Positions 1 through 64,000 of a stretch of DNA of 64,000 bases are shown in pieces. How positions within the stretch are numbered: position 1 is the first letter of the stretch; each line of letters opens with the position of its first letter. The notes under the pieces were generated by a model. The model did not search any database, was not told the origin of the DNA, and saw only the letters and a list, made by a program, of their open reading frames with translations. A program made the position numbers and the translations under genes. This DNA comes from Halobacteriales archaeon YIM A00013. Its GTDB lineage: Archaea > Halobacteriota > Halobacteria > Halobacteriales > Haloarculaceae. The stretch spans positions 2,604,001-2,668,000 of the forward strand of contig JAKCFM010000001.1 of NCBI GenBank assembly GCA_025041195.1. Direction: 5' to 3'.

Positions 1-594
1 CCCGAGCATCGTTGTGACTGTCTTGAGCTGATTGGTCCGATTATAAATATTCTGGAATGGCTCATTCTCCGCATTCACCCTGACTGGGCCGAGGTCGTCT
101 ATCCCCCCAGCAGTGGCACTAATTCGATAGGCACCAGCGTCGACGATGGCGAGTTCGATCAGCAAACGCCTGGCATTTTCTTCAGTTGGATTGGAGTAGT
201 ATCTATCTATTGCCGTTTGTTGGCGCTGGAGGAGCTGTTCTTTTTCCCGTTCAAGTGCTGCGGTGCGGTTTTGAACGTATTTCAGTCCACCATTCGTTTC
301 GTTGGCTTCGGCAGCACGATATTCACGCTGGATTGTGTTCCCGATGTTGTTCCCATCGAAATCTGCCTTCGACGTCGCAACCGACGCTGCAATATCACCG
401 TGTATCCGCACGGTCTGGGTCACGTAATCGGAGTGATTCATCTCGAGATATCGCAGTGTGCCAGCGTCTGCTTCGGTGACTGTGCCGCCTCCGGGGCTCT
501 CCGGAACCGTTGCTGGTCCACTCGCGGGGATGGGGAGCACCGCACAGACAACGAGACAGACCACCCCGACCACCACCAGCGTCGAACGACTCAT
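1..594 (-). CDS. Exported DUF7096-like protein, 3' end cut by window edge
   Basis: The reading frame runs from an ATG at 592-594 to the window edge without a stop, giving about 198 codons. Residues 1-25 form a hydrophobic signal peptide or anchor (MSRSTLVVVGVVCLVVCAV) followed by a Pro/Gly/Thr-rich linker. The rest is soluble, with several Asn-Glu-Thr and Asn-His-Ser sites and a Gln/Glu-rich helix, consistent with an extracytoplasmic domain. It is divergent from the winged-helix membrane protein at 724. From memory, haloarchaea often pair a DUF7096-type exported protein with such a regulator, so a shared envelope role is likely but inferred. The function is unknown. Confidence 0.65.
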   Translation of the reverse strand, partial: MSRSTLVVVGVVCLVVCAVLPIPASGPATVPESPGGGTVTEADAGTLRYLEMNHSDYVTQTVRIHGDIAASVATSKADFDGNNIGNTIQREYRAAEANETNGGLKYVQNRTAALEREKEQLLQRQQTAIDRYYSNPTEENARRLLIELAIVDAGAYRISATAGGIDDLGPVRVNAENEPFQNIYNRTNQLKTVTTMLG

Positions 595-723
595 TGGACG
601 AAATTTCACGCAGAGGTCTATAAATAATGGTGATATGTTGTTCGAGCAGAGCTCCCACTACAACTGAACTCCTCCCCGTAACCGACAGAAAGTGTTTTCC
701 TACCGGGGATTTCACGAGATAGT

Positions 724-1845
724 ATGCGGCCCGTGGTCACAACTGCCCTCTCTGTCGCGGTCTTGATGCTCGCTCTTGGCCTGACCGCCAGCCCAGCGGC
801 CGCACAAAGCGAGATGGATGAACAGCCCGACCAGACGGTCGTGTTCGACATCCAGCCACAGGGTGACGCACGTGTCTCCGTCACGTTCACCTACCAGCTC
901 GATACGCCTGCCAAAAAGGATCGGTTCAACGATACGGCAGAGGTGTTGACACAGGGTGGCGATCGGATCGGTAGCAAGGAGTATGCGAAGAACACAGCCA
1001 AAGCCATTGAGAACGCAGCGAAGCGGAAAAACAGCGAGACCGACCGTGAAATTGCGGTTTCGAACAAGACCTACTCCGCCCGCATCGATAACGACGTTGG
1101 CTATCTGAATCAGACGTTCACGGTATCGAATTTCACGCGGATGCCAGCGCACGGCGAGCAGGTCAATCTCACGAAGTCGTTCGTCATCGACAATCGGAGC
1201 TGGTTCCCGCGAACCTACTCGAATCAGCGTCTCTTGATCGTCCGTCCGAAAAATCACAACTTCGCGTATTTCAGTGGCGGGCCGACGAAAAACGGTGACA
1301 CCCTGGTGTATGGTCCGCAGTCCTCGTTCACGGGAACGATAACCCTCGGCCGAGAGCCGATTGGAAATGGAGGTGGCCTTCCCTCCGAGACAGTGCTTCA
1401 GGTGCTCGCGTTCGTCGGGATAGTCCTCCTCACGACCGTCGCGTTCACCCAGCGAGAGCAGTTGCTCGATCGACTGCCGACAACGAGTGGGGCCCCAACG
1501 CCAGCAGAGCGCCCCTCTCCAGACGAAGCATCCCCATCACCAGCTCCCTCGCCCGCTTCCGACGACAGTGAGTCGGACGCTCCTCTTGATATGGAGCTGC
1601 TGAGCGACGAGGAGAAAGTCGTTCGGTTGCTCCAGCAGAACGGCGGACGCATGCGCCAGGCGACCATCGTCAAATCAACCGGCTGGTCGGACGCGAAAGT
1701 TTCACAGCTGCTCTCTGGAATGGATGACGACGAACAGATTGAAAAGCTCAGATTGGGACGAGAGAACCTGATTAGCCTCCCAGACCACGAAACCGACGCC
1801 GAATCATCCACTGACCACGGTTATCACGGTCACAATCGTTCCTAA
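724..1845 (+). CDS. Membrane-anchored protein with C-terminal winged helix (DUF7345-like)
   Basis: The 373-residue protein begins with a cleavable-looking signal peptide ending near ASPAAAQS. An extracytoplasmic domain of about 190 residues follows, then a single membrane segment near residues 222-240 (VLQVLAFVGIVLLTTVAF) and a Pro/Ser/Asp-rich cytoplasmic linker. The last 65 residues look like a MarR/ArsR-type winged helix (EKVVRLLQQNGGRMRQATIV, then KVSQLLSGMDDD). This is the layout of haloarchaeal one-component membrane regulators: an outside sensor with a cytoplasmic DNA-binding head. The target is unknown. The divergent neighbour at 594 is the obvious candidate partner. Confidence 0.75.
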   Translation: MRPVVTTALSVAVLMLALGLTASPAAAQSEMDEQPDQTVVFDIQPQGDARVSVTFTYQLDTPAKKDRFNDTAEVLTQGGDRIGSKEYAKNTAKAIENAAKRKNSETDREIAVSNKTYSARIDNDVGYLNQTFTVSNFTRMPAHGEQVNLTKSFVIDNRSWFPRTYSNQRLLIVRPKNHNFAYFSGGPTKNGDTLVYGPQSSFTGTITLGREPIGNGGGLPSETVLQVLAFVGIVLLTTVAFTQREQLLDRLPTTSGAPTPAERPSPDEASPSPAPSPASDDSESDAPLDMELLSDEEKVVRLLQQNGGRMRQATIVKSTGWSDAKVSQLLSGMDDDEQIEKLRLGRENLISLPDHETDAESSTDHGYHGHNRS

Positions 1846-1856
1846 ACGTTTATCAC
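1845..1856 (+). promoter_or_regulatory. Putative TATA/BRE promoter of etfBA
   Basis: The sequence AACGTTTATCAC carries a TTTATC core at 1849-1854, about 30 bases ahead of the etfB ATG at 1883. That is the spacing expected for a haloarchaeal leaderless or short-leader transcript. Assigned by eye. Confidence 0.35.
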
Positions 1857-1882
1857 ACGACGGTAGCGAGCTTATAGTGTCT

Positions 1883-2677
1883 ATGAAGATACTCGTCACC
1901 GTAAAGGAGGTGGCCGAGGCCGAGGATGATTTCGACATCGCCGGACTCGACATCGACGAACGCTATCTGGAATTCGATCTCAACGAGTGGGACGAGTACG
2001 CCATTGAAGAGGCGGTCCAGATCAAAGAAGACGGCGACGATGTGGAGGTCGTTTCCGTCACGATCGGTCCAGAGCGCGCCGAAGAAACCATTCGAATGGG
2101 GCTTGCCAAAGGCGTTGACCGGGCGATTCGCGTCTGGGACGACGCGTTCGAGGACGCTGGCATGCTTGATCCAAAGACCAAAGCCGATCTGCTGTCGGCA
2201 GTCGTCGAAGCAGAAGAGCCAGATCTCGTTCTGACCGGCGTGCAGGCTGGCGATGACAGCTTTGGTGCAACTGGTGTGACGCTCGCCGAATCGATCGACT
2301 TCGAGTGGGGCGCAGTCGTTAACGCGCTCGATCTCGACGCTGACGCCGGCGTGGCAAGCGTCCATCGCGAGCTCGAAGGCGGCATCGAAGAGCTCACCGA
2401 CATCGAACTGCCGGCCGTGTTGACGATCCAGACCGGTATCAACGAGCCCCGATACGCCAGTCTCCGTGGCATTCGCCAAGCGCAGAGCAAACCGCTCGAT
2501 CTGCACGAACTCGACGATATCGGGCTCGATGATGAGGCGCTCGAATCACCACTGTCGCGTACCGCCATGTACGAACCAGAAAGCGAGGGCGACGCGACCG
2601 TCTTCGAGGGAAGCGCTGAGGAGACCGCAACAGAGCTTGCATCGCTTCTTCGTGACGTGGGGGTGGTTGAAGGATGA
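1883..2677 (+). CDS. etfB: Electron transfer flavoprotein beta subunit (FixA family)
   Basis: EtfB pairs with EtfA to form the FAD-containing electron carrier that accepts electrons from acyl-CoA and related dehydrogenases. The start MKILVTVKEV and the segments DEYAIEEAVQIKE and TGVQAGDDSFGATGVTLAES (AMP/adenine-binding signature) are typical of the family. The 264-residue length is normal. The ATG at 1883 was preferred to the GTG at 1877 because it begins exactly at the family consensus. The stop overlaps the etfA start by four bases (ATGA), so translation is coupled. No fixC or fixX lies nearby in this window. Confidence 0.93.
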   Translation: MKILVTVKEVAEAEDDFDIAGLDIDERYLEFDLNEWDEYAIEEAVQIKEDGDDVEVVSVTIGPERAEETIRMGLAKGVDRAIRVWDDAFEDAGMLDPKTKADLLSAVVEAEEPDLVLTGVQAGDDSFGATGVTLAESIDFEWGAVVNALDLDADAGVASVHRELEGGIEELTDIELPAVLTIQTGINEPRYASLRGIRQAQSKPLDLHELDDIGLDDEALESPLSRTAMYEPESEGDATVFEGSAEETATELASLLRDVGVVEG

Positions 2678-3627
2678 GCGACGTTCTTGCCATCACTGAA
2701 CACCGCCAGGGTGAACTGCGTGATGTGAGCAGCGAACTCGTGACGGTTGGAAGCGAGCTCGCAGCCCAGCAGGGTGGGGCACTCCACCTTGGAATCATCG
2801 GCGGTGACGTAGACGCGTTTGCTGATGAACTCTCACTCGAAGGTGTCGAGACGATTCACACCGTCGATCACGGTGATGAGTTCAATCACGACGTCTACAC
2901 CCAGGCAACCGCACAGCTGTTCGGCGCCGTCGAACCGTCGACGCTGTTGTTGCCAAACTCCGTCAACGGGCTGGATTACGCCCCGGCAGTCGCGAGTACG
3001 CTTGACATTCCGCTGGTCACTGATGCGATCGGAATCAGTCGCGATGGTGGCCTCGAAGTCACTCGCGAGATGTACGGCTCGAAGGTCGAAACGACGGTTG
3101 CGGTCGACGCCGACGTCGCTGCAGTGAGCGTCCGACCAGCCGAATGGGAGCCAACGACTGACGCCGGCGACCCATCGATCGAATCGTTCGATGCCGACAT
3201 CGACGAAGACGCCGTCAAATCGACGGTCACCGGCTTCGAAGCCGTCGCCGGTGGCGACGTCGACATTTCGGAAGCGGACTTTCTCATCTCGATCGGCCGC
3301 GGCATCGAAGAGGAAGACAACCTTCCGCTCATCAAAGATCTCGTCGAGGCCACTGACGCCACGCTGTCGTCCTCGCGCCCGATTGTTGACAACGGCTGGT
3401 TGCCGAAAAACCGACAGGTTGGACAGTCTGGAAAGGTCGTGACGCCGGACGTGTATCTTGCGATCGGTATCTCCGGTGCCGTCCAGCACGTTGCTGGGAT
3501 GAAAGGCTCGGATACGATCGTCGCCATCAACACGGATCCGAACGCACCAATCATGGATCTCGCCGACTACGCGATTGTCGACGACCTGTTCGACGTGGTG
3601 CCGGCACTGACCGACGCGCTCGAATAA
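2674..3627 (+). CDS. etfA: Electron transfer flavoprotein alpha subunit (FixB family)
   Basis: This 317-residue protein is the FAD-binding partner of EtfB. The C-terminal FAD domain is clear: SSRPIVDNGWLPKNRQVGQ, then SGKVVTPDVYLAIGISGAVQ, then a final segment with INTDPNAPIMDLADYAIVDD. The N-terminal half corresponds to the variable ETF domain I. The gene overlaps etfB by four bases and is followed after four bases by a convergent amidohydrolase gene, so etfBA is a two-gene operon. Confidence 0.93.
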   Translation: MSDVLAITEHRQGELRDVSSELVTVGSELAAQQGGALHLGIIGGDVDAFADELSLEGVETIHTVDHGDEFNHDVYTQATAQLFGAVEPSTLLLPNSVNGLDYAPAVASTLDIPLVTDAIGISRDGGLEVTREMYGSKVETTVAVDADVAAVSVRPAEWEPTTDAGDPSIESFDADIDEDAVKSTVTGFEAVAGGDVDISEADFLISIGRGIEEEDNLPLIKDLVEATDATLSSSRPIVDNGWLPKNRQVGQSGKVVTPDVYLAIGISGAVQHVAGMKGSDTIVAINTDPNAPIMDLADYAIVDDLFDVVPALTDALE

Positions 3628-3631
3628 GCGA

Positions 3632-4927
3632 TTATTCGGCGCTGGCGGTGCCGTTTGCGGCTAGCTCGCGAATGGTTTTCGAGAGCACTCCAACCCCGAT
3701 GGCTATTGAATCCTCATCGACGTCGAACGTTGCTGTGTGGTGGCCACCAGGATGATCGGTACCGATGCCGATGTAGGCCGCGGATCCGCCGCGATCCTGG
3801 ACATGTTCCATGAGATACGTTGCATCCTCACTGCCACCGAGCGAGCCCGAGCGTGGAATTGAATCGACGCCGTCGACGTTTTTCGCGACCGATTCGACGA
3901 CGGAGACGACTTCGTCGTCACTCGTTGCGCTTGGTGCCCCACCAACGTCCGTCAACTCGACCGAACAGTCGTGCATCTCGGCTGCGGATTCGATGACGGT
4001 TGTGGCTCGTTCGCGCATATACTCTTTGAGCTCGGTCGTCTCGCCACGCACTTCGGCTTCAAAACGCGCAGATTCGGCGATGATGTTCGGCGCTGATCCG
4101 CCCTCGACAACGCCCACATTGATCCGGGTTCCACCGTCTTCGTGTCGCGCAATGCCGTACAGATTCTGCACCGCCGCCGACAGCGCCTGGATCGCGTTGT
4201 CACCGTCGTTGGGCTGGGCTCCTGCGTGTGCGGGCACTCCTGAAAACTCGGCTTCGAAATGATGGACTGCGAGAAAACCATCGAGCCCGGCGACGACTTC
4301 TCCGGTTGGATGGTCGAGCCCGACGTGTGCTGCAAGCAACTGGTCACAGTCGTCGATCCAGCCACTTTCGGCGACGGCCCGTCCACCGCCGATCACCTCT
4401 TCTGCGGGCTGGAAAATGACTTTCAGCGTCCCAGAAAACGAATCGTCGTCGACAATTTCCTCCAGGACTCCAATCCCGAATGTGATGTGGGCGTCGTGGC
4501 CACAGGCGTGCATCGCTCCCGTTTCTGAACGAAATCCCTCCGCTGCGGGCGTGTGATCCTCGTCCTCGCTCTCGGTCCGTGGAAGTGCATCAATGTCGAC
4601 GCGAAGGCCGATCGTCGGACCGGGACCGCGTTCGAGGACTGCCAGCGCACCAGTGACGCCACCGGTTGTCGCCGCAAGCACGTCCGGGTCGACACCAGCC
4701 GCTTTTGCGGCTTCAAACCAGGGCTCGATCGCTTCCGACGATGGAACACCCTGTCGGTCGTCGGGATCGATGAACTCACGACCGACGCGAAGCTCATCAA
4801 CGCCGATCGATTCGAGCTCTGAAACGATGCGGGCTGTCGTTCGAAACTCTCGCCAGGCGGGTTCGGGAAACCGATGGAGGTCACGTCGTAACGATACGAG
4901 TCGGTCAACACCGTCGTCGACTGCCAT
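3632..4927 (-). CDS. M20D-family amidohydrolase
   Basis: The 431-residue protein carries the metal-binding motif MHACGHDAHITFG near residue 139, preceded by GLRVDIDALP, and later FQPAEEVIGGGRA. These mark zinc- or cobalt-dependent M20D amidohydrolases that remove acyl or aryl groups from amino acids (the IAA-amino acid hydrolase/hippurate hydrolase group). A lid or dimerisation domain would span about residues 210-330. The true substrate cannot be read from sequence. The gene converges on etfA and no biosynthetic neighbours point to a pathway, so a general N-acyl amino acid amidohydrolase is the safest call. Confidence 0.85.
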   Translation of the reverse strand: MAVDDGVDRLVSLRRDLHRFPEPAWREFRTTARIVSELESIGVDELRVGREFIDPDDRQGVPSSEAIEPWFEAAKAAGVDPDVLAATTGGVTGALAVLERGPGPTIGLRVDIDALPRTESEDEDHTPAAEGFRSETGAMHACGHDAHITFGIGVLEEIVDDDSFSGTLKVIFQPAEEVIGGGRAVAESGWIDDCDQLLAAHVGLDHPTGEVVAGLDGFLAVHHFEAEFSGVPAHAGAQPNDGDNAIQALSAAVQNLYGIARHEDGGTRINVGVVEGGSAPNIIAESARFEAEVRGETTELKEYMRERATTVIESAAEMHDCSVELTDVGGAPSATSDDEVVSVVESVAKNVDGVDSIPRSGSLGGSEDATYLMEHVQDRGGSAAYIGIGTDHPGGHHTATFDVDEDSIAIGVGVLSKTIRELAANGTASAE

Positions 4928-4965
4928 ATCTCTTGCGTGGTGTCGCGCGAGTAAAAGCTCCGCTC

Positions 4966-5298
4966 CTACCGATTCGATCCGGCTCCGGAAATCCGCTCGA
5001 CATCAGCTTCGACATAGATCTCGTCTGGATACTCACGAGCGGTCGTTTCACGGGCAAATGTCCCGTGGCCCATGATATTGACCGTTCGCGTGTAGATCGT
5101 ATACTGCCACGGTTCGAACGTTGACGTATTGCGCCCTGGGCATTTCGACTGTGGGACGCGAAGATCGTCCGGTGGTTTTGAGTGTGGTCCTTTCAACTCA
5201 ACGCCCTTTCGGTGCGCTGTCTCCTTGATCTCGTCGACGACCGAATCAAGAAGCCGACGGTCGCCGCTGGAAAAGCGGAGGGTCGTAACAAAGGTCAT
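4966..5298 (-). CDS. uS10-family ribosomal protein paralogue
   Basis: This is a 110-residue protein starting MTFVTTLRFSSGDRRLLDSV and containing the uS10-like core VELKGPHSKPPDD, then a segment reading YTIYTRTVNIMGHGTFARE. It resembles the stand-alone uS10/mL48-type paralogue of haloarchaea rather than the S10 gene of a ribosomal operon. The start at 5298 was chosen because family homology begins there; an upstream in-frame ATG at 5337 would add 13 unrelated residues. It sits between an amidohydrolase and a TFB gene on the same strand, with no ribosomal neighbours. Whether it binds the ribosome is unknown. Confidence 0.75.
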   Translation of the reverse strand: MTFVTTLRFSSGDRRLLDSVVDEIKETAHRKGVELKGPHSKPPDDLRVPQSKCPGRNTSTFEPWQYTIYTRTVNIMGHGTFARETTAREYPDEIYVEADVERISGAGSNR

Positions 5299-5397
5299 AG
5301 CAATGTATGCACGGGCGAACGATAAAAACACACTCATCCATCATTTCGCGGTCGTGTGTTCACGTACCACGACGGTCGATAGCGGTTGTGTAGTCGG

Positions 5398-6321
5398 TCA
5401 ATCGACACAGTCCGCGCCGTTAGCCTGTGCCATCAGCTCACGATAATGGGTCCGTATCGTCATGCTAGTAATGTCTGATACGTTACTTATCTCCTGCTGT
5501 GTGATCCGCTCGCCGGTGAGACACGCCGCGGCATAAAGCGCAGCGGCAGCCAGCCCGGCCGGGTGTTTGCCGCTCGTGAAAGTTGTCCCAGCAACGGTTT
5601 CGAGGAGGTCGTGCGCCTGGCGCTGGACGGTCTGTGGACACTCAAGTGCGGAACAAAACCGGGGGAGATACGCCGTCGGATCGGCGGGCTCGATCTGGAG
5701 GGATAGCTCCGTGGCGATCGTTCGGTAGGCCCTGGCAATCCGTGTTCGCTCAATGCGCGAGACCGCAGTCACCTCATCGAGCGTTCGTGGAATGTGCTCT
5801 TTGCGCGCTGCAGCGTAGATGGCTGCGCTCGCCACTCCCTCGATCGACCGACCGATCAGTATGCCATCGTTGACTGCCCGACGATAGATCACGCTAGCCG
5901 TCTCACGGACAGATTTCGGGAGGCCGAGTGCACTCGCCATTCGGTTGATCTCCGCGAACGCCTGTTTCAGGTTTCGCTCTTTGGCATCACGAGTTCGACA
6001 CCGCTCATTCCAGCGCCGGAGTCGACTCATCTGCGAGCGCTTTCGCGCGCTCAGCTGTCGACCAGCCGCGTCCGTGTTGGACGACCCGATGATCGTCGAT
6101 AACCCCTTGTCGTGCATCGTCGGCGAAGTCGGACTCCCCGTCCGAGCGATCTCCTTATACTCCGCTGCGCTGTAGGCGGTCCATTCGGGACCATGATCGA
6201 CCGTTTCGTCGTCAACGACGGTTCCACAGCCAGTACAGACCACCTCTCCTCGCTTTGGATCAGCGGTGATTCCCGCTCCGCAGTGTGGACAGTCCTGGCG
6301 GACTGGCGTTGCTAAATCCAT
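5398..6321 (-). CDS. tfb: Transcription initiation factor IIB paralogue
   Basis: This 307-residue TFB recruits RNA polymerase to TBP-bound promoters. The N-terminal zinc ribbon is intact (CPHCGAGITADPKRGEVVCTGCG). A linker with NDKG-like MHDKGLSTIIG matches the B-finger. Two cyclin folds follow, about residues 105-200 and 205-300, including IEGVASAAIYAAARKEHIPR and HPAGLAAAALYAAACLTGER. Haloarchaea encode several TFB paralogues with partly separate gene sets; which this one is cannot be told from sequence alone. Its C-terminus ends soon after the second cyclin fold, as usual. Confidence 0.93.
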   Translation of the reverse strand: MDLATPVRQDCPHCGAGITADPKRGEVVCTGCGTVVDDETVDHGPEWTAYSAAEYKEIARTGSPTSPTMHDKGLSTIIGSSNTDAAGRQLSARKRSQMSRLRRWNERCRTRDAKERNLKQAFAEINRMASALGLPKSVRETASVIYRRAVNDGILIGRSIEGVASAAIYAAARKEHIPRTLDEVTAVSRIERTRIARAYRTIATELSLQIEPADPTAYLPRFCSALECPQTVQRQAHDLLETVAGTTFTSGKHPAGLAAAALYAAACLTGERITQQEISNVSDITSMTIRTHYRELMAQANGADCVD

Positions 6322-6972
6322 CTGTGCCCCCGTGGTAGGTGGACCGGGCGACCGACGCGCTCACGCATCACCCATTCTGTGGTCGGTCGGTCGAACGCGT
6401 GGACGGTTCGCAAACGGTTCAAAGACGTGTTGGTTCGGTATGCTCGTTGCATCAGTTGTTTCGGTTCGGCAGTTGGCGATCAGTACATGGGCCGGTGGAG
6501 CCCGCTTGACACCCTGAATTATCTTTCAACATAACAGTTTGTGATTGTGACCGTTACTCGATCAGTGACAGCGCACCGCGTTTGCTGCGAAGGTCACAGA
6601 ATCGCACTGTGTGCCCGATCTGGGTCACTATGCCCGTAGCCCGACGCCACTGGGGTAGTCCCAGTGCCGTACTGTTATTGTTGATGAGATGGTATCATCA
6701 GCTATCCATCTGTTTTATTACCGTTTGGCGTCCATACTGGAACAATACAATTCCATCCGTTTATATGTCTGCTAATTTTTACCTCTGGCTGATTTTATAC
6801 GAGAAGGATACCAGGTTTTCTCATCTTGAATTTTATTTCATTGCTGAAATTAAGACAAACTATATCTGGTTGGAGAAAAGAAAAAGCAATAGTCATCATA
6901 ATGTGATATAGGCAGACAATTTAGTATTCGTTTGGACTATAGGTTAATTAACAGTAACCAGTCGGGCTGGCG
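6322..6972. other. 650-base gene-free gap, AT-rich in its right half
   Basis: No convincing gene was found on either strand. The left part (to about 6680) has normal composition and may hold the tfb promoter region. The right part (about 6700-6960) becomes strikingly AT-rich, with runs such as TTTTATTTCATTGC, and contrasts with the flanking genes. A 109-codon open frame crosses this boundary on the plus strand, but it has no acidic haloarchaeal character and no recognisable domain. The AT-rich part may be relict transferred DNA or a regulatory tract. Confidence 0.5.
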
Positions 6973-7818
6973 CTAGATCCAGGGTGCGTCCTGCTGTGTT
7001 GGATCTGCGTCCGGTTCCCGGTCTGGCTCTGGATTCGTGGCGGGCTGTGGGTTGCTCACGGGTTCCTCAAGCTCCGCCTCATCGTCTTCGGTCTCTGGAT
7101 CGAACGAGAAGAGCGCAGTGACGGCCAGCACCGCCAGTGCGAGTGGGATCTTGTTGCTGATGATTCCCAGCACGGACAGCGAGAGCACACCGAGTGCGAC
7201 GGCGCTTCCGAACCGGAAATACTCCAACGAGACCGACCGTCTGAGCGTTGGCCCAAACAGCGCCACACAGAGCGTAAAGCCGACACCGACGAGGGCGGCG
7301 GTGGTAGCCCGTGCGATGAGCATCAGATCCGTTGTGAACACTGGCTGGAAGCTCCCCGGATCGAGGCTTGCGAGCAGGCCTAGACCGATGATGATCCCAG
7401 GCGATGGAAGATACTCGCCGATGGTGGCGCTCGCCGTTTTGGCCGCGATGGCGATAATCACGAGCGCTGCGAATCGCTCGAACGTTTCGAGGACGAGCAT
7501 CGAGGCGATCATCGGTGCGATCGCGGCTTCGATGGCAGCAAGGCTGACCACGCCGGTCCCGACAAGCAAAATTGAGGAGATAATCTCTCGACGGGTGCCG
7601 TCCATTTCGGCGAGCACCACTGACAGGGTGGCGCTGCCACCGAAGACGAGCAAGCCAACCTCGATAATCCCGGGAATCGTATCGAGCCCGCCAGCGATGA
7701 CGAGCGCCGGGAAGATGCCGTCGATCAGGGGGAGCCCGAGCACAATCGCGAGTAATCGGGTTCCAGGACCGACGTGGCGTTCCAGACGGAGCGCTATTGG
7801 ATGTCGTGACGTACTCAT
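6973..7818 (-). CDS. Multi-pass membrane protein (DUF5794-like)
   Basis: This 281-residue protein has about seven to eight hydrophobic segments, for example LLAIVLGLPLIDGIFPALVI, FAALVIIAIAAKTASATIG and AVALGVLSLSVLGIISNKIP. The C-terminal tail of about 45 residues is hydrophilic and rich in Glu, Asp and Pro. From memory it resembles a haloarchaeal membrane family annotated DUF5794, for which no function is known. A small gene ends four bases upstream of its start on the same strand, suggesting a two-gene transcript. No transporter signature was recognised. Confidence 0.75.
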   Translation of the reverse strand: MSTSRHPIALRLERHVGPGTRLLAIVLGLPLIDGIFPALVIAGGLDTIPGIIEVGLLVFGGSATLSVVLAEMDGTRREIISSILLVGTGVVSLAAIEAAIAPMIASMLVLETFERFAALVIIAIAAKTASATIGEYLPSPGIIIGLGLLASLDPGSFQPVFTTDLMLIARATTAALVGVGFTLCVALFGPTLRRSVSLEYFRFGSAVALGVLSLSVLGIISNKIPLALAVLAVTALFSFDPETEDDEAELEEPVSNPQPATNPEPDREPDADPTQQDAPWI

Positions 7819-7821
7819 CGA

Positions 7822-8022
7822 TCAGGCACTGTGGCCATACTCACTGGCCGAGGACACTCCTTCGCGATACCGTGGGCGCAGCCGTGCCGTCGCGTTGGAA
7901 AACGCGTAAAACCGGCCCATTGTGGCATCGTTTCCGAGTCCCATCCGTGTTACAGTCCGATTGAGTCCGACAGCGAATCGTTTGTCACCGGTGCTGTTTG
8001 CGATGGGACGTGTGGAGTCCAT
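7822..8022 (-). CDS. Small hypothetical protein upstream of the DUF5794-like gene
   Basis: This is a 66-codon ORF starting MDSTRPIANSTGDKRFAVGL and ending SASEYGHSA. The start at 8022 is favoured because a GTTTATG element lies 26-32 bases upstream at 8048-8054 on the same strand, which fits a leaderless haloarchaeal transcript. The frame stays open upstream to 8088. The stop lies only three bases before the next start at 7818, so the two genes look co-transcribed. It has no membrane segment and no recognised motif; it is basic rather than acidic, which lowers confidence. Confidence 0.45.
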   Translation of the reverse strand: MDSTRPIANSTGDKRFAVGLNRTVTRMGLGNDATMGRFYAFSNATARLRPRYREGVSSASEYGHSA

Positions 8023-8047
8023 GTCCGAAAGTATTGCCGTTTGTATC

Positions 8048-8054
8048 ATAAACG
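8048..8054 (-). promoter_or_regulatory. Putative TATA box for the 7822-8022 gene
   Basis: GTTTATG on the minus strand lies 26-32 bases ahead of the proposed ATG at 8022, as expected for a leaderless start. Confidence 0.35.
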
Positions 8055-8241
8055 TTGTGTGAGAACCGGACTCAATCCGAACGATCAAATCGGATTTCGC
8101 AATTTTTTACGTAATTCATTCGTATGAGGCAGAAAGAACTGTACAAACGACCGATAATTGTCCAGAGGCTCGCTGTCTGTCTGTTCTGCCGGTGTGTGGA
8201 TGACTCGCAAATCGTAAGGTGGCGGGGCGTTCAACGCGAGT

Positions 8242-9525
8242 ATGGACGTCACAATCGAGCCTGGGTCCGTTTCGGGTCGTGTCTGGGCTCCTCCCTCGAA
8301 GAGTTACAGTCACCGGGCGATTCTCGCCGCTGGCTACGCCGATCGCGCAACGATCGAACGCCCACTCGTGAGTGCAGACACGAAAGCCACGATGCAGGCG
8401 GTGCGACAGTTTGGCGGGAGTGTCGATATTGAGTCTGAATCGGTTGCTGTTACCGGGTTCGCCGGACAGCCAGCGGTCCCTGGAGACGTGCTCGACTGTG
8501 GAAACAGCGGGACGACCACACGGCTCGTCACCGGTACTGCCGGACTGGTCGATGGAACGACGATTCTGACGGGGGATCGCTCGTTGCGCTCGCGCCCACA
8601 CGGCCCACTGCTTGATGCGCTCGAACAGTTGGGTGCGACGGCGCGCTCTACGCGGGCAAACGGACAGGCTCCGCTGGTGATCGACGGTCCAATCGATGGT
8701 GGCTCCGTGTCGATTCCTGGTGACGTCTCTTCGCAGTACGTTACGTCGTTGTTGATGGCGGGCGCGTGCACCGAGGATGGGATCACGATCGAGTTGACGA
8801 CGCCGCTGAAATCTGCGCCGTATGTGACGATCACCCGCGAACTGCTTGCGGCGTTTGGGGTGACGACCGAACGCACGGATGCAGGCTTTGTGGTTCCCGG
8901 CGGCCAGCAGTATTCGCTTTCGGACGGAAAATACACCGTGCCTGGTGATTTCTCCTCGGCGTCGTATCCGTTGCTGGCAGGCGCACTCGCAGGCGAGGAG
9001 CCAGTGACGGTGGCAGGCTGTTATCCGGGTGCGCAGGGTGATTCGGCGATTGTTGACGTGCTTGATCGGATGGGCGCACAGATCAACTGGGATCGATCGG
9101 CTGGGACGATCGAGATTGCCCGCTCGTCATTGACAGGAGTGGAAGTCGATGTCGGCGACACGCCGGATCTCCTCCCAACGATCGCAGTGCTCGGTGCCGC
9201 GGCATCTGGGACGACCACAATCACGAACTGTGAACACGTCCGATACAAGGAGACCGATCGCGTTTCGGCGATGGCGACGGAGCTCGAAAAGCTGGGTGTC
9301 GAGGTCGAAGAGACCCCCGAAACGCTCACCGTCTATGGAACTGAGGGTGCGTTCAGCGGGGCCACCCTTGAGAGCTACCACGATCACCGGATTATCATGT
9401 CACTCTCGGTCGCCGGCTTGCTCGCAGACGAGCCGGTGACGATCACAGACGGCGAACACGTCGACGTTTCCTATCCAACCTTCTTCGAGGCGCTTTCCTC
9501 ACTGGGGGCGTCAGTCCAGCACTGA
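8242..9525 (+). CDS. aroA: 3-phosphoshikimate 1-carboxyvinyltransferase (EPSP synthase)
   Basis: AroA transfers the enolpyruvyl group of PEP to shikimate-3-phosphate in aromatic amino acid synthesis. The 427-residue protein shows the PEP/S3P motifs [15 protein letters not shown] near residue 18, [29 protein letters not shown], and the C-terminal [17 protein letters not shown] and [14 protein letters not shown]. Length and domain order are complete. The gene is followed seven bases later by a phosphodiesterase-like gene on the same strand. Other aro genes are not in this window. Confidence 0.96.
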
Positions 9526-9532
9526 ATACACC

Positions 9533-10774
9533 ATGTTTCGTCACGACGACGCAACGGCGCTCTGTGAACGGACGCTTGAACCGGGATACGTTCGCCCGGC
9601 GTATGGTGGCCACTCGTTTGCGAACGTTGCACCGACCGTCGGCGAGCGGCTCGGCGTCTCGGTTTCGGGTGAGCCCCTCGCAGTGTCTGCGTTCGAGAGC
9701 GATTCGAAGACGGTCGTCCTCGTCGTGATTGATGGGTTTGGTTTCGAGCAGTTCGATCGCCATCATGATGCGCATCCATTTTTTAGCAGTCTTGCCACGC
9801 AAACGACGGTGTGGCCACTGACCTCGGTGTTTCCATCCGAAACTGCCGCTGCGATGGGCACGCTCACGACCGGTGTCCCGCCGGTTCAGCACGGCCGGAT
9901 TGGCTGGAACGTCCCGATCGAGGGAACGATTGTGGAACCGTTACCGTTTCGGTGCAAAGATGGCACTGCTGTGAGTGAGCGGTTCGATGTCGATCGACGG
10001 GCGTTCATATCGGGTGCGTCGGTCGCTGGACAGCTCGCTGAAGGCGGCGTCCCGACCACGCAGGTCGTTCCAGAGGGACACGTCACCGTCGATCCAGACC
10101 ATTCACTGATCGAGCAGCGACGCTACGACAGTCTGGATGCATTCGCCAGTGAGCTCCAGAGTGCAGTTCGCAGAACGGATGGCGGGTTCGTGTATGCCTA
10201 TCTTCCACACGTCGATGGCGCTGGCCATCAACACGGCACCCACGCGCCGGCGTACACCGAGACGGTTGCTTCGGTCGGGTCGGCACTCAATGAGGCGCTT
10301 ATCGGGCTTCCGAGTGCGGTTTCAGCACGCACCCAGCTGTTCGTGACGGCCGATCATGGGCAGGTTGACACCGATCCATCAACGAACGTCGATCTGCTGG
10401 AGATCCCTTCGCTGTCGTTGTATATCGACCGCGATCAGCAGGGAACGCCGCGTATCGGTGGTGGTGGTCGAAACGTCCATTTCTATCCAGAGGCAGAGGA
10501 GATCCCTGCACTCAAAAGCGCTCTGGAGACGACGTTTGGCGACAGCGCGCTCGTGTATTCCCGTGAGGAGGCGCTCGAAGCGGGGCTGTTTGGTCTCGGC
10601 AACCCCAGCGAGACGTTCGAACGACTCTCTGGTGAGCTGCTACTCATCCCGCGAAAGAAGACCGTCTGGCACGGCGAAACCCCAGAGCTCTCGTTCATCG
10701 GGTTTCACGGTGGGCTCCACCCAGATGAACAGCTCGTTCCGTTCGCTGCGATTGAGCTCGAAGCACTCTCCTAG
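9533..10774 (+). CDS. Alkaline-phosphatase-superfamily phosphodiesterase (NPP-like)
   Basis: The 413-residue protein has the two-metal site of type I nucleotide pyrophosphatases/phosphodiesterases. It shows VVLVVIDGFGFEQFD (metal Asp), VFPSETAAAMGTLTTG (nucleophilic Ser/Thr region), YLPHVDGAGHQHGTHAP (Asp/His ligands) and FVTADHGQVD (Asp-His pair). No signal peptide is visible, so it is probably cytoplasmic. The substrate is unknown; family members hydrolyse nucleotide, phospholipid or phosphonate esters. It starts seven bases after aroA and converges with ribB, overlapping its end by four bases. Confidence 0.85.
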   Translation: MFRHDDATALCERTLEPGYVRPAYGGHSFANVAPTVGERLGVSVSGEPLAVSAFESDSKTVVLVVIDGFGFEQFDRHHDAHPFFSSLATQTTVWPLTSVFPSETAAAMGTLTTGVPPVQHGRIGWNVPIEGTIVEPLPFRCKDGTAVSERFDVDRRAFISGASVAGQLAEGGVPTTQVVPEGHVTVDPDHSLIEQRRYDSLDAFASELQSAVRRTDGGFVYAYLPHVDGAGHQHGTHAPAYTETVASVGSALNEALIGLPSAVSARTQLFVTADHGQVDTDPSTNVDLLEIPSLSLYIDRDQQGTPRIGGGGRNVHFYPEAEEIPALKSALETTFGDSALVYSREEALEAGLFGLGNPSETFERLSGELLLIPRKKTVWHGETPELSFIGFHGGLHPDEQLVPFAAIELEALS

Positions 10775-11445
10775 GCGAATCGATCGACGAGTGAGCGCCC
10801 TTCGATATACGCAAGGCCGTTGTTGCGGGCGTACGCCTGCGCTCGCGCCGGGGTCAGCGCGGTGCCGGTTTCATCGTCGAGCATCTCACAGACGACGACC
10901 GCCTGGGGCTGAGCCGTCTGCTTGGCGAGCGCCAACCCGAGTTCGGTGTGGCCTTCTCGGTCTGCGAGCAGGTCGGGTGCACCACGAAGCAGATGCACGT
11001 GTCCGGGTGCGTGAAACTCAGCAAGGAAATCGACCTCGTCGGGATTCGCACTGAGTGCGCCGAGCCGTTTGATCGTCAGCGATCGGTCCGCGTCAGTGAT
11101 CCCAGTGTACGTGTCCCGGTGGTTCACCGTGAGCGAAAACGATGATCGGTCGTCGTAGCCGACATCGGGGTCGCGACTCAACGGATGGTCAATCGCCTCA
11201 CTCGCAAACGGAAGCTCGAATTGCTCACAGAGCTCGTTGCTGAGTGCAACACAGACCAGTCCACCGGCGTCGTTGCGCAGTCGCGCAACGGCCTCGGGAG
11301 TGACTGCGGTGGCCGGATAGACCAGATCCGTCTCGCCCTCGCGATCGGCCGCGTCGTGGATCAACACCGGTTCGCCGCGGCTGAACGCGCTAATCGTCTG
11401 CTCGACACTGCTCTCGTGGCGGGGTTCTGGTTCACTTTTCGACAT
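10771..11445 (-). CDS. ribB: 3,4-dihydroxy-2-butanone-4-phosphate synthase
   Basis: RibB converts ribulose-5-phosphate to the four-carbon precursor of riboflavin. The 224-residue protein contains the diagnostic acidic segment [17 protein letters not shown], then [34 protein letters not shown] and [15 protein letters not shown]. The last residues include [19 protein letters not shown]. The start overlaps the end of the riboflavin kinase gene by 14 bases, so the two are translationally linked in one operon for flavin synthesis. Confidence 0.94.
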
Positions 11446-12124
11446 GAGTGGTGAGTTCGTCGCCGTCAGAAATGTCCAGCACTGCGCGGAGTTTCTCTGG
11501 AGCGATCAGCTCGAGCTGGTCGTCGGCGTGGTGGGTCCGCTCCGGTGCGATGATGTGTGCCGGTTCGTACGCTTGATCTTTGACCTCGACGGCAACCGAC
11601 CAGCAAAAGGCCGGGCCGTACGTCCGGTCGTCGTTCTCCCAGCCATCGATCCGGACCGGTTCGATCGATTCGAGGTCGGCTCGTACGTGGATGGAGGGCT
11701 CATCGAGTTCGACGTTGAGCGTCCCTGCGAACGGCTCGTAGCCCAGTTTCGTGATGAACTGGCGCATATAGCCCGGTAGCGAGATGTAGTGGCTTCCTTC
11801 GCCCATTCCACTGGTGACCTCGCCGGTGAGTCGGATTTCCGGTTGCTGTTCGAACAGCCGCCGGTAGTCTGCGTACTGCCCACGGAGCAGCTGTTCGCCC
11901 GGTTCGGTCGTTCCCACGAGCTGTCCGTCGGCGACGATCTGTCGATCGATCAGTTCGGCGTCTTCCAGCCGTTGAAGCCGTCGTGAGACGGTCTGTGTCG
12001 ACACATCGAGTCGCTCGCCGAGCGCAGAGCACGTCACCTGTGCTCGGCTCTCCATCGCGCCGTCGAGTGCGAGCAGCTTCAGCACCTCGCGCTCGTCGGG
12101 CCCGATTCCGGCCGATTCTGCCAT
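11432..12124 (-). CDS. ribK: CTP-dependent riboflavin kinase with N-terminal HTH (DUF120)
   Basis: Archaeal RibK makes FMN from riboflavin using CTP. Residues about 95-220 form the DUF120 kinase domain, with [20 protein letters not shown] and [13 protein letters not shown] as signature segments. Residues about 1-85 form a winged helix ([20 protein letters not shown], then [20 protein letters not shown]) that could bind DNA. This fusion is known in archaea, where it can let one protein act as enzyme and repressor. The direct downstream overlap with ribB fits a role in riboflavin control. Confidence 0.93.
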
Positions 12125-12226
12125 ACGTCACTCTCGGCAGTCGCTCCTGATAAGCGTATCGAATATGATACCCATCTCAAATTTGGAACGGAAAGGGCGT
12201 TGAAAGTCGTTGTTTTAACGAGTTCC

Positions 12227-12724
12227 TTACAGCGAGAGCGAGAAGAGCTCATCGCCCACGTGATGGAGTGAGTCGATCACTTTGCCGCTATCGCCGACCA
12301 GTTCGTCCCCATCGACGCGTGCTCGGCCGATGGCCAGAGCTTTGCCGTGTGATTCTTCTTCGATGACGACGAGATCGTCGGCGGCAATTTCGGCATCTGC
12401 GTCGGCAATCCCGGGTCGCATCACGTCGGCCCCATCGGAGACGAACGAGACGGCACCGGCGTCGACGGTGACCACGCGATCAGTTGGCGGGTAGCGGTTC
12501 GCGCCGTTGACGGTGAGAAACGGCTCCGGATCGCCGCCGTCGTGTGCCGGAAAGTAGGTGACGAGCGGGTCGCCATCCACGAGCACGAGTTCTGTATCGC
12601 TGTCAGTGAACTCGACCTGTTCGAAGCTGTCGCCATCGATTTCGACGCCGAGTGCGTCTGCAATCGAGCTGGTGATGCGATCGATCGCGTCACTCCGCAG
12701 ATGATGGCGCGATTTGACGTCCAT
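12227..12724 (-). CDS. PUA-domain RNA-binding protein
   Basis: This 165-residue acidic protein has a C-terminal PUA domain of about 75 residues (VTVDAGAVSFVSDGADVMRP then GIADADAEIAADDLVVI and GKALAIGRARV). It follows an N-terminal region like archaeal MCT-1-type or tRNA-guanine-transglycosylase-associated proteins. The start at MDVKSRHHLRS was preferred, since the longer in-frame start adds 10 residues that do not match the family. Such proteins bind structured RNA and may act in ribosome or tRNA metabolism; the exact target is not known. It lies just downstream of the ATP-grasp gene on the same strand. Confidence 0.8.
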   Translation of the reverse strand: MDVKSRHHLRSDAIDRITSSIADALGVEIDGDSFEQVEFTDSDTELVLVDGDPLVTYFPAHDGGDPEPFLTVNGANRYPPTDRVVTVDAGAVSFVSDGADVMRPGIADADAEIAADDLVVIEEESHGKALAIGRARVDGDELVGDSGKVIDSLHHVGDELFSLSL

Positions 12725-12776
12725 AGCCCCCCTAGCAACTACGGTGCTATACATCTAGCCACTCGCTGCTCGTCAG

Positions 12777-13625
12777 TCATCGTCGGTGCGCTCGGATCAG
12801 TGCCGCGAGTTCGTCGTAGAAGTCGGTTTCGTATTTTTCGGGGTCGTCGATCGTCGGCCGGGCGTTCGTTTCGATGACGTAGGTGGTCCCCTCGCTTTCG
12901 AGCAGGTCGACGCCGAGAAAGGGGATGTCGAGCGTTGTGGCCACCCGTTCGACGAGGCGTTGCTGGGTCTGTGTGAGCGTCGTGGCGCTGGCGCGTGCTC
13001 CCTGGTGGACGTTGTGTTTCCACCGTTCGCCATCGGGGTGGGCGCGTTCGACCGCGCCGGCGTAGGTGCCGTCGATCACCATCGCGCGGTAGTCGGTCGT
13101 CTTGGGGAGATACTCCTGGATGAGAAACGATTTGTCCGCGGTCGTTGGCTCCTCGTGGAGCAGGGTGAGGTAATCGACAACACCATAGAACGAGTCTCTG
13201 TCGTGGACTTTCGTGACGCCTGCACCACGGGTTGCGGAGTTTGGTTTGACCACGACTGGTGGTTCGAACGATTCGAACGCGTCCGTGAGCTCTGCTCGAT
13301 CAACGGGTGAGGAGGCCATCACCGTTCGTGGGATTTCGATCCCGGCGCGCTGGAGTCTGGCGTACGTTGCTGCCTTGTGGCGCGACCGACAGATCGATTC
13401 GCGGTCGTTCACCCAGGGAACGTCGAGACACGCATCGACAACGCCACCCTCCGGGAGTCGACTTGGATAGACAAAGCCCACGTCGTACTCCTCGAATGGA
13501 TTGTTTTGGAGGTCGAAGACGCGTTCTTTGGGCTGGACGTAGTCCACCTGGATATCGCGACTGGCGAGTGGGTCGCGCATTCGCTCGTACGTCTGGGCGT
13601 TGGTGGTGACAGCGAGCCGGAGCAT
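12777..13625 (-). CDS. RimK/LysX-type ATP-grasp ligase
   Basis: The 282-residue protein (start MLRLAVTTNAQTYERM) has an ATP-grasp fold. It shows ADKSFLIQEYLPKTTDYRAM in the middle, PPVVVKPNSATRGAGVTKV before it, and the metal-binding end LGVDLLESEGTTYVIETNAR. Such enzymes form amide bonds between a carboxylate and an amine, as in RimK or lysine-biosynthesis LysX. No carrier protein or biosynthesis partner is adjacent, so the substrate is open. The shorter start at 13625 was chosen because the 18 residues of the longer frame lack family character. Confidence 0.85.
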   Translation of the reverse strand: MLRLAVTTNAQTYERMRDPLASRDIQVDYVQPKERVFDLQNNPFEEYDVGFVYPSRLPEGGVVDACLDVPWVNDRESICRSRHKAATYARLQRAGIEIPRTVMASSPVDRAELTDAFESFEPPVVVKPNSATRGAGVTKVHDRDSFYGVVDYLTLLHEEPTTADKSFLIQEYLPKTTDYRAMVIDGTYAGAVERAHPDGERWKHNVHQGARASATTLTQTQQRLVERVATTLDIPFLGVDLLESEGTTYVIETNARPTIDDPEKYETDFYDELAALIRAHRR

Positions 13626-13918
13626 AGCGGAGGGCTGGCGTGCAACGACTAAGGTGCTGCGTTCGAAGAGCGCACACACGAATATTTGGATCGGCCGACG
13701 ACAGCTACTTTGGACGAATGAACAGGTGATAGTCCAGTTTAATATGATAGAAAATTAAAAAATACGCCTAGACTAATATAGTGTTTGACAGTAAAAATAT
13801 AACACACAACTCCTAGGGTAGATGCGTGTGGTATATCTTATTTCATACTGTTGGAACTGAAGTCGCTAAAAACTTCAAATCTACTTTCATAAGTAATTAA
13901 TTCCAAACTAATTTATAG

Positions 13919-14101
13919 CTAGTTTCTATCTTTTCTACGTTTAAAAATTAGAAACCTATCATATTCAGATGCTTTTGTTATACCAGTAACTAATTCCCAT
14001 TCCTTATCCCCTAGATTGTTCAGATAATCCTCTGTAGGAATATCAACCCCGCTAAATATTCCACTTCTAAGATCTTCAACTTTATATTCCCATTTAACCA
14101 T
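13919..14101 (-). CDS. DUF4177-like small protein
   Basis: This 60-residue ORF begins MVKWEYKVEDLRSGIF and ends DRFLIFKRRKDRN. The order WEYKV, LNNLGDKEWELVTG, FLIFKR matches the short DUF4177 family, whose members fold as a small beta-alpha-beta unit of unknown role. The start at 14101 begins at the conserved WEYKV; four more residues are possible upstream. The codon usage is AT-rich and Lys-rich, unlike the rest of the chromosome. A related gene lies at 15125-15333. Confidence 0.65.
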   Translation of the reverse strand: MVKWEYKVEDLRSGIFSGVDIPTEDYLNNLGDKEWELVTGITKASEYDRFLIFKRRKDRN

Positions 14102-14276
14102 TATCCTACCCAATTCGTCCTCATCTAAGGATATAATATTTACTATTACTTTTATCTATAATAAATATACATAAAATTTGATTGTGGAGTAGTTATTATT
14201 GTCTCGTAAGATATATAGCGATTAATTCAATCGTATTATAAATTAAGGGGTTGTAATTAGACATTATTATAAGAAA

Positions 14277-14780
14277 ATGATTGCATCGAATCCCTTCAAA
14301 ACCGGACAATCAGTACAGGCCTTTGAGCAGAACTAGCAGCTCCTGACCAAACACAGCTACGGCGTCGCCTCCGGTCTGGAGTTTTCGATCTACTCGGGAA
14401 TGCTCGGCACAAACGAGACAACCGTCGGGATCGAGATGGCTGACTCCTGGCCGCGAAAGGATCTCCTCGTCTACGACCCCGCACTCGCTGCTGGCGACCG
14501 ACTCACACTTACCACGGGTACACCCGCGAAACTGGCCACGGCAGAAGCAATTCGCTAGCCGGCCGAACAGCCAGCACCGCCGTCACTGGAATCGGCAGTC
14601 ACAGCGATTGATGGTGACGGTAAACCAAAGATTCCGATCGCGGAACTGTGGATCCCCAACGTCGTCGACGTTATCACGGCTTCGGAGATCGCCGAACGGG
14701 AGTGGCTCCCTCGGTATCAGTGTCAAAGTAGGTGCACGTGTTTCATCGAATGCAGAACGATGCTCAATAGTGGCAACTGA
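14277..14780 (+). pseudogene. ORF interrupted by two in-frame TAG codons
   Basis: From the ATG at 14277 one frame reads MIASNPFKTGQSVQAFEQN, a TAG at 14334-14336, then 73 codons beginning QLLTKHSYGVASGLEFSIYS. A second TAG follows at 14556-14558, then a further open stretch including IPIAELWIPNVVDVI. All three segments have normal haloarchaeal composition and read as one protein of about 150 residues. After about 14730 the frame loses protein-like character, so a frameshift or truncation may follow. The family was not recognised. The simplest reading is a decayed transferred gene. It could be a fragment of a viral or secreted protein, but nothing proves this. Confidence 0.6.
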
Positions 14781-14859
14781 AATCTATTCGGTTCTGTTTC
14801 AGTAACTAATATGGATCAAAACGCAATTACTATATATGATACTACAATATAATTAACGA

Positions 14860-15081
14860 ATGGGACTATTTGGCAGTGATAAAGAGGAAAAAGAAGCCCG
14901 CAAGCGACGGGGTGGATTCAAAGTAAAAGATGAGTTTCCCCCTTTAGACCCGATAAGGGTAATTGATAAAGAAGCAGAAGTTGTTATATATGCAAATGTG
15001 AGCCATAACTATTCTATGATGTCTGCTGTGCCAATAAAAGACACAGCTCTAGAGCTTCCACATGACGATTCAGAGGAGTAG
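14860..15081 (+). CDS. Small hypothetical protein of the AT-rich island
   Basis: This is a 73-codon ORF with a charged Lys/Glu-rich N-terminus (GSDKEEKEARKRRGGFKV) and a C-terminal half containing AEVVIYANVSHNYSMM and ending DDSEE. It has no membrane segment or known motif. It lies on the plus strand between the interrupted ORF and the second DUF4177-like gene. Its base composition matches the AT-rich island. It may be a real accessory gene, but length and lack of homology recognition keep confidence low. Confidence 0.4.
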   Translation: MGLFGSDKEEKEARKRRGGFKVKDEFPPLDPIRVIDKEAEVVIYANVSHNYSMMSAVPIKDTALELPHDDSEE

Positions 15082-15124
15082 CGCCAGGCTGTGGTTGCTC
15101 AATCAATAAATAATATATTATTTA

Positions 15125-15333
15125 TTATCTTACTTTCCTTTTGAATACTAATCGGTTGGAATTCCCCTTCTCCCAGAGGTTATCTCTCCATCTTTCACAG
15201 GCAGACCCATGACCAATTCCCAACCAGCCTTTCCCATCTCATTAAGTTTCTCTTCTTCTGGGGCCTTCAGGCTATTCCCAATGATGCCTTCGGAAGTTGA
15301 AATATTGATTATACGATATTCCCATTCTGTCAT
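15125..15333 (-). pseudogene. DUF4177-like gene frameshifted near its 3' end
   Basis: The N-terminal 50 codons (MTEWEYRIINISTSEGI, then EKLNEMGKAGWELVMG) match DUF4177 and the neighbour at 13919-14101. The open frame then ends early in GRRGIPTD at 15148. Shifting frame at the G-rich tract near 15165-15175 restores NSNRLVFKRKVR, ending at TAA 15125-15127. That is the expected LVFKR end of the family, so one small indel has truncated the protein. It could also be a sequencing error, which read-level checking would show. Confidence 0.6.
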
Positions 15334-15627
15334 TGAATGTTATTCTGTGTTCGGTCGTTTAAAGATCTGGTTCTGCTCCCTTCGATATCCCTGTCCCCTG
15401 TTCCAATTCATCATCTCTGAGCTCGTTCAGATCGGCTTCTATGGAGCAGCGATCCCGCCGAAAATAGACCTATATTTATTTCATATTTATAGTTACTATT
15501 TTCAAATGAAGGTTTTAGTTGTGCGGGTTAAATGTCGACATTCTGTTCGGAAACGCTGAAGTCACAGTCTATTTGTGAAATAATCAAATGAGCTGTATCA
15601 CTCATTAATCTACGTCCAACAAAATCA

Positions 15628-15700
15628 CGTCCTGACGGAGATTTGAACTCCGGTCCCTGGCTCCGCAAGCCAAGAGGATAGTCCACTACCCTATCAGGAC
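15628..15700 (-). tRNA. tRNA-Arg (anticodon GCG)
   Basis: The minus strand folds as a 73-base cloverleaf. The acceptor arm GTCCTGA pairs with TCAGGAC and is followed by discriminator G. The D arm is GGGT/ATCC. The anticodon arm TTGGC/GCCAG encloses the loop TTGCGGA (anticodon GCG, decoding CGC Arg). The T arm CGGAG/CTCCG encloses TTCAAAT. No intron is visible and CCA is not encoded. The 3' end points into the AT-rich island. Confidence 0.95.
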
Positions 15701-15866
15701 TCACCTGTACTTTCTCGGGTTCCCCTAAAGCCGTTGCGATTCCGGACAGCCGGGCCGATCGGGCTCCCATCCCAGGGTTGAAATACGAAACCGGGGCCAC
15801 ACCCGCTATGTGTACCGAATCGATCAACCGACAGGGATTAGCGCCCCACGACCCATGAGCAGTGTA

Positions 15867-17288
15867 ATGAGCGAGATCGAGGACATCTACGCCGAGCTGG
15901 ACGTAGACATCAGCGAGGAGGAGTTCAGGGAGGCCGTCGAAGCGAAGGTTGAGGAGATGGCGGGACTGGCTGACGAAGCCACGGCCGCACAGCTCGTTTC
16001 GCACTCGCTTGGCGGCGGCGAACCCAGCTCGATCTCCGCGATCGAACCCGGTCCAGCTGAAGTGTCCTTTGCCGGCAAAGTCGTCGGCATCGGTGATCTC
16101 CGGACGTTCGAACGCGACGACGAAGATGAACCCGGCCACGTGATCAATCTCGACGTGGCCGACGAAACAGGCCAGCTCCGGGTGGCGCTCTGGGACGATG
16201 AGGCCATTGCCGCGACTGACGAGCTCGAACGCGGCCAGGTGCTGAAGATCAAGGGCCGTCCGAAGGAGGGCTACGCCGGCGTCGAGGTGAGCGCCAACCG
16301 CCTTGAGCCAGCACCCGACACCGAGATCGACGTCTCAGCCGATGACACCACCGCCATCGAATCGCTCTCAATGGGCCAATCCGACGTGACGCTTACCGGC
16401 CGACTGCTTGGCACCGAACCCGTTCGAACGTTCGACCGCGACGACGGCAGCGAAGGCAAGGTGTCGAATCTGGTGGTAGGCGACGAAACTGGCCGGATTC
16501 GAGTGACGCTGTGGGATGAGCAGGCCGACACGGCTGAAACGCTGACGACCGGCGAATCGATCGAGATCGTCGACGGCTACGTCCGCGAACGCGATGGCGA
16601 TCTCGAACTCCACGTCGGTTCGCGTGGCTCGATCGACGAAATTGATGAAGAGATCTCGTTCGTCCCAGACACGACACCGATCGAGGCGCTCGAAATCGAC
16701 GAGACCGTCGATATTGCTGGTGTCGTCCGATCGAGCGATCCCAAACGGACGTTCGACCGCGACGACGGCAGCGAAGGGCAGGTGCGCAACGTCCGCATCC
16801 AGGACCAGACGGGTGACATTCGGGTGGCGCTCTGGGGCGAAAAGGCGGATCTCGATCTCACACCGGGCGACGAGGTGCTGTTTGGCGACGTTGAAATCCA
16901 GGACGGCTGGCAAGACTCGATCGAAGCGTCTGCCGGCTGGCAATCGACCGTTTCGGGGCTCGATCCCGGCACAACGCTGGACGATGACGATACTGACGCT
17001 TCAACAGCGAGCGAAGGGCTCGAAGCGTTCACCGAAACGGACGCCGCCGACAGTTCGACGACTACGGACACGAACTCGGCAATGGCATCGAACTCGGAAA
17101 CGGACACCACGTCGGATGAACAAACGGAGTTCACCGGAACCGTGGTCCAGACGGGCGAGCCGGTGATTCTCGACGACGGCGAATCCACGCTCACCGTAGA
17201 AACCGCCGAAGACGTGCGGCTGGGCCAGGAAGTCACCGTTCGTGGCCGAATGGTCGGCGAGACGCTTGCGGTAGACGAACTGTTCTGA
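15867..17288 (+). CDS. rpa2: Replication protein A-type single-stranded-DNA-binding protein, multi-OB
   Basis: The 473-residue protein binds single-stranded DNA in replication and repair. It has three clear OB folds, roughly residues 50-145, 155-245 and 260-350, each built around an ...RTFxRDDGSEGxV...TGxIRVALW pattern. An acidic Ser/Thr/Asp linker follows, then a short fourth OB-like end (EFTGTVVQTGEPVILDDGES). The ATG at 15867 begins the family start MSEIEDIYAEL; an ATG four codons earlier is possible. It lies just upstream of the histone gene, as rpa2 does in Haloferax volcanii from memory. Confidence 0.9.
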   Translation: MSEIEDIYAELDVDISEEEFREAVEAKVEEMAGLADEATAAQLVSHSLGGGEPSSISAIEPGPAEVSFAGKVVGIGDLRTFERDDEDEPGHVINLDVADETGQLRVALWDDEAIAATDELERGQVLKIKGRPKEGYAGVEVSANRLEPAPDTEIDVSADDTTAIESLSMGQSDVTLTGRLLGTEPVRTFDRDDGSEGKVSNLVVGDETGRIRVTLWDEQADTAETLTTGESIEIVDGYVRERDGDLELHVGSRGSIDEIDEEISFVPDTTPIEALEIDETVDIAGVVRSSDPKRTFDRDDGSEGQVRNVRIQDQTGDIRVALWGEKADLDLTPGDEVLFGDVEIQDGWQDSIEASAGWQSTVSGLDPGTTLDDDDTDASTASEGLEAFTETDAADSSTTTDTNSAMASNSETDTTSDEQTEFTGTVVQTGEPVILDDGESTLTVETAEDVRLGQEVTVRGRMVGETLAVDELF

Positions 17289-17305
17289 GCTGTCCAGAAA
17301 CGCGG

Positions 17306-17315
17306 AACGTTTAAG
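17306..17315 (+). promoter_or_regulatory. Putative TATA box of the histone gene
   Basis: AACGTTTAAG lies about 25-34 bases ahead of the histone ATG at 17340 and matches a haloarchaeal TATA element with leaderless spacing. Confidence 0.35.
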
Positions 17316-17339
17316 CCTGCGACAGCCGGGTATGTGCCT

Positions 17340-17774
17340 ATGAGCGTCGAGCTACCGTTTGCCCCGGTAGACGCGGTTATCCGTCGGAACGCAGGCAACC
17401 TCCGGGTGAGTGGGGATGCTGCAGAGGCGCTTGCACTCCGAATACAGAACCACGGGGCAGCCCTGGCGGTTGAGGCCGCCGAACGAGCCACAGCGGACGG
17501 TCGAAAGACGTTGATGACCGAGGATTTCGACGTGTCGTCGGTCGATCGCACCGACGTAGAGATTCCAATCGCCCCCGTCGATCGCATTGCTCGCCTCGAC
17601 ATTGACGACCGATATCGTGTCTCGATGGACGCACGCGTCGCACTGGCCAGTCGCCTCGAAGCGTATGCGGATTCGATTGCCGGGGCGAGTGCCGCGTTCG
17701 CGCGCCATGCTGGCCGACGAACGATCAAACCCGAAGACATCGAACTGTACTTCGAAATCAAACCGTACTGCTGA
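17340..17774 (+). CDS. hstA: Archaeal doublet histone
   Basis: The 144-residue protein contains two histone folds in one chain. The first, residues about 3-70, reads LPFAPVDAVIRRNAGNLRVS then DGRKTLMTEDFDV. The second, about 75-142, reads IPIAPVDRIARLDIDDRYRVS then GRRTIKPEDIELYF. This fused form is typical of haloarchaeal histones; each chain would act like a histone dimer. In haloarchaea the protein behaves more like a gene regulator than a genome packager. Its TGA overlaps the next ATG by one base, so it is tightly coupled to the deacetylase-family gene. Confidence 0.93.
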   Translation: MSVELPFAPVDAVIRRNAGNLRVSGDAAEALALRIQNHGAALAVEAAERATADGRKTLMTEDFDVSSVDRTDVEIPIAPVDRIARLDIDDRYRVSMDARVALASRLEAYADSIAGASAAFARHAGRRTIKPEDIELYFEIKPYC

Positions 17775-18775
17775 TGAAATTCGGCTACCGAGAGGAGTGT
17801 CTGGCACACGACACCGGCCGTCGCCATCCAGAGTCACCGGACCGATTGCGGGCGATTCGACGCCGCCTGTCGAAAGCGCACGGCGTCGAGTACGTCGCTG
17901 CATCCACGGCGCCCCGAGAACACTGCGAACTCGTCCATGACCCAGCGTATGTCGATGCTGTAGCGGAGTTCTGCGCCGACGGCGGTGGCCAGTGGGACGC
18001 CGACACGATTGCCGTTCCGGCCACCTGGGAGGCCACACTTGCAAGCGTCGGGCTTGCCGAGTGGGCAATCGAAACGGCACTGGCTGGTGCCAGCGGTCGA
18101 AACACGCCGTTTTCCCTCGGCCGACCACCGGGACATCACGCTGAGCCCGACGAAGCCATGGGCTTTTGCTTTTTCAATAATGCTGCCATCGCCACCGAGA
18201 TTGCACTCGAACACGTTGATCGCGTTGCGATCGTCGACTGGGACGTTCACCACGGCAACGGGACTAACGACGCGTTTTACGACCGTGAAAACGTATTCTA
18301 CACCTCAATCCACGAGGACGGGCTATTTCCAGGTACTGGCGCGGTGGATGCGATTGGAACGGGAGCTGGCACCGGAACCACGCTCAACCTTCCGCTCGCA
18401 CCGGGGAGTGGCGATCCCGAATATCTCGTGGCGTTCGATCGAGCCATTCGCCCTGCCATCGAACGGTTCGACCCAGAGCTCATCGTGGTGAGTGCTGGAT
18501 TTGATGCCCACGAACGCGATCCAATCTCACGAATGCGGGTGACGACTGAGGGCTTTGGTGTGCTCACGGACCGCGTTCGCTCGCTTGCAAGCGATGTCGG
18601 CTGTCCGCTGTCGTTCGTTCTCGAAGGTGGCTACGGCCTGGAATCGCTTGCCGATAGCGTCTATATGATTCATGATGTGTTCGATGGCAGACAACCACTG
18701 GAACCGGCAGCTGAAGAGCTTCCTGGGGAGCTGTCGGTAGTCGAAACGGCACGTGAACTGGTAGTCGAACGGTAA
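17774..18775 (+). CDS. hdaI: Histone-deacetylase-family protein
   Basis: The 333-residue protein has the zinc-hydrolase signatures of the HDAC/acetoin-utilisation family. These include RPPGHHAEPDEAMGFCFFNN (catalytic His-His pair), VDWDVHHGNGTNDAFYD (Asp/His zinc ligands), SAGFDAHERDPISRM (Asp ligand) and VLEGGYGLESLADSV. It should remove acetyl groups from lysines or polyamines. The start shares one base with the histone stop codon, an arrangement that invites a functional link, although acetylation of haloarchaeal histones is not shown by sequence. A similar rpa2-histone-deacetylase order exists in Haloferax volcanii, from memory. Confidence 0.92.
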   Translation: MKFGYREECLAHDTGRRHPESPDRLRAIRRRLSKAHGVEYVAASTAPREHCELVHDPAYVDAVAEFCADGGGQWDADTIAVPATWEATLASVGLAEWAIETALAGASGRNTPFSLGRPPGHHAEPDEAMGFCFFNNAAIATEIALEHVDRVAIVDWDVHHGNGTNDAFYDRENVFYTSIHEDGLFPGTGAVDAIGTGAGTGTTLNLPLAPGSGDPEYLVAFDRAIRPAIERFDPELIVVSAGFDAHERDPISRMRVTTEGFGVLTDRVRSLASDVGCPLSFVLEGGYGLESLADSVYMIHDVFDGRQPLEPAAEELPGELSVVETARELVVER

Positions 18776-18784
18776 CCCTGGCTC

Positions 18785-19636
18785 TCACGCCGGCGTTTCT
18801 TGGCGATACCGTTGGTAGACACGTCGTTGGAGAACTGGCGGAACACACTTGATCCCGACGCGCGTACAGAGATTGAAACACAGCCGAGGCGAATTGATGA
18901 ATCCCTGTTCGTACCAGTCGATCTGCTGCTCGATCTCTCGCCTGAGATAGCTCAGTCCGCGTCGTCGGCTGTACATGGCGGTTCCAGCCCGCATTTTCAA
19001 CAACACCTCGGGAATATTCGCAAATCGCTTGTTGGCCTGCAACATCCGCACCCACAGATCATAATCCTCCATGTGCTCAACCGATCGGTAGTTTCCCGCC
19101 GAAAGGACGGCTGCTCGTCGAAACAGTACGGTGGCGTGATTCATTGGACTGCGAAACCGAGCAAGCCGTTCGATCGCCTCGTGTGTCTCTGGCACCTGTC
19201 GAACGGCGTACGGTGACGCTGGATCGTCAGCAAACTCCGCCAGATATCCGCCGACGATGTCTATCTCGGGATTCGACTGCAAAAACGCCCTCTGGCGTTC
19301 GATCCGGTCGGTAACAGCAATGTCGTCGCTGTCCATTCGGGCAATCAGATCGTGTGAACTCTCGACGACACCAACTCGCAACGCGTTGCCAAGGCCCTGA
19401 TTCGTCTCGATCGTGTGTGTCCGGAACTGTCCAGGATATACCATCTTCCAATGTCGAATCACTGTCTCAATGGCTTTCCCGACGGGACCATCCTGTATGA
19501 TAAGCAACTCGTCTGGTACATATGTTTGTTCTGCAAGACTTTTGATTGCCATATCGAACTGTCGGGGAGAGTCTCCACTGTAGACCGGTATCACGGCAGA
19601 TATCGACGATTGGGTGCCACTAGAACTATCGACCAT
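18785..19636 (-). CDS. Family 2 glycosyltransferase
   Basis: The 283-residue protein has the GT-A nucleotide-sugar fold. The N-terminus reads SAVIPVYSGDSPRQFDMAIK then LLIIQDGPVG. The metal-binding DxD is in ARMDSDDIAVTDRIERQ at about residue 98. Acceptor-side segments include HATVLFRRAAVLSAGNYRS and EDYDLWVRML. There is no membrane segment, so it probably acts at the inner face of the membrane in glycan or exopolysaccharide assembly. It stands alone, convergent with the deacetylase-family gene. Sugar and acceptor are unknown. Confidence 0.88.
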   Translation of the reverse strand: MVDSSSGTQSSISAVIPVYSGDSPRQFDMAIKSLAEQTYVPDELLIIQDGPVGKAIETVIRHWKMVYPGQFRTHTIETNQGLGNALRVGVVESSHDLIARMDSDDIAVTDRIERQRAFLQSNPEIDIVGGYLAEFADDPASPYAVRQVPETHEAIERLARFRSPMNHATVLFRRAAVLSAGNYRSVEHMEDYDLWVRMLQANKRFANIPEVLLKMRAGTAMYSRRRGLSYLRREIEQQIDWYEQGFINSPRLCFNLCTRVGIKCVPPVLQRRVYQRYRQETPA

Positions 19637-19873
19637 CGATGCTCACGCTTTTCCAATCCGACGGTGTTCGCAAAGTAGATTCTGGTAGTATTAGATTTAG
19701 AAGAATATATGCAAAATTGTCATAAATAGTCAAAATCGGAGAATGTGAAGCTATAGCAGACAGTCTATGGTTCTGACTGTAGATTCAAATTCGAAACACT
19801 TTCTAGTATAGACGGAACCCTGATACGGCATCTCCGAACCGTACGCAGTCTGGGAGCTCGCTTTTGGTGATGA

Positions 19874-20611
19874 TCAGGAGAGCTCGTGAATGATCGTTTT
19901 GAGCTTCGGGGCGATCTGGTCTGGGTCCGTCTCCGTGATGATGAGCTGTTCGTGTTGTTCGTCAGTGTCGGTTAGTTCGGAGAACAGCGTTCCACGCCGG
20001 TCGACTTCAATGAACGTCGTGAGAGCGTCCGGTCCTGGCTGACAGACGAATTCGATCTCGTCAACAACGCCAACGAACGGCCCCTGGTTCGGACGGAACT
20101 CGAACTCTTGGACGAACGACTGCGTGCTTGTATATCGGCCGAACGGATCGGCCTGGCAGGACGCATTCGCGAGCGTGAACCCGAGCGATTCGGCGGCGTC
20201 GAACAGCGCACGCATGCGAGATGTGGGATTAACGACAAGCTGATCGATGTCCTCGGGATCGACTGCCATGTCTATCTCGAGGTCGGTGTCGAGCCAAACA
20301 TCAACCCGCCCGATAGTGATTGGCGTGTGGTATGGAATCTCGATCGGCGTGGAACGAACGTCCCGTACGTCGGGTTCGATCGTCAGCGATTCGGCGAGTC
20401 GAGTGCGCCCGATTTCTGTCTCAACGTATCCTTCATCGGTCTGATACCGTGTTTCGATTGTCAGCTCAATCGCCGAAATCGTCTGGGACGCCTGCCCGCC
20501 TTCGATAACAATCTCTGCGTCGACTGACGTTCCTGGCGTCACCGTTGTGGAGGGCAAAACGGTATCGACAGTGGCCGATCCGATACCGATACTCGTCAGG
20601 ATTTTCTTCAT
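19874..20611 (-). CDS. Spo0M-family arrestin-like protein
   Basis: The 245-residue protein starts MKKILTSIGIGSATVDTVLP and continues with two beta-rich halves (TVTPGTSVDAEIVIEGGQAS, then STPIEIPYHTPITIGRVDVW). This is the pattern of the SpoOM family, which has an arrestin-like fold and acts in Bacillus sporulation control. In haloarchaea the role is unknown, since they do not sporulate. It is in line on the minus strand with a glutaredoxin-like gene, 69 bases apart. About 240 bases upstream of the next gene (19637-19873) hold no recognisable feature. Confidence 0.88.
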   Translation of the reverse strand: MKKILTSIGIGSATVDTVLPSTTVTPGTSVDAEIVIEGGQASQTISAIELTIETRYQTDEGYVETEIGRTRLAESLTIEPDVRDVRSTPIEIPYHTPITIGRVDVWLDTDLEIDMAVDPEDIDQLVVNPTSRMRALFDAAESLGFTLANASCQADPFGRYTSTQSFVQEFEFRPNQGPFVGVVDEIEFVCQPGPDALTTFIEVDRRGTLFSELTDTDEQHEQLIITETDPDQIAPKLKTIIHELS

Positions 20612-20680
20612 TTGCTACTGACTAGTAGCGATATACCTACAAGTCACTTGTGGGGATAATTACTTTCTACTGTTGAATTG

Positions 20681-20935
20681 TTACGCTTCGTCGCCGTACG
20701 TTGCTTCGAGAAATTCGATGATGTCGCTTGATTCAGGGAGTCCCTCAACGCCGTGGTCGTGATCAACGAGAACCGGAACGCCGGTCTGTCCGCTGATCTC
20801 CTCGACAGTTTCTCGGTCTGCGTGTGAACGCGACACCATGTGTGACTCATACTCGAGATCGAGTTCGTCCAGGGTTTCTTTCACCCTGGCACAGAACGGA
20901 CAGCCTTCCAGCTCATACAGCTCGATCGATGTCAT
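20681..20935 (-). CDS. Glutaredoxin/GST N-terminal-type thioredoxin-fold protein
   Basis: The 84-residue protein has the redox motif CPFC near residue 13 (ELEGCPFCARVKETLDELDL), then the cis-Pro region GVPVLVDHDHGVEG and the helix ESSDIIEFLEATYG. Its length and features match small haloarchaeal glutaredoxin-like proteins. It should reduce disulfides or bind a low-molecular thiol such as gamma-glutamylcysteine, the main haloarchaeal thiol. No partner oxidoreductase is adjacent. Confidence 0.9.
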   Translation of the reverse strand: MTSIELYELEGCPFCARVKETLDELDLEYESHMVSRSHADRETVEEISGQTGVPVLVDHDHGVEGLPESSDIIEFLEATYGDEA

Positions 20936-20989
20936 CAGTGTGTTTACGTCCGCCTCGTGTAATAAAATACCGACGATGTTTGGTGCGCC

Positions 20990-22432
20990 TCAGAAGAACT
21001 GTGTCCCCGTCCGCATCCAGAAGTAACCGACGAACAGACACCCTAATAGAAGATGGCCTGGATGGACATCCTCGCGTTTACCGGCTGCAATCTTGACAAT
21101 TGGGTAGGAGATAATTCCGGCAGCGATACCGTAGGCAATTGAGAACGTAAACGGCATCACGATCACGGTCAGCGCAGCTGGGACGGCTTGCGTGAAGTCG
21201 TCCCAGTCGATTTCGGTCACTCCCTGGAGCATGAACACCGCGACAACGACAAGTGCGATATGCGAGGCGTGTTTGGGGATGCCGACTGCCAGCGGTACGA
21301 GCGCAAGCGAAGCGAAAAACAACAGCCCAACGGTGATTGCTGTGAGCCCGGTTCGGCCTCCCTCCTCGACACCGGTCGCGGATTCGATGAACGTCGTCAC
21401 CGTAGAGGTGCCGAGAATGCCACCGATCGTGGTTCCGATGGCGTCGGCAAACAGCGGTCGATCGATCCCCGGAAGATTGCCGTCGTCATCGAGAAAGCCG
21501 GCAGCCTGCGAGACGCCGGTGAGTGTCCCGGCCGTATCGAAAAAATCAACGAAAAAGAACGTAAAGATGACGAGCGCAAACCCAAGCCCAGAGACGTTCG
21601 CGAATCCGTCGAGAAACGCTCCAAACAGCGGTCTGATGTCGTAGCTGGCAGGTGAGTACGCGAGCAGGGAGAGCGGATCCGCGGCGAGCGTCTCGATCGA
21701 TATCGGCGCGAGCTTCACCGATGAGAGCGTCGTTCCCTCGGGCGTTTTCGCGACGGGTGTATAGCCAAGCGCAGCTGCCAGATAGCTCAGTACGGTTGTT
21801 CCCAGGATGCCGATGATGATCGACCCACGAATTCCACGAGCATAGAGCGCCAGCGTCCCGAACAGCCCAATAATGGCGATGATCGCCACTGGATCCGCGG
21901 CGAACTCGGGATTGAACGCAACGAAGGTGCTCGCATCACCGGCCATCACGTGCATCTCTTTCAATCCGATCAGTCCGAGAAACAGTCCGATACCCGCACC
22001 AACCGAGCGCTTGACTGGCGTGGGAAACAGCTCAATGATGTAGCGACGCGCACCAATAACGGTCAAGATCCCGAAGATCACGCCCTCAACGACGATCGCC
22101 GCGAGTGCCGTCTGCCAGGGGATCCCCATTCCGTTGACCACCGTGAACGCGAAAAACGCGTTCAGTCCAAGTCCCGGAGCGAGTGCGAACGGTCGGTTCG
22201 AGACAATTCCCATCGCAAGACACGCAATCCCCGCAGAGAGCATCGTCACCACCGTGAGCAGCTCTTGGGTGTGTGGTCCCAGATCGATCGCCGCTCCCAT
22301 GATCTGTGGATTCACCACGACAATGTACGACATCGTCAGAAACGTCGTGAAGCCAGCAAGTATCTCGGTTCCCACGTCCGTATCGTGGTCCGAGAGATCG
22401 AAGAACGATGAACTGTCGGATGATGCGGCCAT
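20990..22432 (-). CDS. NCS2-family purine permease (AzgA-like)
   Basis: The 480-residue membrane protein has about 13-14 hydrophobic segments and family motifs such as GTEILAGFTTFLTMSYIVVV near the N-terminus, LAPGLGLNAFFAFTVV, and the substrate region FVDFFDTAGTLTGVSQAAGF followed by GTSTVTTFIESATGVEEGGR. These fit AzgA-like carriers for hypoxanthine, guanine or adenine driven by ion symport. The ATG at 22432 was chosen; the longer frame begins at TTG. It sits beside gfcR and pyrE, two phosphoribosyltransferase-fold genes, which fits a nucleobase salvage context. Confidence 0.93.
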   Translation of the reverse strand: MAASSDSSSFFDLSDHDTDVGTEILAGFTTFLTMSYIVVVNPQIMGAAIDLGPHTQELLTVVTMLSAGIACLAMGIVSNRPFALAPGLGLNAFFAFTVVNGMGIPWQTALAAIVVEGVIFGILTVIGARRYIIELFPTPVKRSVGAGIGLFLGLIGLKEMHVMAGDASTFVAFNPEFAADPVAIIAIIGLFGTLALYARGIRGSIIIGILGTTVLSYLAAALGYTPVAKTPEGTTLSSVKLAPISIETLAADPLSLLAYSPASYDIRPLFGAFLDGFANVSGLGFALVIFTFFFVDFFDTAGTLTGVSQAAGFLDDDGNLPGIDRPLFADAIGTTIGGILGTSTVTTFIESATGVEEGGRTGLTAITVGLLFFASLALVPLAVGIPKHASHIALVVVAVFMLQGVTEIDWDDFTQAVPAALTVIVMPFTFSIAYGIAAGIISYPIVKIAAGKREDVHPGHLLLGCLFVGYFWMRTGTQFF

Positions 22433-22529
22433 GTTGGATGAATAAGCATAGGTCAAACAAGACAGTTAAATATTACTATCCAAAAATGTAGTTTCTATGC
22501 ATATTCGTGTATATCGATGCGGTGGTGGA

Positions 22530-23243
22530 CTACTCGATGGTGAGCAGCGATCCAACTGGAGCGCTGGTTCGACTGCTGGCAATGTCGATGCCGTCGGAGC
22601 CGACAGCAATGAGCGTACAGACGCCACAGACGGTGGCCTGGGCGTGTTCAGCGATGTCGAGCAGGAGTTCCTGTGTCTCTCCTGAACGAATCAGATCATC
22701 GACGATGAGGACGCGATCATCGCGGTCAATGGCGCTGGCGGGGAGATAGTAGGTGAGTTCGATGCCGCTCTGGAGTCGTGACCGGGCTTCGATGAACTGT
22801 TCGACGGCCGTTTCTTTGGACTTTTTCGCGTAAGCGATGTTCGCGTCAAAATACCTGGCCATGGCGCTTCCGAAGGTGATTCCATCGGTTGCGGCCGTCA
22901 ACACGACATCTGGCGATTCGAGTGCGAACTGTTCGGCAGCGATCGGTGCGATCAGATCCAACAGTCGCTGATCGAAGACGATGCCGGAGTTGTCGACGTA
23001 GCCTTCGTCGTCGCGTTCGATCCGACGCGCTAGTTCATCTGCTATCTCGGGCGGACCGATTGAGGCGAGCAACGACCCTGCCCGATCCACGCCGGGGAGG
23101 ACGTGACCGTTGACGTATCGGTTCAGATCACCGGCCGGAAATCCGGTGCTGTCGGCCAGTTCGTCATACGTGCGGGTCTCCTTGAGCATTCTGAGAATGG
23201 CAACCGCACGCAACTGGAGGGTCGCTTTCTCTGCGCGGTTCAT
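22530..23243 (-). CDS. gfcR: GfcR-type regulator with phosphoribosyltransferase domain
   Basis: The 237-residue protein joins an N-terminal helix-turn-helix (TYDELADSTGFPAGDLNRYV) to a type I phosphoribosyltransferase fold with PRPP loop VLIVDDLIRSGETQELLLDI. Haloarchaeal GfcR has this architecture and activates genes for glucose and fructose breakdown; the PRTase part probably senses a ligand rather than catalysing. It was formerly annotated as an orotate PRTase-like protein. The true pyrE lies next to it at 23318, which supports the regulator reading here. Confidence 0.85.
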   Translation of the reverse strand: MNRAEKATLQLRAVAILRMLKETRTYDELADSTGFPAGDLNRYVNGHVLPGVDRAGSLLASIGPPEIADELARRIERDDEGYVDNSGIVFDQRLLDLIAPIAAEQFALESPDVVLTAATDGITFGSAMARYFDANIAYAKKSKETAVEQFIEARSRLQSGIELTYYLPASAIDRDDRVLIVDDLIRSGETQELLLDIAEHAQATVCGVCTLIAVGSDGIDIASSRTSAPVGSLLTIE

Positions 23244-23317
23244 AGCGTCGCTCGGGTATGCACGCCTTTGGAGTTATCGGTTCAATAACAATGGAAAATA
23301 TCCACCTTCGTGCAGTG

Positions 23318-23842
23318 TTACTGATCGAGCAGCGCGTCGGCAGTAACGAGTGCTTCGAGTTCGAGATCGGCTGCAGCGAGCCGTTCGGTCGCACCTTCCT
23401 GGCGGTCGACGACGACGAGCACTCGATCAACGGTTGCGCCGGCGTCTCGGAGTGCTTCGGCGGCTTCAAGCGCGCTCGTCCCAGTGGTGGCGATGTCTTC
23501 GAGCACCACAACCTCCTGGCCGGCTTCGAACTGTCCTTCGATTCGGTTCGCCGTTCCGTACTCTTTGGCCTGCTTTCTGACGATGATATACGGCGACTGG
23601 GCCTTCAGGCTCGTCGCCGCAACCAGTGGCACTGCACCGAGTGCCACACCGGCCGGCAGCGTCCCCTCAAGACGCTTTGCAAACCCGTCGGCGATTACGT
23701 CGAGACAGTGTGGATCCGTTTCGAACAGATATTTATCCACGTAGTAGTCGCTGGTCCCACCGTGGGCGAGTTCAAATTCGCCAAACTTGACCGCATCAGC
23801 CGCTGTGAGGGCATCAATCAGTTCGTCGGTCGCTCCGGTCAT
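23318..23842 (-). CDS. pyrE: Orotate phosphoribosyltransferase
   Basis: PyrE makes orotidine monophosphate from orotate and PRPP in pyrimidine synthesis. The 174-residue protein shows the start [20 protein letters not shown], the substrate segment [20 protein letters not shown], the mobile loop [19 protein letters not shown] and the PRPP motif [20 protein letters not shown]. Length and motif order are complete. It is 74 bases upstream of gfcR on the same strand and 90 bases downstream of a membrane protein gene. Confidence 0.95.
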
Positions 23843-23932
23843 ACAGCCACTCTGGTTGCTGGCGTGTTAAGTGGACCGAGACATTCCACTCGAAACGAAG
23901 GGGTGCGGTTTGACGACACGTGGGAGGTGGTA

Positions 23933-24364
23933 TCAAAAGACGCTGTCGGCGGTTGCCGCGCCAACGACGCTGAACACCGACCCTACACAGATAACGCGAA
24001 AGAGTGTTCCAGGGCGATGTTCCGGTGGAACTTCGAGCACCGCGAAAAATGTCGACGGCGCATCGAACAGCAGCACGAGCAAGACGACTGACCCAAACGC
24101 CACGCCGAGTAACGAGACAAATCGTAGCGGAACGCCGCCGAGGTCGGATTCGATCTCGGGATCTCGCTTTGCGTCTGCGCCATACAGCGCCGTGTAGCCG
24201 ATCGTGACGACGACGGCGGCGGTCCCCAGCCCGTTGAGCCAGTCCATCTGGACGGCGAGCATCCACACCTCTTCGGTGACGACGAACGGACCGGCGAGCA
24301 GAAAGCCACCGATCAACTGCTGGGCTGTATCGGCCGCTCGATATCGTGGTGGACGAGTGGGCAT
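23933..24364 (-). CDS. DUF2391-like membrane protein
   Basis: The 143-residue protein starts MPTRPPRYRAADTAQQLIGG and has four hydrophobic segments: GFLLAGPFVVTEEVWMLA, GTAAVVVTIGYTALYG, FVSLLGVAFGSVVLLVLLF and LFRVICVGSVFSVVGAA. It resembles the DUF2391 (TIGR02587-type) family of integral membrane proteins of unknown function. The ATG at 24364 was chosen over a longer frame whose first 50 residues look non-coding. It is divergent from the methyltransferase gene, with 73 bases between the starts. Confidence 0.75.
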   Translation of the reverse strand: MPTRPPRYRAADTAQQLIGGFLLAGPFVVTEEVWMLAVQMDWLNGLGTAAVVVTIGYTALYGADAKRDPEIESDLGGVPLRFVSLLGVAFGSVVLLVLLFDAPSTFFAVLEVPPEHRPGTLFRVICVGSVFSVVGAATADSVF

Positions 24365-24437
24365 AGCTGTCCTGGGGTTGCCGATGGTATATACGCTGTG
24401 TCGAACGAGTTTTTTGGACCAACGCCCGAATAGATAC

Positions 24438-25118
24438 ATGGGTGTCAGAGAGGAGTTCGACGCCTGGGCCGCCGCGGGGCGTGACCGGGGAATGGAAGAT
24501 CGACATTGGAACACCGCAAAGCATGCACTGGCACGATTGCCTGTAGATGACGCTAGCGTGGTGTTGGATCTGGGGACGGGATCGGGCTACGCACTCAGGG
24601 CACTGCGTGACACCGCCGGCGTCGTCCGAGCATACGGGCTCGATGGGTCGCCGGAGATGCTACAGAACGCCAGTTCGTACACCGACGATCCACAGATTGG
24701 CTATCTCTGTGGCGATTTCGATTCGCTCCCGTTTGCCACCAACTCGATCGATCACGTCTGGTCGATGGAGGCGTTCTACTACGCCACATCGCCCGAGCAA
24801 ACGCTTTCAGAGATCGAGCGTGTGCTCACCCCCGGTGGGACGTTCTACTGTGCAGTCAACTATTACGAGGAAAACGTCCATTCACACCACTGGCAAAAAT
24901 CCATTAGCATCGACATGACGCGCTGGTCACTCGATGAGTATCGATCGGCGTTCGAAGCGGCTGGGCTGTCGGTCGCTCAGCAGGACTTGATTCCGGACAC
25001 AGAGACCGACATTCCACCAACAGATGCGTTTCCGACGGAGGAGTTCGACACTCGCAAGGCGATGGTTGAGCGATTCAGGGAGTTTGGCACATTACTCACC
25101 GTTGGCGTCGCACACTGA
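24438..25118 (+). CDS. SAM-dependent class I methyltransferase
   Basis: The 226-residue protein has the SAM-binding motif VVLDLGTGSGYALRALRD near residue 43, the acidic motif II YGLDGSPEM, then DFDSLPFATNSIDHVWSMEA and the post-motif LSEIERVLTPGGTFYC. This is a methyltransferase type 11 fold. An unusual middle segment with HSHHWQKSISIDMTRW precedes the last helix. The substrate is unknown. The ATG at 24438 was chosen by homology of the start. It lies 175 bases before the phosphatase-superfamily gene, and may or may not share its transcript. Confidence 0.88.
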   Translation: MGVREEFDAWAAAGRDRGMEDRHWNTAKHALARLPVDDASVVLDLGTGSGYALRALRDTAGVVRAYGLDGSPEMLQNASSYTDDPQIGYLCGDFDSLPFATNSIDHVWSMEAFYYATSPEQTLSEIERVLTPGGTFYCAVNYYEENVHSHHWQKSISIDMTRWSLDEYRSAFEAAGLSVAQQDLIPDTETDIPPTDAFPTEEFDTRKAMVERFREFGTLLTVGVAH

Positions 25119-25293
25119 AATGGTAACTAATAACATGATTTATATTCGCGGCGGTCGACCTCCGTATCAACGTCATGGCTGTCGCGTTACCCGCTTGGAC
25201 GCTGTCGGTGTGCGATGAGACTACTCGGAGAGCAACACGCAGAGCCGGCGGTCACAGCCGGGGGGTCCGAATCGAAGCGGGTACTGAGTACTA

Positions 25294-26892
25294 ATGGACG
25301 TTCTCCTCATTGGCATCGACGCGGCGTGTCGCGGGGTTCTCAAGCCGTTGTTTGCGGACGATCGGCTCCCGACACTCTCGTCGTTGCTCGCTGACGGCGT
25401 GGAGGCACCGCTCGAATCACACGTTCCACCGTGGACGCCCGCGATGTGGCCGTCGATCTACACGGGTGTCAATCCCGGCAAACACGGTGTGTTCAGCTTT
25501 CTGCAGTACGAAGGCTACGACTGGGATGTCATCAGTGCCGATCGTGTTCGCGAGCACGCGCTCTGGGAGCTCCTCGACTACCACGACGAGACCAGTGTGG
25601 TGGTGAACGTTCCGGTAACGCATCCGCCTTCATCGTTTGATGGGGCGTTGCTCCCCGGCTATACGGCTCCGGAATCCCCTGACTGTCATCCACCTGGTCT
25701 CCTTGATGCGGTTACTGAAGCAATCGGCTCCTATCAGCTCTATCCCGACCGTGACGACACTGGGGGGCCGGATGCGTACACGGAACTCGTCGGCCAGCGT
25801 GGTGCAGCGTTTCGGTATCTGACCGAGGATTACGATCCGTCGTTTGGATTTCTCCAGTTTCAAACGACTGATACGGTGTTTCACGACCATCCAGGCGAGC
25901 ACGCACTCGTGAAAGCCATCTACGAGCGCGTCGATACCGAGATCGAACGGACGCTTGAGCAGTGTGATCCGGACACCGTGTTCGTGGTCAGCGACCACGG
26001 GATCGGCGAATACACCGGCGTGGGCTTTCGAATGAACACGTTTTTGGAGCAACATGGCTACGTCGAGCCGACCGAAAGCGGCGCTGGGATGCCCTCATGG
26101 GCACCGATTCGTGACGGTCGACTCCGATCTGGCGGGGATGATTCGACTGCCGGACCTGATCTACTCACTCACCTTGGGGCCACACTCTCTCGCGTGGGGA
26201 TTACGACGCGGCGGGTTGGTCGGCTTCTCGATCGGGCTGGACTGACGGATACGGTCGCGTCGATCGTTCCCGACGGCCTCGTTCGGGCGGGACAGCGCCA
26301 GATCGATTTCTCGGCGTCGACGGCGTTTATGCGCGCCAGAATCGAACTCGGAGTTCGCATTAATCTCGAAGGGCGCGATCCCGATGGTGTCGTTGCCCCT
26401 GCGGAGTACGACGCGGTCCGATCGTCGCTCATCGAGCTGTTGTCAGGCGTCCAGACGCCAGGCGGCGAGCCAGTGTTCGAGCGAGTTGCCCCACGAGAGG
26501 AGTTTTTCGATGGTCCGTACGCCGAGGAGGCGGTCGATATCGTTACCATCCCGAACGAGTACAACCATTTTCTCACGGCCGATCTCCTCGCGGAACCGTT
26601 CGGGCCCCCGGGACAGCCGTGGAATCACAAGCGCGAGGGGCTATTCATCGCTACGGGAACTGCTATCGAGGGTACTCACAGAGAGCCACATCTGTTCGAC
26701 GTTGCGCCGACAGTGCTCTCAGCACTTGAGATTCCACCGTCGGATCGAATGGATGGGGCCGTGCTCCCGATTGTCGAGCCGGTCGCTCCCCAGTCGTATC
26801 CACCGTATGAAACGGATGAATCGGAGACGAGTCGTGGCGACGGCGCCGTCGCAGACCGACTCGCAACGCTTGGCTATCTTGACAGCACATGA
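25294..26892 (+). CDS. Alkaline-phosphatase-superfamily hydrolase (type I phosphodiesterase-like)
   Basis: The 532-residue protein begins MDVLLIGIDAACRGVLKPLF, placing the metal Asp at residue 9. PPWTPAMWPSIYTGVNPGKH gives the nucleophile region, DTVFHDHPGEH the Asp/His ligands and VVSDHGIGEYTGVGF the second Asp-His pair. No signal peptide is visible. Related proteins hydrolyse phosphate or sulfate diesters, or transfer phosphoryl groups in envelope glycan synthesis. The stop overlaps the next start by four bases (ATGA), so it is coupled to a FemAB/GNAT-like protein. The pairing suggests modification of a cell-surface or lipid-linked molecule, which is inference. Confidence 0.85.
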   Translation: MDVLLIGIDAACRGVLKPLFADDRLPTLSSLLADGVEAPLESHVPPWTPAMWPSIYTGVNPGKHGVFSFLQYEGYDWDVISADRVREHALWELLDYHDETSVVVNVPVTHPPSSFDGALLPGYTAPESPDCHPPGLLDAVTEAIGSYQLYPDRDDTGGPDAYTELVGQRGAAFRYLTEDYDPSFGFLQFQTTDTVFHDHPGEHALVKAIYERVDTEIERTLEQCDPDTVFVVSDHGIGEYTGVGFRMNTFLEQHGYVEPTESGAGMPSWAPIRDGRLRSGGDDSTAGPDLLTHLGATLSRVGITTRRVGRLLDRAGLTDTVASIVPDGLVRAGQRQIDFSASTAFMRARIELGVRINLEGRDPDGVVAPAEYDAVRSSLIELLSGVQTPGGEPVFERVAPREEFFDGPYAEEAVDIVTIPNEYNHFLTADLLAEPFGPPGQPWNHKREGLFIATGTAIEGTHREPHLFDVAPTVLSALEIPPSDRMDGAVLPIVEPVAPQSYPPYETDESETSRGDGAVADRLATLGYLDST

Positions 26893-27899
26893 GTATTGAT
26901 CTTTCACCACTGACAGCGACGGACGCAGAGGACTGGAACAGCTACGTTGATCGAGCACCGAACGCCTCGCCGTTTCACTACTACGAGGCCCTTGAGTTAC
27001 TCGCCGCGGAAACGGACGCCACGCTCCATACGCTCGCGGGATTCAAGGGCCAGGAACCAGTTGGCATTCTCCCCCTGTTCGAACGAACCGTTGGACCGTT
27101 TCGTCTCGTCGTTTCCCCGCCTGAGCTGGAGGTGTATTCGCTCGGGCCAGTAGTGTTGAACGCGACGCAGCTCACCCAACGAAAGCGCGAACGACGCCAC
27201 CGGCGGTTCGTCGAACGCGCACTCGAATGGATCGACACGACGCTTTCGCCGGCGTACGTCGATATCCGGACGGTCACCGAGTACGACGATCTGCGTCCGT
27301 TCATCTGGAAAGGGTTTGATGTTACGCCGTCGTACACCTACCACGTTGCGATTACCCCCGATACGGATGCGCTCCTGGATAGTTTCAGTCGCGACGCTCG
27401 GAAATCGATTCGCGAATTCTCGGCTGGATCGGCTGGCGTTTCGATCGAGGCGGGCGACCGTGGGGCGATTTCCACCATCATTGAGGGCGTGGCCGATCGC
27501 CATCGCCAACAGGGCATCCCCTACGCGCTCACAGCCGATTTCGTCGAAGCGCTTGCAGATTGCCTGCCGGACGCCGCCATGACTGTTTACGGGGTTCGTG
27601 CGGATGATCAACCCGTTGGCGGAATGATCACACTAGCGCACGGGGAGACGATCTATCGGTGGCAGGGCGGTGCCAAGCCTGACGGCCCGCTCGAAAGCAA
27701 CGCCATTCTCGACTGGGAGATCATGACTGACGCGAAGGCGCGCGGCTTCGAACGGTACGATCTCGTCGGCGCGAATCTCCCGCGGCTCTGTCGATACAAG
27801 GCAAAATTCGATCCGACGCCCACGGAGTACTACGTTGCGAGGCGTCGTTCATCCGCGCTCAGTGCGGCCAGCTCGATCAAGCAGCTGCTCTCGGTGTGA
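26889..27899 (+). CDS. FemAB/GNAT-type aminoacyl or acyl transferase
   Basis: The 336-residue protein has the FemAB-like duplicated GNAT fold. The first half reads ASPFHYYEALELLAAETDAT then EPVGILPLFERTVGPFRLVV. The second half has DARKSIREFSAGSAG, VYGVRADDQPVGGMITLAHG and the conserved end ILDWEIMTDAKARGFERYDL. In bacteria such proteins add amino acids to peptidoglycan precursors; haloarchaea lack peptidoglycan, so another nucleophile acceptor such as a lipid- or sugar-linked amine is likely. It overlaps the upstream phosphatase-superfamily gene by four bases. Confidence 0.82.
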   Translation: MSIDLSPLTATDAEDWNSYVDRAPNASPFHYYEALELLAAETDATLHTLAGFKGQEPVGILPLFERTVGPFRLVVSPPELEVYSLGPVVLNATQLTQRKRERRHRRFVERALEWIDTTLSPAYVDIRTVTEYDDLRPFIWKGFDVTPSYTYHVAITPDTDALLDSFSRDARKSIREFSAGSAGVSIEAGDRGAISTIIEGVADRHRQQGIPYALTADFVEALADCLPDAAMTVYGVRADDQPVGGMITLAHGETIYRWQGGAKPDGPLESNAILDWEIMTDAKARGFERYDLVGANLPRLCRYKAKFDPTPTEYYVARRRSSALSAASSIKQLLSV

Positions 27900-27951
27900 G
27901 CACTCGCCGACGAGTCGATAGGTGCAACTGGAATGACTGCGTACCCCCGGC

Positions 27952-28944
27952 ATGGAGCACGATCTGACACGCCGTCCACGCCGTTTGCGTCGAGACGGAC
28001 TCCGGGAGCTCGTCAGCGAAACGACACTCCACGCGAGCGATTTGATCGCGCCGATCTTTGTCGACGCAACCACCGACGAGCGGGTTGCGATCCCGTCGAT
28101 GCCGGGCCACGAGCGCGTTCCTGTTTCGGCGGCCACCGCTCGCGTCGAGGAGGTCCTGTCGACTGGTATCGAGACGGTGATCCTCTTTGGAATTCCGGCG
28201 TCAAAAGACGCCGAGGGAACACGCGCGTGGGCTGAAGACGGCGTCGTACAGCGCGCAACGCGGGCGATCACCGCGGAGACGGCTGCCACCGTGATCACTG
28301 ATGTGTGTATGTGTGAGTACACTGACCACGGCCACTGTGGGATTCTCGAATCCGGTGCCCGGGAGGATGGGACGCTCACGGTCGCCAACGATCCGACGCT
28401 CGATCGGCTCAACGAGATCGCGGTGTCACACGCGAATGCCGGGGCGGATATGGTTGCGCCATCGAGCATGACCGACGGCATGGTTGGTGCGATCAGGGAC
28501 GCACTGGATGGCGCCGGCCACGCGTCCGTGCCGATCATGAGCTACGCCGCAAAGTACGAGAGCTCATTCTACGGGCCGTTTCGCGACGCGGCCGACGGCG
28601 CGCCGGCGTTCGGCGATCGTCGCCACTACCAGATGGATCCGGCAAACACCACAGAAGCACTCGAAGAGGTCCGTCTCGACGTCGAGCAGGGCGCAGACGT
28701 GCTCATGGTCAAGCCAGCGCTCCCCTATCTCGATATCATCAGCGAGATCGAAGCAGAATTCTCACAGCCGGTTGCTGCGTACAACGTGAGCGGCGAGTAC
28801 GCCATGCTCCAGGCGGCGGCCGATCGTGGCTGGCTCGATCTCGAGGCGAGTGCGCACGAGTCGTTGCTGTCGATCAAACGCGCTGGCGCCGATCTCATTC
28901 TCACCTACTTCGCAGAGCAACTCGCCCCGTCGTTGCCGACGTAA
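27952..28944 (+). CDS. hemB: Porphobilinogen synthase (delta-aminolevulinate dehydratase)
   Basis: HemB joins two 5-aminolevulinates into porphobilinogen. The 330-residue protein carries the zinc-type cysteine motif [16 protein letters not shown] at about residue 117, the active-site lysines in [17 protein letters not shown] and [11 protein letters not shown], and [13 protein letters not shown]. The Cys ligands suggest a zinc-dependent rather than purely magnesium-dependent enzyme. It is followed 52 bases later by hemL and starts the tetrapyrrole cluster of this window. Confidence 0.96.
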
Positions 28945-28965
28945 TCTACGATCCCGTCCAGAAAC

Positions 28966-28974
28966 ACCTTTAGG
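28966..28974 (+). promoter_or_regulatory. Putative TATA box of hemL
   Basis: ACCTTTAGG places a CTTTAG core 24-29 bases before the hemL ATG at 28997, suggesting that hemL also has its own leaderless promoter in the gap after hemB. Confidence 0.35.
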
Positions 28975-28996
28975 GAGTTCGAGCGAACGCCCGCCT

Positions 28997-30337
28997 ATGA
29001 ACCACGAGCAGTCGCGGACGCTGTACGATCGTGCGCTTTCGGTGTTTCCCGGCGGGGTCAACTCGTCGGTCAGGGCCGTTCGACCGCATCCGTTTTTCGT
29101 CGAACGCGGTGACGGCGCACACGTCATCGACGCCGACGGTAATCGCTACATCGATTATGTGATGGGCTATGGCCCGCTTTTGCTCGGTCACACCCTCCCC
29201 GAGTCGGTGGGAGCCGCGATTCAGTCGGCCGCGAGCGACGGTCCGATGTACGGCGCTCCGACGGAGGTGGGCGTCGAACTCGGGGAGTTCATCACGCGCA
29301 ACGTCTCTAGCGTGGAGATGCTCAGATTCGTCAACAGCGGCACTGAGGCCACAACCTCGGCCATTCGGTTGGCACGCGGCTACACGGATCGCGACACGAT
29401 CGTGATGATCGATGGTGGCTATCACGGAGCCCAGCCTTCGACGCTCGTCGAGGGCTCGACGGCTGGGTCAGTGCCTTCCTCGCCGGGCATTCCGGACGCC
29501 TTTGCCGAGCACACGATTCCGGTTCCGTTCAACGACGAGGAAGCCATTCGGACCGTTCTCTCAGAGCGTGGCGACGATATCGCCGCCGTCATTGCCGAGC
29601 CAATTCTTGGCAACGCCGGCATTGTTGAGCCGGTTGATGAGTATCATCAGGCGCTCCGTGAGCTCTGTGATGACGCCGGCGCGTTGCTCATTCTCGATGA
29701 GGTGATCACCGGCTTTCGCGTTGGTGGCCTCCAGTGTGCCCAGGGCAAATTCGGTGTCGAGCCTGATCTCACCACGTTTGGGAAGGTGATCGGCGGTGGA
29801 TTCCCGGTCGGCGCGATCGGCGGTCGCGCGGAGATCCTGCAGGAGTTCACGCCAGCGGGTGAGGTGTTCCAGTCCGGGACGTTCTCAGGCCATCCAGTGA
29901 CGATGGCGGCCGGGCTGGCCACCCTCGAATACGCTGCCGAAAACGACGTGTACAGCCACATCAACGCGCTCGGCGAGCAGCTCCGGAGCGGCATTCGGGA
30001 CATACTAGCCGACCGCGCCCCCGAATACACGGTGGTCGGCACCGACAGCATGTTCAAAACGATCTTTACGCGCGCCAACACGGCCGCTCAGAGCGGCGAG
30101 TGCGATGATGGCTGCGTGCAGGACAAGGCGTGTCCGCGGTATGGCGGCTGTCCGAAAACCGCGGCCGACGTTGCTAACGCCGAAACTGATCGGTGGGAAC
30201 GGCTGTTCTGGCCGGCGATGAAAGAAGAGGGCGTCTTTTTCACCGTCAATCAGTTCGAGAGCCAGTTCATCAGCAACGCCCACACGGCGGCCGATATTGA
30301 GGACACGCTTGAGGCTTACAAGGCGTTTTTCGGCTGA
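28997..30337 (+). CDS. hemL: Glutamate-1-semialdehyde 2,1-aminomutase
   Basis: HemL makes 5-aminolevulinate from glutamate-1-semialdehyde, the C5 route to haem. The 446-residue PLP enzyme shows [13 protein letters not shown] at the start, [39 protein letters not shown] and the catalytic-lysine segment [19 protein letters not shown]. The ATG at 28997 was chosen; a longer in-frame extension runs into hemB. An unusual Cys-rich stretch near residue 370 ([20 protein letters not shown]) is typical of haloarchaeal HemL as far as I recall. hemA is not in the window. Confidence 0.95.
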
Positions 30338-30451
30338 GCGTTGGGAATCTCGATTTGGGTTCGCTTGCTATGTGGATCTTTTGAGGGGGTGTGGTCCAGA
30401 TGATCTGTGATTTCGGTGTCTTGCCCTCCGTGGGCTGTTCATCGCGTCGCA

Positions 30452-30625
30452 ATGGATGAGAACGACGTTCGTGAACTGAAGTGGCTGATCGTGGGTGCAG
30501 CGTTGCTCTCGACCGGGGCAACCTTCTACACCTCAGCTGGCGGGGCTCCCTTCCTGGGAGTGATTGGATTTGTTGGCTTCATCGCGGGACTGCTGTTGCT
30601 TGTGGCCGGACTGTTCAATATGTGA
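30452..30625 (+). CDS. Small two-helix membrane protein
   Basis: This is a 57-residue ORF starting MDENDVRELKWLIVGAALL, with two hydrophobic segments (LIVGAALLSTGATFYTSA and VIGFVGFIAGLLLLVAGL). Acidic N-terminus, Gly-rich helices and length match many haloarchaeal DUF-type small membrane proteins. It follows hemL by 114 bases on the same strand, just before the accessory region. Function is unknown. Confidence 0.65.
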   Translation: MDENDVRELKWLIVGAALLSTGATFYTSAGGAPFLGVIGFVGFIAGLLLLVAGLFNM

Positions 30626-30684
30626 GGTCGATCTCTCCGTTGGTGGGCGTGGTGTTGGAACAGTTCGCCGGTGAAGTGTGTGAA

Positions 30685-30867
30685 TCAGTCCTCCTCGCGG
30701 AGATTCGTGACATCCATCATCTCTGTGAGGAGGCGAGTTTCGAAGTCGCTAGCAGCGACGATGCGTTCATCTCCAGTCGACCGAGCGGTTGTGGTCGTTC
30801 TGTACCAGTCCCGACGATCCCCGAGGGGCAACAGATAGGTGATGACTGCACTGTTGAGAACGGTCAC
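30685..30867 (-). pseudogene. Internally deleted VapC-type toxin remnant
   Basis: A GTG start at 30867 overlaps the VapB stop (GTGA), the usual coupled layout of a vapBC pair. The first 15 residues (VTVLNSAVITYLLP) resemble the N-terminus of a PIN-domain toxin, but with Asn where the first catalytic Asp is expected. After about 25 residues the sequence jumps to a C-terminal-like segment (SDFETRLLTEMMDVTNLRE). Total length is 60 residues against about 130 for a full VapC. This points to an in-frame internal deletion and a dead toxin. The PIN identification rests on short segments. Confidence 0.5.
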
Positions 30868-31052
30868 CGTTCGAAGCTCTCCCGAGAGCGTTTCACGGCT
30901 GTCCGTGCGTAGCCGGCCTCGTTTGCACTCCACGCACCGATGGTGATAGGCCGCTCACTCCGGGCGAGGAGATCATCAAACGTTTCGTCCTCTCGTTTGC
31001 GGGTTGTCAGCATCCGTTTGGTTTCATCGGAAACCCGGATTGACGGACTCAT
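30864..31052 (-). CDS. VapB-type antitoxin, copy 1
   Basis: The 62-residue protein starts MSPSIRVSDETKRMLTTRK, a ribbon-helix-helix-like DNA-binding start, and continues EDETFDDLLARSERPITIGA, the form of the haloarchaeal DUF7557/VapB antitoxins. Its TGA overlaps the GTG of the VapC remnant. A second related gene lies at 33301-33477 in the same orientation, about 85 percent similar by eye over 200 bases. The upstream bases GTATACACATG may include a self-regulatory operator. Confidence 0.7.
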   Translation of the reverse strand: MSPSIRVSDETKRMLTTRKREDETFDDLLARSERPITIGAWSANEAGYARTAVKRSRESFER

Positions 31053-31165
31053 GTGTATACTTACTAGATACAATCTCAAGCAACGTTGTGGATTGGGTAT
31101 GGGTGTCGAGTTTGCGTACATTCACGCAACCCACCACTAACCACATTGATCAGTGATAATCTACT

Positions 31166-31181
31166 GCCCACTTCGTTGGGC
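31166..31181 (-). terminator. Hairpin downstream of the Tat-exported orphan gene
   Basis: GCCCACTTCGTTGGGC forms a stem of GCCCA/TGGGC with a six-base loop. It lies four bases beyond the stop of the minus-strand gene ending at 31185, so it may act as a transcript end or mark an element boundary. Confidence 0.35.
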
Positions 31182-31184
31182 TTC

Positions 31185-31811
31185 TCATCGCTCCCGTTGA
31201 ATTGTTAGAACGTCATAATTCGGGTTTATGATTTTGACAGTTTTGAAGTCCCGATTAGAAAAATACACGTCTGATCCCAGGGGGTTGACGTGTCCACCCA
31301 CACCATGGTCATCATTAAACATATAATCATTATCTTCAACACTAAATGGCTGGGGGGTTATTCTACTAGCAGTTTCGACCTCGTAACTATATTCATTATC
31401 TCCCCAAGCTTCAACTTTAAATGCATTATCACCATTAAATTTATTAGTTCGAAGGCGGAACAATGAATTCTTATTATCAAAGGATGCGACGACGCGGGAG
31501 ATGTTTGCATCAGGGTGGATATAGTAAGAATCGTAGCGTCCAGGATTGATACCTGCCGTGATGTATGTGGTTTGGTCGTTTATTATGTCACCGTCATCGG
31601 CCCCAGCCCCTTTTTTCAATATCGTATGGGGTACAGTTTTGAAGGCTCCTATTTCATACGACCAGGATTCGCCATGCGCTTCTACTGATATCAAGTCATA
31701 TCCATCACCTGCTGTCACCGTTCCGGTTGCGGCCGCCCCACCGGCGATCCCGATGATACCGGCGGCCGTTGATCGCAAGAATTGTCGTCGCCCAAGCGAG
31801 TTTCCTTTCAT
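31185..31811 (-). CDS. Tat-exported protein of unknown function
   Basis: The 208-residue protein starts MKGNSLGRRQFLRSTAAGII, with a twin-arginine signal (GRRQFLRS) and a hydrophobic stretch ending near TVTAGDGYD. The mature part is beta-rich with many Asn, Asp and aromatic residues (DGDIINDQTTYITAGINPGR, ASFDNKNSLFRLRTNKF). No lipobox is seen, so a soluble secreted protein is likely. Its composition is more AT-rich than the hem genes around the island. An ATG three codons earlier is possible. No family was recognised. Confidence 0.7.
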   Translation of the reverse strand: MKGNSLGRRQFLRSTAAGIIGIAGGAAATGTVTAGDGYDLISVEAHGESWSYEIGAFKTVPHTILKKGAGADDGDIINDQTTYITAGINPGRYDSYYIHPDANISRVVASFDNKNSLFRLRTNKFNGDNAFKVEAWGDNEYSYEVETASRITPQPFSVEDNDYMFNDDHGVGGHVNPLGSDVYFSNRDFKTVKIINPNYDVLTIQRER

Positions 31812-31820
31812 GATTTGCAT

Positions 31821-32139
31821 TAATGTATATTTTATTTGTTTAAATCCTTTTTGTCTATTAACGAATAGAAATATTCTCTGAAAATATAGATAGTCAGAAT
31901 GTGACGGTTATCATCGAATTTGAATCGATGCTGTTCGACTCAGTCGGGCTGCGAGATACGGCTTGATCGCATCGTAGGCGCTACTAGTGATACAATCACT
32001 GTTCGAAACCAATTCCTTCTAACAACCCATATCGCGAGAACATTCACTGCCGAGGCGAGCTACGAGATGTGTGAACTGAGTTCCACTCATCTAAGAGAAC
32101 ATCAGTAGTTCGATGTGCCCAGTCGCGTTATGAGCAGAT
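31821..32139. other. 319-base spacer without a recognised gene
   Basis: The sequence is AT-rich at its left (31821-31915) and normal to the right. Only short open frames are present; a 22-codon minus-strand stretch reading YDAIKPYLAARL looks protein-like but has no start and is too short to name. This is probably the shared upstream region of the divergent Tat protein and Doc/Fic-like genes. Confidence 0.5.
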
Positions 32140-33021
32140 ATGACCGATACCCCGCCAGTGCTGCCGCTCCACAACCCCGCCGATAATCGTTTTTCTCTCA
32201 GGTTCATTAGCGATACCAAGCAGGACCTGTCTAAGAAGAAGTCACAATTATCAAATAAGTCCACCGTAGAGACGATTCACGTCGAAGAATCGCTCGACAA
32301 AGGAATAATCTATCTCCTGTACACCAGGCCGCTCTTCGAAACTGCGTTTCCCACGTTTGAGACGCACGATGACGTCATTGAGTGGTTTACTGCGAACTTT
32401 TCTGGAAGAGACAGGCAGGTTCTTTTCGCTATCATCGATATTTTCGACGGAATTCTCACGGAGAAAGAGAATCTAGGAGCAGACATTTCTATGTACAAGA
32501 AGATGGATTTGGAGAAGATACCAGATATTCTGAATCGGGTTGAGTGGCGACAGTTGGTTCCCGATGTGGGGGCAGAGTTACTCTCGTATTTTATTCTCGC
32601 TCATCCGATGCCAAACACGAATCACCGAACTGGAATCGGACTCCTTGACCGATATCTCACTTCGTACGATGGAGGGTTTGCGATGCCAGCTACCGGTGAG
32701 GCGGATCAGTGGTACAAGTGGGCTCGCGAGTTCATTTACCACTCAAAACGAATCCTCACCCTTCGAAATCAGCTTCCATTGCTACGGTGGGCTCACCAGT
32801 ACGGGTATGAGTGCGCTGAGCGCAAAGAAGGAATCCAGATTACTCTCGAGGAGATCGACCTCGATCGAGCGGATTACCGGAGCTACTACGCCAATCGCCA
32901 TCTCGACCGAACCCGTAAATTCGTTGAAACAGCGCTTGAAGAGGCTGACGCCACCCACTTACGGCAAGAAACGGACGATGGAAAACGAGCGTTCGGTGAT
33001 CGGTTACGAAAAAATGCGTAG
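32140..33021 (+). CDS. Doc/Fic-like protein
   Basis: The 293-residue protein carries HPMPNTNHRTGIGLLDRYL at residues 155-173, which aligns with the Doc/Fic core HxFx(D/N)xNKRTxL. His, Asn and Arg are kept, while the usual Phe is Met and the Asp/Glu is Asn. The preceding helix (VPDVGAELLSYFILA) fits the fold. Such enzymes add AMP or phosphate to target proteins, and Doc works as a toxin with a Phd antitoxin. No Phd-like partner was recognised; VapB-like genes lie on either side and a 36-codon ORF converges on its end. The family assignment rests on one motif. Confidence 0.5.
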   Translation: MTDTPPVLPLHNPADNRFSLRFISDTKQDLSKKKSQLSNKSTVETIHVEESLDKGIIYLLYTRPLFETAFPTFETHDDVIEWFTANFSGRDRQVLFAIIDIFDGILTEKENLGADISMYKKMDLEKIPDILNRVEWRQLVPDVGAELLSYFILAHPMPNTNHRTGIGLLDRYLTSYDGGFAMPATGEADQWYKWAREFIYHSKRILTLRNQLPLLRWAHQYGYECAERKEGIQITLEEIDLDRADYRSYYANRHLDRTRKFVETALEEADATHLRQETDDGKRAFGDRLRKNA

Positions 33022-33132
33022 CTAATCGGGGAGATGTGCGAGTTTGCGCCCAATGTCGTGCGAGTCCTTGCTGAGCTGGGAGCGGTCGCCCATCTGCTCT
33101 TCAAGGACTTGCTTGAATTCGTCAAACTCCAT
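33022..33132 (-). CDS. 36-residue acidic ORF convergent with the Doc/Fic-like gene
   Basis: The frame reads MEFDEFKQVLEEQMGDRSQL then SKDSHDIGRKLAHLPD and stops one base after the end of the convergent gene. It is acidic, helical-looking and open from a clear ATG, with wobble positions that look coding. It is too short to judge by length alone. It might encode a small regulator, or be the relic of a longer gene; it is not proven to be expressed. Confidence 0.35.
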   Translation of the reverse strand: MEFDEFKQVLEEQMGDRSQLSKDSHDIGRKLAHLPD

Positions 33133-33300
33133 TGTTACTCGTTAGTCAACGTTGACGCCATATGAATGTAGTTATCGGAGCAATTCATCTTAAAGGACAA
33201 TGGAAGGCTTCAGGTCGAAGAATAGCACATTATTTGCATTTGTCTAGTACAATCGATTAGGCAACGAAAACCTCCAATGGAAAGATTCGAAGCTCTCCCG

Positions 33301-33477
33301 TTAGCGCTTCACGACTGCCCGTGCGTAATCGGCTTCGTTCGCACTCCACGCACCGATGGCGATGGGCCGCTCGCTCTGTGCGAGACGCGAAAGGAGTTCA
33401 TCAAACGTTTCGTCCTCCAGTTTGCGGGTTGCCAGCATCCGTTTCGTTCCACCTGAGATCCAGATTGACGGACTCAT
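33301..33477 (-). pseudogene. VapB-type antitoxin, copy 2, shortened
   Basis: The 58-codon frame starts MSPSIWISGGTKRMLATRKL and matches copy 1 (30864-31052) along its length, including ERPIAIGAWSANEADYARAV. A TAA after VVKR ends it four codons before the position where copy 1 stops, and similarity ceases at about 33287 with no VapC following. The conserved RVSDETK start is changed to WISGGTK. It could still make a DNA-binding antitoxin without its toxin, or be an inactive relic. Confidence 0.55.
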
Positions 33478-33533
33478 GTGTATACCTACTTGATACCATC
33501 TCAAGCAGCTTTTGCGGACAGGGTACTGGTATC

Positions 33534-33547
33534 ATGTGTATACACAT
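33534..33547. repeat. 14-base perfect palindrome related to the VapB upstream sites
   Basis: ATGTGTATACACAT is a perfect inverted repeat. Its half ATGTGTATAC also spans both VapB start codons, at 31051-31060 and 33476-33485. It may be an operator for the antitoxins or a relic of a third copy. Confidence 0.4.
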
Positions 33548-33767
33548 TCACGAAATCAAAAACTTGACTCGCTGGCAAAGTTGACGTCAGGACCGATATG
33601 TAATCCCATTCGGCCGGTCTGCACCAGGATAGTCAGACGCAGCACCGTTTTGCAACGGTCAGAAACTTGTTTGTGTGGATATTCGGGATGTGTTGGAATA
33701 CCTTGCCATATCTGGGGCAAGTATATGAAGAACGATGTCTTCCAAACTATATAGGAAATATAACATT

Positions 33768-34270
33768 ATGAGTTGGGAAAATGACCTTGAGGCCGCCTGG
33801 GCTGAGATTGACGAAACGAATACCGATGCGTTCGTGGAACCCGCAGCGCAGTCACCGACTCTTCGGTGCCACCGGAGATCCGTGACTTCGAAATTGCCTG
33901 CGCGCACGACTCCACCGGGCGCTCAGATCTGGCCGTGGACGGGTATCGTCAAGCCCTCTCGGCAGGACTGTCGGAATATAGGGGGCGTCGCGCCAAAATT
34001 CAGCTAGCGAGCTCGCTGCGTAATCTTGGGCAGTCCGACGAGAGTGTGCAGATCCTTACCGAGGAGTCGACGTCCGTTGGTGACGGTCTTGATGATGCCG
34101 TCACGGTGTTCTTGGCCCTCGCGCTGGCTGACGTTGGTCGCGACCGCGAAGCGGTAGCACAGCTGGTCCACTCGCTTGCCGACCATCTGCCGCGGTACAC
34201 AGCGTCCGCACATCGCTACGCAGACGTACTGGTCACTCCCGAAGATGAACAGCACGAGCAACAGCAATGA
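33768..34270 (+). pseudogene. Frameshifted tetratricopeptide-repeat protein
   Basis: The 5' part reads MSWENDLEAAWAEIDETNTD then AFVE, and the frame then fails near 33840. The next frame continues RSAVTDSSVPPEIRDFEIAC and then DSTGRSDLAVDGYRQALSAG, RRAKIQLASSLRNLGQSDES and AVTVFLALALADVGRDREAV, typical of TPR_5-type helical pairs. Joining the two frames gives a normal TPR protein of about 165 residues. A small deletion around GTGGAACCCGCAGCG explains the break. An internal ATG at 33866 could still give a shortened product. Confidence 0.65.
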
Positions 34271-34398
34271 ATCGACATACCACCACCCCAACTGATTGCC
34301 ATCGGTCCGCAATCACCTTCGAATCGGAACGCTCGTAGCCCCCACGAGACAGCACGATAGAACCCCTTTTCAGGCACGGTGTCGGAGTGGCTGTATAC

Positions 34399-35484
34399 AT
34401 GAGCAAACGCACGATCCGGCTTGCGACGCGGGGGTCGTCGCTTGCCCGTCGGCAGGCGGCGACGGTCAAATCCGCCCTCGAAAATCGCCGCCGGTCGGTC
34501 GAGCTCGTCACGGTTGAGACCCGTGGCGATCAGCTCCAGGACGAGCTGATTCACCGGCTCGGTCGAACCGGCGCGTTCGTCAGAAGCCTCGATGAGAAGG
34601 TGATGGCTGGCGAACTCGATGGCGCGATCCACTCGATGAAGGACATGCCAACCGAGATGCCATCCGAACTGGTGGTTGCTGGACTCCCAGAACGGGCGTC
34701 GCCCAACGACATGTTGCTCACCCCCGAGGGGCGCACGCTGGATGATCTGCCACATAACGCCGTGGTTGGAACCTCAAGTCTCCGACGGAAGGCACAGCTG
34801 CTCGCCGAACGACCGGACCTGGAGGTAACGCCACTGCGTGGCAACGTTGACACCCGTATCGAGAAACTCCTGGCCCCAACACTGCAGCGCGAACACGAAC
34901 GGCGGCTCTCGAGTGACGATGACGATGACGAGATCGATCTCGACGACGAGAGCCAGGACTGGTTCGACTCGCTCGCTGAGATCGAACGCCGGGCACTCGA
35001 ACGAACCGTTGACACCGAATACGACGCCATCGTGCTCGCTGCCGCTGGGTTGGAACGCTCGGGGCTGGCACCCGACGTCCCGACCCAGCCGCTCGATCCA
35101 ACGACGTTCGTTCCCGCGCCCGCACAGGGGACAATTGCCGTGACGGCGCTCTCAGAGAACGAACCGATGATCAGACAATCGATCGATCACCCGCCAACGC
35201 GTGTGACGGCGAGCGTTGAGCGGACCATTCTCGGGGGGCTCGGTGGCGGCTGTGTCGCTCCAATCGGCGTGTTCGCTCGCCTCCGTGGCGAATACGTCAA
35301 CACGGTCGTTCGCGTGCTCAGTCAGGACGGCAGCGAGACAATCGAGGAAACGCGCGATATTCCGGTCGTGAACCACCTTGAGAACGCACAAGAGTTCGCC
35401 AGCGAACTGCGCGATGCGGGCGGCGCAGAGCTCATCGAACGCGCCACCAGAGAAACACCAACCTCCCCATCCAGACAGGAATGA
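34399..35484 (+). CDS. hemC: Porphobilinogen deaminase (hydroxymethylbilane synthase)
   Basis: HemC polymerises four porphobilinogens. The 361-residue protein shows IRLATRGSSLARRQAATVKS, the substrate loop GAFVRSLDEKVMAGELDGAI, HSMKDMPTEMP, GTSSLRRKAQLLAERP and the cofactor-cysteine region GGLGGGCVAPIGVFARL. A highly acidic insert (SSDDDDDEIDLDDESQDWFD) lies between domains 1 and 2 at about residues 168-187, probably a salt-adapted loop. The ATG at 34399 is favoured over a GTG four codons earlier. Its stop overlaps cobA by four bases. Confidence 0.95.
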   Translation: MSKRTIRLATRGSSLARRQAATVKSALENRRRSVELVTVETRGDQLQDELIHRLGRTGAFVRSLDEKVMAGELDGAIHSMKDMPTEMPSELVVAGLPERASPNDMLLTPEGRTLDDLPHNAVVGTSSLRRKAQLLAERPDLEVTPLRGNVDTRIEKLLAPTLQREHERRLSSDDDDDEIDLDDESQDWFDSLAEIERRALERTVDTEYDAIVLAAAGLERSGLAPDVPTQPLDPTTFVPAPAQGTIAVTALSENEPMIRQSIDHPPTRVTASVERTILGGLGGGCVAPIGVFARLRGEYVNTVVRVLSQDGSETIEETRDIPVVNHLENAQEFASELRDAGGAELIERATRETPTSPSRQE

Positions 35485-36281
35485 CGACGACTGACGATAC
35501 CGTTGGTCGGGTGTATCTCGTCGGGAGTGGCCCCGGCGATCCCGACCTTCTGACGGTCAAAGCGCACCGATTGCTCGAAACGGCCGACGTGATCCTCCAC
35601 GATAAACTTCCAGGGCCGGCAATTCTGTCGTCGCTCCCCGACGATCGAACCGAGGATGTTGGCAAACGCGCCGGTGGCGACCGGACGCGCCAGGAGTACA
35701 CCAACGACCGCCTCGTCGAGCTAGCACGCGAGGGAAACGACGTTGTCCGGCTGAAAGGCGGCGATCCGTTCGTGTTCGGCCGCGGCGGCGAAGAGGCCAC
35801 CCATCTCGCGGAGAACGAGATCCCGTTCACGGTGGTTCCGGGCGTTAGCTCCGCTATCGCCGGTCCCGGCGTGTTTGGTATTCCGCTCACCCACCGCGAA
35901 CACGCATCGAGCGTGACGTTCGTCACCGGACATGAGGATCCAACGAAAGCCGAGTCGGCGATCGATTGGAACGCACTCGCGGCTACTGGTGGCACGCTCG
36001 TCGTGCTCATGGGTGTCGGCAAGCTCGGTGACTACACTGGGGCACTGCTTGCGGCCGATATGGATCCGGACACCCCCCTGGCACTCATAGAGCGGGCCAC
36101 CTGGCCTGATGAACGAATCGCCACAGGAACGCTCTCAACTGCCGTTGCAACCCGCGATCAAGCGGGGATCGAGCCCCCAGCAATCACGATTATTGGCCCG
36201 GTCGCACAGACACGAGAATCGGTCGCAGAGTGGCTGGTTCGCGACGCTCCTGCAACAGCAATTGGTGAGGTAAATCGATGA
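35481..36281 (+). CDS. cobA: Uroporphyrinogen-III C-methyltransferase
   Basis: This SAM-dependent enzyme makes precorrin-2, the branch point to sirohaem, cobalamin and, in archaea, the alternative haem route. The 266-residue protein has VGSGPGDPDLLTVKAHRLLE at the start, VVRLKGGDPFVFGRGGEEAT, VVPGVSSAIAGPGVFGIPLT and LVVLMGVGKL. Four-base overlaps with both hemC and hemD show a single operon hemC-cobA-hemD. Confidence 0.95.
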   Translation: MTTTDDTVGRVYLVGSGPGDPDLLTVKAHRLLETADVILHDKLPGPAILSSLPDDRTEDVGKRAGGDRTRQEYTNDRLVELAREGNDVVRLKGGDPFVFGRGGEEATHLAENEIPFTVVPGVSSAIAGPGVFGIPLTHREHASSVTFVTGHEDPTKAESAIDWNALAATGGTLVVLMGVGKLGDYTGALLAADMDPDTPLALIERATWPDERIATGTLSTAVATRDQAGIEPPAITIIGPVAQTRESVAEWLVRDAPATAIGEVNR

Positions 36282-37012
36282 CAACACCATCTATCGCCGT
36301 TTTTCGGCCCGATGACGAACGCCTCGAATCGGCCAGATCGACGCTTGACTCCCTCGGCGCTGAGACAGTTGCGGACCCGATGCTGTCAATCAACCCGACG
36401 GGCGCAACCCCCCGCGTGGATGCAGATCACACCGTGTTCACTTCCCGAACTGGTGTGGAGATCGCGGACGATGCCGACTGGTCGCCGTCAGGGTCGATCA
36501 GCGCAATCGGCGACCGGACCGCGTCACATCTCTCCGACCGGGGCTACACTGTCGATGTCGTTCCGGAAACGTTCTCCTCCGTTGGACTGATCGAGGCGCT
36601 AGCTGATCGTGTGGACGGCGTTCGTATTGATGTCGCCCGAAGCGATCACGGCTCGCCGGTGCTGCTCGACGGGCTGAACGACGCCGGTGCGTACGTCCAC
36701 GAAACTGTGCTGTATGAACTCTGCAGACCGCCGGAAGCTGGCCGATCCGTCGAACTGGCCGCCGCTGGGGCGCTCGATGGTGCGTTGTTCACGTCCTCGC
36801 TCACGGTGGAGCATTTTGTGGCCACAGCAGCTGACGATGACCGACGAACGGCGGCGATCGAGGGCCTGAACGATGCGGTCGTTGGGGCGATCGGTACCCC
36901 CACCTGTGAGACGGCCACCGAGCTCGGCATTGACGTTGGCGTCGTTCCGGAGAGGGCGACGTTCGAGGCGCTCGCAGCGGCCGTTGCTGAACGAATTTCC
37001 ACCGAGGAATAA
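36278..37012 (+). CDS. hemD: Uroporphyrinogen-III synthase
   Basis: HemD closes hydroxymethylbilane with inversion of ring D. The family is poorly conserved. The 244-residue protein has the two-domain pattern: IAVFRPDDERLESARSTLDS then HTVFTSRTGVEIADDADWSP, AIGDRTASHLSDRGYTVDVV, and in the second half GALDGALFTSSLTVEHFVAT and VGAIGTPTCETATELGIDVG. Position in the operon after cobA makes the assignment firm. Confidence 0.9.
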   Translation: MTTPSIAVFRPDDERLESARSTLDSLGAETVADPMLSINPTGATPRVDADHTVFTSRTGVEIADDADWSPSGSISAIGDRTASHLSDRGYTVDVVPETFSSVGLIEALADRVDGVRIDVARSDHGSPVLLDGLNDAGAYVHETVLYELCRPPEAGRSVELAAAGALDGALFTSSLTVEHFVATAADDDRRTAAIEGLNDAVVGAIGTPTCETATELGIDVGVVPERATFEALAAAVAERISTEE

Positions 37013-37062
37013 CGCGTGCTCCCGGCAACCATTTATGATGGATGGGGCAGAACAGATCGCGC

Positions 37063-38487
37063 ATGACTGCTGTGACTGATGCAGATTCGTTGTCGGCGCT
37101 CACCACACGAGCACAGTCGTGTGCCGAGCGGATTCGATCGTCAGAGGCGGTGTTGCTCGCATCACACATCGATGCTGATGGGCTGACGAGCGCAGCGATT
37201 GCGGCAACGGCACTCGAACGGGCCGATATCCCCTTCGAGGTTGTCTTCGAAAAGCAGCTCGACGACGCAGCGCTGGCTCGGATCGCCCAGACAACTTACG
37301 ACACCGTGTTGTTCACGGACTTTGGCAGCGGCCAGCTCGATCGGATCGCTGAGCACGAGAACGCAGACGCATTCACCCCGGTGATCTGTGATCATCACCA
37401 GCCCGCCGACGGATCGACAACGTATCACTGCAATCCGTTGCTCGAAGGAATCGATGGCGCGAGCGCGCTCTCGGGTGCGGGCGTGGCGTATCTGCTCGCA
37501 CAGGCGCTCGACGGTGGCGATCGAAACCGCGATCTGGCGGCGCTGGCAGTCGTCGGTGCGGTCGGCGACATGCAAGCCACGGACGACGGACTCGGTGGGG
37601 TAAACGCGACGATCGTCGAGGAGGGTATCGAGGCGGGCGTCCTCGAAGAGCGTCCTGATCTCTCTTTGTTCGGTCGCCAGACCCGCCCGTTGCCACAGCT
37701 GCTACAGTATTCGAGCGATGTGCATCTACCGGGGATCACCAACGATCGGCACGGAAGTATGCGGTTTTGCGATTCGCTACCGATTGATCTCAAGGCAGAT
37801 GGCGAGTGGCTCACCTGGGTGGAGCTATCGGCTGACCAACGGAAGACTGTCGTCAGCGCGCTCGTCCAGCACGCGCTCGAACGCGGTGTCACCCCCGATG
37901 CCATTGAGGATCTCGTCGGCACCACGTACACGCTGGTGTCTGAACCCGAAGGCACCGAGCTGCGGGATGCAAGCGAGTTTTCGACGCTTCTCAATGCCAC
38001 GGCCAGATACGAGCGTGCTGATGTCGGATTGGCCGTCTGTCTTGGCAACCGGGATGGTGCGCTCGATCGGGCCCAATCGCTGCTCGCTACGCATCGGCGG
38101 AATCTCTCCTCGGGTATCGAGTGGGTGCAGAACAACGGCGTCACACGCTGTGAACGGCTACAATGGTTCGATGCTGGCGACGAGATCCGTGAGACGATCG
38201 TCGGCATCGTCGCCGGAATGGCGCTTGGCACGGCAAACATCGATCGTGATCGGCCGATAGTCGGCTTTGCAGAGAAAACGGCAACCGAGAGCAAGGTGTC
38301 AGCGCGAGGAACTGGTCGGCTGGTGGCACAGGGGCTCGATCTCTCGACCGTGATGGGCGAAGCCTCGCGTGCGGTCGGTGGCGACGGCGGCGGCCACGAT
38401 ATCGCGGCAGGAGCAACTATTCCGTCCGATCAGCGCGATGCGTTTATAGAATATGCCGATGAGCTCGTCGTCAAACAGCTTGCGTGA
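37063..38487 (+). CDS. DHH-family single-strand exonuclease (RecJ/GAN-like)
   Basis: The 474-residue protein has the DHH phosphoesterase motifs LLASHIDADGLTSAAIAATA, TVLFTDFGSGQLDRI and VICDHHQPADGSTTYHCNPL, then the domain-linker GAGVAYLLAQAL and the DHHA1-type end GEASRAVGGDGGGHDIAAGA. Archaeal RecJ-like proteins are 5' or 3' exonucleases that work in repair and with the replication complex (GAN). The ATG at 37063 begins seven codons after the longest frame start. It follows hemD by 50 bases. Confidence 0.9.
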   Translation: MTAVTDADSLSALTTRAQSCAERIRSSEAVLLASHIDADGLTSAAIAATALERADIPFEVVFEKQLDDAALARIAQTTYDTVLFTDFGSGQLDRIAEHENADAFTPVICDHHQPADGSTTYHCNPLLEGIDGASALSGAGVAYLLAQALDGGDRNRDLAALAVVGAVGDMQATDDGLGGVNATIVEEGIEAGVLEERPDLSLFGRQTRPLPQLLQYSSDVHLPGITNDRHGSMRFCDSLPIDLKADGEWLTWVELSADQRKTVVSALVQHALERGVTPDAIEDLVGTTYTLVSEPEGTELRDASEFSTLLNATARYERADVGLAVCLGNRDGALDRAQSLLATHRRNLSSGIEWVQNNGVTRCERLQWFDAGDEIRETIVGIVAGMALGTANIDRDRPIVGFAEKTATESKVSARGTGRLVAQGLDLSTVMGEASRAVGGDGGGHDIAAGATIPSDQRDAFIEYADELVVKQLA

Positions 38488-38492
38488 GTGGC

Positions 38493-40169
38493 CTACCGTT
38501 CGATCTGGACGGCTCCGGCCGGCACGTGAAGACGAATGCGCTCAGTTTTTGCAGGATTGTCAGCATCGTGCTTATCGACGCTGTAAACGGTGTACGAACA
38601 CTCGTTAGGGGTGAATTCGACGACAGCGTAGCCCCAGATCGAGGAGTCGAAAAATTCGACGTGTGGATTCGCCAGTTTCACGGCTGGTTCTGAGATGTCG
38701 CTGGCCGTGAGCCCGTCGTGGGATGGAACCATCTCGGAGAGATTTTTCGAGGTGATTGCGGGCGCGACGAACTCCACACCAACGGGCGTCCGATCTTCGT
38801 AGAAGTCATCGCCGCGCTGTTGAACCCCCGCCATTGCCGTGTGGATGTCGCCGGTGAGCGTCACCAGATTCTCCACATCTGCAAACGCGGTGGTGAGAAT
38901 ATCGCGCTCGTGTTGGAAGCCGTCCCAGGCATCGCCGTTTAACACCGACCCGATGTCGGTGGGCCCAAGCGTCAACGGCATCGAGAGCACTTCGTTGGCC
39001 CAGACCGTCCAGGTTGCGGTATCTTCTGTGATCGTATTCAGAAACCACGACCGCTGGTCATCTCCCAGCATCGACCGACCCGGGGTATCGCTCTCACCAA
39101 CTCCTGGTGGTGGATCCCGATACAGCCGCTCGTCAGTGAGTACGAGCGTCGCGAGCGATCCGAACGAGAGCGTGTGTTGTAGCCGGAAGGCGTCCTGAAG
39201 ATCTTGCTGTGTGGGATTTGGCTCGTAATACACTCGGACTGGGAACATTTCGATCCAGGCCTGGATTCCGTCGGCCGTAATCTGCGTTGCGGCGTCGGGC
39301 TGCATTCCCTGCGGGTGATCTGGCAGCCGTGGACTGTCCGTGCTGTCGTCCCAGTAGCGGTCGTTGGCGATCTCGTGGTCGTCCCAGCAGGCGATCAGGG
39401 TGTGCTGTTCGAGTGCCCGCTGGAGATGGCGATCCGAACGGTACTGCCGGTAGAGATAGCGAAAATCTGCAAGCGTGTGCGCCACATCGTTGCCGCTGGG
39501 CAATGAAAGCGCTCGATCATCGAACTCACTACCGGCAAACCGGCCATCGGCAGCCTCGTAGATGAAATCACCCAGATGGAGCAGAAAGTCCACGTCTTCT
39601 GCGGCGATCTGGCTGAACGCACCGAAATAGCCGTTCTGGTAGTCCTGACAGGTGGCGATCGCAAACGAGAGCCGCTCAATCTGGGCATCGGTGGCTGGGA
39701 GCGTTCGACACCGTCCGGTATTGCTTGCGACGCCGTCGGCGACGAACCGGTAGGCGTACTCCGTGTTCGACGCGAGCGCACCAGTGCAGTCGACCGTGAT
39801 CGTGTGGTCGGTTGCTGGTCCGATTTCTGTGGCTGGAATCGATCGTTCGTAGGTCACCTCCTCGAACGATGGCGTTGGTGCGATCTGCAGAACCACTGGT
39901 CCGCCAGCGTACTGAGTCGGATTGAGTCGCGTCCAGCAGAGCACCCCAGACGGCGTTGGCCCGCCGCTGGCAACCGATTGTGGAAAGAGGGACTCGCTCG
40001 TGGCAGTTGCAGACACTGATGCTGGACTCTGGGTTGGTTCGGTCGCTGTCGGCGTCGCAACACCACGGTCGGCGAGAATTGAGCCAATCGATCCTGCAGC
40101 CAACAATGATGTCGTCCCGGAGAGAAGTGTTCGCCGATCGAGAGTTTCACCAGAAGTATCACTTTTCAT
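38493..40169 (-). CDS. phoD: PhoD-type alkaline phosphatase, Tat-exported
   Basis: The 558-residue protein begins with a twin-arginine signal (DRRTLLSGTTSLLAAGS) and carries PhoD motifs LLHLGDFIYEAADGRFAG, IACWDDHEIANDRYWDD and VTLTGDIHTAMAGV, the Asp/His ligands of its metal site. PhoD enzymes cleave phosphomonoesters and diesters outside the cell and are usually induced by phosphate shortage. The pst importer lies about 2 kb away on the other strand, which fits a phosphate-acquisition neighbourhood. Confidence 0.92.
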   Translation of the reverse strand: MKSDTSGETLDRRTLLSGTTSLLAAGSIGSILADRGVATPTATEPTQSPASVSATATSESLFPQSVASGGPTPSGVLCWTRLNPTQYAGGPVVLQIAPTPSFEEVTYERSIPATEIGPATDHTITVDCTGALASNTEYAYRFVADGVASNTGRCRTLPATDAQIERLSFAIATCQDYQNGYFGAFSQIAAEDVDFLLHLGDFIYEAADGRFAGSEFDDRALSLPSGNDVAHTLADFRYLYRQYRSDRHLQRALEQHTLIACWDDHEIANDRYWDDSTDSPRLPDHPQGMQPDAATQITADGIQAWIEMFPVRVYYEPNPTQQDLQDAFRLQHTLSFGSLATLVLTDERLYRDPPPGVGESDTPGRSMLGDDQRSWFLNTITEDTATWTVWANEVLSMPLTLGPTDIGSVLNGDAWDGFQHERDILTTAFADVENLVTLTGDIHTAMAGVQQRGDDFYEDRTPVGVEFVAPAITSKNLSEMVPSHDGLTASDISEPAVKLANPHVEFFDSSIWGYAVVEFTPNECSYTVYSVDKHDADNPAKTERIRLHVPAGAVQIER

Positions 40170-40379
40170 AGCTGTCTGGCGGCGGTTCGACGGACCAGTT
40201 GAAAAAAGGTGATGAGTTCATCATCCTTTTATAGATAATTGATATGTTGTCCCCAATAACCCATCCAAGATGTGTAATGTAGAAATATAGGATATATGGT
40301 GTATAGGTTCGGAACCACGAGATATATTCCGAGCCTTGTGATGGAGTGTTTTGGTCAACCGCTTTGTTTCACATTCCGA

Positions 40380-41009
40380 TCACGTCGGCCGACGCTCCAG
40401 AGCGAGTTTCACACCGAATCCGAGAAGCACGCTTCCACTCACAGCACGCAGGGTGGTTTTCACGAATTCGTTTTTCGTAATCACTCGTCTCGCGTTCGCT
40501 GAGAAAATCGCCAGGAGTGCCTGATACACGAAGCCAAGCGTGGCAAACATGAATCCCAGTGTGAGAATCTGCACGGGAACGTTTCCGTCAGTTCGAACGA
40601 ACTGCGGCAGAAAAGCGAGGAAAAACAGGGCCACCTTCGGATTCAAGACGTTGATTAACAGCGCACTGCGAAACGATTGGCTGGGTGTGTATCCAGCACG
40701 TTCTGGTGTGAGGTCGAACTGTTCATCACTTCGCAGTGTTTGGACACCAGTGTACATCAGGTAGCCTGCTCCCACGAATTTTACCAGGGCGAATGCGAGT
40801 GCCGATTGTTGTAAGAGTGCTGAAAGGCCAACAACGGCCCCAACGGTGTGTACGATACTCCCACTCGAAGTGCCAAGAGCGGCCATAACGCCGGCAGATG
40901 GGCCGTCACTGATGGCTCGAGTCAGCGTGAATATGCTATCTGGTCCCGGTGAGATGATGAGCACGAATGCAGCCGGAATGAACGCGAGCAAGACACTCAC
41001 TGTGAGCAT
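40380..41009 (-). CDS. LysE-family amino acid exporter
   Basis: The 209-residue membrane protein has about six hydrophobic segments and the LysE/RhtB signature SPGPDSIFTLTRAISDGPSA near residue 21, then GAGYLMYTGVQTLRSDE and LLINVLNPKVALFFLAFLPQ. It should export amino acids or similar solutes. The Bat-type regulator gene at 41085 lies just upstream on the same strand and may control it. Substrate is unknown. Confidence 0.92.
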   Translation of the reverse strand: MLTVSVLLAFIPAAFVLIISPGPDSIFTLTRAISDGPSAGVMAALGTSSGSIVHTVGAVVGLSALLQQSALAFALVKFVGAGYLMYTGVQTLRSDEQFDLTPERAGYTPSQSFRSALLINVLNPKVALFFLAFLPQFVRTDGNVPVQILTLGFMFATLGFVYQALLAIFSANARRVITKNEFVKTTLRAVSGSVLLGFGVKLALERRPT

Positions 41010-41084
41010 AGCTACCGATCGAAGTCCATCTGGATATCATCTTTGATCCGGTGCCGTGTTCGCTCTTGCCTTTCAGTGGCGCTA

Positions 41085-41768
41085 TCATAGCGCTACGGAC
41101 CGAATGATCTTCGCTTCTGCTCGTCTGAGATGGTCACCAACCGTGCTTCGAGAGATGTCCAGCGTTGTCGCCAGCTCTCGTTGTGTTGTTTGTCGGGGAA
41201 TTTCGTAGTAGCCTGCAGCGATTGCGGTCTCAAGAACCTCGTGTTGACGAGTGGTGAGCGACGCAGCTACGGTCTCTGGTTGGTATGTTCCAGTCCGTTC
41301 GAGAACGAGCGCAATCGTGTCTGGCATGCCCGCAATCAGCTCCTGGAGAGCTGGCTCCTCACCTACGACCGTGATCCGAAGGCCCGAAGCTGTCTCTTCG
41401 ATCGGCCAGTTGATGCTTACTGGTTGGTCATCGAGGAGTTCGAGCACGGCCGCTTCGAGGGCCGTTGGTTCGTACCGGACGAACGCGAGCCAGGACTCAC
41501 CGCCCGTCACGGCACTGGAAATAATACGAGGACACTCGGCTTCGATCTCTGCAAGTCCCCCGCAGTCGCCCCGAAACCGTGCAACGCCAACAACAGTCCC
41601 GTCTGCCAGCCGATTGAGATACTGAATCGCCACCTGTGTTGCGATGCGCTCGCCATCGAACCGAATCTCTCGCAGATCCTGTGAATCCCTCCGTAACTGC
41701 CCATCAGCTTGCGATCGGTCGGCCATCGCAGGACGGAGGATGATGGTAGCGTATCGAAGTGCTGTCAC
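41085..41768 (-). CDS. Bat-type HTH transcription regulator
   Basis: The 227-residue protein ends in a bacterio-opsin-activator HTH (PF04967-like): TTRQHEVLETAIAAGYYEIP then REQL-like TQRELATTLDISRSTVGDHL. The N-terminal part (LRYATIILRPA, then FRGDCGGLAEIEAEC) resembles the sensor half of this haloarchaeal family. A GTG start at 41768 was chosen because it precedes the conserved RYATIIL; the frame is open to an ATG at 41879. It ends 75 bases upstream of lysE on the same strand and probably controls it. The ligand is unknown. Confidence 0.82.
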   Translation of the reverse strand: MTALRYATIILRPAMADRSQADGQLRRDSQDLREIRFDGERIATQVAIQYLNRLADGTVVGVARFRGDCGGLAEIEAECPRIISSAVTGGESWLAFVRYEPTALEAAVLELLDDQPVSINWPIEETASGLRITVVGEEPALQELIAGMPDTIALVLERTGTYQPETVAASLTTRQHEVLETAIAAGYYEIPRQTTQRELATTLDISRSTVGDHLRRAEAKIIRSVAL

Positions 41769-41877
41769 TGCACACTCCGATGGGGATTCGCACCAGCGGT
41801 GCACAAACCGGTGGAATTCTGGCCGGTTGAAATCATTCATCACCGGAAAGAACTCAACCGCAATAAAGGTGGGGTGC

Positions 41878-42174
41878 ATGCGCGCCGTAACTGCCAGTGC
41901 GGTGGCGCTCGCACTCCGTTTGATGGCAATTCAATCGTTCACCCCTCGGCGAGTGCTCGCGGCGATAGCGATGCTTCTCGGAACGAGTATCGTGTGTCTC
42001 GGCATCCTGTGGTTCGTTCAAGGCCTTGGGATCGTCCAGATTGAGCCACTTCTGTGCGTTTCAAACTGTGAGCCGATTTCTGATCCGTCGATGACGTGGA
42101 CGGTCGTTGGGGTGGTAACAACAGTCCTCGGAATCGTCCTCGTTCGCTTTGGATTCCGTCACAGACGGACGTGA
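41878..42174 (+). CDS. Small membrane protein
   Basis: This is a 98-residue ORF with two strong hydrophobic segments (AAIAMLLGTSIVCLGILWFV and WTVVGVVTTVLGIVLVRFGF) joined by a loop with two Cys (PLLCVSNCEPIS), ending in basic residues. The ATG at 41878 and one 15 codons later are both possible. It is divergent from the Bat-type regulator. No family was recognised. Confidence 0.5.
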   Translation: MRAVTASAVALALRLMAIQSFTPRRVLAAIAMLLGTSIVCLGILWFVQGLGIVQIEPLLCVSNCEPISDPSMTWTVVGVVTTVLGIVLVRFGFRHRRT

Positions 42175-42378
42175 CGAATCGACTGCCCCGGATTCACGGC
42201 CGTGAATACGCTCCAGTGGTGGTAGCAACGCAATCAGAGTGAATGCGGCTCTGTCTATTCATGAGTGCTATATAGATCTCTGATCAAAACGATCTCTCTG
42301 TATCGCTCTGGATACCATCGGACGGAACTATATTGCTCATACCAAGCTTCATAGTGGTAATCTGCACTGTTTGAACTG

Positions 42379-43419
42379 ATGGCACACGACCGAGCAGGCC
42401 TGCCGTTGGGGGTATCACGACGTGAGTTCCTGGTGGCGTCCGGAACTGCAGGTATACTAACACTCGCTGGCTGTACGGCGGACTCGAACAGCGGTGGAGA
42501 CACCGAGAACGGTGACGAGACTGGGTCGGGTGGTAGTGGCGAAGCGTCTGGAGAGATTCGGATATCAGGGAGCAGCACCGTCTATCCAATTGCACAGGAG
42601 ATCAGCCGGCAGTTCCAGGCAGAAAACGATGCTGTTGGTTTCAATCTCACACGCGATGGGAGCTCCGGTGGGTTTGAAAACGTCTTCATCCCAGGCGACA
42701 GCGACATCAACAACGCAAGTCGGCCGATCGCACCGGAGGAAGTCGAGCAGTGTCGAGAGGCCGGCTTCGAACCGGTCGAGTTTTTCATCGCGCAGGATGC
42801 GCTGACCGTCGTCGTTAACAACGATAACGACTGGGCTGAATCGCTCTCTATCGAGACCCTGAAGAAGATTTGGTCACCCGATAGCGCTCCCGAAACGTGG
42901 GCTGATGTCAACGACGACTGGCCGGACGAACCGTTCGATCTCTACGGCGCAGCAACAACGTCGGGAACGTTCGATTACTTCACCGAGGCGGTGATCGGTG
43001 AGGAAGGAAAGATCCGTGACGATTTCGAAGGCACAGAAGAGGACGATCTCATCGCTCAGGGCGTTGCGGGCAACAAACACGCAATGGGCTATCTCCCGTT
43101 TGCCTACTACACGAACAACCCCGACAGCGTCACGGCCCTCTCGCTCAGTGATGGCGGTGGCGACCCCGTCGAACCGAGTCTCGACGGCGCACAGAGTGGT
43201 AATTACCCGCTGGCGCGTCCACTCTTTTTCTACGCCAACGCATCGAAGCTCCAGGAAAAATCTCACCTCCAGGCGTTCATCAAGTATTACATCAACCAGT
43301 CCGACGAGAGTTTCGTCGCCGAAGAGATCGGTTACGTGCCGAGCACGAAAGCAATGGTCGAAGAGAATCTCTCGAATCTAGAGGCCGGTAGCAACGGCGA
43401 GTACGAGTGGAGCGCCTGA
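42379..43419 (+). CDS. pstS: Phosphate-binding protein of the Pst importer
   Basis: The 346-residue protein has a Tat lipoprotein signal (SRREFLVASGTAGILTLAGC, lipid-bearing Cys at residue 33 or so) and a Ser/Gly/Glu linker. The phosphate-binding start is RISGSSTVYPIAQEISRQFQ, followed by GSSGGFENVFIPGDSDINNA. The Ser-rich motif binds the anion. It precedes pstC, pstA and pstB, giving a complete importer. phoU is not in the window. An intergenic stretch of about 200 bases upstream (42175-42378) probably holds the phosphate-responsive promoter, with no motif I can name. Confidence 0.95.
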   Translation: MAHDRAGLPLGVSRREFLVASGTAGILTLAGCTADSNSGGDTENGDETGSGGSGEASGEIRISGSSTVYPIAQEISRQFQAENDAVGFNLTRDGSSGGFENVFIPGDSDINNASRPIAPEEVEQCREAGFEPVEFFIAQDALTVVVNNDNDWAESLSIETLKKIWSPDSAPETWADVNDDWPDEPFDLYGAATTSGTFDYFTEAVIGEEGKIRDDFEGTEEDDLIAQGVAGNKHAMGYLPFAYYTNNPDSVTALSLSDGGGDPVEPSLDGAQSGNYPLARPLFFYANASKLQEKSHLQAFIKYYINQSDESFVAEEIGYVPSTKAMVEENLSNLEAGSNGEYEWSA

Positions 43420-43467
43420 CCAGTTAGCCCGAGAGAGCACAGGATACACATTCCATCTTCCTTTCAC

Positions 43468-44469
43468 ATGAGCTCCGAACCGAACGCCGATCGCGAATCG
43501 CTTCAACGGAACGACACCGTCGTCCGCACCGAACGACTCTACGGCTGGGCTATCGCTGCGAGTGCACTCCTGACGATTCTCGTCACCGTCGGAATTGTGC
43601 TCGCACTGTTGGGTGAAGCGCTGACGTTCTGGTCTGCAGTGTCACCGCTCTCGTTTTTCACCGGAACGAAGTGGAGTCCCATTATCGATGGTGAATACGG
43701 ACTGTTGCCCCTCGTGAGTGGGACGCTCATCGTGACGGTTGGTTCGGCGCTGATTGCCCTGCCGACGGGGCTCGCGGCCGCGCTCTATCTGAGTGAATAC
43801 GCAAGCGAGCGGACGCGGTCAGTTCTCAAACCAGCGCTGGAAATCCTTGCTGGCGTTCCGACCGTCATCTACGGTTATATGGCACTCGTCTACATCACGC
43901 CGCTGTTTCAGGGGATACTCCCGGTGTCGATTCGGCTCATTCCACCGGGCCTGGAACCCTTGCCGGCGTTCACACTGGTGATTCCGTCGCTGCAGACGTT
44001 CAATGTCCTGTCGGCAAGCATCGTCGTTGGAATCATGATCATTCCAATGGTCTCTTCGATCAGCGAGGATGCGCTGCGTTCGGTCCCGGACGAGCTTCGT
44101 GCGGCTGCCTACGGACTCGGATCGACGAAATACGACGTTTCGACGAAGGTTGTCGTTCCGGCGGCCACGTCGGGAATCGTCGCCTCCTTCGTCCTTGCGC
44201 TGTCGCGGGCGATCGGTGAGACGATGGCCGTTACGATGGCGATGGGAATGAGCCCCCAACTCCCGTATTTCCCGAATGTCTTCAGAAATCTCGCTGAATC
44301 CAGCCAGACGATGACCGGCGCGATGGTTCAGATCGCCAGTGCCGATTCGCTCGGCGGCGTCACGTACGAGGCGATGTTCGCACTCGGTCTGACGCTGTTT
44401 TTGATCACGCTTTCGATGAACGTGGCTGCTGAACTCGTTCGCCGGCGCTTTCGAGAGGTGTATCAGTAA
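43468..44469 (+). CDS. pstC: Phosphate ABC transporter permease PstC
   Basis: The 333-residue membrane protein has six hydrophobic segments and the PstC region LPTGLAAALYLSEYASERTR, then the EAA-type loop SEDALRSVPDELRAAAYGLG and LSRAIGETMAVTMAMGMSPQ. It forms half of the membrane channel. Its TAA overlaps the pstA ATG by one base. Confidence 0.95.
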   Translation: MSSEPNADRESLQRNDTVVRTERLYGWAIAASALLTILVTVGIVLALLGEALTFWSAVSPLSFFTGTKWSPIIDGEYGLLPLVSGTLIVTVGSALIALPTGLAAALYLSEYASERTRSVLKPALEILAGVPTVIYGYMALVYITPLFQGILPVSIRLIPPGLEPLPAFTLVIPSLQTFNVLSASIVVGIMIIPMVSSISEDALRSVPDELRAAAYGLGSTKYDVSTKVVVPAATSGIVASFVLALSRAIGETMAVTMAMGMSPQLPYFPNVFRNLAESSQTMTGAMVQIASADSLGGVTYEAMFALGLTLFLITLSMNVAAELVRRRFREVYQ

Positions 44470-46097
44470 TGGCTGTCGACGGCGACACCGACCGGACACT
44501 CAGCGTCGATTCACGGGGTCGGCTTTGGGGCCTTCACGCCACGTTGTTTGAGGCTGGCCTGTTCGGCGCAACGCTGTTCGGAATCGTCTCGCTTTGTATT
44601 CTGTTTGGCTACATCGCGTTCGACGCCTTCCAGCCACTCACGGCGTCAATACGCTGGTATCTGCTCATTGCGGGAACGCTCATCCTGCCCACGGCGGCGG
44701 GCACTCTCTACGCTCGACGGCAACCGGCCGTTCGGGCTGCGAACGCGAAGGCGTTCGGCGTCGTCGGTGGAGCGCTCGTCGCCGCCCTCTGCACGTACAT
44801 CGTTGTCGACGCGCTGAGCCCGTACGACGTGGCGCTTGTACTGCTGTTCGGTGGCTATCTGCCGGCCGTTTTCACACTGCTCGTTCGGCGAACGAACCGA
44901 ACGACACAGCTCGGACCCACAGCCATTCTCTCCGTCGGTGGCGGCCTGGCGATTGCACACGGTGGGTATGATCTCCTTCGTCCGATTGTCGGGACCGCAG
45001 CCCAGTGGATCGCGTATTTCGCAATCGTCACGCTGCCCGTTGCGTTCGGGCTGTGGATTGTCGGACGGCGGCGATGGACACGACAGACAGCCAGGCGCGC
45101 TGTCCTTGCTGTCATCGTTAGCGTCTTGCTCCTTGTGGTACTCGCGCTCGGACTGGGAATCGATCCGTCGTTCTGGGTTGTGCTCCTCTCGGTCGGTGCC
45201 ATCCCTGTCGCGGTGGTTATCGGTGAGATCGTGGTGTTGGATCCAGCTGGTCGGCTCGGTGCCGCCGGTCCGTTCGTTCTCATCGGGTGTCTGTCGGTCT
45301 TTCTGGCCGTCGAACGACAGCTCGGGCTCGAAGGTCCTGATGGGTATCTCACCACAACGCTGCTGTTGGAATCCTGGCACGGGCTGGATGCGAGTAGCGC
45401 TGGCGTCTACCCGCAGATCGTGGGCTCGATCGTTATTGTCGGTGTTATGGGCGTGCTGGCGTTCCCGGTTGGGATTGGCGCGGCGCTGTATCTCGAAGAA
45501 TATGCGCAGCGGTCGGGCTGGCGTGGCAGGGTGGCGACGCTCCTGGAGGTCAACATCTCGAATCTCGCTGGCGTTCCGTCAGTCGTGTATGGACTGCTTG
45601 GCCTTGCGCTGTTTCGGAACGCGCTCGGCTTTCCAACCGGGATCGTCCTTTCAGCGGCCGGAACGTTGGGATTGCTCATACTTCCGATCGTCGTCGTCTC
45701 CGCACAGGAGGCGCTTCGATCGGTGCCAGATTCGCTTCGAGAAGCGGCGGTTGGGATGGGAGCCAGCCGCTGGCAAACGCTTCGAACTGTCGTGTTGCCC
45801 GAAGCACTCCCAGGAATGCTTACGGGAACGATTCTGGCGCTTGCCAGAGCGATCGGTGAGACCGCACCGCTTGTCATCATCGCCGTTGCCACGACGAAAT
45901 ACTCACCGCCGGATGGGATTCTCTCCAGTGCAACTGTTCTCCCACTACAGATTTTTGCCGCACGGAGCAACGTCGATCCCGCATTCAGACACGGAATTGT
46001 CCCCGCCGCGGCGGTCGTGTTACTGGTGTTGTTGTTGCTGATGAACACGACAGCGATCGTGGTGCGAAATCGATTCGATCGGAGATCTCAACAATGA
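44469..46097 (+). CDS. pstA: Phosphate ABC transporter permease PstA with long N-terminal membrane extension
   Basis: The C-terminal 250 residues are a normal PstA, with [20 protein letters not shown], the loop [20 protein letters not shown] and [20 protein letters not shown]. Ahead of this is about 290 residues with some seven hydrophobic segments (for example [20 protein letters not shown] and [20 protein letters not shown]), about twice the usual size for PstA (542 against roughly 280-300). The start overlaps pstC by one base and fits this longer form. The stop overlaps pstB by four bases. The role of the extension is unknown. Confidence 0.93.
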
Positions 46098-46924
46098 GTA
46101 ACCAGGAATCCACGCAAACGGTACACGAAACGGCTGAGACGAGTGAACGACCCGAATCCATCCAGACCCCGCGAGCGCCTGCAATCGAAGCCCACGATCT
46201 ATCCGTTACGTACGGCAGCGAGACAGCGCTTGAGTCGGTCGATATTCAGATCCCTGACCGGCAGATCACGGCAATCATCGGTCCGTCAGGCTGTGGGAAA
46301 TCGACATTCTTGCGGTGTATCAACCGTATGAACGACCGCATTGACGCCGCTGCCGTTTCGGGGGCGCTCTCTTTTAAGGGGCGGAACATCTACGACGAGC
46401 ACGTCGATCCGGTTGCGCTTCGCCGGCGAATCGGTATGGTGTTTCAACATCCCAATCCGTTTCCCAAGAGCATCTACGACAACGTTGCGTATGGACTCCG
46501 AATTCAGGGCATCACCTCGGAGATCGATGCCCGGGTGAAACTGGCACTTGAGCGTGCGGCGCTGTACGAAGAGGTCAGCGACTCGCTCGAAAAAAGCGCG
46601 CTCGATCTCTCGGGAGGCCAGCAACAACGGCTCTGTATTGCCCGCGCCATCGCGGTCGATCCGGACGTGTTGCTCATGGACGAACCGGCGTCTGCGCTCG
46701 ATCCGATCGCCACCGCAAAGATCGAAGATCTCATCGCTGAACTCAGCGAGGAGTATACGGTCGTGATCGTCACGCACAATATGCAACAGGCGGCCAGAAT
46801 CTCTGATCGCACGGCGGTGTTTCTCACTGGTGGCGAGCTCGTGGAGTACGACGACACGGAGACCATTTTCGAAAATCCGGAACACGACCGCGTCGAAGAC
46901 TACATCACTGGCAAGTTCGGCTGA
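46094..46924 (+). CDS. pstB: Phosphate ABC transporter ATP-binding protein PstB
   Basis: The 276-residue ATPase shows Walker [20 protein letters not shown], the PstB-specific [18 protein letters not shown], the signature [20 protein letters not shown] and Walker [21 protein letters not shown]. The N-terminal 25 residues are a Thr/Glu-rich tail before the fold. It completes the pstSCAB set and powers phosphate import. Confidence 0.96.
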
Positions 46925-47025
46925 TGGTGGTGGACTTGCGCGTAGCGAACCCCGTCACAGCTGTCTGGCAGACACACAGATTGAAAACGAAAACAAAATA
47001 ACATACAGGGCTATCACATGCGTGT

Positions 47026-47214
47026 ATGTCCTCGCCACTCGAACGACCGATCGTTCACTACGGAATTGGTGTGATGAGTGCCCTGTTGCTCGCTTCCGTT
47101 GGGTTACTTCTCGACGGAACGATACAGCTGGTCTTCTTTGGAATAGCAGCGTTTGAACTGATTGTCCTGCCACAGATACTGAAAACGGTGGCAGCCGGAG
47201 AAGCGACGGACTGA
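47026..47214 (+). CDS. Small membrane protein downstream of pstB
   Basis: This is a 62-residue ORF starting MSSPLERPIVHYGIGVMSAL with two hydrophobic segments (ALLLASVGLLLDGTIQLVFF and IAAFELIVLPQILKTV). It lies 101 bases beyond pstB on the same strand. Length, composition and codon pattern fit a real small haloarchaeal membrane protein; no family is recognised and a phosphate role is only suggested by position. Confidence 0.55.
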   Translation: MSSPLERPIVHYGIGVMSALLLASVGLLLDGTIQLVFFGIAAFELIVLPQILKTVAAGEATD

Positions 47215-47305
47215 TCGCAGAGTCTCAGCGTCACTGGACAACATCAAATCGCTCTGGAGCCGTTCGGAAGAACAAACGGGCGTCAGTTTCGGGCTCGAAC
47301 CCTGA

Positions 47306-48652
47306 TCAGTCCCGCCGGATGGGCGATTGGAACGAGAGGCTTGACCAGCGCCATTCGGCAGCCAACCAGCAAGCGAGCAGGAGCCCACCCATGAGCCCAA
47401 CGATCAGATCATCAAACCGCAGCCAGCCGGGACCGAAGTTGGCGATGCCGTTGACCACTTTGTTCGGCAACAACTGCTCGACCGTCGTTCGAACGTGAAC
47501 CACCGGACCGGCGCTCTCGGGCACCGTGGTGTCCGTTCTGCTGGTGAGATCAGCACTCTCTGCACTTGGTCCGCCGATACTCTCATCGCCCGTTGAGAGC
47601 CGCTCTGCCTCGTAGCCGCCCTGGACGGCAACCTCCCAGCCGATCGAGCCGTTCGGAGTGACCTCAAGCACGCGACCACCACGGGTGTCTGTCACCAGCG
47701 TGTTGCCGTTGGGGAGCCGGTCTGCGTCTCGTGGCCACTGGAGCGTGCTATCGGTCCAGATCCACGACTGTGTCCAGTTACCGGCGTCCGTTCGCTGATA
47801 CTCCACGAGTCGGTTTTGCTCCGAATCGGCGACCACCACCGCTGGGCCGCCGCGCTCGGCGGGGATGAAATCGGGGTTGTGCTGTTCGTAGAGAACGTCG
47901 TGTTCATCTTCAGCACCGAGCGTCCAGTTCGATTGGTGGCCACTCGAAGGATCGATAAACGCAACCTGATCCTGATTGCGCAGGCTCACCATTATCCGGC
48001 CATCGTTCAGCCGCTCAACGTCGTTGAGATGGACCCAGTCGTCCGGATAGTCGCCACCACCGTCGATCGGATAGTCCGTCTGTGCGCTCCACTCCCAGAC
48101 GACAAGATCGGTCTCAACGTTCACCATGAAGACGGCGTCCGCATACATATCAGCAACGAGATAGTGTGTGTCGTTGATTCGATCCGTGTCGTGCCATTCG
48201 CTGGCCTCATACTGCGGTTGAACGTGCTCGTAGAGCACTGTTGTCGTTCCAGTGGTGCGATTGAGTCGTTCGATCCGTTGTTTGATGCAGTGGCTTCCGG
48301 TCGGTGAACAGGAGCCGTCATTGAAGCGTTCGGTCGCGGTGTAGACTAGCTCCTCGCTATCGTTGTCAATCGGATCAACGTCCCAGTAGCCGTCGTACGT
48401 CGTGTTATGATACGTTACGGTGCCGTTGGTGCCGACAATCAGTAGCTCACCATCGTCGTGTGAACTCACGACCGTTGGGCCATCGGCGGGTGGGGCAACC
48501 GACTCGCCTGGCGCAAGCGACTGCGTAGCCGATCCCTCTGATTCGGCCGATCCCACGAACGAACTCGCACCCGCGTTCGTCACGATGAGAAATCCACAGA
48601 CGAGAACGATCCCTGTTGTGAAAACGATCCGCCACGTCCGCTGGCTGGGCAT
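47306..48652 (-). CDS. Arylsulfotransferase (ASST)-like membrane-anchored protein
   Basis: The 448-residue protein has an N-terminal signal anchor (FTTGIVLVCGFLIVTNAGAS) and a C-terminal membrane segment (LIVGLMGGLLLACWLAAEW). Between them is a six-bladed propeller-like domain with repeats such as HDTDRINDTHYLVADMYADA, HLNDVERLNDGRIMVSLRN and RDADRLPNGNTLVTDTRGGR. This is the pattern of ASST-like proteins. Bacterial ASST moves sulfate between phenols in the periplasm; whether this protein is active is unknown. Several Asn-x-Ser/Thr sites fit glycosylation outside the cell. Confidence 0.82.
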   Translation of the reverse strand: MPSQRTWRIVFTTGIVLVCGFLIVTNAGASSFVGSAESEGSATQSLAPGESVAPPADGPTVVSSHDDGELLIVGTNGTVTYHNTTYDGYWDVDPIDNDSEELVYTATERFNDGSCSPTGSHCIKQRIERLNRTTGTTTVLYEHVQPQYEASEWHDTDRINDTHYLVADMYADAVFMVNVETDLVVWEWSAQTDYPIDGGGDYPDDWVHLNDVERLNDGRIMVSLRNQDQVAFIDPSSGHQSNWTLGAEDEHDVLYEQHNPDFIPAERGGPAVVVADSEQNRLVEYQRTDAGNWTQSWIWTDSTLQWPRDADRLPNGNTLVTDTRGGRVLEVTPNGSIGWEVAVQGGYEAERLSTGDESIGGPSAESADLTSRTDTTVPESAGPVVHVRTTVEQLLPNKVVNGIANFGPGWLRFDDLIVGLMGGLLLACWLAAEWRWSSLSFQSPIRRD

Positions 48653-48747
48653 ATTTTCGGTTCAGCAACAGGGGTCAATAGCGTTGGGATCCGCTTCGAA
48701 CAGTGACAGATGAGCATCGTTTTCTGGCTCCTCACCGTTTTGTAGAC

Positions 48748-49767
48748 ATGGATCTCTCTATCGTCGATCTTTCACCGGTGCCAGCGGATGGGACGGCGAA
48801 CGACGCCTACGCGAACACGGTTGAGACGGCCCAGCAGGCCGAGAAGCTGGGATATGAGCGGATCTGGGTGGCAGAACATCACAGCATGACGTCCCGCATT
48901 GCTGGCTGTTCGCCGGAGGTGTTGCTCGGTCGGCTTGCCGGTGCGACCGATTCGATTCGGCTTGGTTCTGGTGCGGTGTTGCTCAATCATTACAGTCCGT
49001 ATAAGGTTGCCGAGCTGTTCGGCGCGCTCGATGGGCTCGCACCAGGTCGGATCGACGCAGGACTGGGCCGGGCAAACGGCTCGCCGGCGGCCGATCGTGC
49101 GCTGGGGACCGAACGCCATGCCATGAATCCGGATCAGGACCACGAGGCGAAGATCGAATCGGTGGTCTCCCATCTGTACGATGCGTTTCCGGATGACCAT
49201 CCGTACAGTGGGCTCCAGATCCCACGATCAGGCGATTCTCGGCCAGTGCCGTGGGTGCTCGGCTCAAGCCCGTCGAGCGCCGAAATCGCCGGCCGGCTCG
49301 GGCTCCCGTACTGTTTTGCGGCGTTCATCCGGCCACAGTTTGCAGCACACTCGTTCGAAGCATATCGGGAGTCGTTCGAGGCCGCCTCGCTCGCGGGTGG
49401 CATCGACGAACCGGCGGGGATGATCGCCGTCAACGCCATCGCCGGCGAGACTGATGAGGAGGCAGCCAAATACCGGGCCGTCGCGGAGGCTTCCTATAAG
49501 CGAATGCAGCACGGTGATCTCAGTGGTGAACTCACGATCGAAACGGCGATCGACGAACTCGGGGGGATTCCTGAACCCACGCCCGCAACGCTTGCCGACG
49601 GCGAGTGGCCACGAGCAATCTCCGGGAGTCCCGAAACGCTTTCTGGCCTGCTTGAACAGCTCACCGATCGTGTCGGCGTCGATGAAGCGATGATTCAGCA
49701 CATCACTCCGACACACGAAATCGGACTGCGCTCACACGAACTGCTTGCCGAGGGCGTCGGACTGTAA
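48748..49767 (+). CDS. LLM-class flavin-dependent oxidoreductase
   Basis: The 339-residue protein (start MDLSIVDLSPVPADGTANDA) has a luciferase-like TIM barrel, with AEKLGYERIWVAEHHSMTSR, SIRLGSGAVLLNHYSPYKVA and DGLAPGRIDAGLGRANGS, then PVPWVLGSSPSSAEIAGRLG. Such enzymes use FMN or coenzyme F420. The oxidised substrate cannot be read off. The start at 48748 was chosen over a longer frame since the barrel begins there. It converges with the branched-chain importer operon. Confidence 0.9.
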   Translation: MDLSIVDLSPVPADGTANDAYANTVETAQQAEKLGYERIWVAEHHSMTSRIAGCSPEVLLGRLAGATDSIRLGSGAVLLNHYSPYKVAELFGALDGLAPGRIDAGLGRANGSPAADRALGTERHAMNPDQDHEAKIESVVSHLYDAFPDDHPYSGLQIPRSGDSRPVPWVLGSSPSSAEIAGRLGLPYCFAAFIRPQFAAHSFEAYRESFEAASLAGGIDEPAGMIAVNAIAGETDEEAAKYRAVAEASYKRMQHGDLSGELTIETAIDELGGIPEPTPATLADGEWPRAISGSPETLSGLLEQLTDRVGVDEAMIQHITPTHEIGLRSHELLAEGVGL

Positions 49768-49803
49768 GGGCAATACCAGCAGCCCAGGCGTCTCCCTGGA
49801 GGA

Positions 49804-50853
49804 TCATCGATCACGAATGGCCGATCGAAGCCGCCACAGCCCACCACTCACACCGTTTTCGAAAAACAACACGACGAACAGCAACAGCAGCCCGAACGTG
49901 AGCTGCCAGTGAGCCTCAAGCAGCTGAAACTGGGAGATGAACCAGCGAAGATAGTTGTAGACGAACGCCCCAACAACCGGGCCGACAAACGAGTATGGAC
50001 CGCCGATTACGGTCATTATGACTGGATGGGCCGAAAACGTCCAGTTGGCAAGCGAGGGACCGACGTTCGTGTGGAGCGGAACGAGCAACGCCCCTGCGAG
50101 CCCGGACACCGCCCCTGAGATGACGAAGGTGGCCCAGCTGTGTCGACGCACGTCGATCCCAACCGCTTGCGCCCGCTCGGGATTCTCACGGATCGCCAGG
50201 CAGATAGTTCCAAATGGTGAACTGACGATCCGCCAGAGCACGAGATACGACAGTACGAACGCCAGGAGGACGAGATAGTAGTACACCAGCGGCGATCGAA
50301 TGTTTACGAGCTCGAACGACCGACCGAACAGGACGATCGAGTCGAAGATGATTGTCAACCCATCAGAGCCGTTGGTGAGCGATTCCATCCCCAGGATATC
50401 GGCAAGTGAATCCCGTTGGACGATGATGTACAGCGCCATCGAAAACGAGAGCGTGAGCATGGCGAAGTAGATCTCTTGCAGCTGGACGGCGAGATAGCCG
50501 ACGCCGATTGCCAACAGCGTCGCGAGTAGCACTCCCAGCGCCACTGCGACCCCGAACGTCACCACGGGTGAGAATCCACCAAACGCCCCTACGCCTGTGG
50601 CACTCACCAGTGCCACCGTGTAGCCCGCTATAGCGACGAACATCGCGTGACCGAATGAGAGCAGCCCGGTGTAGCCATACAGCAGATTGAACGCCAACGC
50701 GAAGATTGCCATCAACAACGTTTCGGTGAGCAGCGTCAACTGATAGCCTCCAATGAGCAGCCCGATTCCCGCCAGAACGGTCACGGAGAGGATCCATTGG
50801 CGGCGATCGGGGTCGATGGGGACCGATCGATCGATGAGCAAACTGAAAACCAT
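49804..50853 (-). CDS. livM: Branched-chain amino-acid-type ABC permease LivM
   Basis: The 349-residue membrane protein has about nine to ten hydrophobic segments, with AFALAFNLLYGYTGLLSFGH, GYLAVQLQEIYFAMLTLSFS and the EAA-type loop RENPERAQAVGIDVRRHSWA, and GPYSFVGPVVGAFVYNYLRW. The ATG at 50853 lies two bases past the livJ stop; the frame stays open far upstream but through the livJ gene, so this start is secure. It forms half of the channel with LivH. Confidence 0.92.
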   Translation of the reverse strand: MVFSLLIDRSVPIDPDRRQWILSVTVLAGIGLLIGGYQLTLLTETLLMAIFALAFNLLYGYTGLLSFGHAMFVAIAGYTVALVSATGVGAFGGFSPVVTFGVAVALGVLLATLLAIGVGYLAVQLQEIYFAMLTLSFSMALYIIVQRDSLADILGMESLTNGSDGLTIIFDSIVLFGRSFELVNIRSPLVYYYLVLLAFVLSYLVLWRIVSSPFGTICLAIRENPERAQAVGIDVRRHSWATFVISGAVSGLAGALLVPLHTNVGPSLANWTFSAHPVIMTVIGGPYSFVGPVVGAFVYNYLRWFISQFQLLEAHWQLTFGLLLLFVVLFFENGVSGGLWRLRSAIRDR

Positions 50854-50855
50854 CG

Positions 50856-52175
50856 CTACAACCCCGACGGCAATCCACTCCCAGCAAGTAGCTCCGTGGC
50901 TCGTGTTCGAGAGAGCGTCACCGCTTCCGTGTTCGCCAACCCGACGCCGTCGTACGGAACCGAATCGGCCCGACTTGTCTCTCCAAGGACAGTGGGAGCA
51001 CTCGCCTGGTGGCTGTCGGGATCGATCGTCCATTCGCCTCGTGGACCGCTGTAAGACATCCCTTCGAGCGCATCGATCATGGCGTCTGGGTCCGTTCCAG
51101 CTTCCTCGATGGCAGCTATGTACAAACCGATGGCAGCGTATGAACTTCCTCCGGTGAACGATGGAATCGACGGCAGAGACCCCTCGCTGTGGCGCTCTCG
51201 GTACTGATCTAGAAACGTCCCATTTGCGTCGTTGTCGAACGCCGAATGCCAGTACCAGCACGAAAAATGAAGCCCCTCGGGCATGGTCGCTCCGAGAGCA
51301 CTGAACACGTTCGGATCAGCCCCAATTGTGTCGAACACATCAGTCACTTTCTCGAACAACCCTTGCTCGGACGCTTGTGTTACGAACGTCACTGTATCTC
51401 CTCCCCAGAAGCTCGTGAACACGATCTCGGGATCGGCCTCGACGATTGCGGTGATATTCGGCGTCATATCATTGGCGCCCAGATCGGGAAACTCAGAGGC
51501 TACGTATTCGAAATCCCCACCGAGTCCGGCTGCATACGCCTTGAAATACTCCCAGCACTGCTCGCCGTAATCGTAGCCCGGGCCGATGTTTGCGATACGA
51601 GCACCATCGTAATTTTCAACGGCATATTTCGCGATCGCATACACGGTCGTCGCCGTGTTGGCGTTCGTTCGGAAGATGTTCCGTGTTCCCGCTGCTTTGT
51701 TTCCGTACGTCTCCGCATCGAATTCCGTGATATACGGCGTTCCGATGTCCGTCAGGGTGAACGGAACGCCGAGCGATTCTATTGTCGGCGCGTTTTTTAA
51801 CGTCACTCCGGATGACGTTAATCCCACCATCGCGTCGACGTTCTCTTCTTGTACCAGGCTCTTGATCGTACTCGTGGGATTCTCGCCGTGGTCGCGAACG
51901 ATGAATTCGACGTCTTTTCCATCGATGCCACCGTTTTCGTTATGGACCTCGATGGCGGTTTTCACGGCTGCCTCAGAGGCGTTTCCCAGCGCCTGTGCCA
52001 CGCCAGAGAGCAAGAATACCCCGCCAATCCGGATTGATTCATTTCCGCCGCCCATCATCGACCCCAGACACCCAGTACTGCTCATAGCAACTCCCGTCCC
52101 AACCGCCCCTAGAAAGCGCCGCCGATCGAACCGGCGATCACAACCACGGACACCATTTATGTCAGATCTTCGCAT
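50856..52175 (-). CDS. livJ: Branched-chain amino-acid-type ABC substrate-binding lipoprotein
   Basis: The 439-residue protein carries a Tat lipoprotein signal (FDRRRFLGAVGTGVAMSSTG, then Cys) and a Leu/Ile/Val-type periplasmic-binding fold: RIGGVFLLSGVAQALGNASE, GLTSSGVTLKNAPTIESLGV and ARIANIGPGYDYGEQCWEYF. Family members bind branched amino acids, urea or amides; the ligand is not settled here. It is the first gene of a two-gene minus-strand operon with livM, divergent from livHGF. Confidence 0.92.
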   Translation of the reverse strand: MRRSDINGVRGCDRRFDRRRFLGAVGTGVAMSSTGCLGSMMGGGNESIRIGGVFLLSGVAQALGNASEAAVKTAIEVHNENGGIDGKDVEFIVRDHGENPTSTIKSLVQEENVDAMVGLTSSGVTLKNAPTIESLGVPFTLTDIGTPYITEFDAETYGNKAAGTRNIFRTNANTATTVYAIAKYAVENYDGARIANIGPGYDYGEQCWEYFKAYAAGLGGDFEYVASEFPDLGANDMTPNITAIVEADPEIVFTSFWGGDTVTFVTQASEQGLFEKVTDVFDTIGADPNVFSALGATMPEGLHFSCWYWHSAFDNDANGTFLDQYRERHSEGSLPSIPSFTGGSSYAAIGLYIAAIEEAGTDPDAMIDALEGMSYSGPRGEWTIDPDSHQASAPTVLGETSRADSVPYDGVGLANTEAVTLSRTRATELLAGSGLPSGL

Positions 52176-52344
52176 GATTTTCCACCTGTGCAATAGTTCG
52201 ATGGCAGTGGATTATATTCATGGGTTCATATGTTAACCTCGATATTTTCCCTGCGTTTTGGATGAAGTGGGCCTGTAATTGCTTCTTCAAAATTTTATCT
52301 CCTCGAAAGATTCAAGATCACACTGTCCATTGTGTTGCCACACC

Positions 52345-53247
52345 ATGGCAGATTCAGGGTTACTGATACAACTATTACTTGACGGACTGAGCATGGGGAG
52401 TCGGTTGTTTCTCGTAGCCGTCGGGTTGAGCCTGATCTTCGGCGTGCTCGACGTGCTGAACTTCACCCACGGCGTGCTGTACATGCTTGGTGCGTACGTT
52501 GGGATCACTTTCGCGGACGGGATAACAGTGCTCGGGCTTTCGATTCCAGCCGTTGGATTCTGGTGGGGGGTGGTGAGTGGGGTGGTTGTGGTTGGCGCAA
52601 TTGGTGGGCTCCTCGAACGCGGCTTTCTGCGGCGCATCTACGACCAGGAGCCGCTCGATCAGCTGCTGTTGACGTTCGCCTTTGTGTTGATTCTCACTGA
52701 TCTCACACGCTCGACGTTTGGCACCCGACCCCATCTCATCGATCCCCCTGCGATCTTTGCGACGACGACATGGATTGGTGGATTTGGCGTTCCAACCTAT
52801 CGGCTGTTCGTGATCGGTGTTTCGATCGTCGTGCTGATTGGGCTGGTTGGGGTGTTGCATCTGAGCAGCGTTGGTCGAATGATTCGGGCAACGACCAGCG
52901 ACCGGACGATGGCTCGGCTCCTTGGGATCAACGTTCCGCTGCTCTACACCGGCGTGTTTGTCGTTGGCGCCGGCTTGGCCGGGCTCGGTGGTGCACTCGC
53001 CGCACCGCTTGGGTCTGTCACCCCTGAGTTAGGGAATTACATCATCATCCAGGCGTTTCTCGTCGTGGTGATCGGTGGCCTTGGATCGTTCGTTGGGGCG
53101 TTTGTCGGCGCGTATGCGATCGGCATTCTGATGGCGCTCGATCCAGTGATTGCCGTCGACGGGGGAGGCGAGCTGATGCCGTTCGTGCTTATGATTGTGG
53201 TCTTACTCTACGCTCCGGAGGGGCTGTTCGGAGGTGTCGAAACGTGA
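52345..53247 (+). CDS. livH: Branched-chain amino-acid-type ABC permease LivH
   Basis: The 300-residue protein (start MADSGLLIQLLLDGLSMGSR) has about eight hydrophobic segments and the LivH signature FGVLDVLNFTHGVLYMLGAY, with RATTSDRTMARLLGINVPLL as the ATPase-contact loop and VIGGLGSFVGAFVGAYAIGI. It pairs with LivM. The ATG at 52345 is favoured over an ATG 22 codons upstream. Its stop overlaps livG by four bases. Confidence 0.93.
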   Translation: MADSGLLIQLLLDGLSMGSRLFLVAVGLSLIFGVLDVLNFTHGVLYMLGAYVGITFADGITVLGLSIPAVGFWWGVVSGVVVVGAIGGLLERGFLRRIYDQEPLDQLLLTFAFVLILTDLTRSTFGTRPHLIDPPAIFATTTWIGGFGVPTYRLFVIGVSIVVLIGLVGVLHLSSVGRMIRATTSDRTMARLLGINVPLLYTGVFVVGAGLAGLGGALAAPLGSVTPELGNYIIIQAFLVVVIGGLGSFVGAFVGAYAIGILMALDPVIAVDGGGELMPFVLMIVVLLYAPEGLFGGVET

Positions 53248-54014
53248 GTACCGTTCTCGAAACGACGGCCCTCACCCGCTCGTTCGGGGGGCTGGTGGCG
53301 GTCGATTCGGTCTCCATCGAATTTGCTGACAGCGAAATTACGGCGATTATTGGCCCGAACGGCGCCGGCAAGACGACGTTTTACAATCTGCTCACCGGTG
53401 TGCTCACCCCAACCTCGGGAACGGTGCGGCTTCGTCCTCACGACGATGATCAAGTTCTCATCACCGGGAAATCGCCTGACTCAATCGCCAGACTCGGTCT
53501 CTCCCGCGCGTATCAGATCAACAATGTGTTCGACGGGCTCACGGTGGCCCAGAACGTTCGCATCGCCTGTATCAGTCGATTCGATCGGTCGTTCGATTGG
53601 CGGGCGGTGTCTGCCTCTGATCCAGAACTATCGACCGCAGTGACTGAGATACTGACACAGACGAATTTGCGTGGGGTTGCGGATTCGAAGTGTTCGTCGC
53701 TCTCTCACGGCGACGTCCGGAAGGTTGAAATCGCGATCGCACTCGGAACTGACCCATCAGTTGTGTTACTCGATGAGCCGACAGCCGGAATGAACGCAAC
53801 TGAGACCCAGCGCATGGTCGAGCTGCTCCGTGAGCTGGATACGACGACTGACACGACCTTCGTACTTACCGAACATGATATGGACGTTGTTCGTGATGTT
53901 GCTGATCGGATCATCGTCTTCGATGATGGGTCGGTAATCGCGCGTGGCTCGCCACAAACGGTGCTCACCGATGATCGCGTCACGGGCGCGTATCTCGGCG
54001 GTGGTTCGACGTGA
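53244..54014 (+). CDS. livG: Branched-chain amino-acid-type ABC ATPase LivG
   Basis: The 256-residue ATPase shows Walker A IIGPNGAGKTTFYNLLTGVL, the signature SSLSHGDVRKVEIAIALGTD (HGD in place of GGQ, usual in LivG) and Walker B VVLLDEPTAGMNATE, then the H-loop VLTEHDMDVV. It couples to LivM/LivH. Its stop overlaps the livF start by four bases. Confidence 0.94.
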   Translation: MSTVLETTALTRSFGGLVAVDSVSIEFADSEITAIIGPNGAGKTTFYNLLTGVLTPTSGTVRLRPHDDDQVLITGKSPDSIARLGLSRAYQINNVFDGLTVAQNVRIACISRFDRSFDWRAVSASDPELSTAVTEILTQTNLRGVADSKCSSLSHGDVRKVEIAIALGTDPSVVLLDEPTAGMNATETQRMVELLRELDTTTDTTFVLTEHDMDVVRDVADRIIVFDDGSVIARGSPQTVLTDDRVTGAYLGGGST

Positions 54015-54721
54015 ACGCGCTCGAACTCGACGGCGTCGATGCGTTTTATGACGAGAGTCACGTGTTGCACGACGTTTCGATGACGATTTCAGCAGGTGAG
54101 ATTGTCGCGCTGCTTGGGCGAAACGGTGCCGGAAAAACGACCACGTTCCGAGCGATCACCGGGTTGATCGACCGAACTGGGACGCTCACCCATCACGGGA
54201 CGGATGTGAGCGCGATGTCAGCCGAGTCGATCGCCCGTGGTGGGGTGGCGCTCGTCCCGGAAGCCCGTCGCGTGTTTCCCTCGCTCACTGTCCGTGAAAA
54301 CCTCCAGCTAGCCCGTGATGTCTGTGACGATCCACGGTCGATCGATTCGGTGTTCGAGCAGTTCGAACTGCTCGCATCGCTCGCCGAGCAACCCGGTCGG
54401 ACGTTGTCCGGTGGCGAAAAACAGCTGCTCTCGATCGCGCGAGCCCTGGTTCAGGACCCATCGTTGTTGTTGCTCGATGAGCCAACCGAAGGGCTCGCAC
54501 CAGTGATCGTCGAAACCCTACAGTCACTGCTCCAGGAGATCGCTGGCGAGAAGCTCACAGTGGGGCTTGCCGAACAGAACGCGGAATTTGCACTCTCTCT
54601 GGCTCAGCGAGCATACATCATCGAGAACGGCCGAATCGTCTGGAACGACACGGTCGAGGCGCTTGAAGCGAACGAGGAACTGCTCGAAAGACATCTTGCG
54701 GTCTCGAAACCGACACGGTAA
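54011..54721 (+). CDS. livF: Branched-chain amino-acid-type ABC ATPase LivF
   Basis: The 236-residue ATPase shows Walker A LGRNGAGKTTTFRAITGLID, RGGVALVPEARRVFPSLTVR, the signature LSGGEKQLLSIARALVQDPS and Walker B LLLLDEPTEGLAPVIVE. With LivG it drives the importer. The full set (livJ, livM, livH, livG, livF) lies in this window in two divergent operons. Confidence 0.94.
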   Translation: MNALELDGVDAFYDESHVLHDVSMTISAGEIVALLGRNGAGKTTTFRAITGLIDRTGTLTHHGTDVSAMSAESIARGGVALVPEARRVFPSLTVRENLQLARDVCDDPRSIDSVFEQFELLASLAEQPGRTLSGGEKQLLSIARALVQDPSLLLLDEPTEGLAPVIVETLQSLLQEIAGEKLTVGLAEQNAEFALSLAQRAYIIENGRIVWNDTVEALEANEELLERHLAVSKPTR

Positions 54722-54750
54722 GGCGCTCGCCATCACCTGTTTCGACTGAC

Positions 54751-55902
54751 TCAGTCCTGCACTCCGAGCGTCAACACGGACGACCGCGTGTTGTTTTCAG
54801 TGGCTCCAGCGCGCTGTCGGAGCCAGTCGCGCCCGCGATCCGTTGCACGCGGTCCGTATTCGTTCGCTCGAACGTCGAACCGCTGGTTCGCATCGACCTT
54901 GCTCTGAAACACGACCGATTCTTTCCCGTCAAAACTGAGCGATGGCACCCCCCGGAACCAATTGTTACGAACGAATGACTGCTCTGCGGAGACGCCGCGC
55001 AATCCGACGCCAGGAACGGTCGTTGGCTCGAACACATTGTGGTGCACTCGAAGATAGGTCCCAGCGAGATTACCACTGTAGTCGTCGAGATTGTCGGCCT
55101 TGCTGTGCATATCAAACACATGGCTGACGGCATGCGGACCGACGACGTTGTAGCGGGCTTCGTAGCCGTTCGTTTCCGACCCGAACGCAGCAACAGAGTG
55201 CCGGTTGTAATCGAAGTAGTTCCACTTTATTTGTCCCTCGCCATTGCGGAGATTGACGCCATAGCCAAGCGTCTGCATCTGATTGTGATGGATCGCGTTG
55301 TGGTGGACCCGTGTCGTGGTCGGAACGTCCGCAGCACCACCACTGATGGCGGCGTGCGTCCAGCCCGCCAGCTCACAGTGGTCGATTTCGGCCAGCTCAC
55401 CCTGGAAATCGAACGCCTGGGTGTAGTAGCGTGCCGGGGTGCCCTCTGCTGTGCGGGGATCGAAAAAGTCGAGTTCCGGCCCCCTGAATCGCACGCCACT
55501 CACCCGACAGTGGCCTTCGGTGTGCTCGAAAACGGTGTCGGGATATGATGAGACGGAGAGCTTCGCACCCGGATTCTGCTGTGCCCGGTCGCTGGCGATC
55601 GTCACGTTCGGCGCGATGGTGATCGGAAACGGCCCGCTCAGTTCGAGTTCGAGCTCCCCCGGCAGCCACACCGTGGCTCCATCCTCTCCGACTGCGTCTC
55701 GAAGTTGTGCTTCGGAGCGGACAACGACCGCATCCTGGCTCTGACCAACCGACGCCGACGATGCAACGAACCCCGTTGGCGACGGTTCAGTGTATCCGGC
55801 GAGGGAGAGACACCCACCAGTTGTGCCCACGACGCCGGCCACTGTCCCAAGCAAGGCTCGTCGAGAACACCGGGGCAGGCCGTCGGTTTTCGCGTTGTCC
55901 AT
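54751..55902 (-). CDS. Tat lipoprotein with right-handed beta-helix
   Basis: The 383-residue protein (start MDNAKTDGLPRCSRRALLGT) has a twin-arginine lipoprotein signal with a lipid-bearing Cys in TTGGC. The rest is a right-handed parallel beta-helix, typical of pectate-lyase or DUF1565-like folds: DAVGEDGATVWLPGELELEL, TTRVHHNAIHHNQMQTLGYG and NLAGTYLRVHHNVFEPTTVP. It may cleave or bind a polysaccharide outside the cell. ATGs six and ten codons earlier are also possible. No clear catalytic acid set was identified. Confidence 0.82.
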   Translation of the reverse strand: MDNAKTDGLPRCSRRALLGTVAGVVGTTGGCLSLAGYTEPSPTGFVASSASVGQSQDAVVVRSEAQLRDAVGEDGATVWLPGELELELSGPFPITIAPNVTIASDRAQQNPGAKLSVSSYPDTVFEHTEGHCRVSGVRFRGPELDFFDPRTAEGTPARYYTQAFDFQGELAEIDHCELAGWTHAAISGGAADVPTTTRVHHNAIHHNQMQTLGYGVNLRNGEGQIKWNYFDYNRHSVAAFGSETNGYEARYNVVGPHAVSHVFDMHSKADNLDDYSGNLAGTYLRVHHNVFEPTTVPGVGLRGVSAEQSFVRNNWFRGVPSLSFDGKESVVFQSKVDANQRFDVRANEYGPRATDRGRDWLRQRAGATENNTRSSVLTLGVQD

Positions 55903-56026
55903 GGTTCTGGGAGTCTTCATGAACGGCGGCACAATAGGAATTCGGATTCAACAACCGATCCACGCCGACCAGATCGTCTCACATTGTTGAGAAAACAGCC
56001 TGTACAAATACTTCTCTCTTATTGCT

Positions 56027-57982
56027 TCAGATTTCGGTGATCCGATCGTACTGCTGGTCGACTGCGGCGGCGTCTTCTGGAAGCAGCGCCGCGACGAGGA
56101 ATTCGGCGTGATCGGCCACGTATTCGACGAGCGTGGCGATTCGGTCCGAATCAATCGCTTCGAGCGAGTCCAACAGCATTACCGGCACCGTCTTGTGGAC
56201 TTCGTGGACGAGATAGCCCGCAAGTGCGAACACGAGTCCGGTAACCTCTCGTTCGCTCTCTGAAAGGTGATCAACGGTGTCCTCGTAGGCAACACCGGAG
56301 TCGGTCGATCGGATCACGTGGAGATCGAACGTGCGCTCGGTGACCGACCGTCGACCGCGGGTGACCTGGTGTTCGGTCCGCTCGATCCAGATCCGTTCGA
56401 GGTTGGCGTATTCTAAGAGGTCAAGGACGGTCTCCATGTGGTCGTTGAACTGATCAACCGCCTGCTGTTCGATCTGTTCGATTTTCGTCCGCAGGTCGGC
56501 CAGCTCGTCGGCAAGATCTGCCTTTTCCTCGGTAAGAGAATCTCGCTCGTCGATGCGGGCTTCGATCGATTCGATCTCGGATTCGACCGATTCGCGCTGG
56601 GTCTGTAGGCGGCCGATCTCGAACTCGATCTTGTTGGCATCCTTATGGAGATCGAGGATGTTGCTGTAGTCTTCTTCCTGAAGATCCTCAACGTCGGCTT
56701 CGAGCCCCTCAATCTCGGCTTCGAGTACGGAGCGGTCCTCCTGGAGCGCTTCGACGCGCTGTTCGCGTTCATCAAGCTCCTGTTCGATCTGCTCAAGCCG
56801 GGATTCTAGCGACTCGCGTTCGCGCTCGTGTGTCTGCAGCGAGTTTCGCGTTTCCTGCAGCTCATCGATATCTGCGCGCAGTTCGTTTCGCTCCTCGAAC
56901 CGATCGCTTCGAAGTTCCTGCAATCGCTCAAGCGTTTGTTCAATTTCTGCTCGTTCTACCTCACTGCCACAGGTCCAGCAGACCACCTGTTCGGAGTCGG
57001 CCATCAGCTGATCGGTGAGCGACTCTGGGTCTGCACTCGTCTCACCACGAAGTGATTGCGCGATCTCCGGGCTGGTTCCTTCGAGCATCTCCTCGTTGAA
57101 CTGGATGATCGTCTGGAGCTCGTTGACAGTCCCGTCGATCGATCGCTGTCGTTCTCTGAGTCGGTCGATCTCCGAATCGATTTCGTCGATATCCCCGCCG
57201 GGGCCACCGGTCAGCTCTGCAAGCTCGGCTTCGATCGACTCGCGCTCCTCGTCGAGCGCGTCGAGACTCTCGCGCTGGGTGTCGAGTTCAAATCTGGCGT
57301 CATCGAGCGATGCGCGCGCGTCGTGAAGCTCATCGAGCGCGCTTTCGAGCTCGCGTTTGTCGGCGCGTCCCTCTTCGACATCAGTGTCTGCCTCCTCAAG
57401 TTCGGCCTCTTTTTCTGCCAGTGCCGACTGCTTTGCTTCGATCTGGTCGGTGAGCTGTGCACGCCGCTCTTCGAGCGACACCAGATCGTCTGCGAGCGAA
57501 TCGAGGCTCGAAAGCTCCTCTTCAACCGATCGCTGCCGGGCTTCGAGCTGCTTGATCTCGGCCTGAATTGCGTTCGTATCGACAGGTCGCATAATAAGTT
57601 CTCGGAGATCATCACCCCGAGCAACGGCCTGTCGCGCTTCGTTCGACTCTAGCAAAAAGGCGAACAGATCTGCGAGCTCCGTCGATTCGAGATACGGCTC
57701 GCCACCCCTGATGATTGTCCCGTTACGTCGCTCTAACGTCCGACGATACGTTTCATCGCCGAGTTGCATCTCGACGGAACCGGCGTCTGCATCACCTTTG
57801 AGCGACACCCGATCGCTTCCGAACGCTGCCATGATCGCCTGGAGCAGAGATGTCCGATTAGTTGCGTTTCTGCCGGCAAGTGCGGTTACTCCCGGTGAAA
57901 ATTCCACGGTCGTGCTGTCTATCCCGCCGATGTTTTCGACGGAGAGTTGCAGCTTTTCTGTCCCGAGTTGCGATGTACCCAT
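56027..57982 (-). CDS. Archaea-specific SMC-related protein
   Basis: The 651-residue protein has an SMC/Rad50 layout: an N-terminal head, about 400 residues of coiled coil with a central zinc hook (VVCWTCGSEVERAEIE at about residue 330) and a C-terminal head. The P-loop is odd: LAGRNATNRTSLLQAIMAAF lacks the Lys of Walker A. The signature is DHLSESEREVTGLVFALAGY and Walker B is VPVMLLDSLEAIDSD, with Ser after the Asp. These features mark the archaea-specific SMC-related family. It is next to rdfA on the same strand and probably works with it in cell-shape control. Confidence 0.9.
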   Translation of the reverse strand: MGTSQLGTEKLQLSVENIGGIDSTTVEFSPGVTALAGRNATNRTSLLQAIMAAFGSDRVSLKGDADAGSVEMQLGDETYRRTLERRNGTIIRGGEPYLESTELADLFAFLLESNEARQAVARGDDLRELIMRPVDTNAIQAEIKQLEARQRSVEEELSSLDSLADDLVSLEERRAQLTDQIEAKQSALAEKEAELEEADTDVEEGRADKRELESALDELHDARASLDDARFELDTQRESLDALDEERESIEAELAELTGGPGGDIDEIDSEIDRLRERQRSIDGTVNELQTIIQFNEEMLEGTSPEIAQSLRGETSADPESLTDQLMADSEQVVCWTCGSEVERAEIEQTLERLQELRSDRFEERNELRADIDELQETRNSLQTHERERESLESRLEQIEQELDEREQRVEALQEDRSVLEAEIEGLEADVEDLQEEDYSNILDLHKDANKIEFEIGRLQTQRESVESEIESIEARIDERDSLTEEKADLADELADLRTKIEQIEQQAVDQFNDHMETVLDLLEYANLERIWIERTEHQVTRGRRSVTERTFDLHVIRSTDSGVAYEDTVDHLSESEREVTGLVFALAGYLVHEVHKTVPVMLLDSLEAIDSDRIATLVEYVADHAEFLVAALLPEDAAAVDQQYDRITEI

Positions 57983-58109
57983 ATACATACCTCTCGAACG
58001 TCCTTCTATTTAACTCCTCAGACTCGTCATCGTTTGTGAAGCCCATCGCTACTGGGGTTACAGCTGTAAGTTCGTAACGGCCATGCCACTCGCACGCAGA
58101 ATATAGTTA

Positions 58110-58763
58110 TTAATCTTGACAATCACAGTGGCCGCGTTCGAGTAGATCGACGACGTTGTACCGTGTTCCACAGTCCTGGCAGGTGACGGTGACGTCTACG
58201 AGCACGTCAAACGATCCAATATCGAGTCGATCGGTGTTTTCGAGGGTCGCGAGGTTGTCTTCAGTCACGCGGAGGGTTCGATGTGAGAGTCGCTGAATAG
58301 CCTGTGTGACGCTCTCGATTCTGTCGCTGTCATTGGTTTCTGGCGAGGAGTGTCGTGCGCCACGGTATTTCGTCAGATAGGTGTGAATCGCCTGATGAGA
58401 GACGAAATCGCGTTCGAGCGCTTCGATTGCAACCCCATCGTGTTCGAGGTCTTTTCGCGCTTGCGTCCGAACACCACTGCTCACGTCGTCGCCAGTGAGC
58501 AGTCGATAGACGTTATCTACCTCGCCATCGATCGGCTGCCGGCCTGCCTGATCCATAGCAACTTCGAGGAGCTGTTTGTTGAGCCAGTCAGCCAGTTCGC
58601 GGAGACTGTGACGTTCTGTGTCCTCTCCCGTCCATTTGGCTTCCATCTGTTCTCCAAGACCCTCGAGATCGTACTCGACGAGCACACGGCCAACTTTGCT
58701 GGCGGTGTGTGACCTGTCTGATCGCTGAGTATCTGAATCGGTGCGATCACCGTGGTCGTTCAT
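58110..58763 (-). CDS. rdfA: Rod-determining factor RdfA
   Basis: The 217-residue acidic protein matches RdfA, which in Haloferax volcanii is needed for the rod form. It has an N-terminal helical part (SKVGRVLVEYDLEGLGEQME, SLRELADWLNKQLLEVAMDQ), a middle segment LLTGDDVSSGVRTQARKDLE and a C-terminal zinc-ribbon-like end (TCQDCGTRYN, then HCDCQD). The ATG at 58763 was chosen. It lies 127 bases upstream of the SMC-related gene on the same strand, a conserved pairing from memory. Confidence 0.88.
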   Translation of the reverse strand: MNDHGDRTDSDTQRSDRSHTASKVGRVLVEYDLEGLGEQMEAKWTGEDTERHSLRELADWLNKQLLEVAMDQAGRQPIDGEVDNVYRLLTGDDVSSGVRTQARKDLEHDGVAIEALERDFVSHQAIHTYLTKYRGARHSSPETNDSDRIESVTQAIQRLSHRTLRVTEDNLATLENTDRLDIGSFDVLVDVTVTCQDCGTRYNVVDLLERGHCDCQD

Positions 58764-59154
58764 AGTACACATCGAAACGCTCTCAATATGAATAAGTGTT
58801 CATTTTGTCGCGACTGTTGTCACTGAATCAGTCGCTCTTGTTCAACGTACCAACGATCCAACGTCGGTGGATATAGCGCCCACCCCACTCTGGAGCTGAG
58901 CTGGCGCCCCACATCCTCTTGCTATCGACCACAATCTGAACAAAATTCATTGTAATTGAATGGCAAACCCATACGTGTATTGTGACGTTTGGTAGTCGTA
59001 AGAACCGCTCACAGTGGCGATTGCGTTCGATTATGATGGACTGTGACGTTCTGATGCGGCTGGATGGACCGTGGATTTCGAAGGACGGGAGTGCTCTAGA
59101 TTAGAGTGGTGCTTCATTCTCAATGCACGGAGCGATTGGCGTATCCAGAATCCA
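58764..59154. other. 391-base intergenic region
   Basis: This lies between the rdfA start and the end of the ArsR-type regulator gene. It is mixed in composition with several poly-A/T stretches (for example near 58780-58805 and 58935-58960) and probably holds the rdfA promoter. No coding frame or RNA fold was recognised. Confidence 0.5.
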
Positions 59155-60015
59155 TCACTCGAAACGCACGTCACCGTTTGCGTGCAGCACTGGTTCGATG
59201 CGATCGCCATCATATTCGAACTCGAAGCGAATCGTTGGGGGTGCTTCGGAGATGATCGTCGAGTTGAATCGATCGAGCGTTGCCCACGCGCGCTCGGCGT
59301 GGGCCGCGTGGAGTTCGAGGCCATGTGCAAAAAAGAACTGCTCGACCAATGGATGGTACGTGACAACGGAGGCCCCGGTCAGATACAGTCCGCTGACACA
59401 CCGCTGACAGTCGAACTGCACGCGAGATGGCTTCGGATCGGCCGGCGTCCCACCTGGGAGCCGTTTGAGCTGCGCAGTGACACGACCAGCACAGACCGGA
59501 CAGAATCCCATCGTTACGCGCTGGATGAGTACCCTGAGCCACCTGGCGAATGCACGCCCGAGTGCTTCTCGCTCGAACTGTTCGATCGTTCCCGCCGGAA
59601 ATGGGAACGTCGCACCACCATCACAGTCGACACAGCGGATGTGCGCCATTCCATCGCGATAGCTTGCCTGTTTGGGCCCATCACAGAGCAGACAGTGCCA
59701 GTCGAGATCGATGGGCGCAACCGTCTGCTCTGGAGCGAACGAGTTCGCCAGAATTGCCCCACCAACACGCTTTCCAGCCAGTGTGAGTTCATAGCCATCG
59801 GTTTTTTGAACGAATGATCCACGGAGCTGCTGAAGATGGTAGTTGAAATTTCCACTGTCGGGACAGCTGGTTCGCTCGAACAGCGCACGAAATGACAGGG
59901 GTGACGAATTCGCCTGGATTAACGCCCGAATTATTTCGAGTCGAGTACGGTTCCCTAACAGCTCGAACGGATCACTCATGCGGGTGTCCGGGTGTCCAGT
60001 GTCGTCATCGCTCAC
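59155..60015 (-). CDS. ArsR-type HTH regulator with Cys-pair domain
   Basis: The 286-residue protein has an N-terminal winged helix (FELLGNRTRLEIIRALIQAN, then NFNYHLQQLRGSFVQKTDGY) of haloarchaeal ArsR type. The C-terminal 180 residues contain Cys pairs (CLLCDGP, RCVDCDGG, CPVCAGRV, DCQRCVSG) that may bind zinc or sense metal or redox. It is divergent from the ABC exporter at 60129 with 113 bases between, the usual layout of a local repressor and its target. Confidence 0.85.
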   Translation of the reverse strand: MSDDDTGHPDTRMSDPFELLGNRTRLEIIRALIQANSSPLSFRALFERTSCPDSGNFNYHLQQLRGSFVQKTDGYELTLAGKRVGGAILANSFAPEQTVAPIDLDWHCLLCDGPKQASYRDGMAHIRCVDCDGGATFPFPAGTIEQFEREALGRAFARWLRVLIQRVTMGFCPVCAGRVTAQLKRLPGGTPADPKPSRVQFDCQRCVSGLYLTGASVVTYHPLVEQFFFAHGLELHAAHAERAWATLDRFNSTIISEAPPTIRFEFEYDGDRIEPVLHANGDVRFE

Positions 60016-60128
60016 GACCGATCGTAGCTCCCAGATTTACTTGATCGTACTGTATCATTTACGTTGCAGTACTGCGGTGCTGCTGAGATTTTTAGCTGTC
60101 CCGTCAAACCCTCACAGTAATAGTTTGT

Positions 60129-61877
60129 ATGACGGATCCAGAGCGATCGGCGTCGTCGGTTCTCTCCCGGTATACGAGAGCAAAGAGAGACGGATTTGCT
60201 GGTGGGATCTGTTTGCTGGTGATTGCGGTCGTCTGCCACCGGATTCCAGGATTGCTCGTCGGATTTGGTGTCGATGCACTCATTGGAAGCTCATCGCCGG
60301 GAACACAGCCCATCCATAGTATCGTGCTGGTTGGTGTGGTGGGTATTGCCGTCGTCGTCGAGGCGATCTGTCGCAGATACGGGACGATCATCTACGAATC
60401 TGTGGCCCTGGACGTGCAGTCGTCGCTGTACGGCTCGCTCACGTCACAGCTCTTAGCAGTTCCGACGCGAGCGATCGACGGTTGGGATCGTGGCTCACTC
60501 CAGCAGTTGCTCACCGACGACGTAGACGATGTGGGTTCGTTGTTCTCCGGCGTTCGGCTCGGTGTGGAGTATTTTGGTGGGCTTTGTGTCGCGTTCGTGA
60601 TTCTCTATTGGCTCTCGCCAGTGCTCGCCACCGTGTTGCTGTTTGTTCCTGTCGGTCTCGTTTTCCTCAGTCGTTGGTATGCACGATTGCTCGCTCCTCG
60701 TTACGATGCTGTTAAAGAACAGCTTGGGCGGGTTCACGAGCACGTTCAGTCATCGATTACGGGACTGGCACCGATCAAAGCCAATCAGGCAACGCACAGC
60801 CGCTGTTCGGCGTTCGAAGCGACAGCAGCGGCGTATATGCGCTCACAGTGGCGAACGGATCGACTACGCGTGGTGTACAATGGGCTGTTCTGGGCGCTTG
60901 GCACAACCGGGATCTGGGTGCTGTTCGCGCTCGGTGGTTACTGGATTCTCCAGCCCATATCGGGAACGACGTTGACGCCGGGGAATCTCGTGACGTTCGT
61001 TCTGTATGCAGAGTCGTTTCTGGAACCGACCAGACGGCTCGCGGTCGATGTAGTCGACGCAATTGAAGACGGACGGGCAGCCACCCGGCGGATCGGGGAG
61101 ATACTCGCGATCGAAACCGCCGAATCCGGTCGGTCCGATCGTGCGGTTGCTGGCGATCTCACGCTCTCGTCGGTCTCGTTCGCGTACGACTCGGAGCCGG
61201 TGGTTCGGAACGTGTCGACGACGATTCCGGACGGTGCCTTCGTTGGGATTGTTGGCGAGACAGGGGCGGGAAAATCCACGCTTGCAGCGCTTATCGCAGG
61301 AATTTACTCGCCAACAGCCGGCTCGATCGATGCGAAGTTTTCACCGGGGACGCCCGGACAACACTCAGTAGGATATGTGAGTCAGTCGCCGGTGCTGTTT
61401 CCGGGAACGATCGCTGAGAACGTGGCCACGAACGATTCTCCGGATCGGGCGGCTGTCGAGTACGCGGCGCGAGAGGCCGGAGTCCATTCGATGATCAGTG
61501 AACTGCCAGCAGGCTACGAGACGGCAGTCGGTGCGGATGGGATGGCGCTTTCGACCGGCCAGCGTCGCCGTCTTGCCCTCGCTCGAGCGCTGTACGGCGA
61601 CCCAGGGCTGCTCGTACTTGATGAGGTGACAAGCGGCCTCGACAGCGCCAGCTCGAGAACCATCACTGAACGGCTCACGGCGCTCGCCGGCGAGCACACG
61701 GTTGTTGCAGTCGCCCACCGGTTGGCGACCGTTCGCAGTAGTGATCAGCTCCTGGTCATGCATGATGGCCGGTGTGTTGAGACTGGTACACACACAGAGC
61801 TACTATCGGTCGACGGTCGATACGCATCGCTCTGGCGCTCTGACGCCACTGACAAGCTCCCGGTGATGGACCGATGA
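60129..61877 (+). CDS. ABC exporter half-transporter (membrane domain plus ATPase), subunit 1
   Basis: The 582-residue protein fuses six hydrophobic segments (about residues 20-310) to an ATPase domain. It shows Walker A GIVGETGAGKSTLAALIAG, Q-loop VGYVSQSPVLFPG, signature ALSTGQRRRLALARALYGDP, Walker B LLVLDEVTSGLDSASS and the H-loop VAVAHRLATVRS. The signature is LSTGQ rather than LSGGQ, as in one half of asymmetric exporters. Its stop overlaps the next gene by four bases, so the pair would form a heterodimer exporting a lipid, peptide or drug. Confidence 0.92.
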   Translation: MTDPERSASSVLSRYTRAKRDGFAGGICLLVIAVVCHRIPGLLVGFGVDALIGSSSPGTQPIHSIVLVGVVGIAVVVEAICRRYGTIIYESVALDVQSSLYGSLTSQLLAVPTRAIDGWDRGSLQQLLTDDVDDVGSLFSGVRLGVEYFGGLCVAFVILYWLSPVLATVLLFVPVGLVFLSRWYARLLAPRYDAVKEQLGRVHEHVQSSITGLAPIKANQATHSRCSAFEATAAAYMRSQWRTDRLRVVYNGLFWALGTTGIWVLFALGGYWILQPISGTTLTPGNLVTFVLYAESFLEPTRRLAVDVVDAIEDGRAATRRIGEILAIETAESGRSDRAVAGDLTLSSVSFAYDSEPVVRNVSTTIPDGAFVGIVGETGAGKSTLAALIAGIYSPTAGSIDAKFSPGTPGQHSVGYVSQSPVLFPGTIAENVATNDSPDRAAVEYAAREAGVHSMISELPAGYETAVGADGMALSTGQRRRLALARALYGDPGLLVLDEVTSGLDSASSRTITERLTALAGEHTVVAVAHRLATVRSSDQLLVMHDGRCVETGTHTELLSVDGRYASLWRSDATDKLPVMDR

Positions 61878-63643
61878 ATCCACTCTGGCGATTGTTTCGA
61901 ACGCACGGCCGGCCGGAGTTTCAGTGGGGCTGTCTGGCCGTGATTGCCGAGCTGGGAAAGACGGCCATCGGAATGGCCGATATCTATCTGATCGGGCTGG
62001 CGATCGACGGCATATTCACGGATCAATCGTTCGAGCTCTGGGTACTTCCGGACGCGTGGGTACAGACAACGCCCGTCGAAATGCTAGCGGTCGTCAGCGT
62101 GTGTCTCTGTGCCGTCTCGCTCACGACAGTCCTCGGTGGATCGGTTGCGGAGTTTTCCTGGAGCCTGTTCGCTCGCCGGTTCACACACCGGGTTCGTGTC
62201 GCAGCACTGTCGGCAGTTATGGAGCAGCCATTGGACCGGATCGAAGCCCACGACACCGGCGATCTCGTGAGTCGAGTGATCGACGACGTTGCAACGCTCG
62301 AAACGGTGGCGTCAACGCTCGGTGGAGCGCTGATCTGGATCGTTGTGTCGGTCTGCTCGGCGATTGCCTTTATGGCGCTTCTCAATCCGTTTTTGGCCGG
62401 GATATTGCTCGTGACTACGCCGGCGCTCGGACTGCTGAACTCCTCATACGCCAGCCGAATCGAGCGGGTGACAGAGCGTCGTCGTGCTAACCGAGGCACG
62501 CTCTCAAGCGTGATAACGAACGTCCTCGATGGTCGACGGACGATCGACGCGCTTGGAGTGTCGTCGTTCGCGACGGATCGAACGGAACGCGCGGCGAATG
62601 ATTATCTGACCGTCAGTCTCGAACGGCTTGAGCAGACGGTCACCCAGCAGGTGGTCAACCGGCTGTTCGTCGGTGCGTGGGTGGTCGTCGTGCTCGCACT
62701 CAGTTTGTTCTGGCCGGGCGCCGGGAATTCGACCCTCTCTCCCGGTACGATCGTTCCGTTCGTTCTCTATCTCGAACGACTCTCGTTACCGGTCCAAAAC
62801 GCCGTTGGCGTTATCGATGGCTATCACGAATCGCGAGCTGCCGCCGACCGACTCATCGAACTCCAGCCCGACTGCTCCTCGACTGCGACTCCGAATGGAC
62901 CTGAACTCGCTGGGCCAATTCGTTCGGACTCGATCACCTACACGTATCCACAGGCCGGAGCGCCGGCAGTGACCGACGTGTCGATGACTATCGAGGCCGG
63001 AGAAACCGTTGCGCTCGTCGGGCCGTCAGGTGGGGGCAAATCGACCGTTGTGCGTCTTCTGGCTGGACTGTACGACTGTGACAAGGGAACGATTTCGGTG
63101 GGCGAACGGACAGATGTCACCGCTTCAATGCGTCGCTCTTTGATTGGTTCCGTCGACCAAGCGCCGGTGTTGTTTCCGGGGACGATCAAGGAGAATCTTA
63201 CGCTCGGCGTTGACGAGCCACTGGCTGACGAGCAGATACAGGTGGCCACCCGGGTGGCGGGTGTTCACGAGACGATTCAGTCGTTCGAAGCGGGCTACGA
63301 CACGTTCGTTGGAGAGTCTGGAGCCACGCTCTCTGGTGGCCAGCGCCAGCGCATTGCGATCGCCAGGGCGATCATCACCAATCCAGCAGTTCTCGTGTTC
63401 GATGAGCCACTCAGCCACGTGGATCCCCAAACGCGTGCCATCATCACCGAACGGCTTCGAGAGTATTATGCCGATAGAACGACGATTCTGGTGTCACACC
63501 AGTCGGACGTTCTGGAGTGGGTTGACCGGTGTTTCGTGATCGACGATGGGACCGTCGTTCGATCTGGCACGCACGCAGAACTGCTTGAGATGAGTTCACA
63601 CTACGCCTCTGTCGTTTCCGATGGAGCCATTGGATGTGAGTAA
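61874..63643 (+). CDS. ABC exporter half-transporter, subunit 2
   Basis: The 589-residue protein has the same layout: about six hydrophobic segments, then an ATPase with Walker A ALVGPSGGGKSTVVRLLAGL, IGSVDQAPVLFPG, the canonical LSGGQRQRIAIARAIITNPA, Walker B VLVFDEPLSHVDPQTR and SHQSDVLEWVD as the H-loop region. It complements the first subunit, whose signature is altered. Substrate is unknown. A 154-base intergenic stretch (63644-63797) follows. Confidence 0.92.
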   Translation: MNPLWRLFRTHGRPEFQWGCLAVIAELGKTAIGMADIYLIGLAIDGIFTDQSFELWVLPDAWVQTTPVEMLAVVSVCLCAVSLTTVLGGSVAEFSWSLFARRFTHRVRVAALSAVMEQPLDRIEAHDTGDLVSRVIDDVATLETVASTLGGALIWIVVSVCSAIAFMALLNPFLAGILLVTTPALGLLNSSYASRIERVTERRRANRGTLSSVITNVLDGRRTIDALGVSSFATDRTERAANDYLTVSLERLEQTVTQQVVNRLFVGAWVVVVLALSLFWPGAGNSTLSPGTIVPFVLYLERLSLPVQNAVGVIDGYHESRAAADRLIELQPDCSSTATPNGPELAGPIRSDSITYTYPQAGAPAVTDVSMTIEAGETVALVGPSGGGKSTVVRLLAGLYDCDKGTISVGERTDVTASMRRSLIGSVDQAPVLFPGTIKENLTLGVDEPLADEQIQVATRVAGVHETIQSFEAGYDTFVGESGATLSGGQRQRIAIARAIITNPAVLVFDEPLSHVDPQTRAIITERLREYYADRTTILVSHQSDVLEWVDRCFVIDDGTVVRSGTHAELLEMSSHYASVVSDGAIGCE

Positions 63644-63797
63644 GTGTCATTCCTCCCGAACGCCTACAGCACTCGACTCACAACTGACGGACACCCGGTT
63701 GAACGATGACCCATCACTAGTTTCCGCTCGCCGTCTGCTCGTCCCCACGCGAGGCCGTCGTATCACGCCTTGAGAATCATCGTCCACAAACACACAC

Positions 63798-64000
63798 ATG
63801 TCAGACATCCCACGATCGGCCGTCGATTCGTCGTTCAAATTCGATCTCAGTCACATTTTTGCCGAGCCCGACGACTGGGAGCGTTCGTATCAATCGCTTA
63901 CTGACACGATCGAGTCGATCACGGCGTTCGAAGGGCCGATCGAGTCGACCGACGCTCTCGAATCGCTCATCGAGCTGGTGCTTGAGTCGTTCGCAACGGG
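63798..64000 (+). CDS. Start of a probable oligoendopeptidase F gene, cut by window edge
   Basis: From the ATG at 63798 the frame stays open to the edge. It reads MSDIPRSAVDSSFKFDLSHI then FAEPDDWERSYQSLTDTIES, which fits the N-terminus of PepF-type M3 metallopeptidases (a Trp-Asp-Leu-like start, then DDWE). The zinc-binding HExxH lies beyond the window, so the call rests on the N-terminus only. Confidence 0.5.
   Translation, partial: MSDIPRSAVDSSFKFDLSHIFAEPDDWERSYQSLTDTIESITAFEGPIESTDALESLIELVLESFAT

Follow-up and report, generated by a model that had tools for sequence, protein, structure and literature searches.

The window analyzed here, a stretch of 64,000 nucleotides of Halobacteriales archaeon YIM A00013, contains an intact ORF of 293 codons whose product carries the sequence HPMPNTNHRTG at residues 155-165, as an earlier note on this DNA had read it. 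A 36-codon ORF on the opposite strand converges on its 3' end (Table 1). The surroundings of the longer ORF are low in G+C (about 47-50% versus about 60%), and the genes on either side of this stretch are, as read from the sequence, presumably hemL and hemC. The interval between the hemL-like and the hemC-like gene varies among related genomes, measuring 3.6 kb here (30663-34310) and 6.6 kb in CP071306 (locus L005, 5247-11860), and resembles an insertion hot spot. Apart from a Tat-type N-terminus (matched by TIGR02811 at E = 0.011, short of the cut-off), the 211-aa ORF at 31185-31820 on the minus strand had no family match. Two ORFs resembling VapB_antitox (30867-31121 and 33301-33504, minus strand; Pfam E-values 2.9e-5 and 0.0088, both below cut-off) lie in a direct repeat, 86-87% identical and 2.4 kb apart, that flanks the two convergent genes. 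Blastn comparison with other genomes delimited a conserved block at positions 32139-33176 (against L001), 32131-33176 (against L061) and 32095-33187 (against L058). A second member of the same protein family is encoded on another contig of this genome, in which no match to PF02661 was found.

Table 1. Features of the putative toxin-antitoxin locus (positions refer to the window)
Feature	Position	Strand	Basis
Putative Doc/Fic-like toxin gene, 293 aa	32140..33021	+	Intact ORF, ATG to TAG; widespread family; profile matches of relatives; AF2 pLDDT 88
N-terminal alpha/beta region, family-specific, approximately residues 1-67	32140..32340	+	AF2 secondary structure; no family match
Fic/Doc active-site motif HPMPNTNHRTG, residues 155-165	32602..32634	+	Six positions invariant in 32 divergent members
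C-terminal region, family-specific, approximately residues 225-293; invariant R228, K229, I234, Y250, H254	32812..33018	+	Alignment, AF2 model
TAGCTA, abutting stop codons of toxin gene (+) and micro-ORF (-)	33019..33024		Sequence
Micro-ORF, 36 aa (MEFDEFKQVLEEQMGDRSQLSKDSHDIGRKLAHLPD), proposed antitoxin	33022..33132	-	Counterpart at 49/49 toxins; pN/pS 0.15; outlasts broken toxin
12-nt palindrome GTCAACGTTGAC 5' of micro-ORF, function doubtful	33145..33156		Absent from nearest relatives
TATA-like element TTCATA, -34 from micro-ORF start, presumed promoter	33161..33166	-	Position; A+T-rich window across the family
Block conserved with other genomes: toxin gene, micro-ORF and micro-ORF upstream region	32131..33187 (approximate)		Blastn

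A divergent Doc/Fic family

An alignment of 32 family members sharing less than 85% identity revealed that H155, P158, N159, N161, H162 and R163 of the motif are invariant, as are Y119-K120, W136, S149 and, in the C-terminal part, W191, W194, S202-K203, T207, R209, R228-K229, Y250 and H254. The earlier observation that the motif keeps the His, Asn and Arg of the Doc/Fic core (H155, N161 and R163) consequently applies to all 32 proteins. Conservation of the motif His among homologues had been set beforehand as a test, and this residue was found in 32 of 32 members and in 48 of 49 full-length members of a wider set (less than 90% identity). The sole exception (L087, G066 contig 3) reads YALPNANHRT, has an intact micro-ORF beside it and carries the same His-to-Tyr substitution as the DocH66Y protein of entry 3dd7. 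The family-wide form of the motif is H[PASTGV][LMF]PN[ATSG]NHR, and one divergent member (L255) contains the canonical Phe (HPFPNANHRT). The published Doc consensus is HxFx(D/N)(A/G)NKR (PMC4177925). As this consensus permits either Asp or Asn, the Asn at the acidic position is normal for Doc; of the two replacements originally proposed, that of the Phe stands and that of the acidic residue carries less weight than it first seemed to. The genuine departures are Met or Leu in place of Phe and His in place of Lys, giving N-H-R rather than N-K-R or N-G-R. Apart from these two positions, the motif is nearer to Doc than to AMPylating Fic proteins.

Profile searches placed the relatives more securely than the window protein itself. 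Among the cores of 31 members, 29 matched the NCBIfam model DOC_P1 (TIGR01550; best E-value 1.3e-5), 21 matched PHROG 577 'Doc-like toxin' (best 1e-6) and 6 matched Pfam Fic (PF02661; best 9e-4). The core of the window member aligned with positions 7-90 of the 122 positions of DOC_P1 at E = 0.2, its 11.8 bits lying below the curated cut-off of 38.65 bits. The window protein alone, including the N-terminal part that had been described as unlike anything recognized, had no match in Pfam, NCBIfam, PADLOC or PDB sequences. The suggested HMM search with Fic/Doc profiles therefore succeeded for the relatives, whereas the window protein alone fell below every cut-off. A profile search of the PDB retrieved the death-on-curing protein 9vzc (E = 0.0021), in which NANKRT aligns with the motif. 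With haloarchaeal Doc proteins, hhalign gave a weak but co-linear alignment in which the motifs coincide (pairwise E = 0.0046, probability 7.6%). Its only match to long Fic proteins was short and did not cover the motif.

The full-length AF2 model of the toxin has a mean pLDDT of 88.4 and places the motif between helices spanning residues 140-154 and 161-176. Foldseek returned no significant match for this model (E > 0.1), and Fic proteins made up 13 of the top 50 PDB chains. For a weaker, core-only model (pTM 0.55), the top three Foldseek matches were all chains of P1 Doc, with TM scores of at most 0.49 and non-significant E-values of 1.4-2.2. The structural comparison of these models is consistent with Doc/Fic membership and insufficient as proof by itself. 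Taken together, the profile matches of the relatives, the conservation of the motif and its His and the P1 Doc structures as nearest neighbors support the earlier Doc/Fic call and the assignment of the family as a divergent branch of Doc/Fic (Fido superfamily).

Distribution of the family

Relatives of the toxin (E <= 0.001) were detected in 163 of 391 genomes of the class and in 57 of 86 genera. Since the protein is this widespread and six motif positions are identical in 32 members, the ORF at 32140-33021 is, as judged by conservation, a genuine gene, and a chance ORF is excluded. The matches include 7 loci in named genomes, and 58 plasmid records have a match. In a sample of 295 genomes of the phylum, all 21 positive genomes belong to the same order, which backs the suggestion of a haloarchaeal branch. 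No viral carriers of the toxin were found in two scans of IMG/VR or in phage records. On plasmids typed MPF_T (L060, L152, L153, L154 and L158), the toxin gene adjoins a conserved block of opposite-strand ORFs of about 140, 578, 280 and 370 aa. In four other loci, lineage-specific ORFs (139-169 aa in L001 and L061, 132-158 aa in L004 and L007) share a few bases with the start of the toxin gene and adjoin recombinase-like ORFs; the toxin gene may use upstream transcription in these cases.

A convergent micro-ORF accompanies the putative toxin gene

Counterparts of the micro-ORF, encoding 34-43 aa on the opposite strand and convergent at the toxin 3' end, were present at all 49 intact full-length toxin genes (less than 90% identity), divergent members included. 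The stop-codon ends of the two genes lie -16 to +76 nt apart in these loci. The profile used for this search includes divergent forms and was built partly from the same 49 peptides, so that its E-values are not independent; the position, length and shared C-terminus of the micro-ORF can be recognized by eye across loci. With redundant copies included, 93 of 96 toxin genes have the micro-ORF. In one of the remaining three (L076) a TnpB-like ORF separates the two genes and the micro-ORF is displaced by 1434 nt, and in the other two (L042 and L054) none was found within flanks of only 1.5 kb. A TnpB-like ORF lies 120 nt 3' of the toxin gene in L069, L074 and L076, and in L069 and L076 the micro-ORF is found about 1.4 kb away, past this ORF. 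The distances among toxins are correlated with those among micro-ORFs (Mantel r 0.91), as expected of co-inherited genes. As a control, 50 canonical haloarchaeal Fic/Doc genes and the 126 kb around them contained no match to the micro-ORF.

No same-strand neighbor of the toxin gene is conserved across the family loci, and no Phd homolog was detected among the scanned neighbors, in agreement with the missing Phd partner reported before. Several other antitoxin candidates were considered and rejected. The conserved block ends near position 33187, before the VapB-like ORF at 33301, and no VapB-type ORFs recur beside the relatives. The earlier proposal of an unusual antitoxin named these VapB-type ORFs and the 36-residue ORF; it finds no support for the former and has strong comparative support for the latter as a candidate. 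The same-strand upstream ORFs that overlap the toxin gene (cysteine-containing, 139 aa, in L001 and L009; 132-158 aa in L004 and L007) are lineage-specific, and an ORF located 53-68 nt 5' of the toxin gene, PadR-like by eye, is specific to one plasmid clade.

The micro-ORF is subject to purifying selection

Pooled over 265 pairs, the micro-ORF had a pN/pS of 0.15 in its own frame, against 2.2 and 2.4 when the frame was shifted, and 23 independent pairs gave pS 0.317 and pN 0.048. By this substitution pattern the micro-ORF is a real protein-coding gene. Its consensus is roughly M....E....L.E.......S....E.GR.VA.L.D, in which the Leu and Asp of the C-terminal LxD are invariant in all 49 peptides, and the peptides for which a charge was computed are acidic (net -1 to -7). 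The peptide had no convincing Pfam or NCBIfam family, no PDB sequence match and no resemblance to a known antitoxin. None of the inspected plasmid gene tables, which are incomplete by construction, lists the micro-ORF. Across the family, an A+T-rich window is found about -34 to -27 from its ATG, with TTTATA or TTCATA in many members. Haloarchaeal promoters whose transcripts are leaderless or nearly so have such an A+T-rich region. The palindrome upstream of the micro-ORF was rejected as an operator in view of its absence from the nearest relatives.

The micro-ORF outlasts the putative toxin gene

A broken toxin gene beside an intact micro-ORF was observed in at least 16 loci. For example, the toxin gene on the related chromosome CP071306 (L005) has lost its first 160 codons by a 5' deletion and that of Halocatena salina (L058) is frameshifted, with the micro-ORF intact in both. 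A further set of 60 loci was retrieved by way of micro-ORFs with no obvious full toxin gene beside them. Of these loci, 14 contained opposite-strand toxin remnants, 2 contained a full toxin gene and 41 (E under 1e-8) had no toxin gene within about 2.5 kb. The solitary micro-ORFs are also under purifying selection (pS 0.336, pN 0.053). Both genes are broken in one locus (L020, G016). An intact toxin gene demonstrably without a micro-ORF was not found among the 49 toxins at less than 90% identity. The asymmetry may in part reflect sampling, as the loci were picked via micro-ORF matches; the reverse search, starting from the toxin, is the count of 49 of 49. Loss of the toxin gene with retention of the micro-ORF, the reverse of which was not seen, is as expected of an antitoxin, and in this comparison of genomes it is the chief argument for reading the micro-ORF as one.

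Two groups of solitary micro-ORFs have recurring surroundings. Nine loci (L214, L215, L217, L219, L221-L223, L226 and L228) carry a micro-ORF of the MDLEETVEYLSTELDIERSEHVREVGRAVAELRD type with neighbors that are shared in most of them and no Doc-like gene within 2.5 kb; this type could be an orphan antidote. The solitary micro-ORFs of L210, L224, L231, L233, L234 and L238 have two recurring ORFs in their vicinity, of which one looks HTH-like by eye and the other encodes about 150 aa; this pair may be another toxin-antitoxin type.

Comparison with known toxin-antitoxin systems

The family shares with Phd-Doc systems (P1 and relatives; TIGR01550; structures 3dd7, 3k33 and 3kh2) the Doc-type core, the motif H-x-x-x-(D/N)-(A/G/T)-N-x-R-T and a two-gene logic, and a short peptide suffices to inhibit Doc (PMC10728895). 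It differs in having Leu or Met for Phe and His for Lys in the motif and in its extra N- and C-terminal regions (293 aa versus about 125 aa in Doc). Furthermore, Phd and its DNA-binding domain are absent, and the partner converges at the 3' end instead of lying upstream in an operon. Class I FicTA modules (VbhA-VbhT, EcFicA-EcFicT) likewise combine a Fic-fold toxin with a small protein antitoxin. Their antitoxins carry the inhibitory motif (S/T)xxxE(G/N), and VbhA is encoded 5' of VbhT (PMC3667792). The present family departs from the canonical HxFx(D/E)GNGRxxR of these modules and of AMPylating Fic enzymes, and (S/T)xxxE(G/N) is found in none of the 49 micro-ORF peptides, which makes inhibition of the VbhA kind unlikely. 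Intramolecular inhibition through the same motif was also rejected, as only 7 of 49 toxins contain the motif and its position varies among them.

An archaeal Phd-Doc pair, for which toxicity and neutralization were reported in Sulfolobus, likewise consists of an archaeal Doc toxin with a protein antitoxin (PMC11065993). Going by that paper's description, it is set apart as a two-gene Phd-Doc system whose motif is HXFX(D/E)(A/G)N(G/K)R and whose antitoxin is assigned to arCOG10132 (PMC11065993). Type II features are present in the family studied here, namely the conserved adjacent gene for a small protein (49 of 49) and loss of the toxin gene with retention of the partner (at least 16 loci). 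As the defining features of the established types were looked for and not found, the family is, as far as its sequences indicate, a member of the Fic/Doc superfamily that is neither a Phd-Doc operon nor a class I FicTA module. By analogy it may work like Phd-Doc. Among the open-licence papers listed in searches on haloarchaeal Doc systems, haloarchaeal microprotein antitoxins and type II modules with convergent genes, no title or abstract describes the arrangement, and an earlier description is possible.

Proposed mechanism and alternative explanations

We consider it likely that the locus is a two-gene toxin-antitoxin cassette composed of a divergent Doc/Fic-fold toxin and a convergent 36-residue micro-antitoxin. 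It is likely that this cassette represents a haloarchaea-wide type, in which an N-H-R Doc/Fic-fold toxin would be neutralized by a stand-alone peptide of 34-43 residues, encoded tail-to-tail and devoid of a DNA-binding part. H155, N161, H162 and R163 would transfer phosphate (or a nucleotide) from ATP to a target and thereby arrest growth; by analogy with P1 Doc, this target is probably a translation factor. P1 Doc would by default suggest that an elongation factor is phosphorylated, and the Lys-to-His replacement leaves other chemistry possible. Residues 52-73 of Phd, its 22-residue C-terminus, have pM affinity for Doc and are as inhibitory as the full protein (PMC10728895). In a similar manner, the microprotein, acidic, probably helical and presumably expressed from its own promoter, would bind the toxin directly without the help of a DNA-binding domain. 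The invariant C-terminal Leu-x-Asp is a candidate contact to the active-site N-H-R, with the Asp possibly facing H162 and R163; in the modeled archaeal Phd-Doc pair an Asp of the antitoxin contacts the Lys and Arg of the motif (PMC11065993). The convergent layout could allow separate regulation of the two genes, and the cassette, which occurs on plasmids and in islands, may force cells to retain it.

Several observations speak against a cassette: the window protein alone stays below every profile cut-off and its Foldseek matches are non-significant, type II modules do not usually have convergent genes, the micro-ORF is unlike known antitoxins and the existence of approximately 41 solitary micro-ORFs might point to a function apart from the toxin. 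The absence of significant database matches for the window protein alone and of significant Foldseek matches (E-values above 0.1) would also suit a chance resemblance of the motif in an unrelated fold. This reading is scarcely credible given that the relatives match independent Doc/Fic models and align with them at the motif, that the motif is invariant and that P1 Doc is the top structural neighbor of the core. A further alternative sees the Doc-like protein as a modification enzyme of the cell's housekeeping or of mobile elements, with the peptide as its regulator. Many copies are indeed plasmid-borne, with integrases or conjugation-like genes next to them, and upstream genes overlap the start of the toxin gene at some loci, but patchy presence and frequent truncation or frameshift with the partner spared suit a toxin better than a housekeeping gene; we regard this alternative as unlikely.

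The micro-ORF, too, can be read in other ways. It could encode a co-factor or adaptor that, for instance, delivers the target to the Doc-like enzyme or activates this enzyme. The strict association would suit any obligate partner, and the solitary copies indicate that the micro-ORF can have a life of its own. However, a co-factor should decay with or after its enzyme, whereas the micro-ORF is repeatedly intact beside a broken enzyme or alone under purifying selection and no intact enzyme was shown to lack it, which renders this role decidedly improbable. It is very improbable that the antidote is an antisense RNA, with convergent transcription silencing the toxin mRNA in a type I-like manner and the peptide being incidental. 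The tail-to-tail layout provides overlapping 3' ends and the micro-ORF has its own presumed promoter, but the constraint acts on the protein (pN/pS 0.15, with shifted frames above 2) and persists in copies that have no toxin gene nearby. On this comparative evidence, the 36-residue microprotein is most likely the antidote of the Doc-like toxin.

Implications

If this explanation is correct, a widespread archaeal toxin-antitoxin family has so far been missed because its toxin falls below the Fic/Doc profile cut-offs and its antitoxin gene is too small for routine annotation. A type II antitoxin could then be a bare neutralizing peptide, and the two genes would not need to form an operon. The regulation of such a non-operonic pair would become a testable question, and peptides of 34-36 residues would offer a natural minimal Doc inhibitor for structural work. 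The finding would also raise the question of what an N-H-R transferase modifies in the archaeal cell, and the cassette may help to explain the retention of haloarchaeal plasmids.
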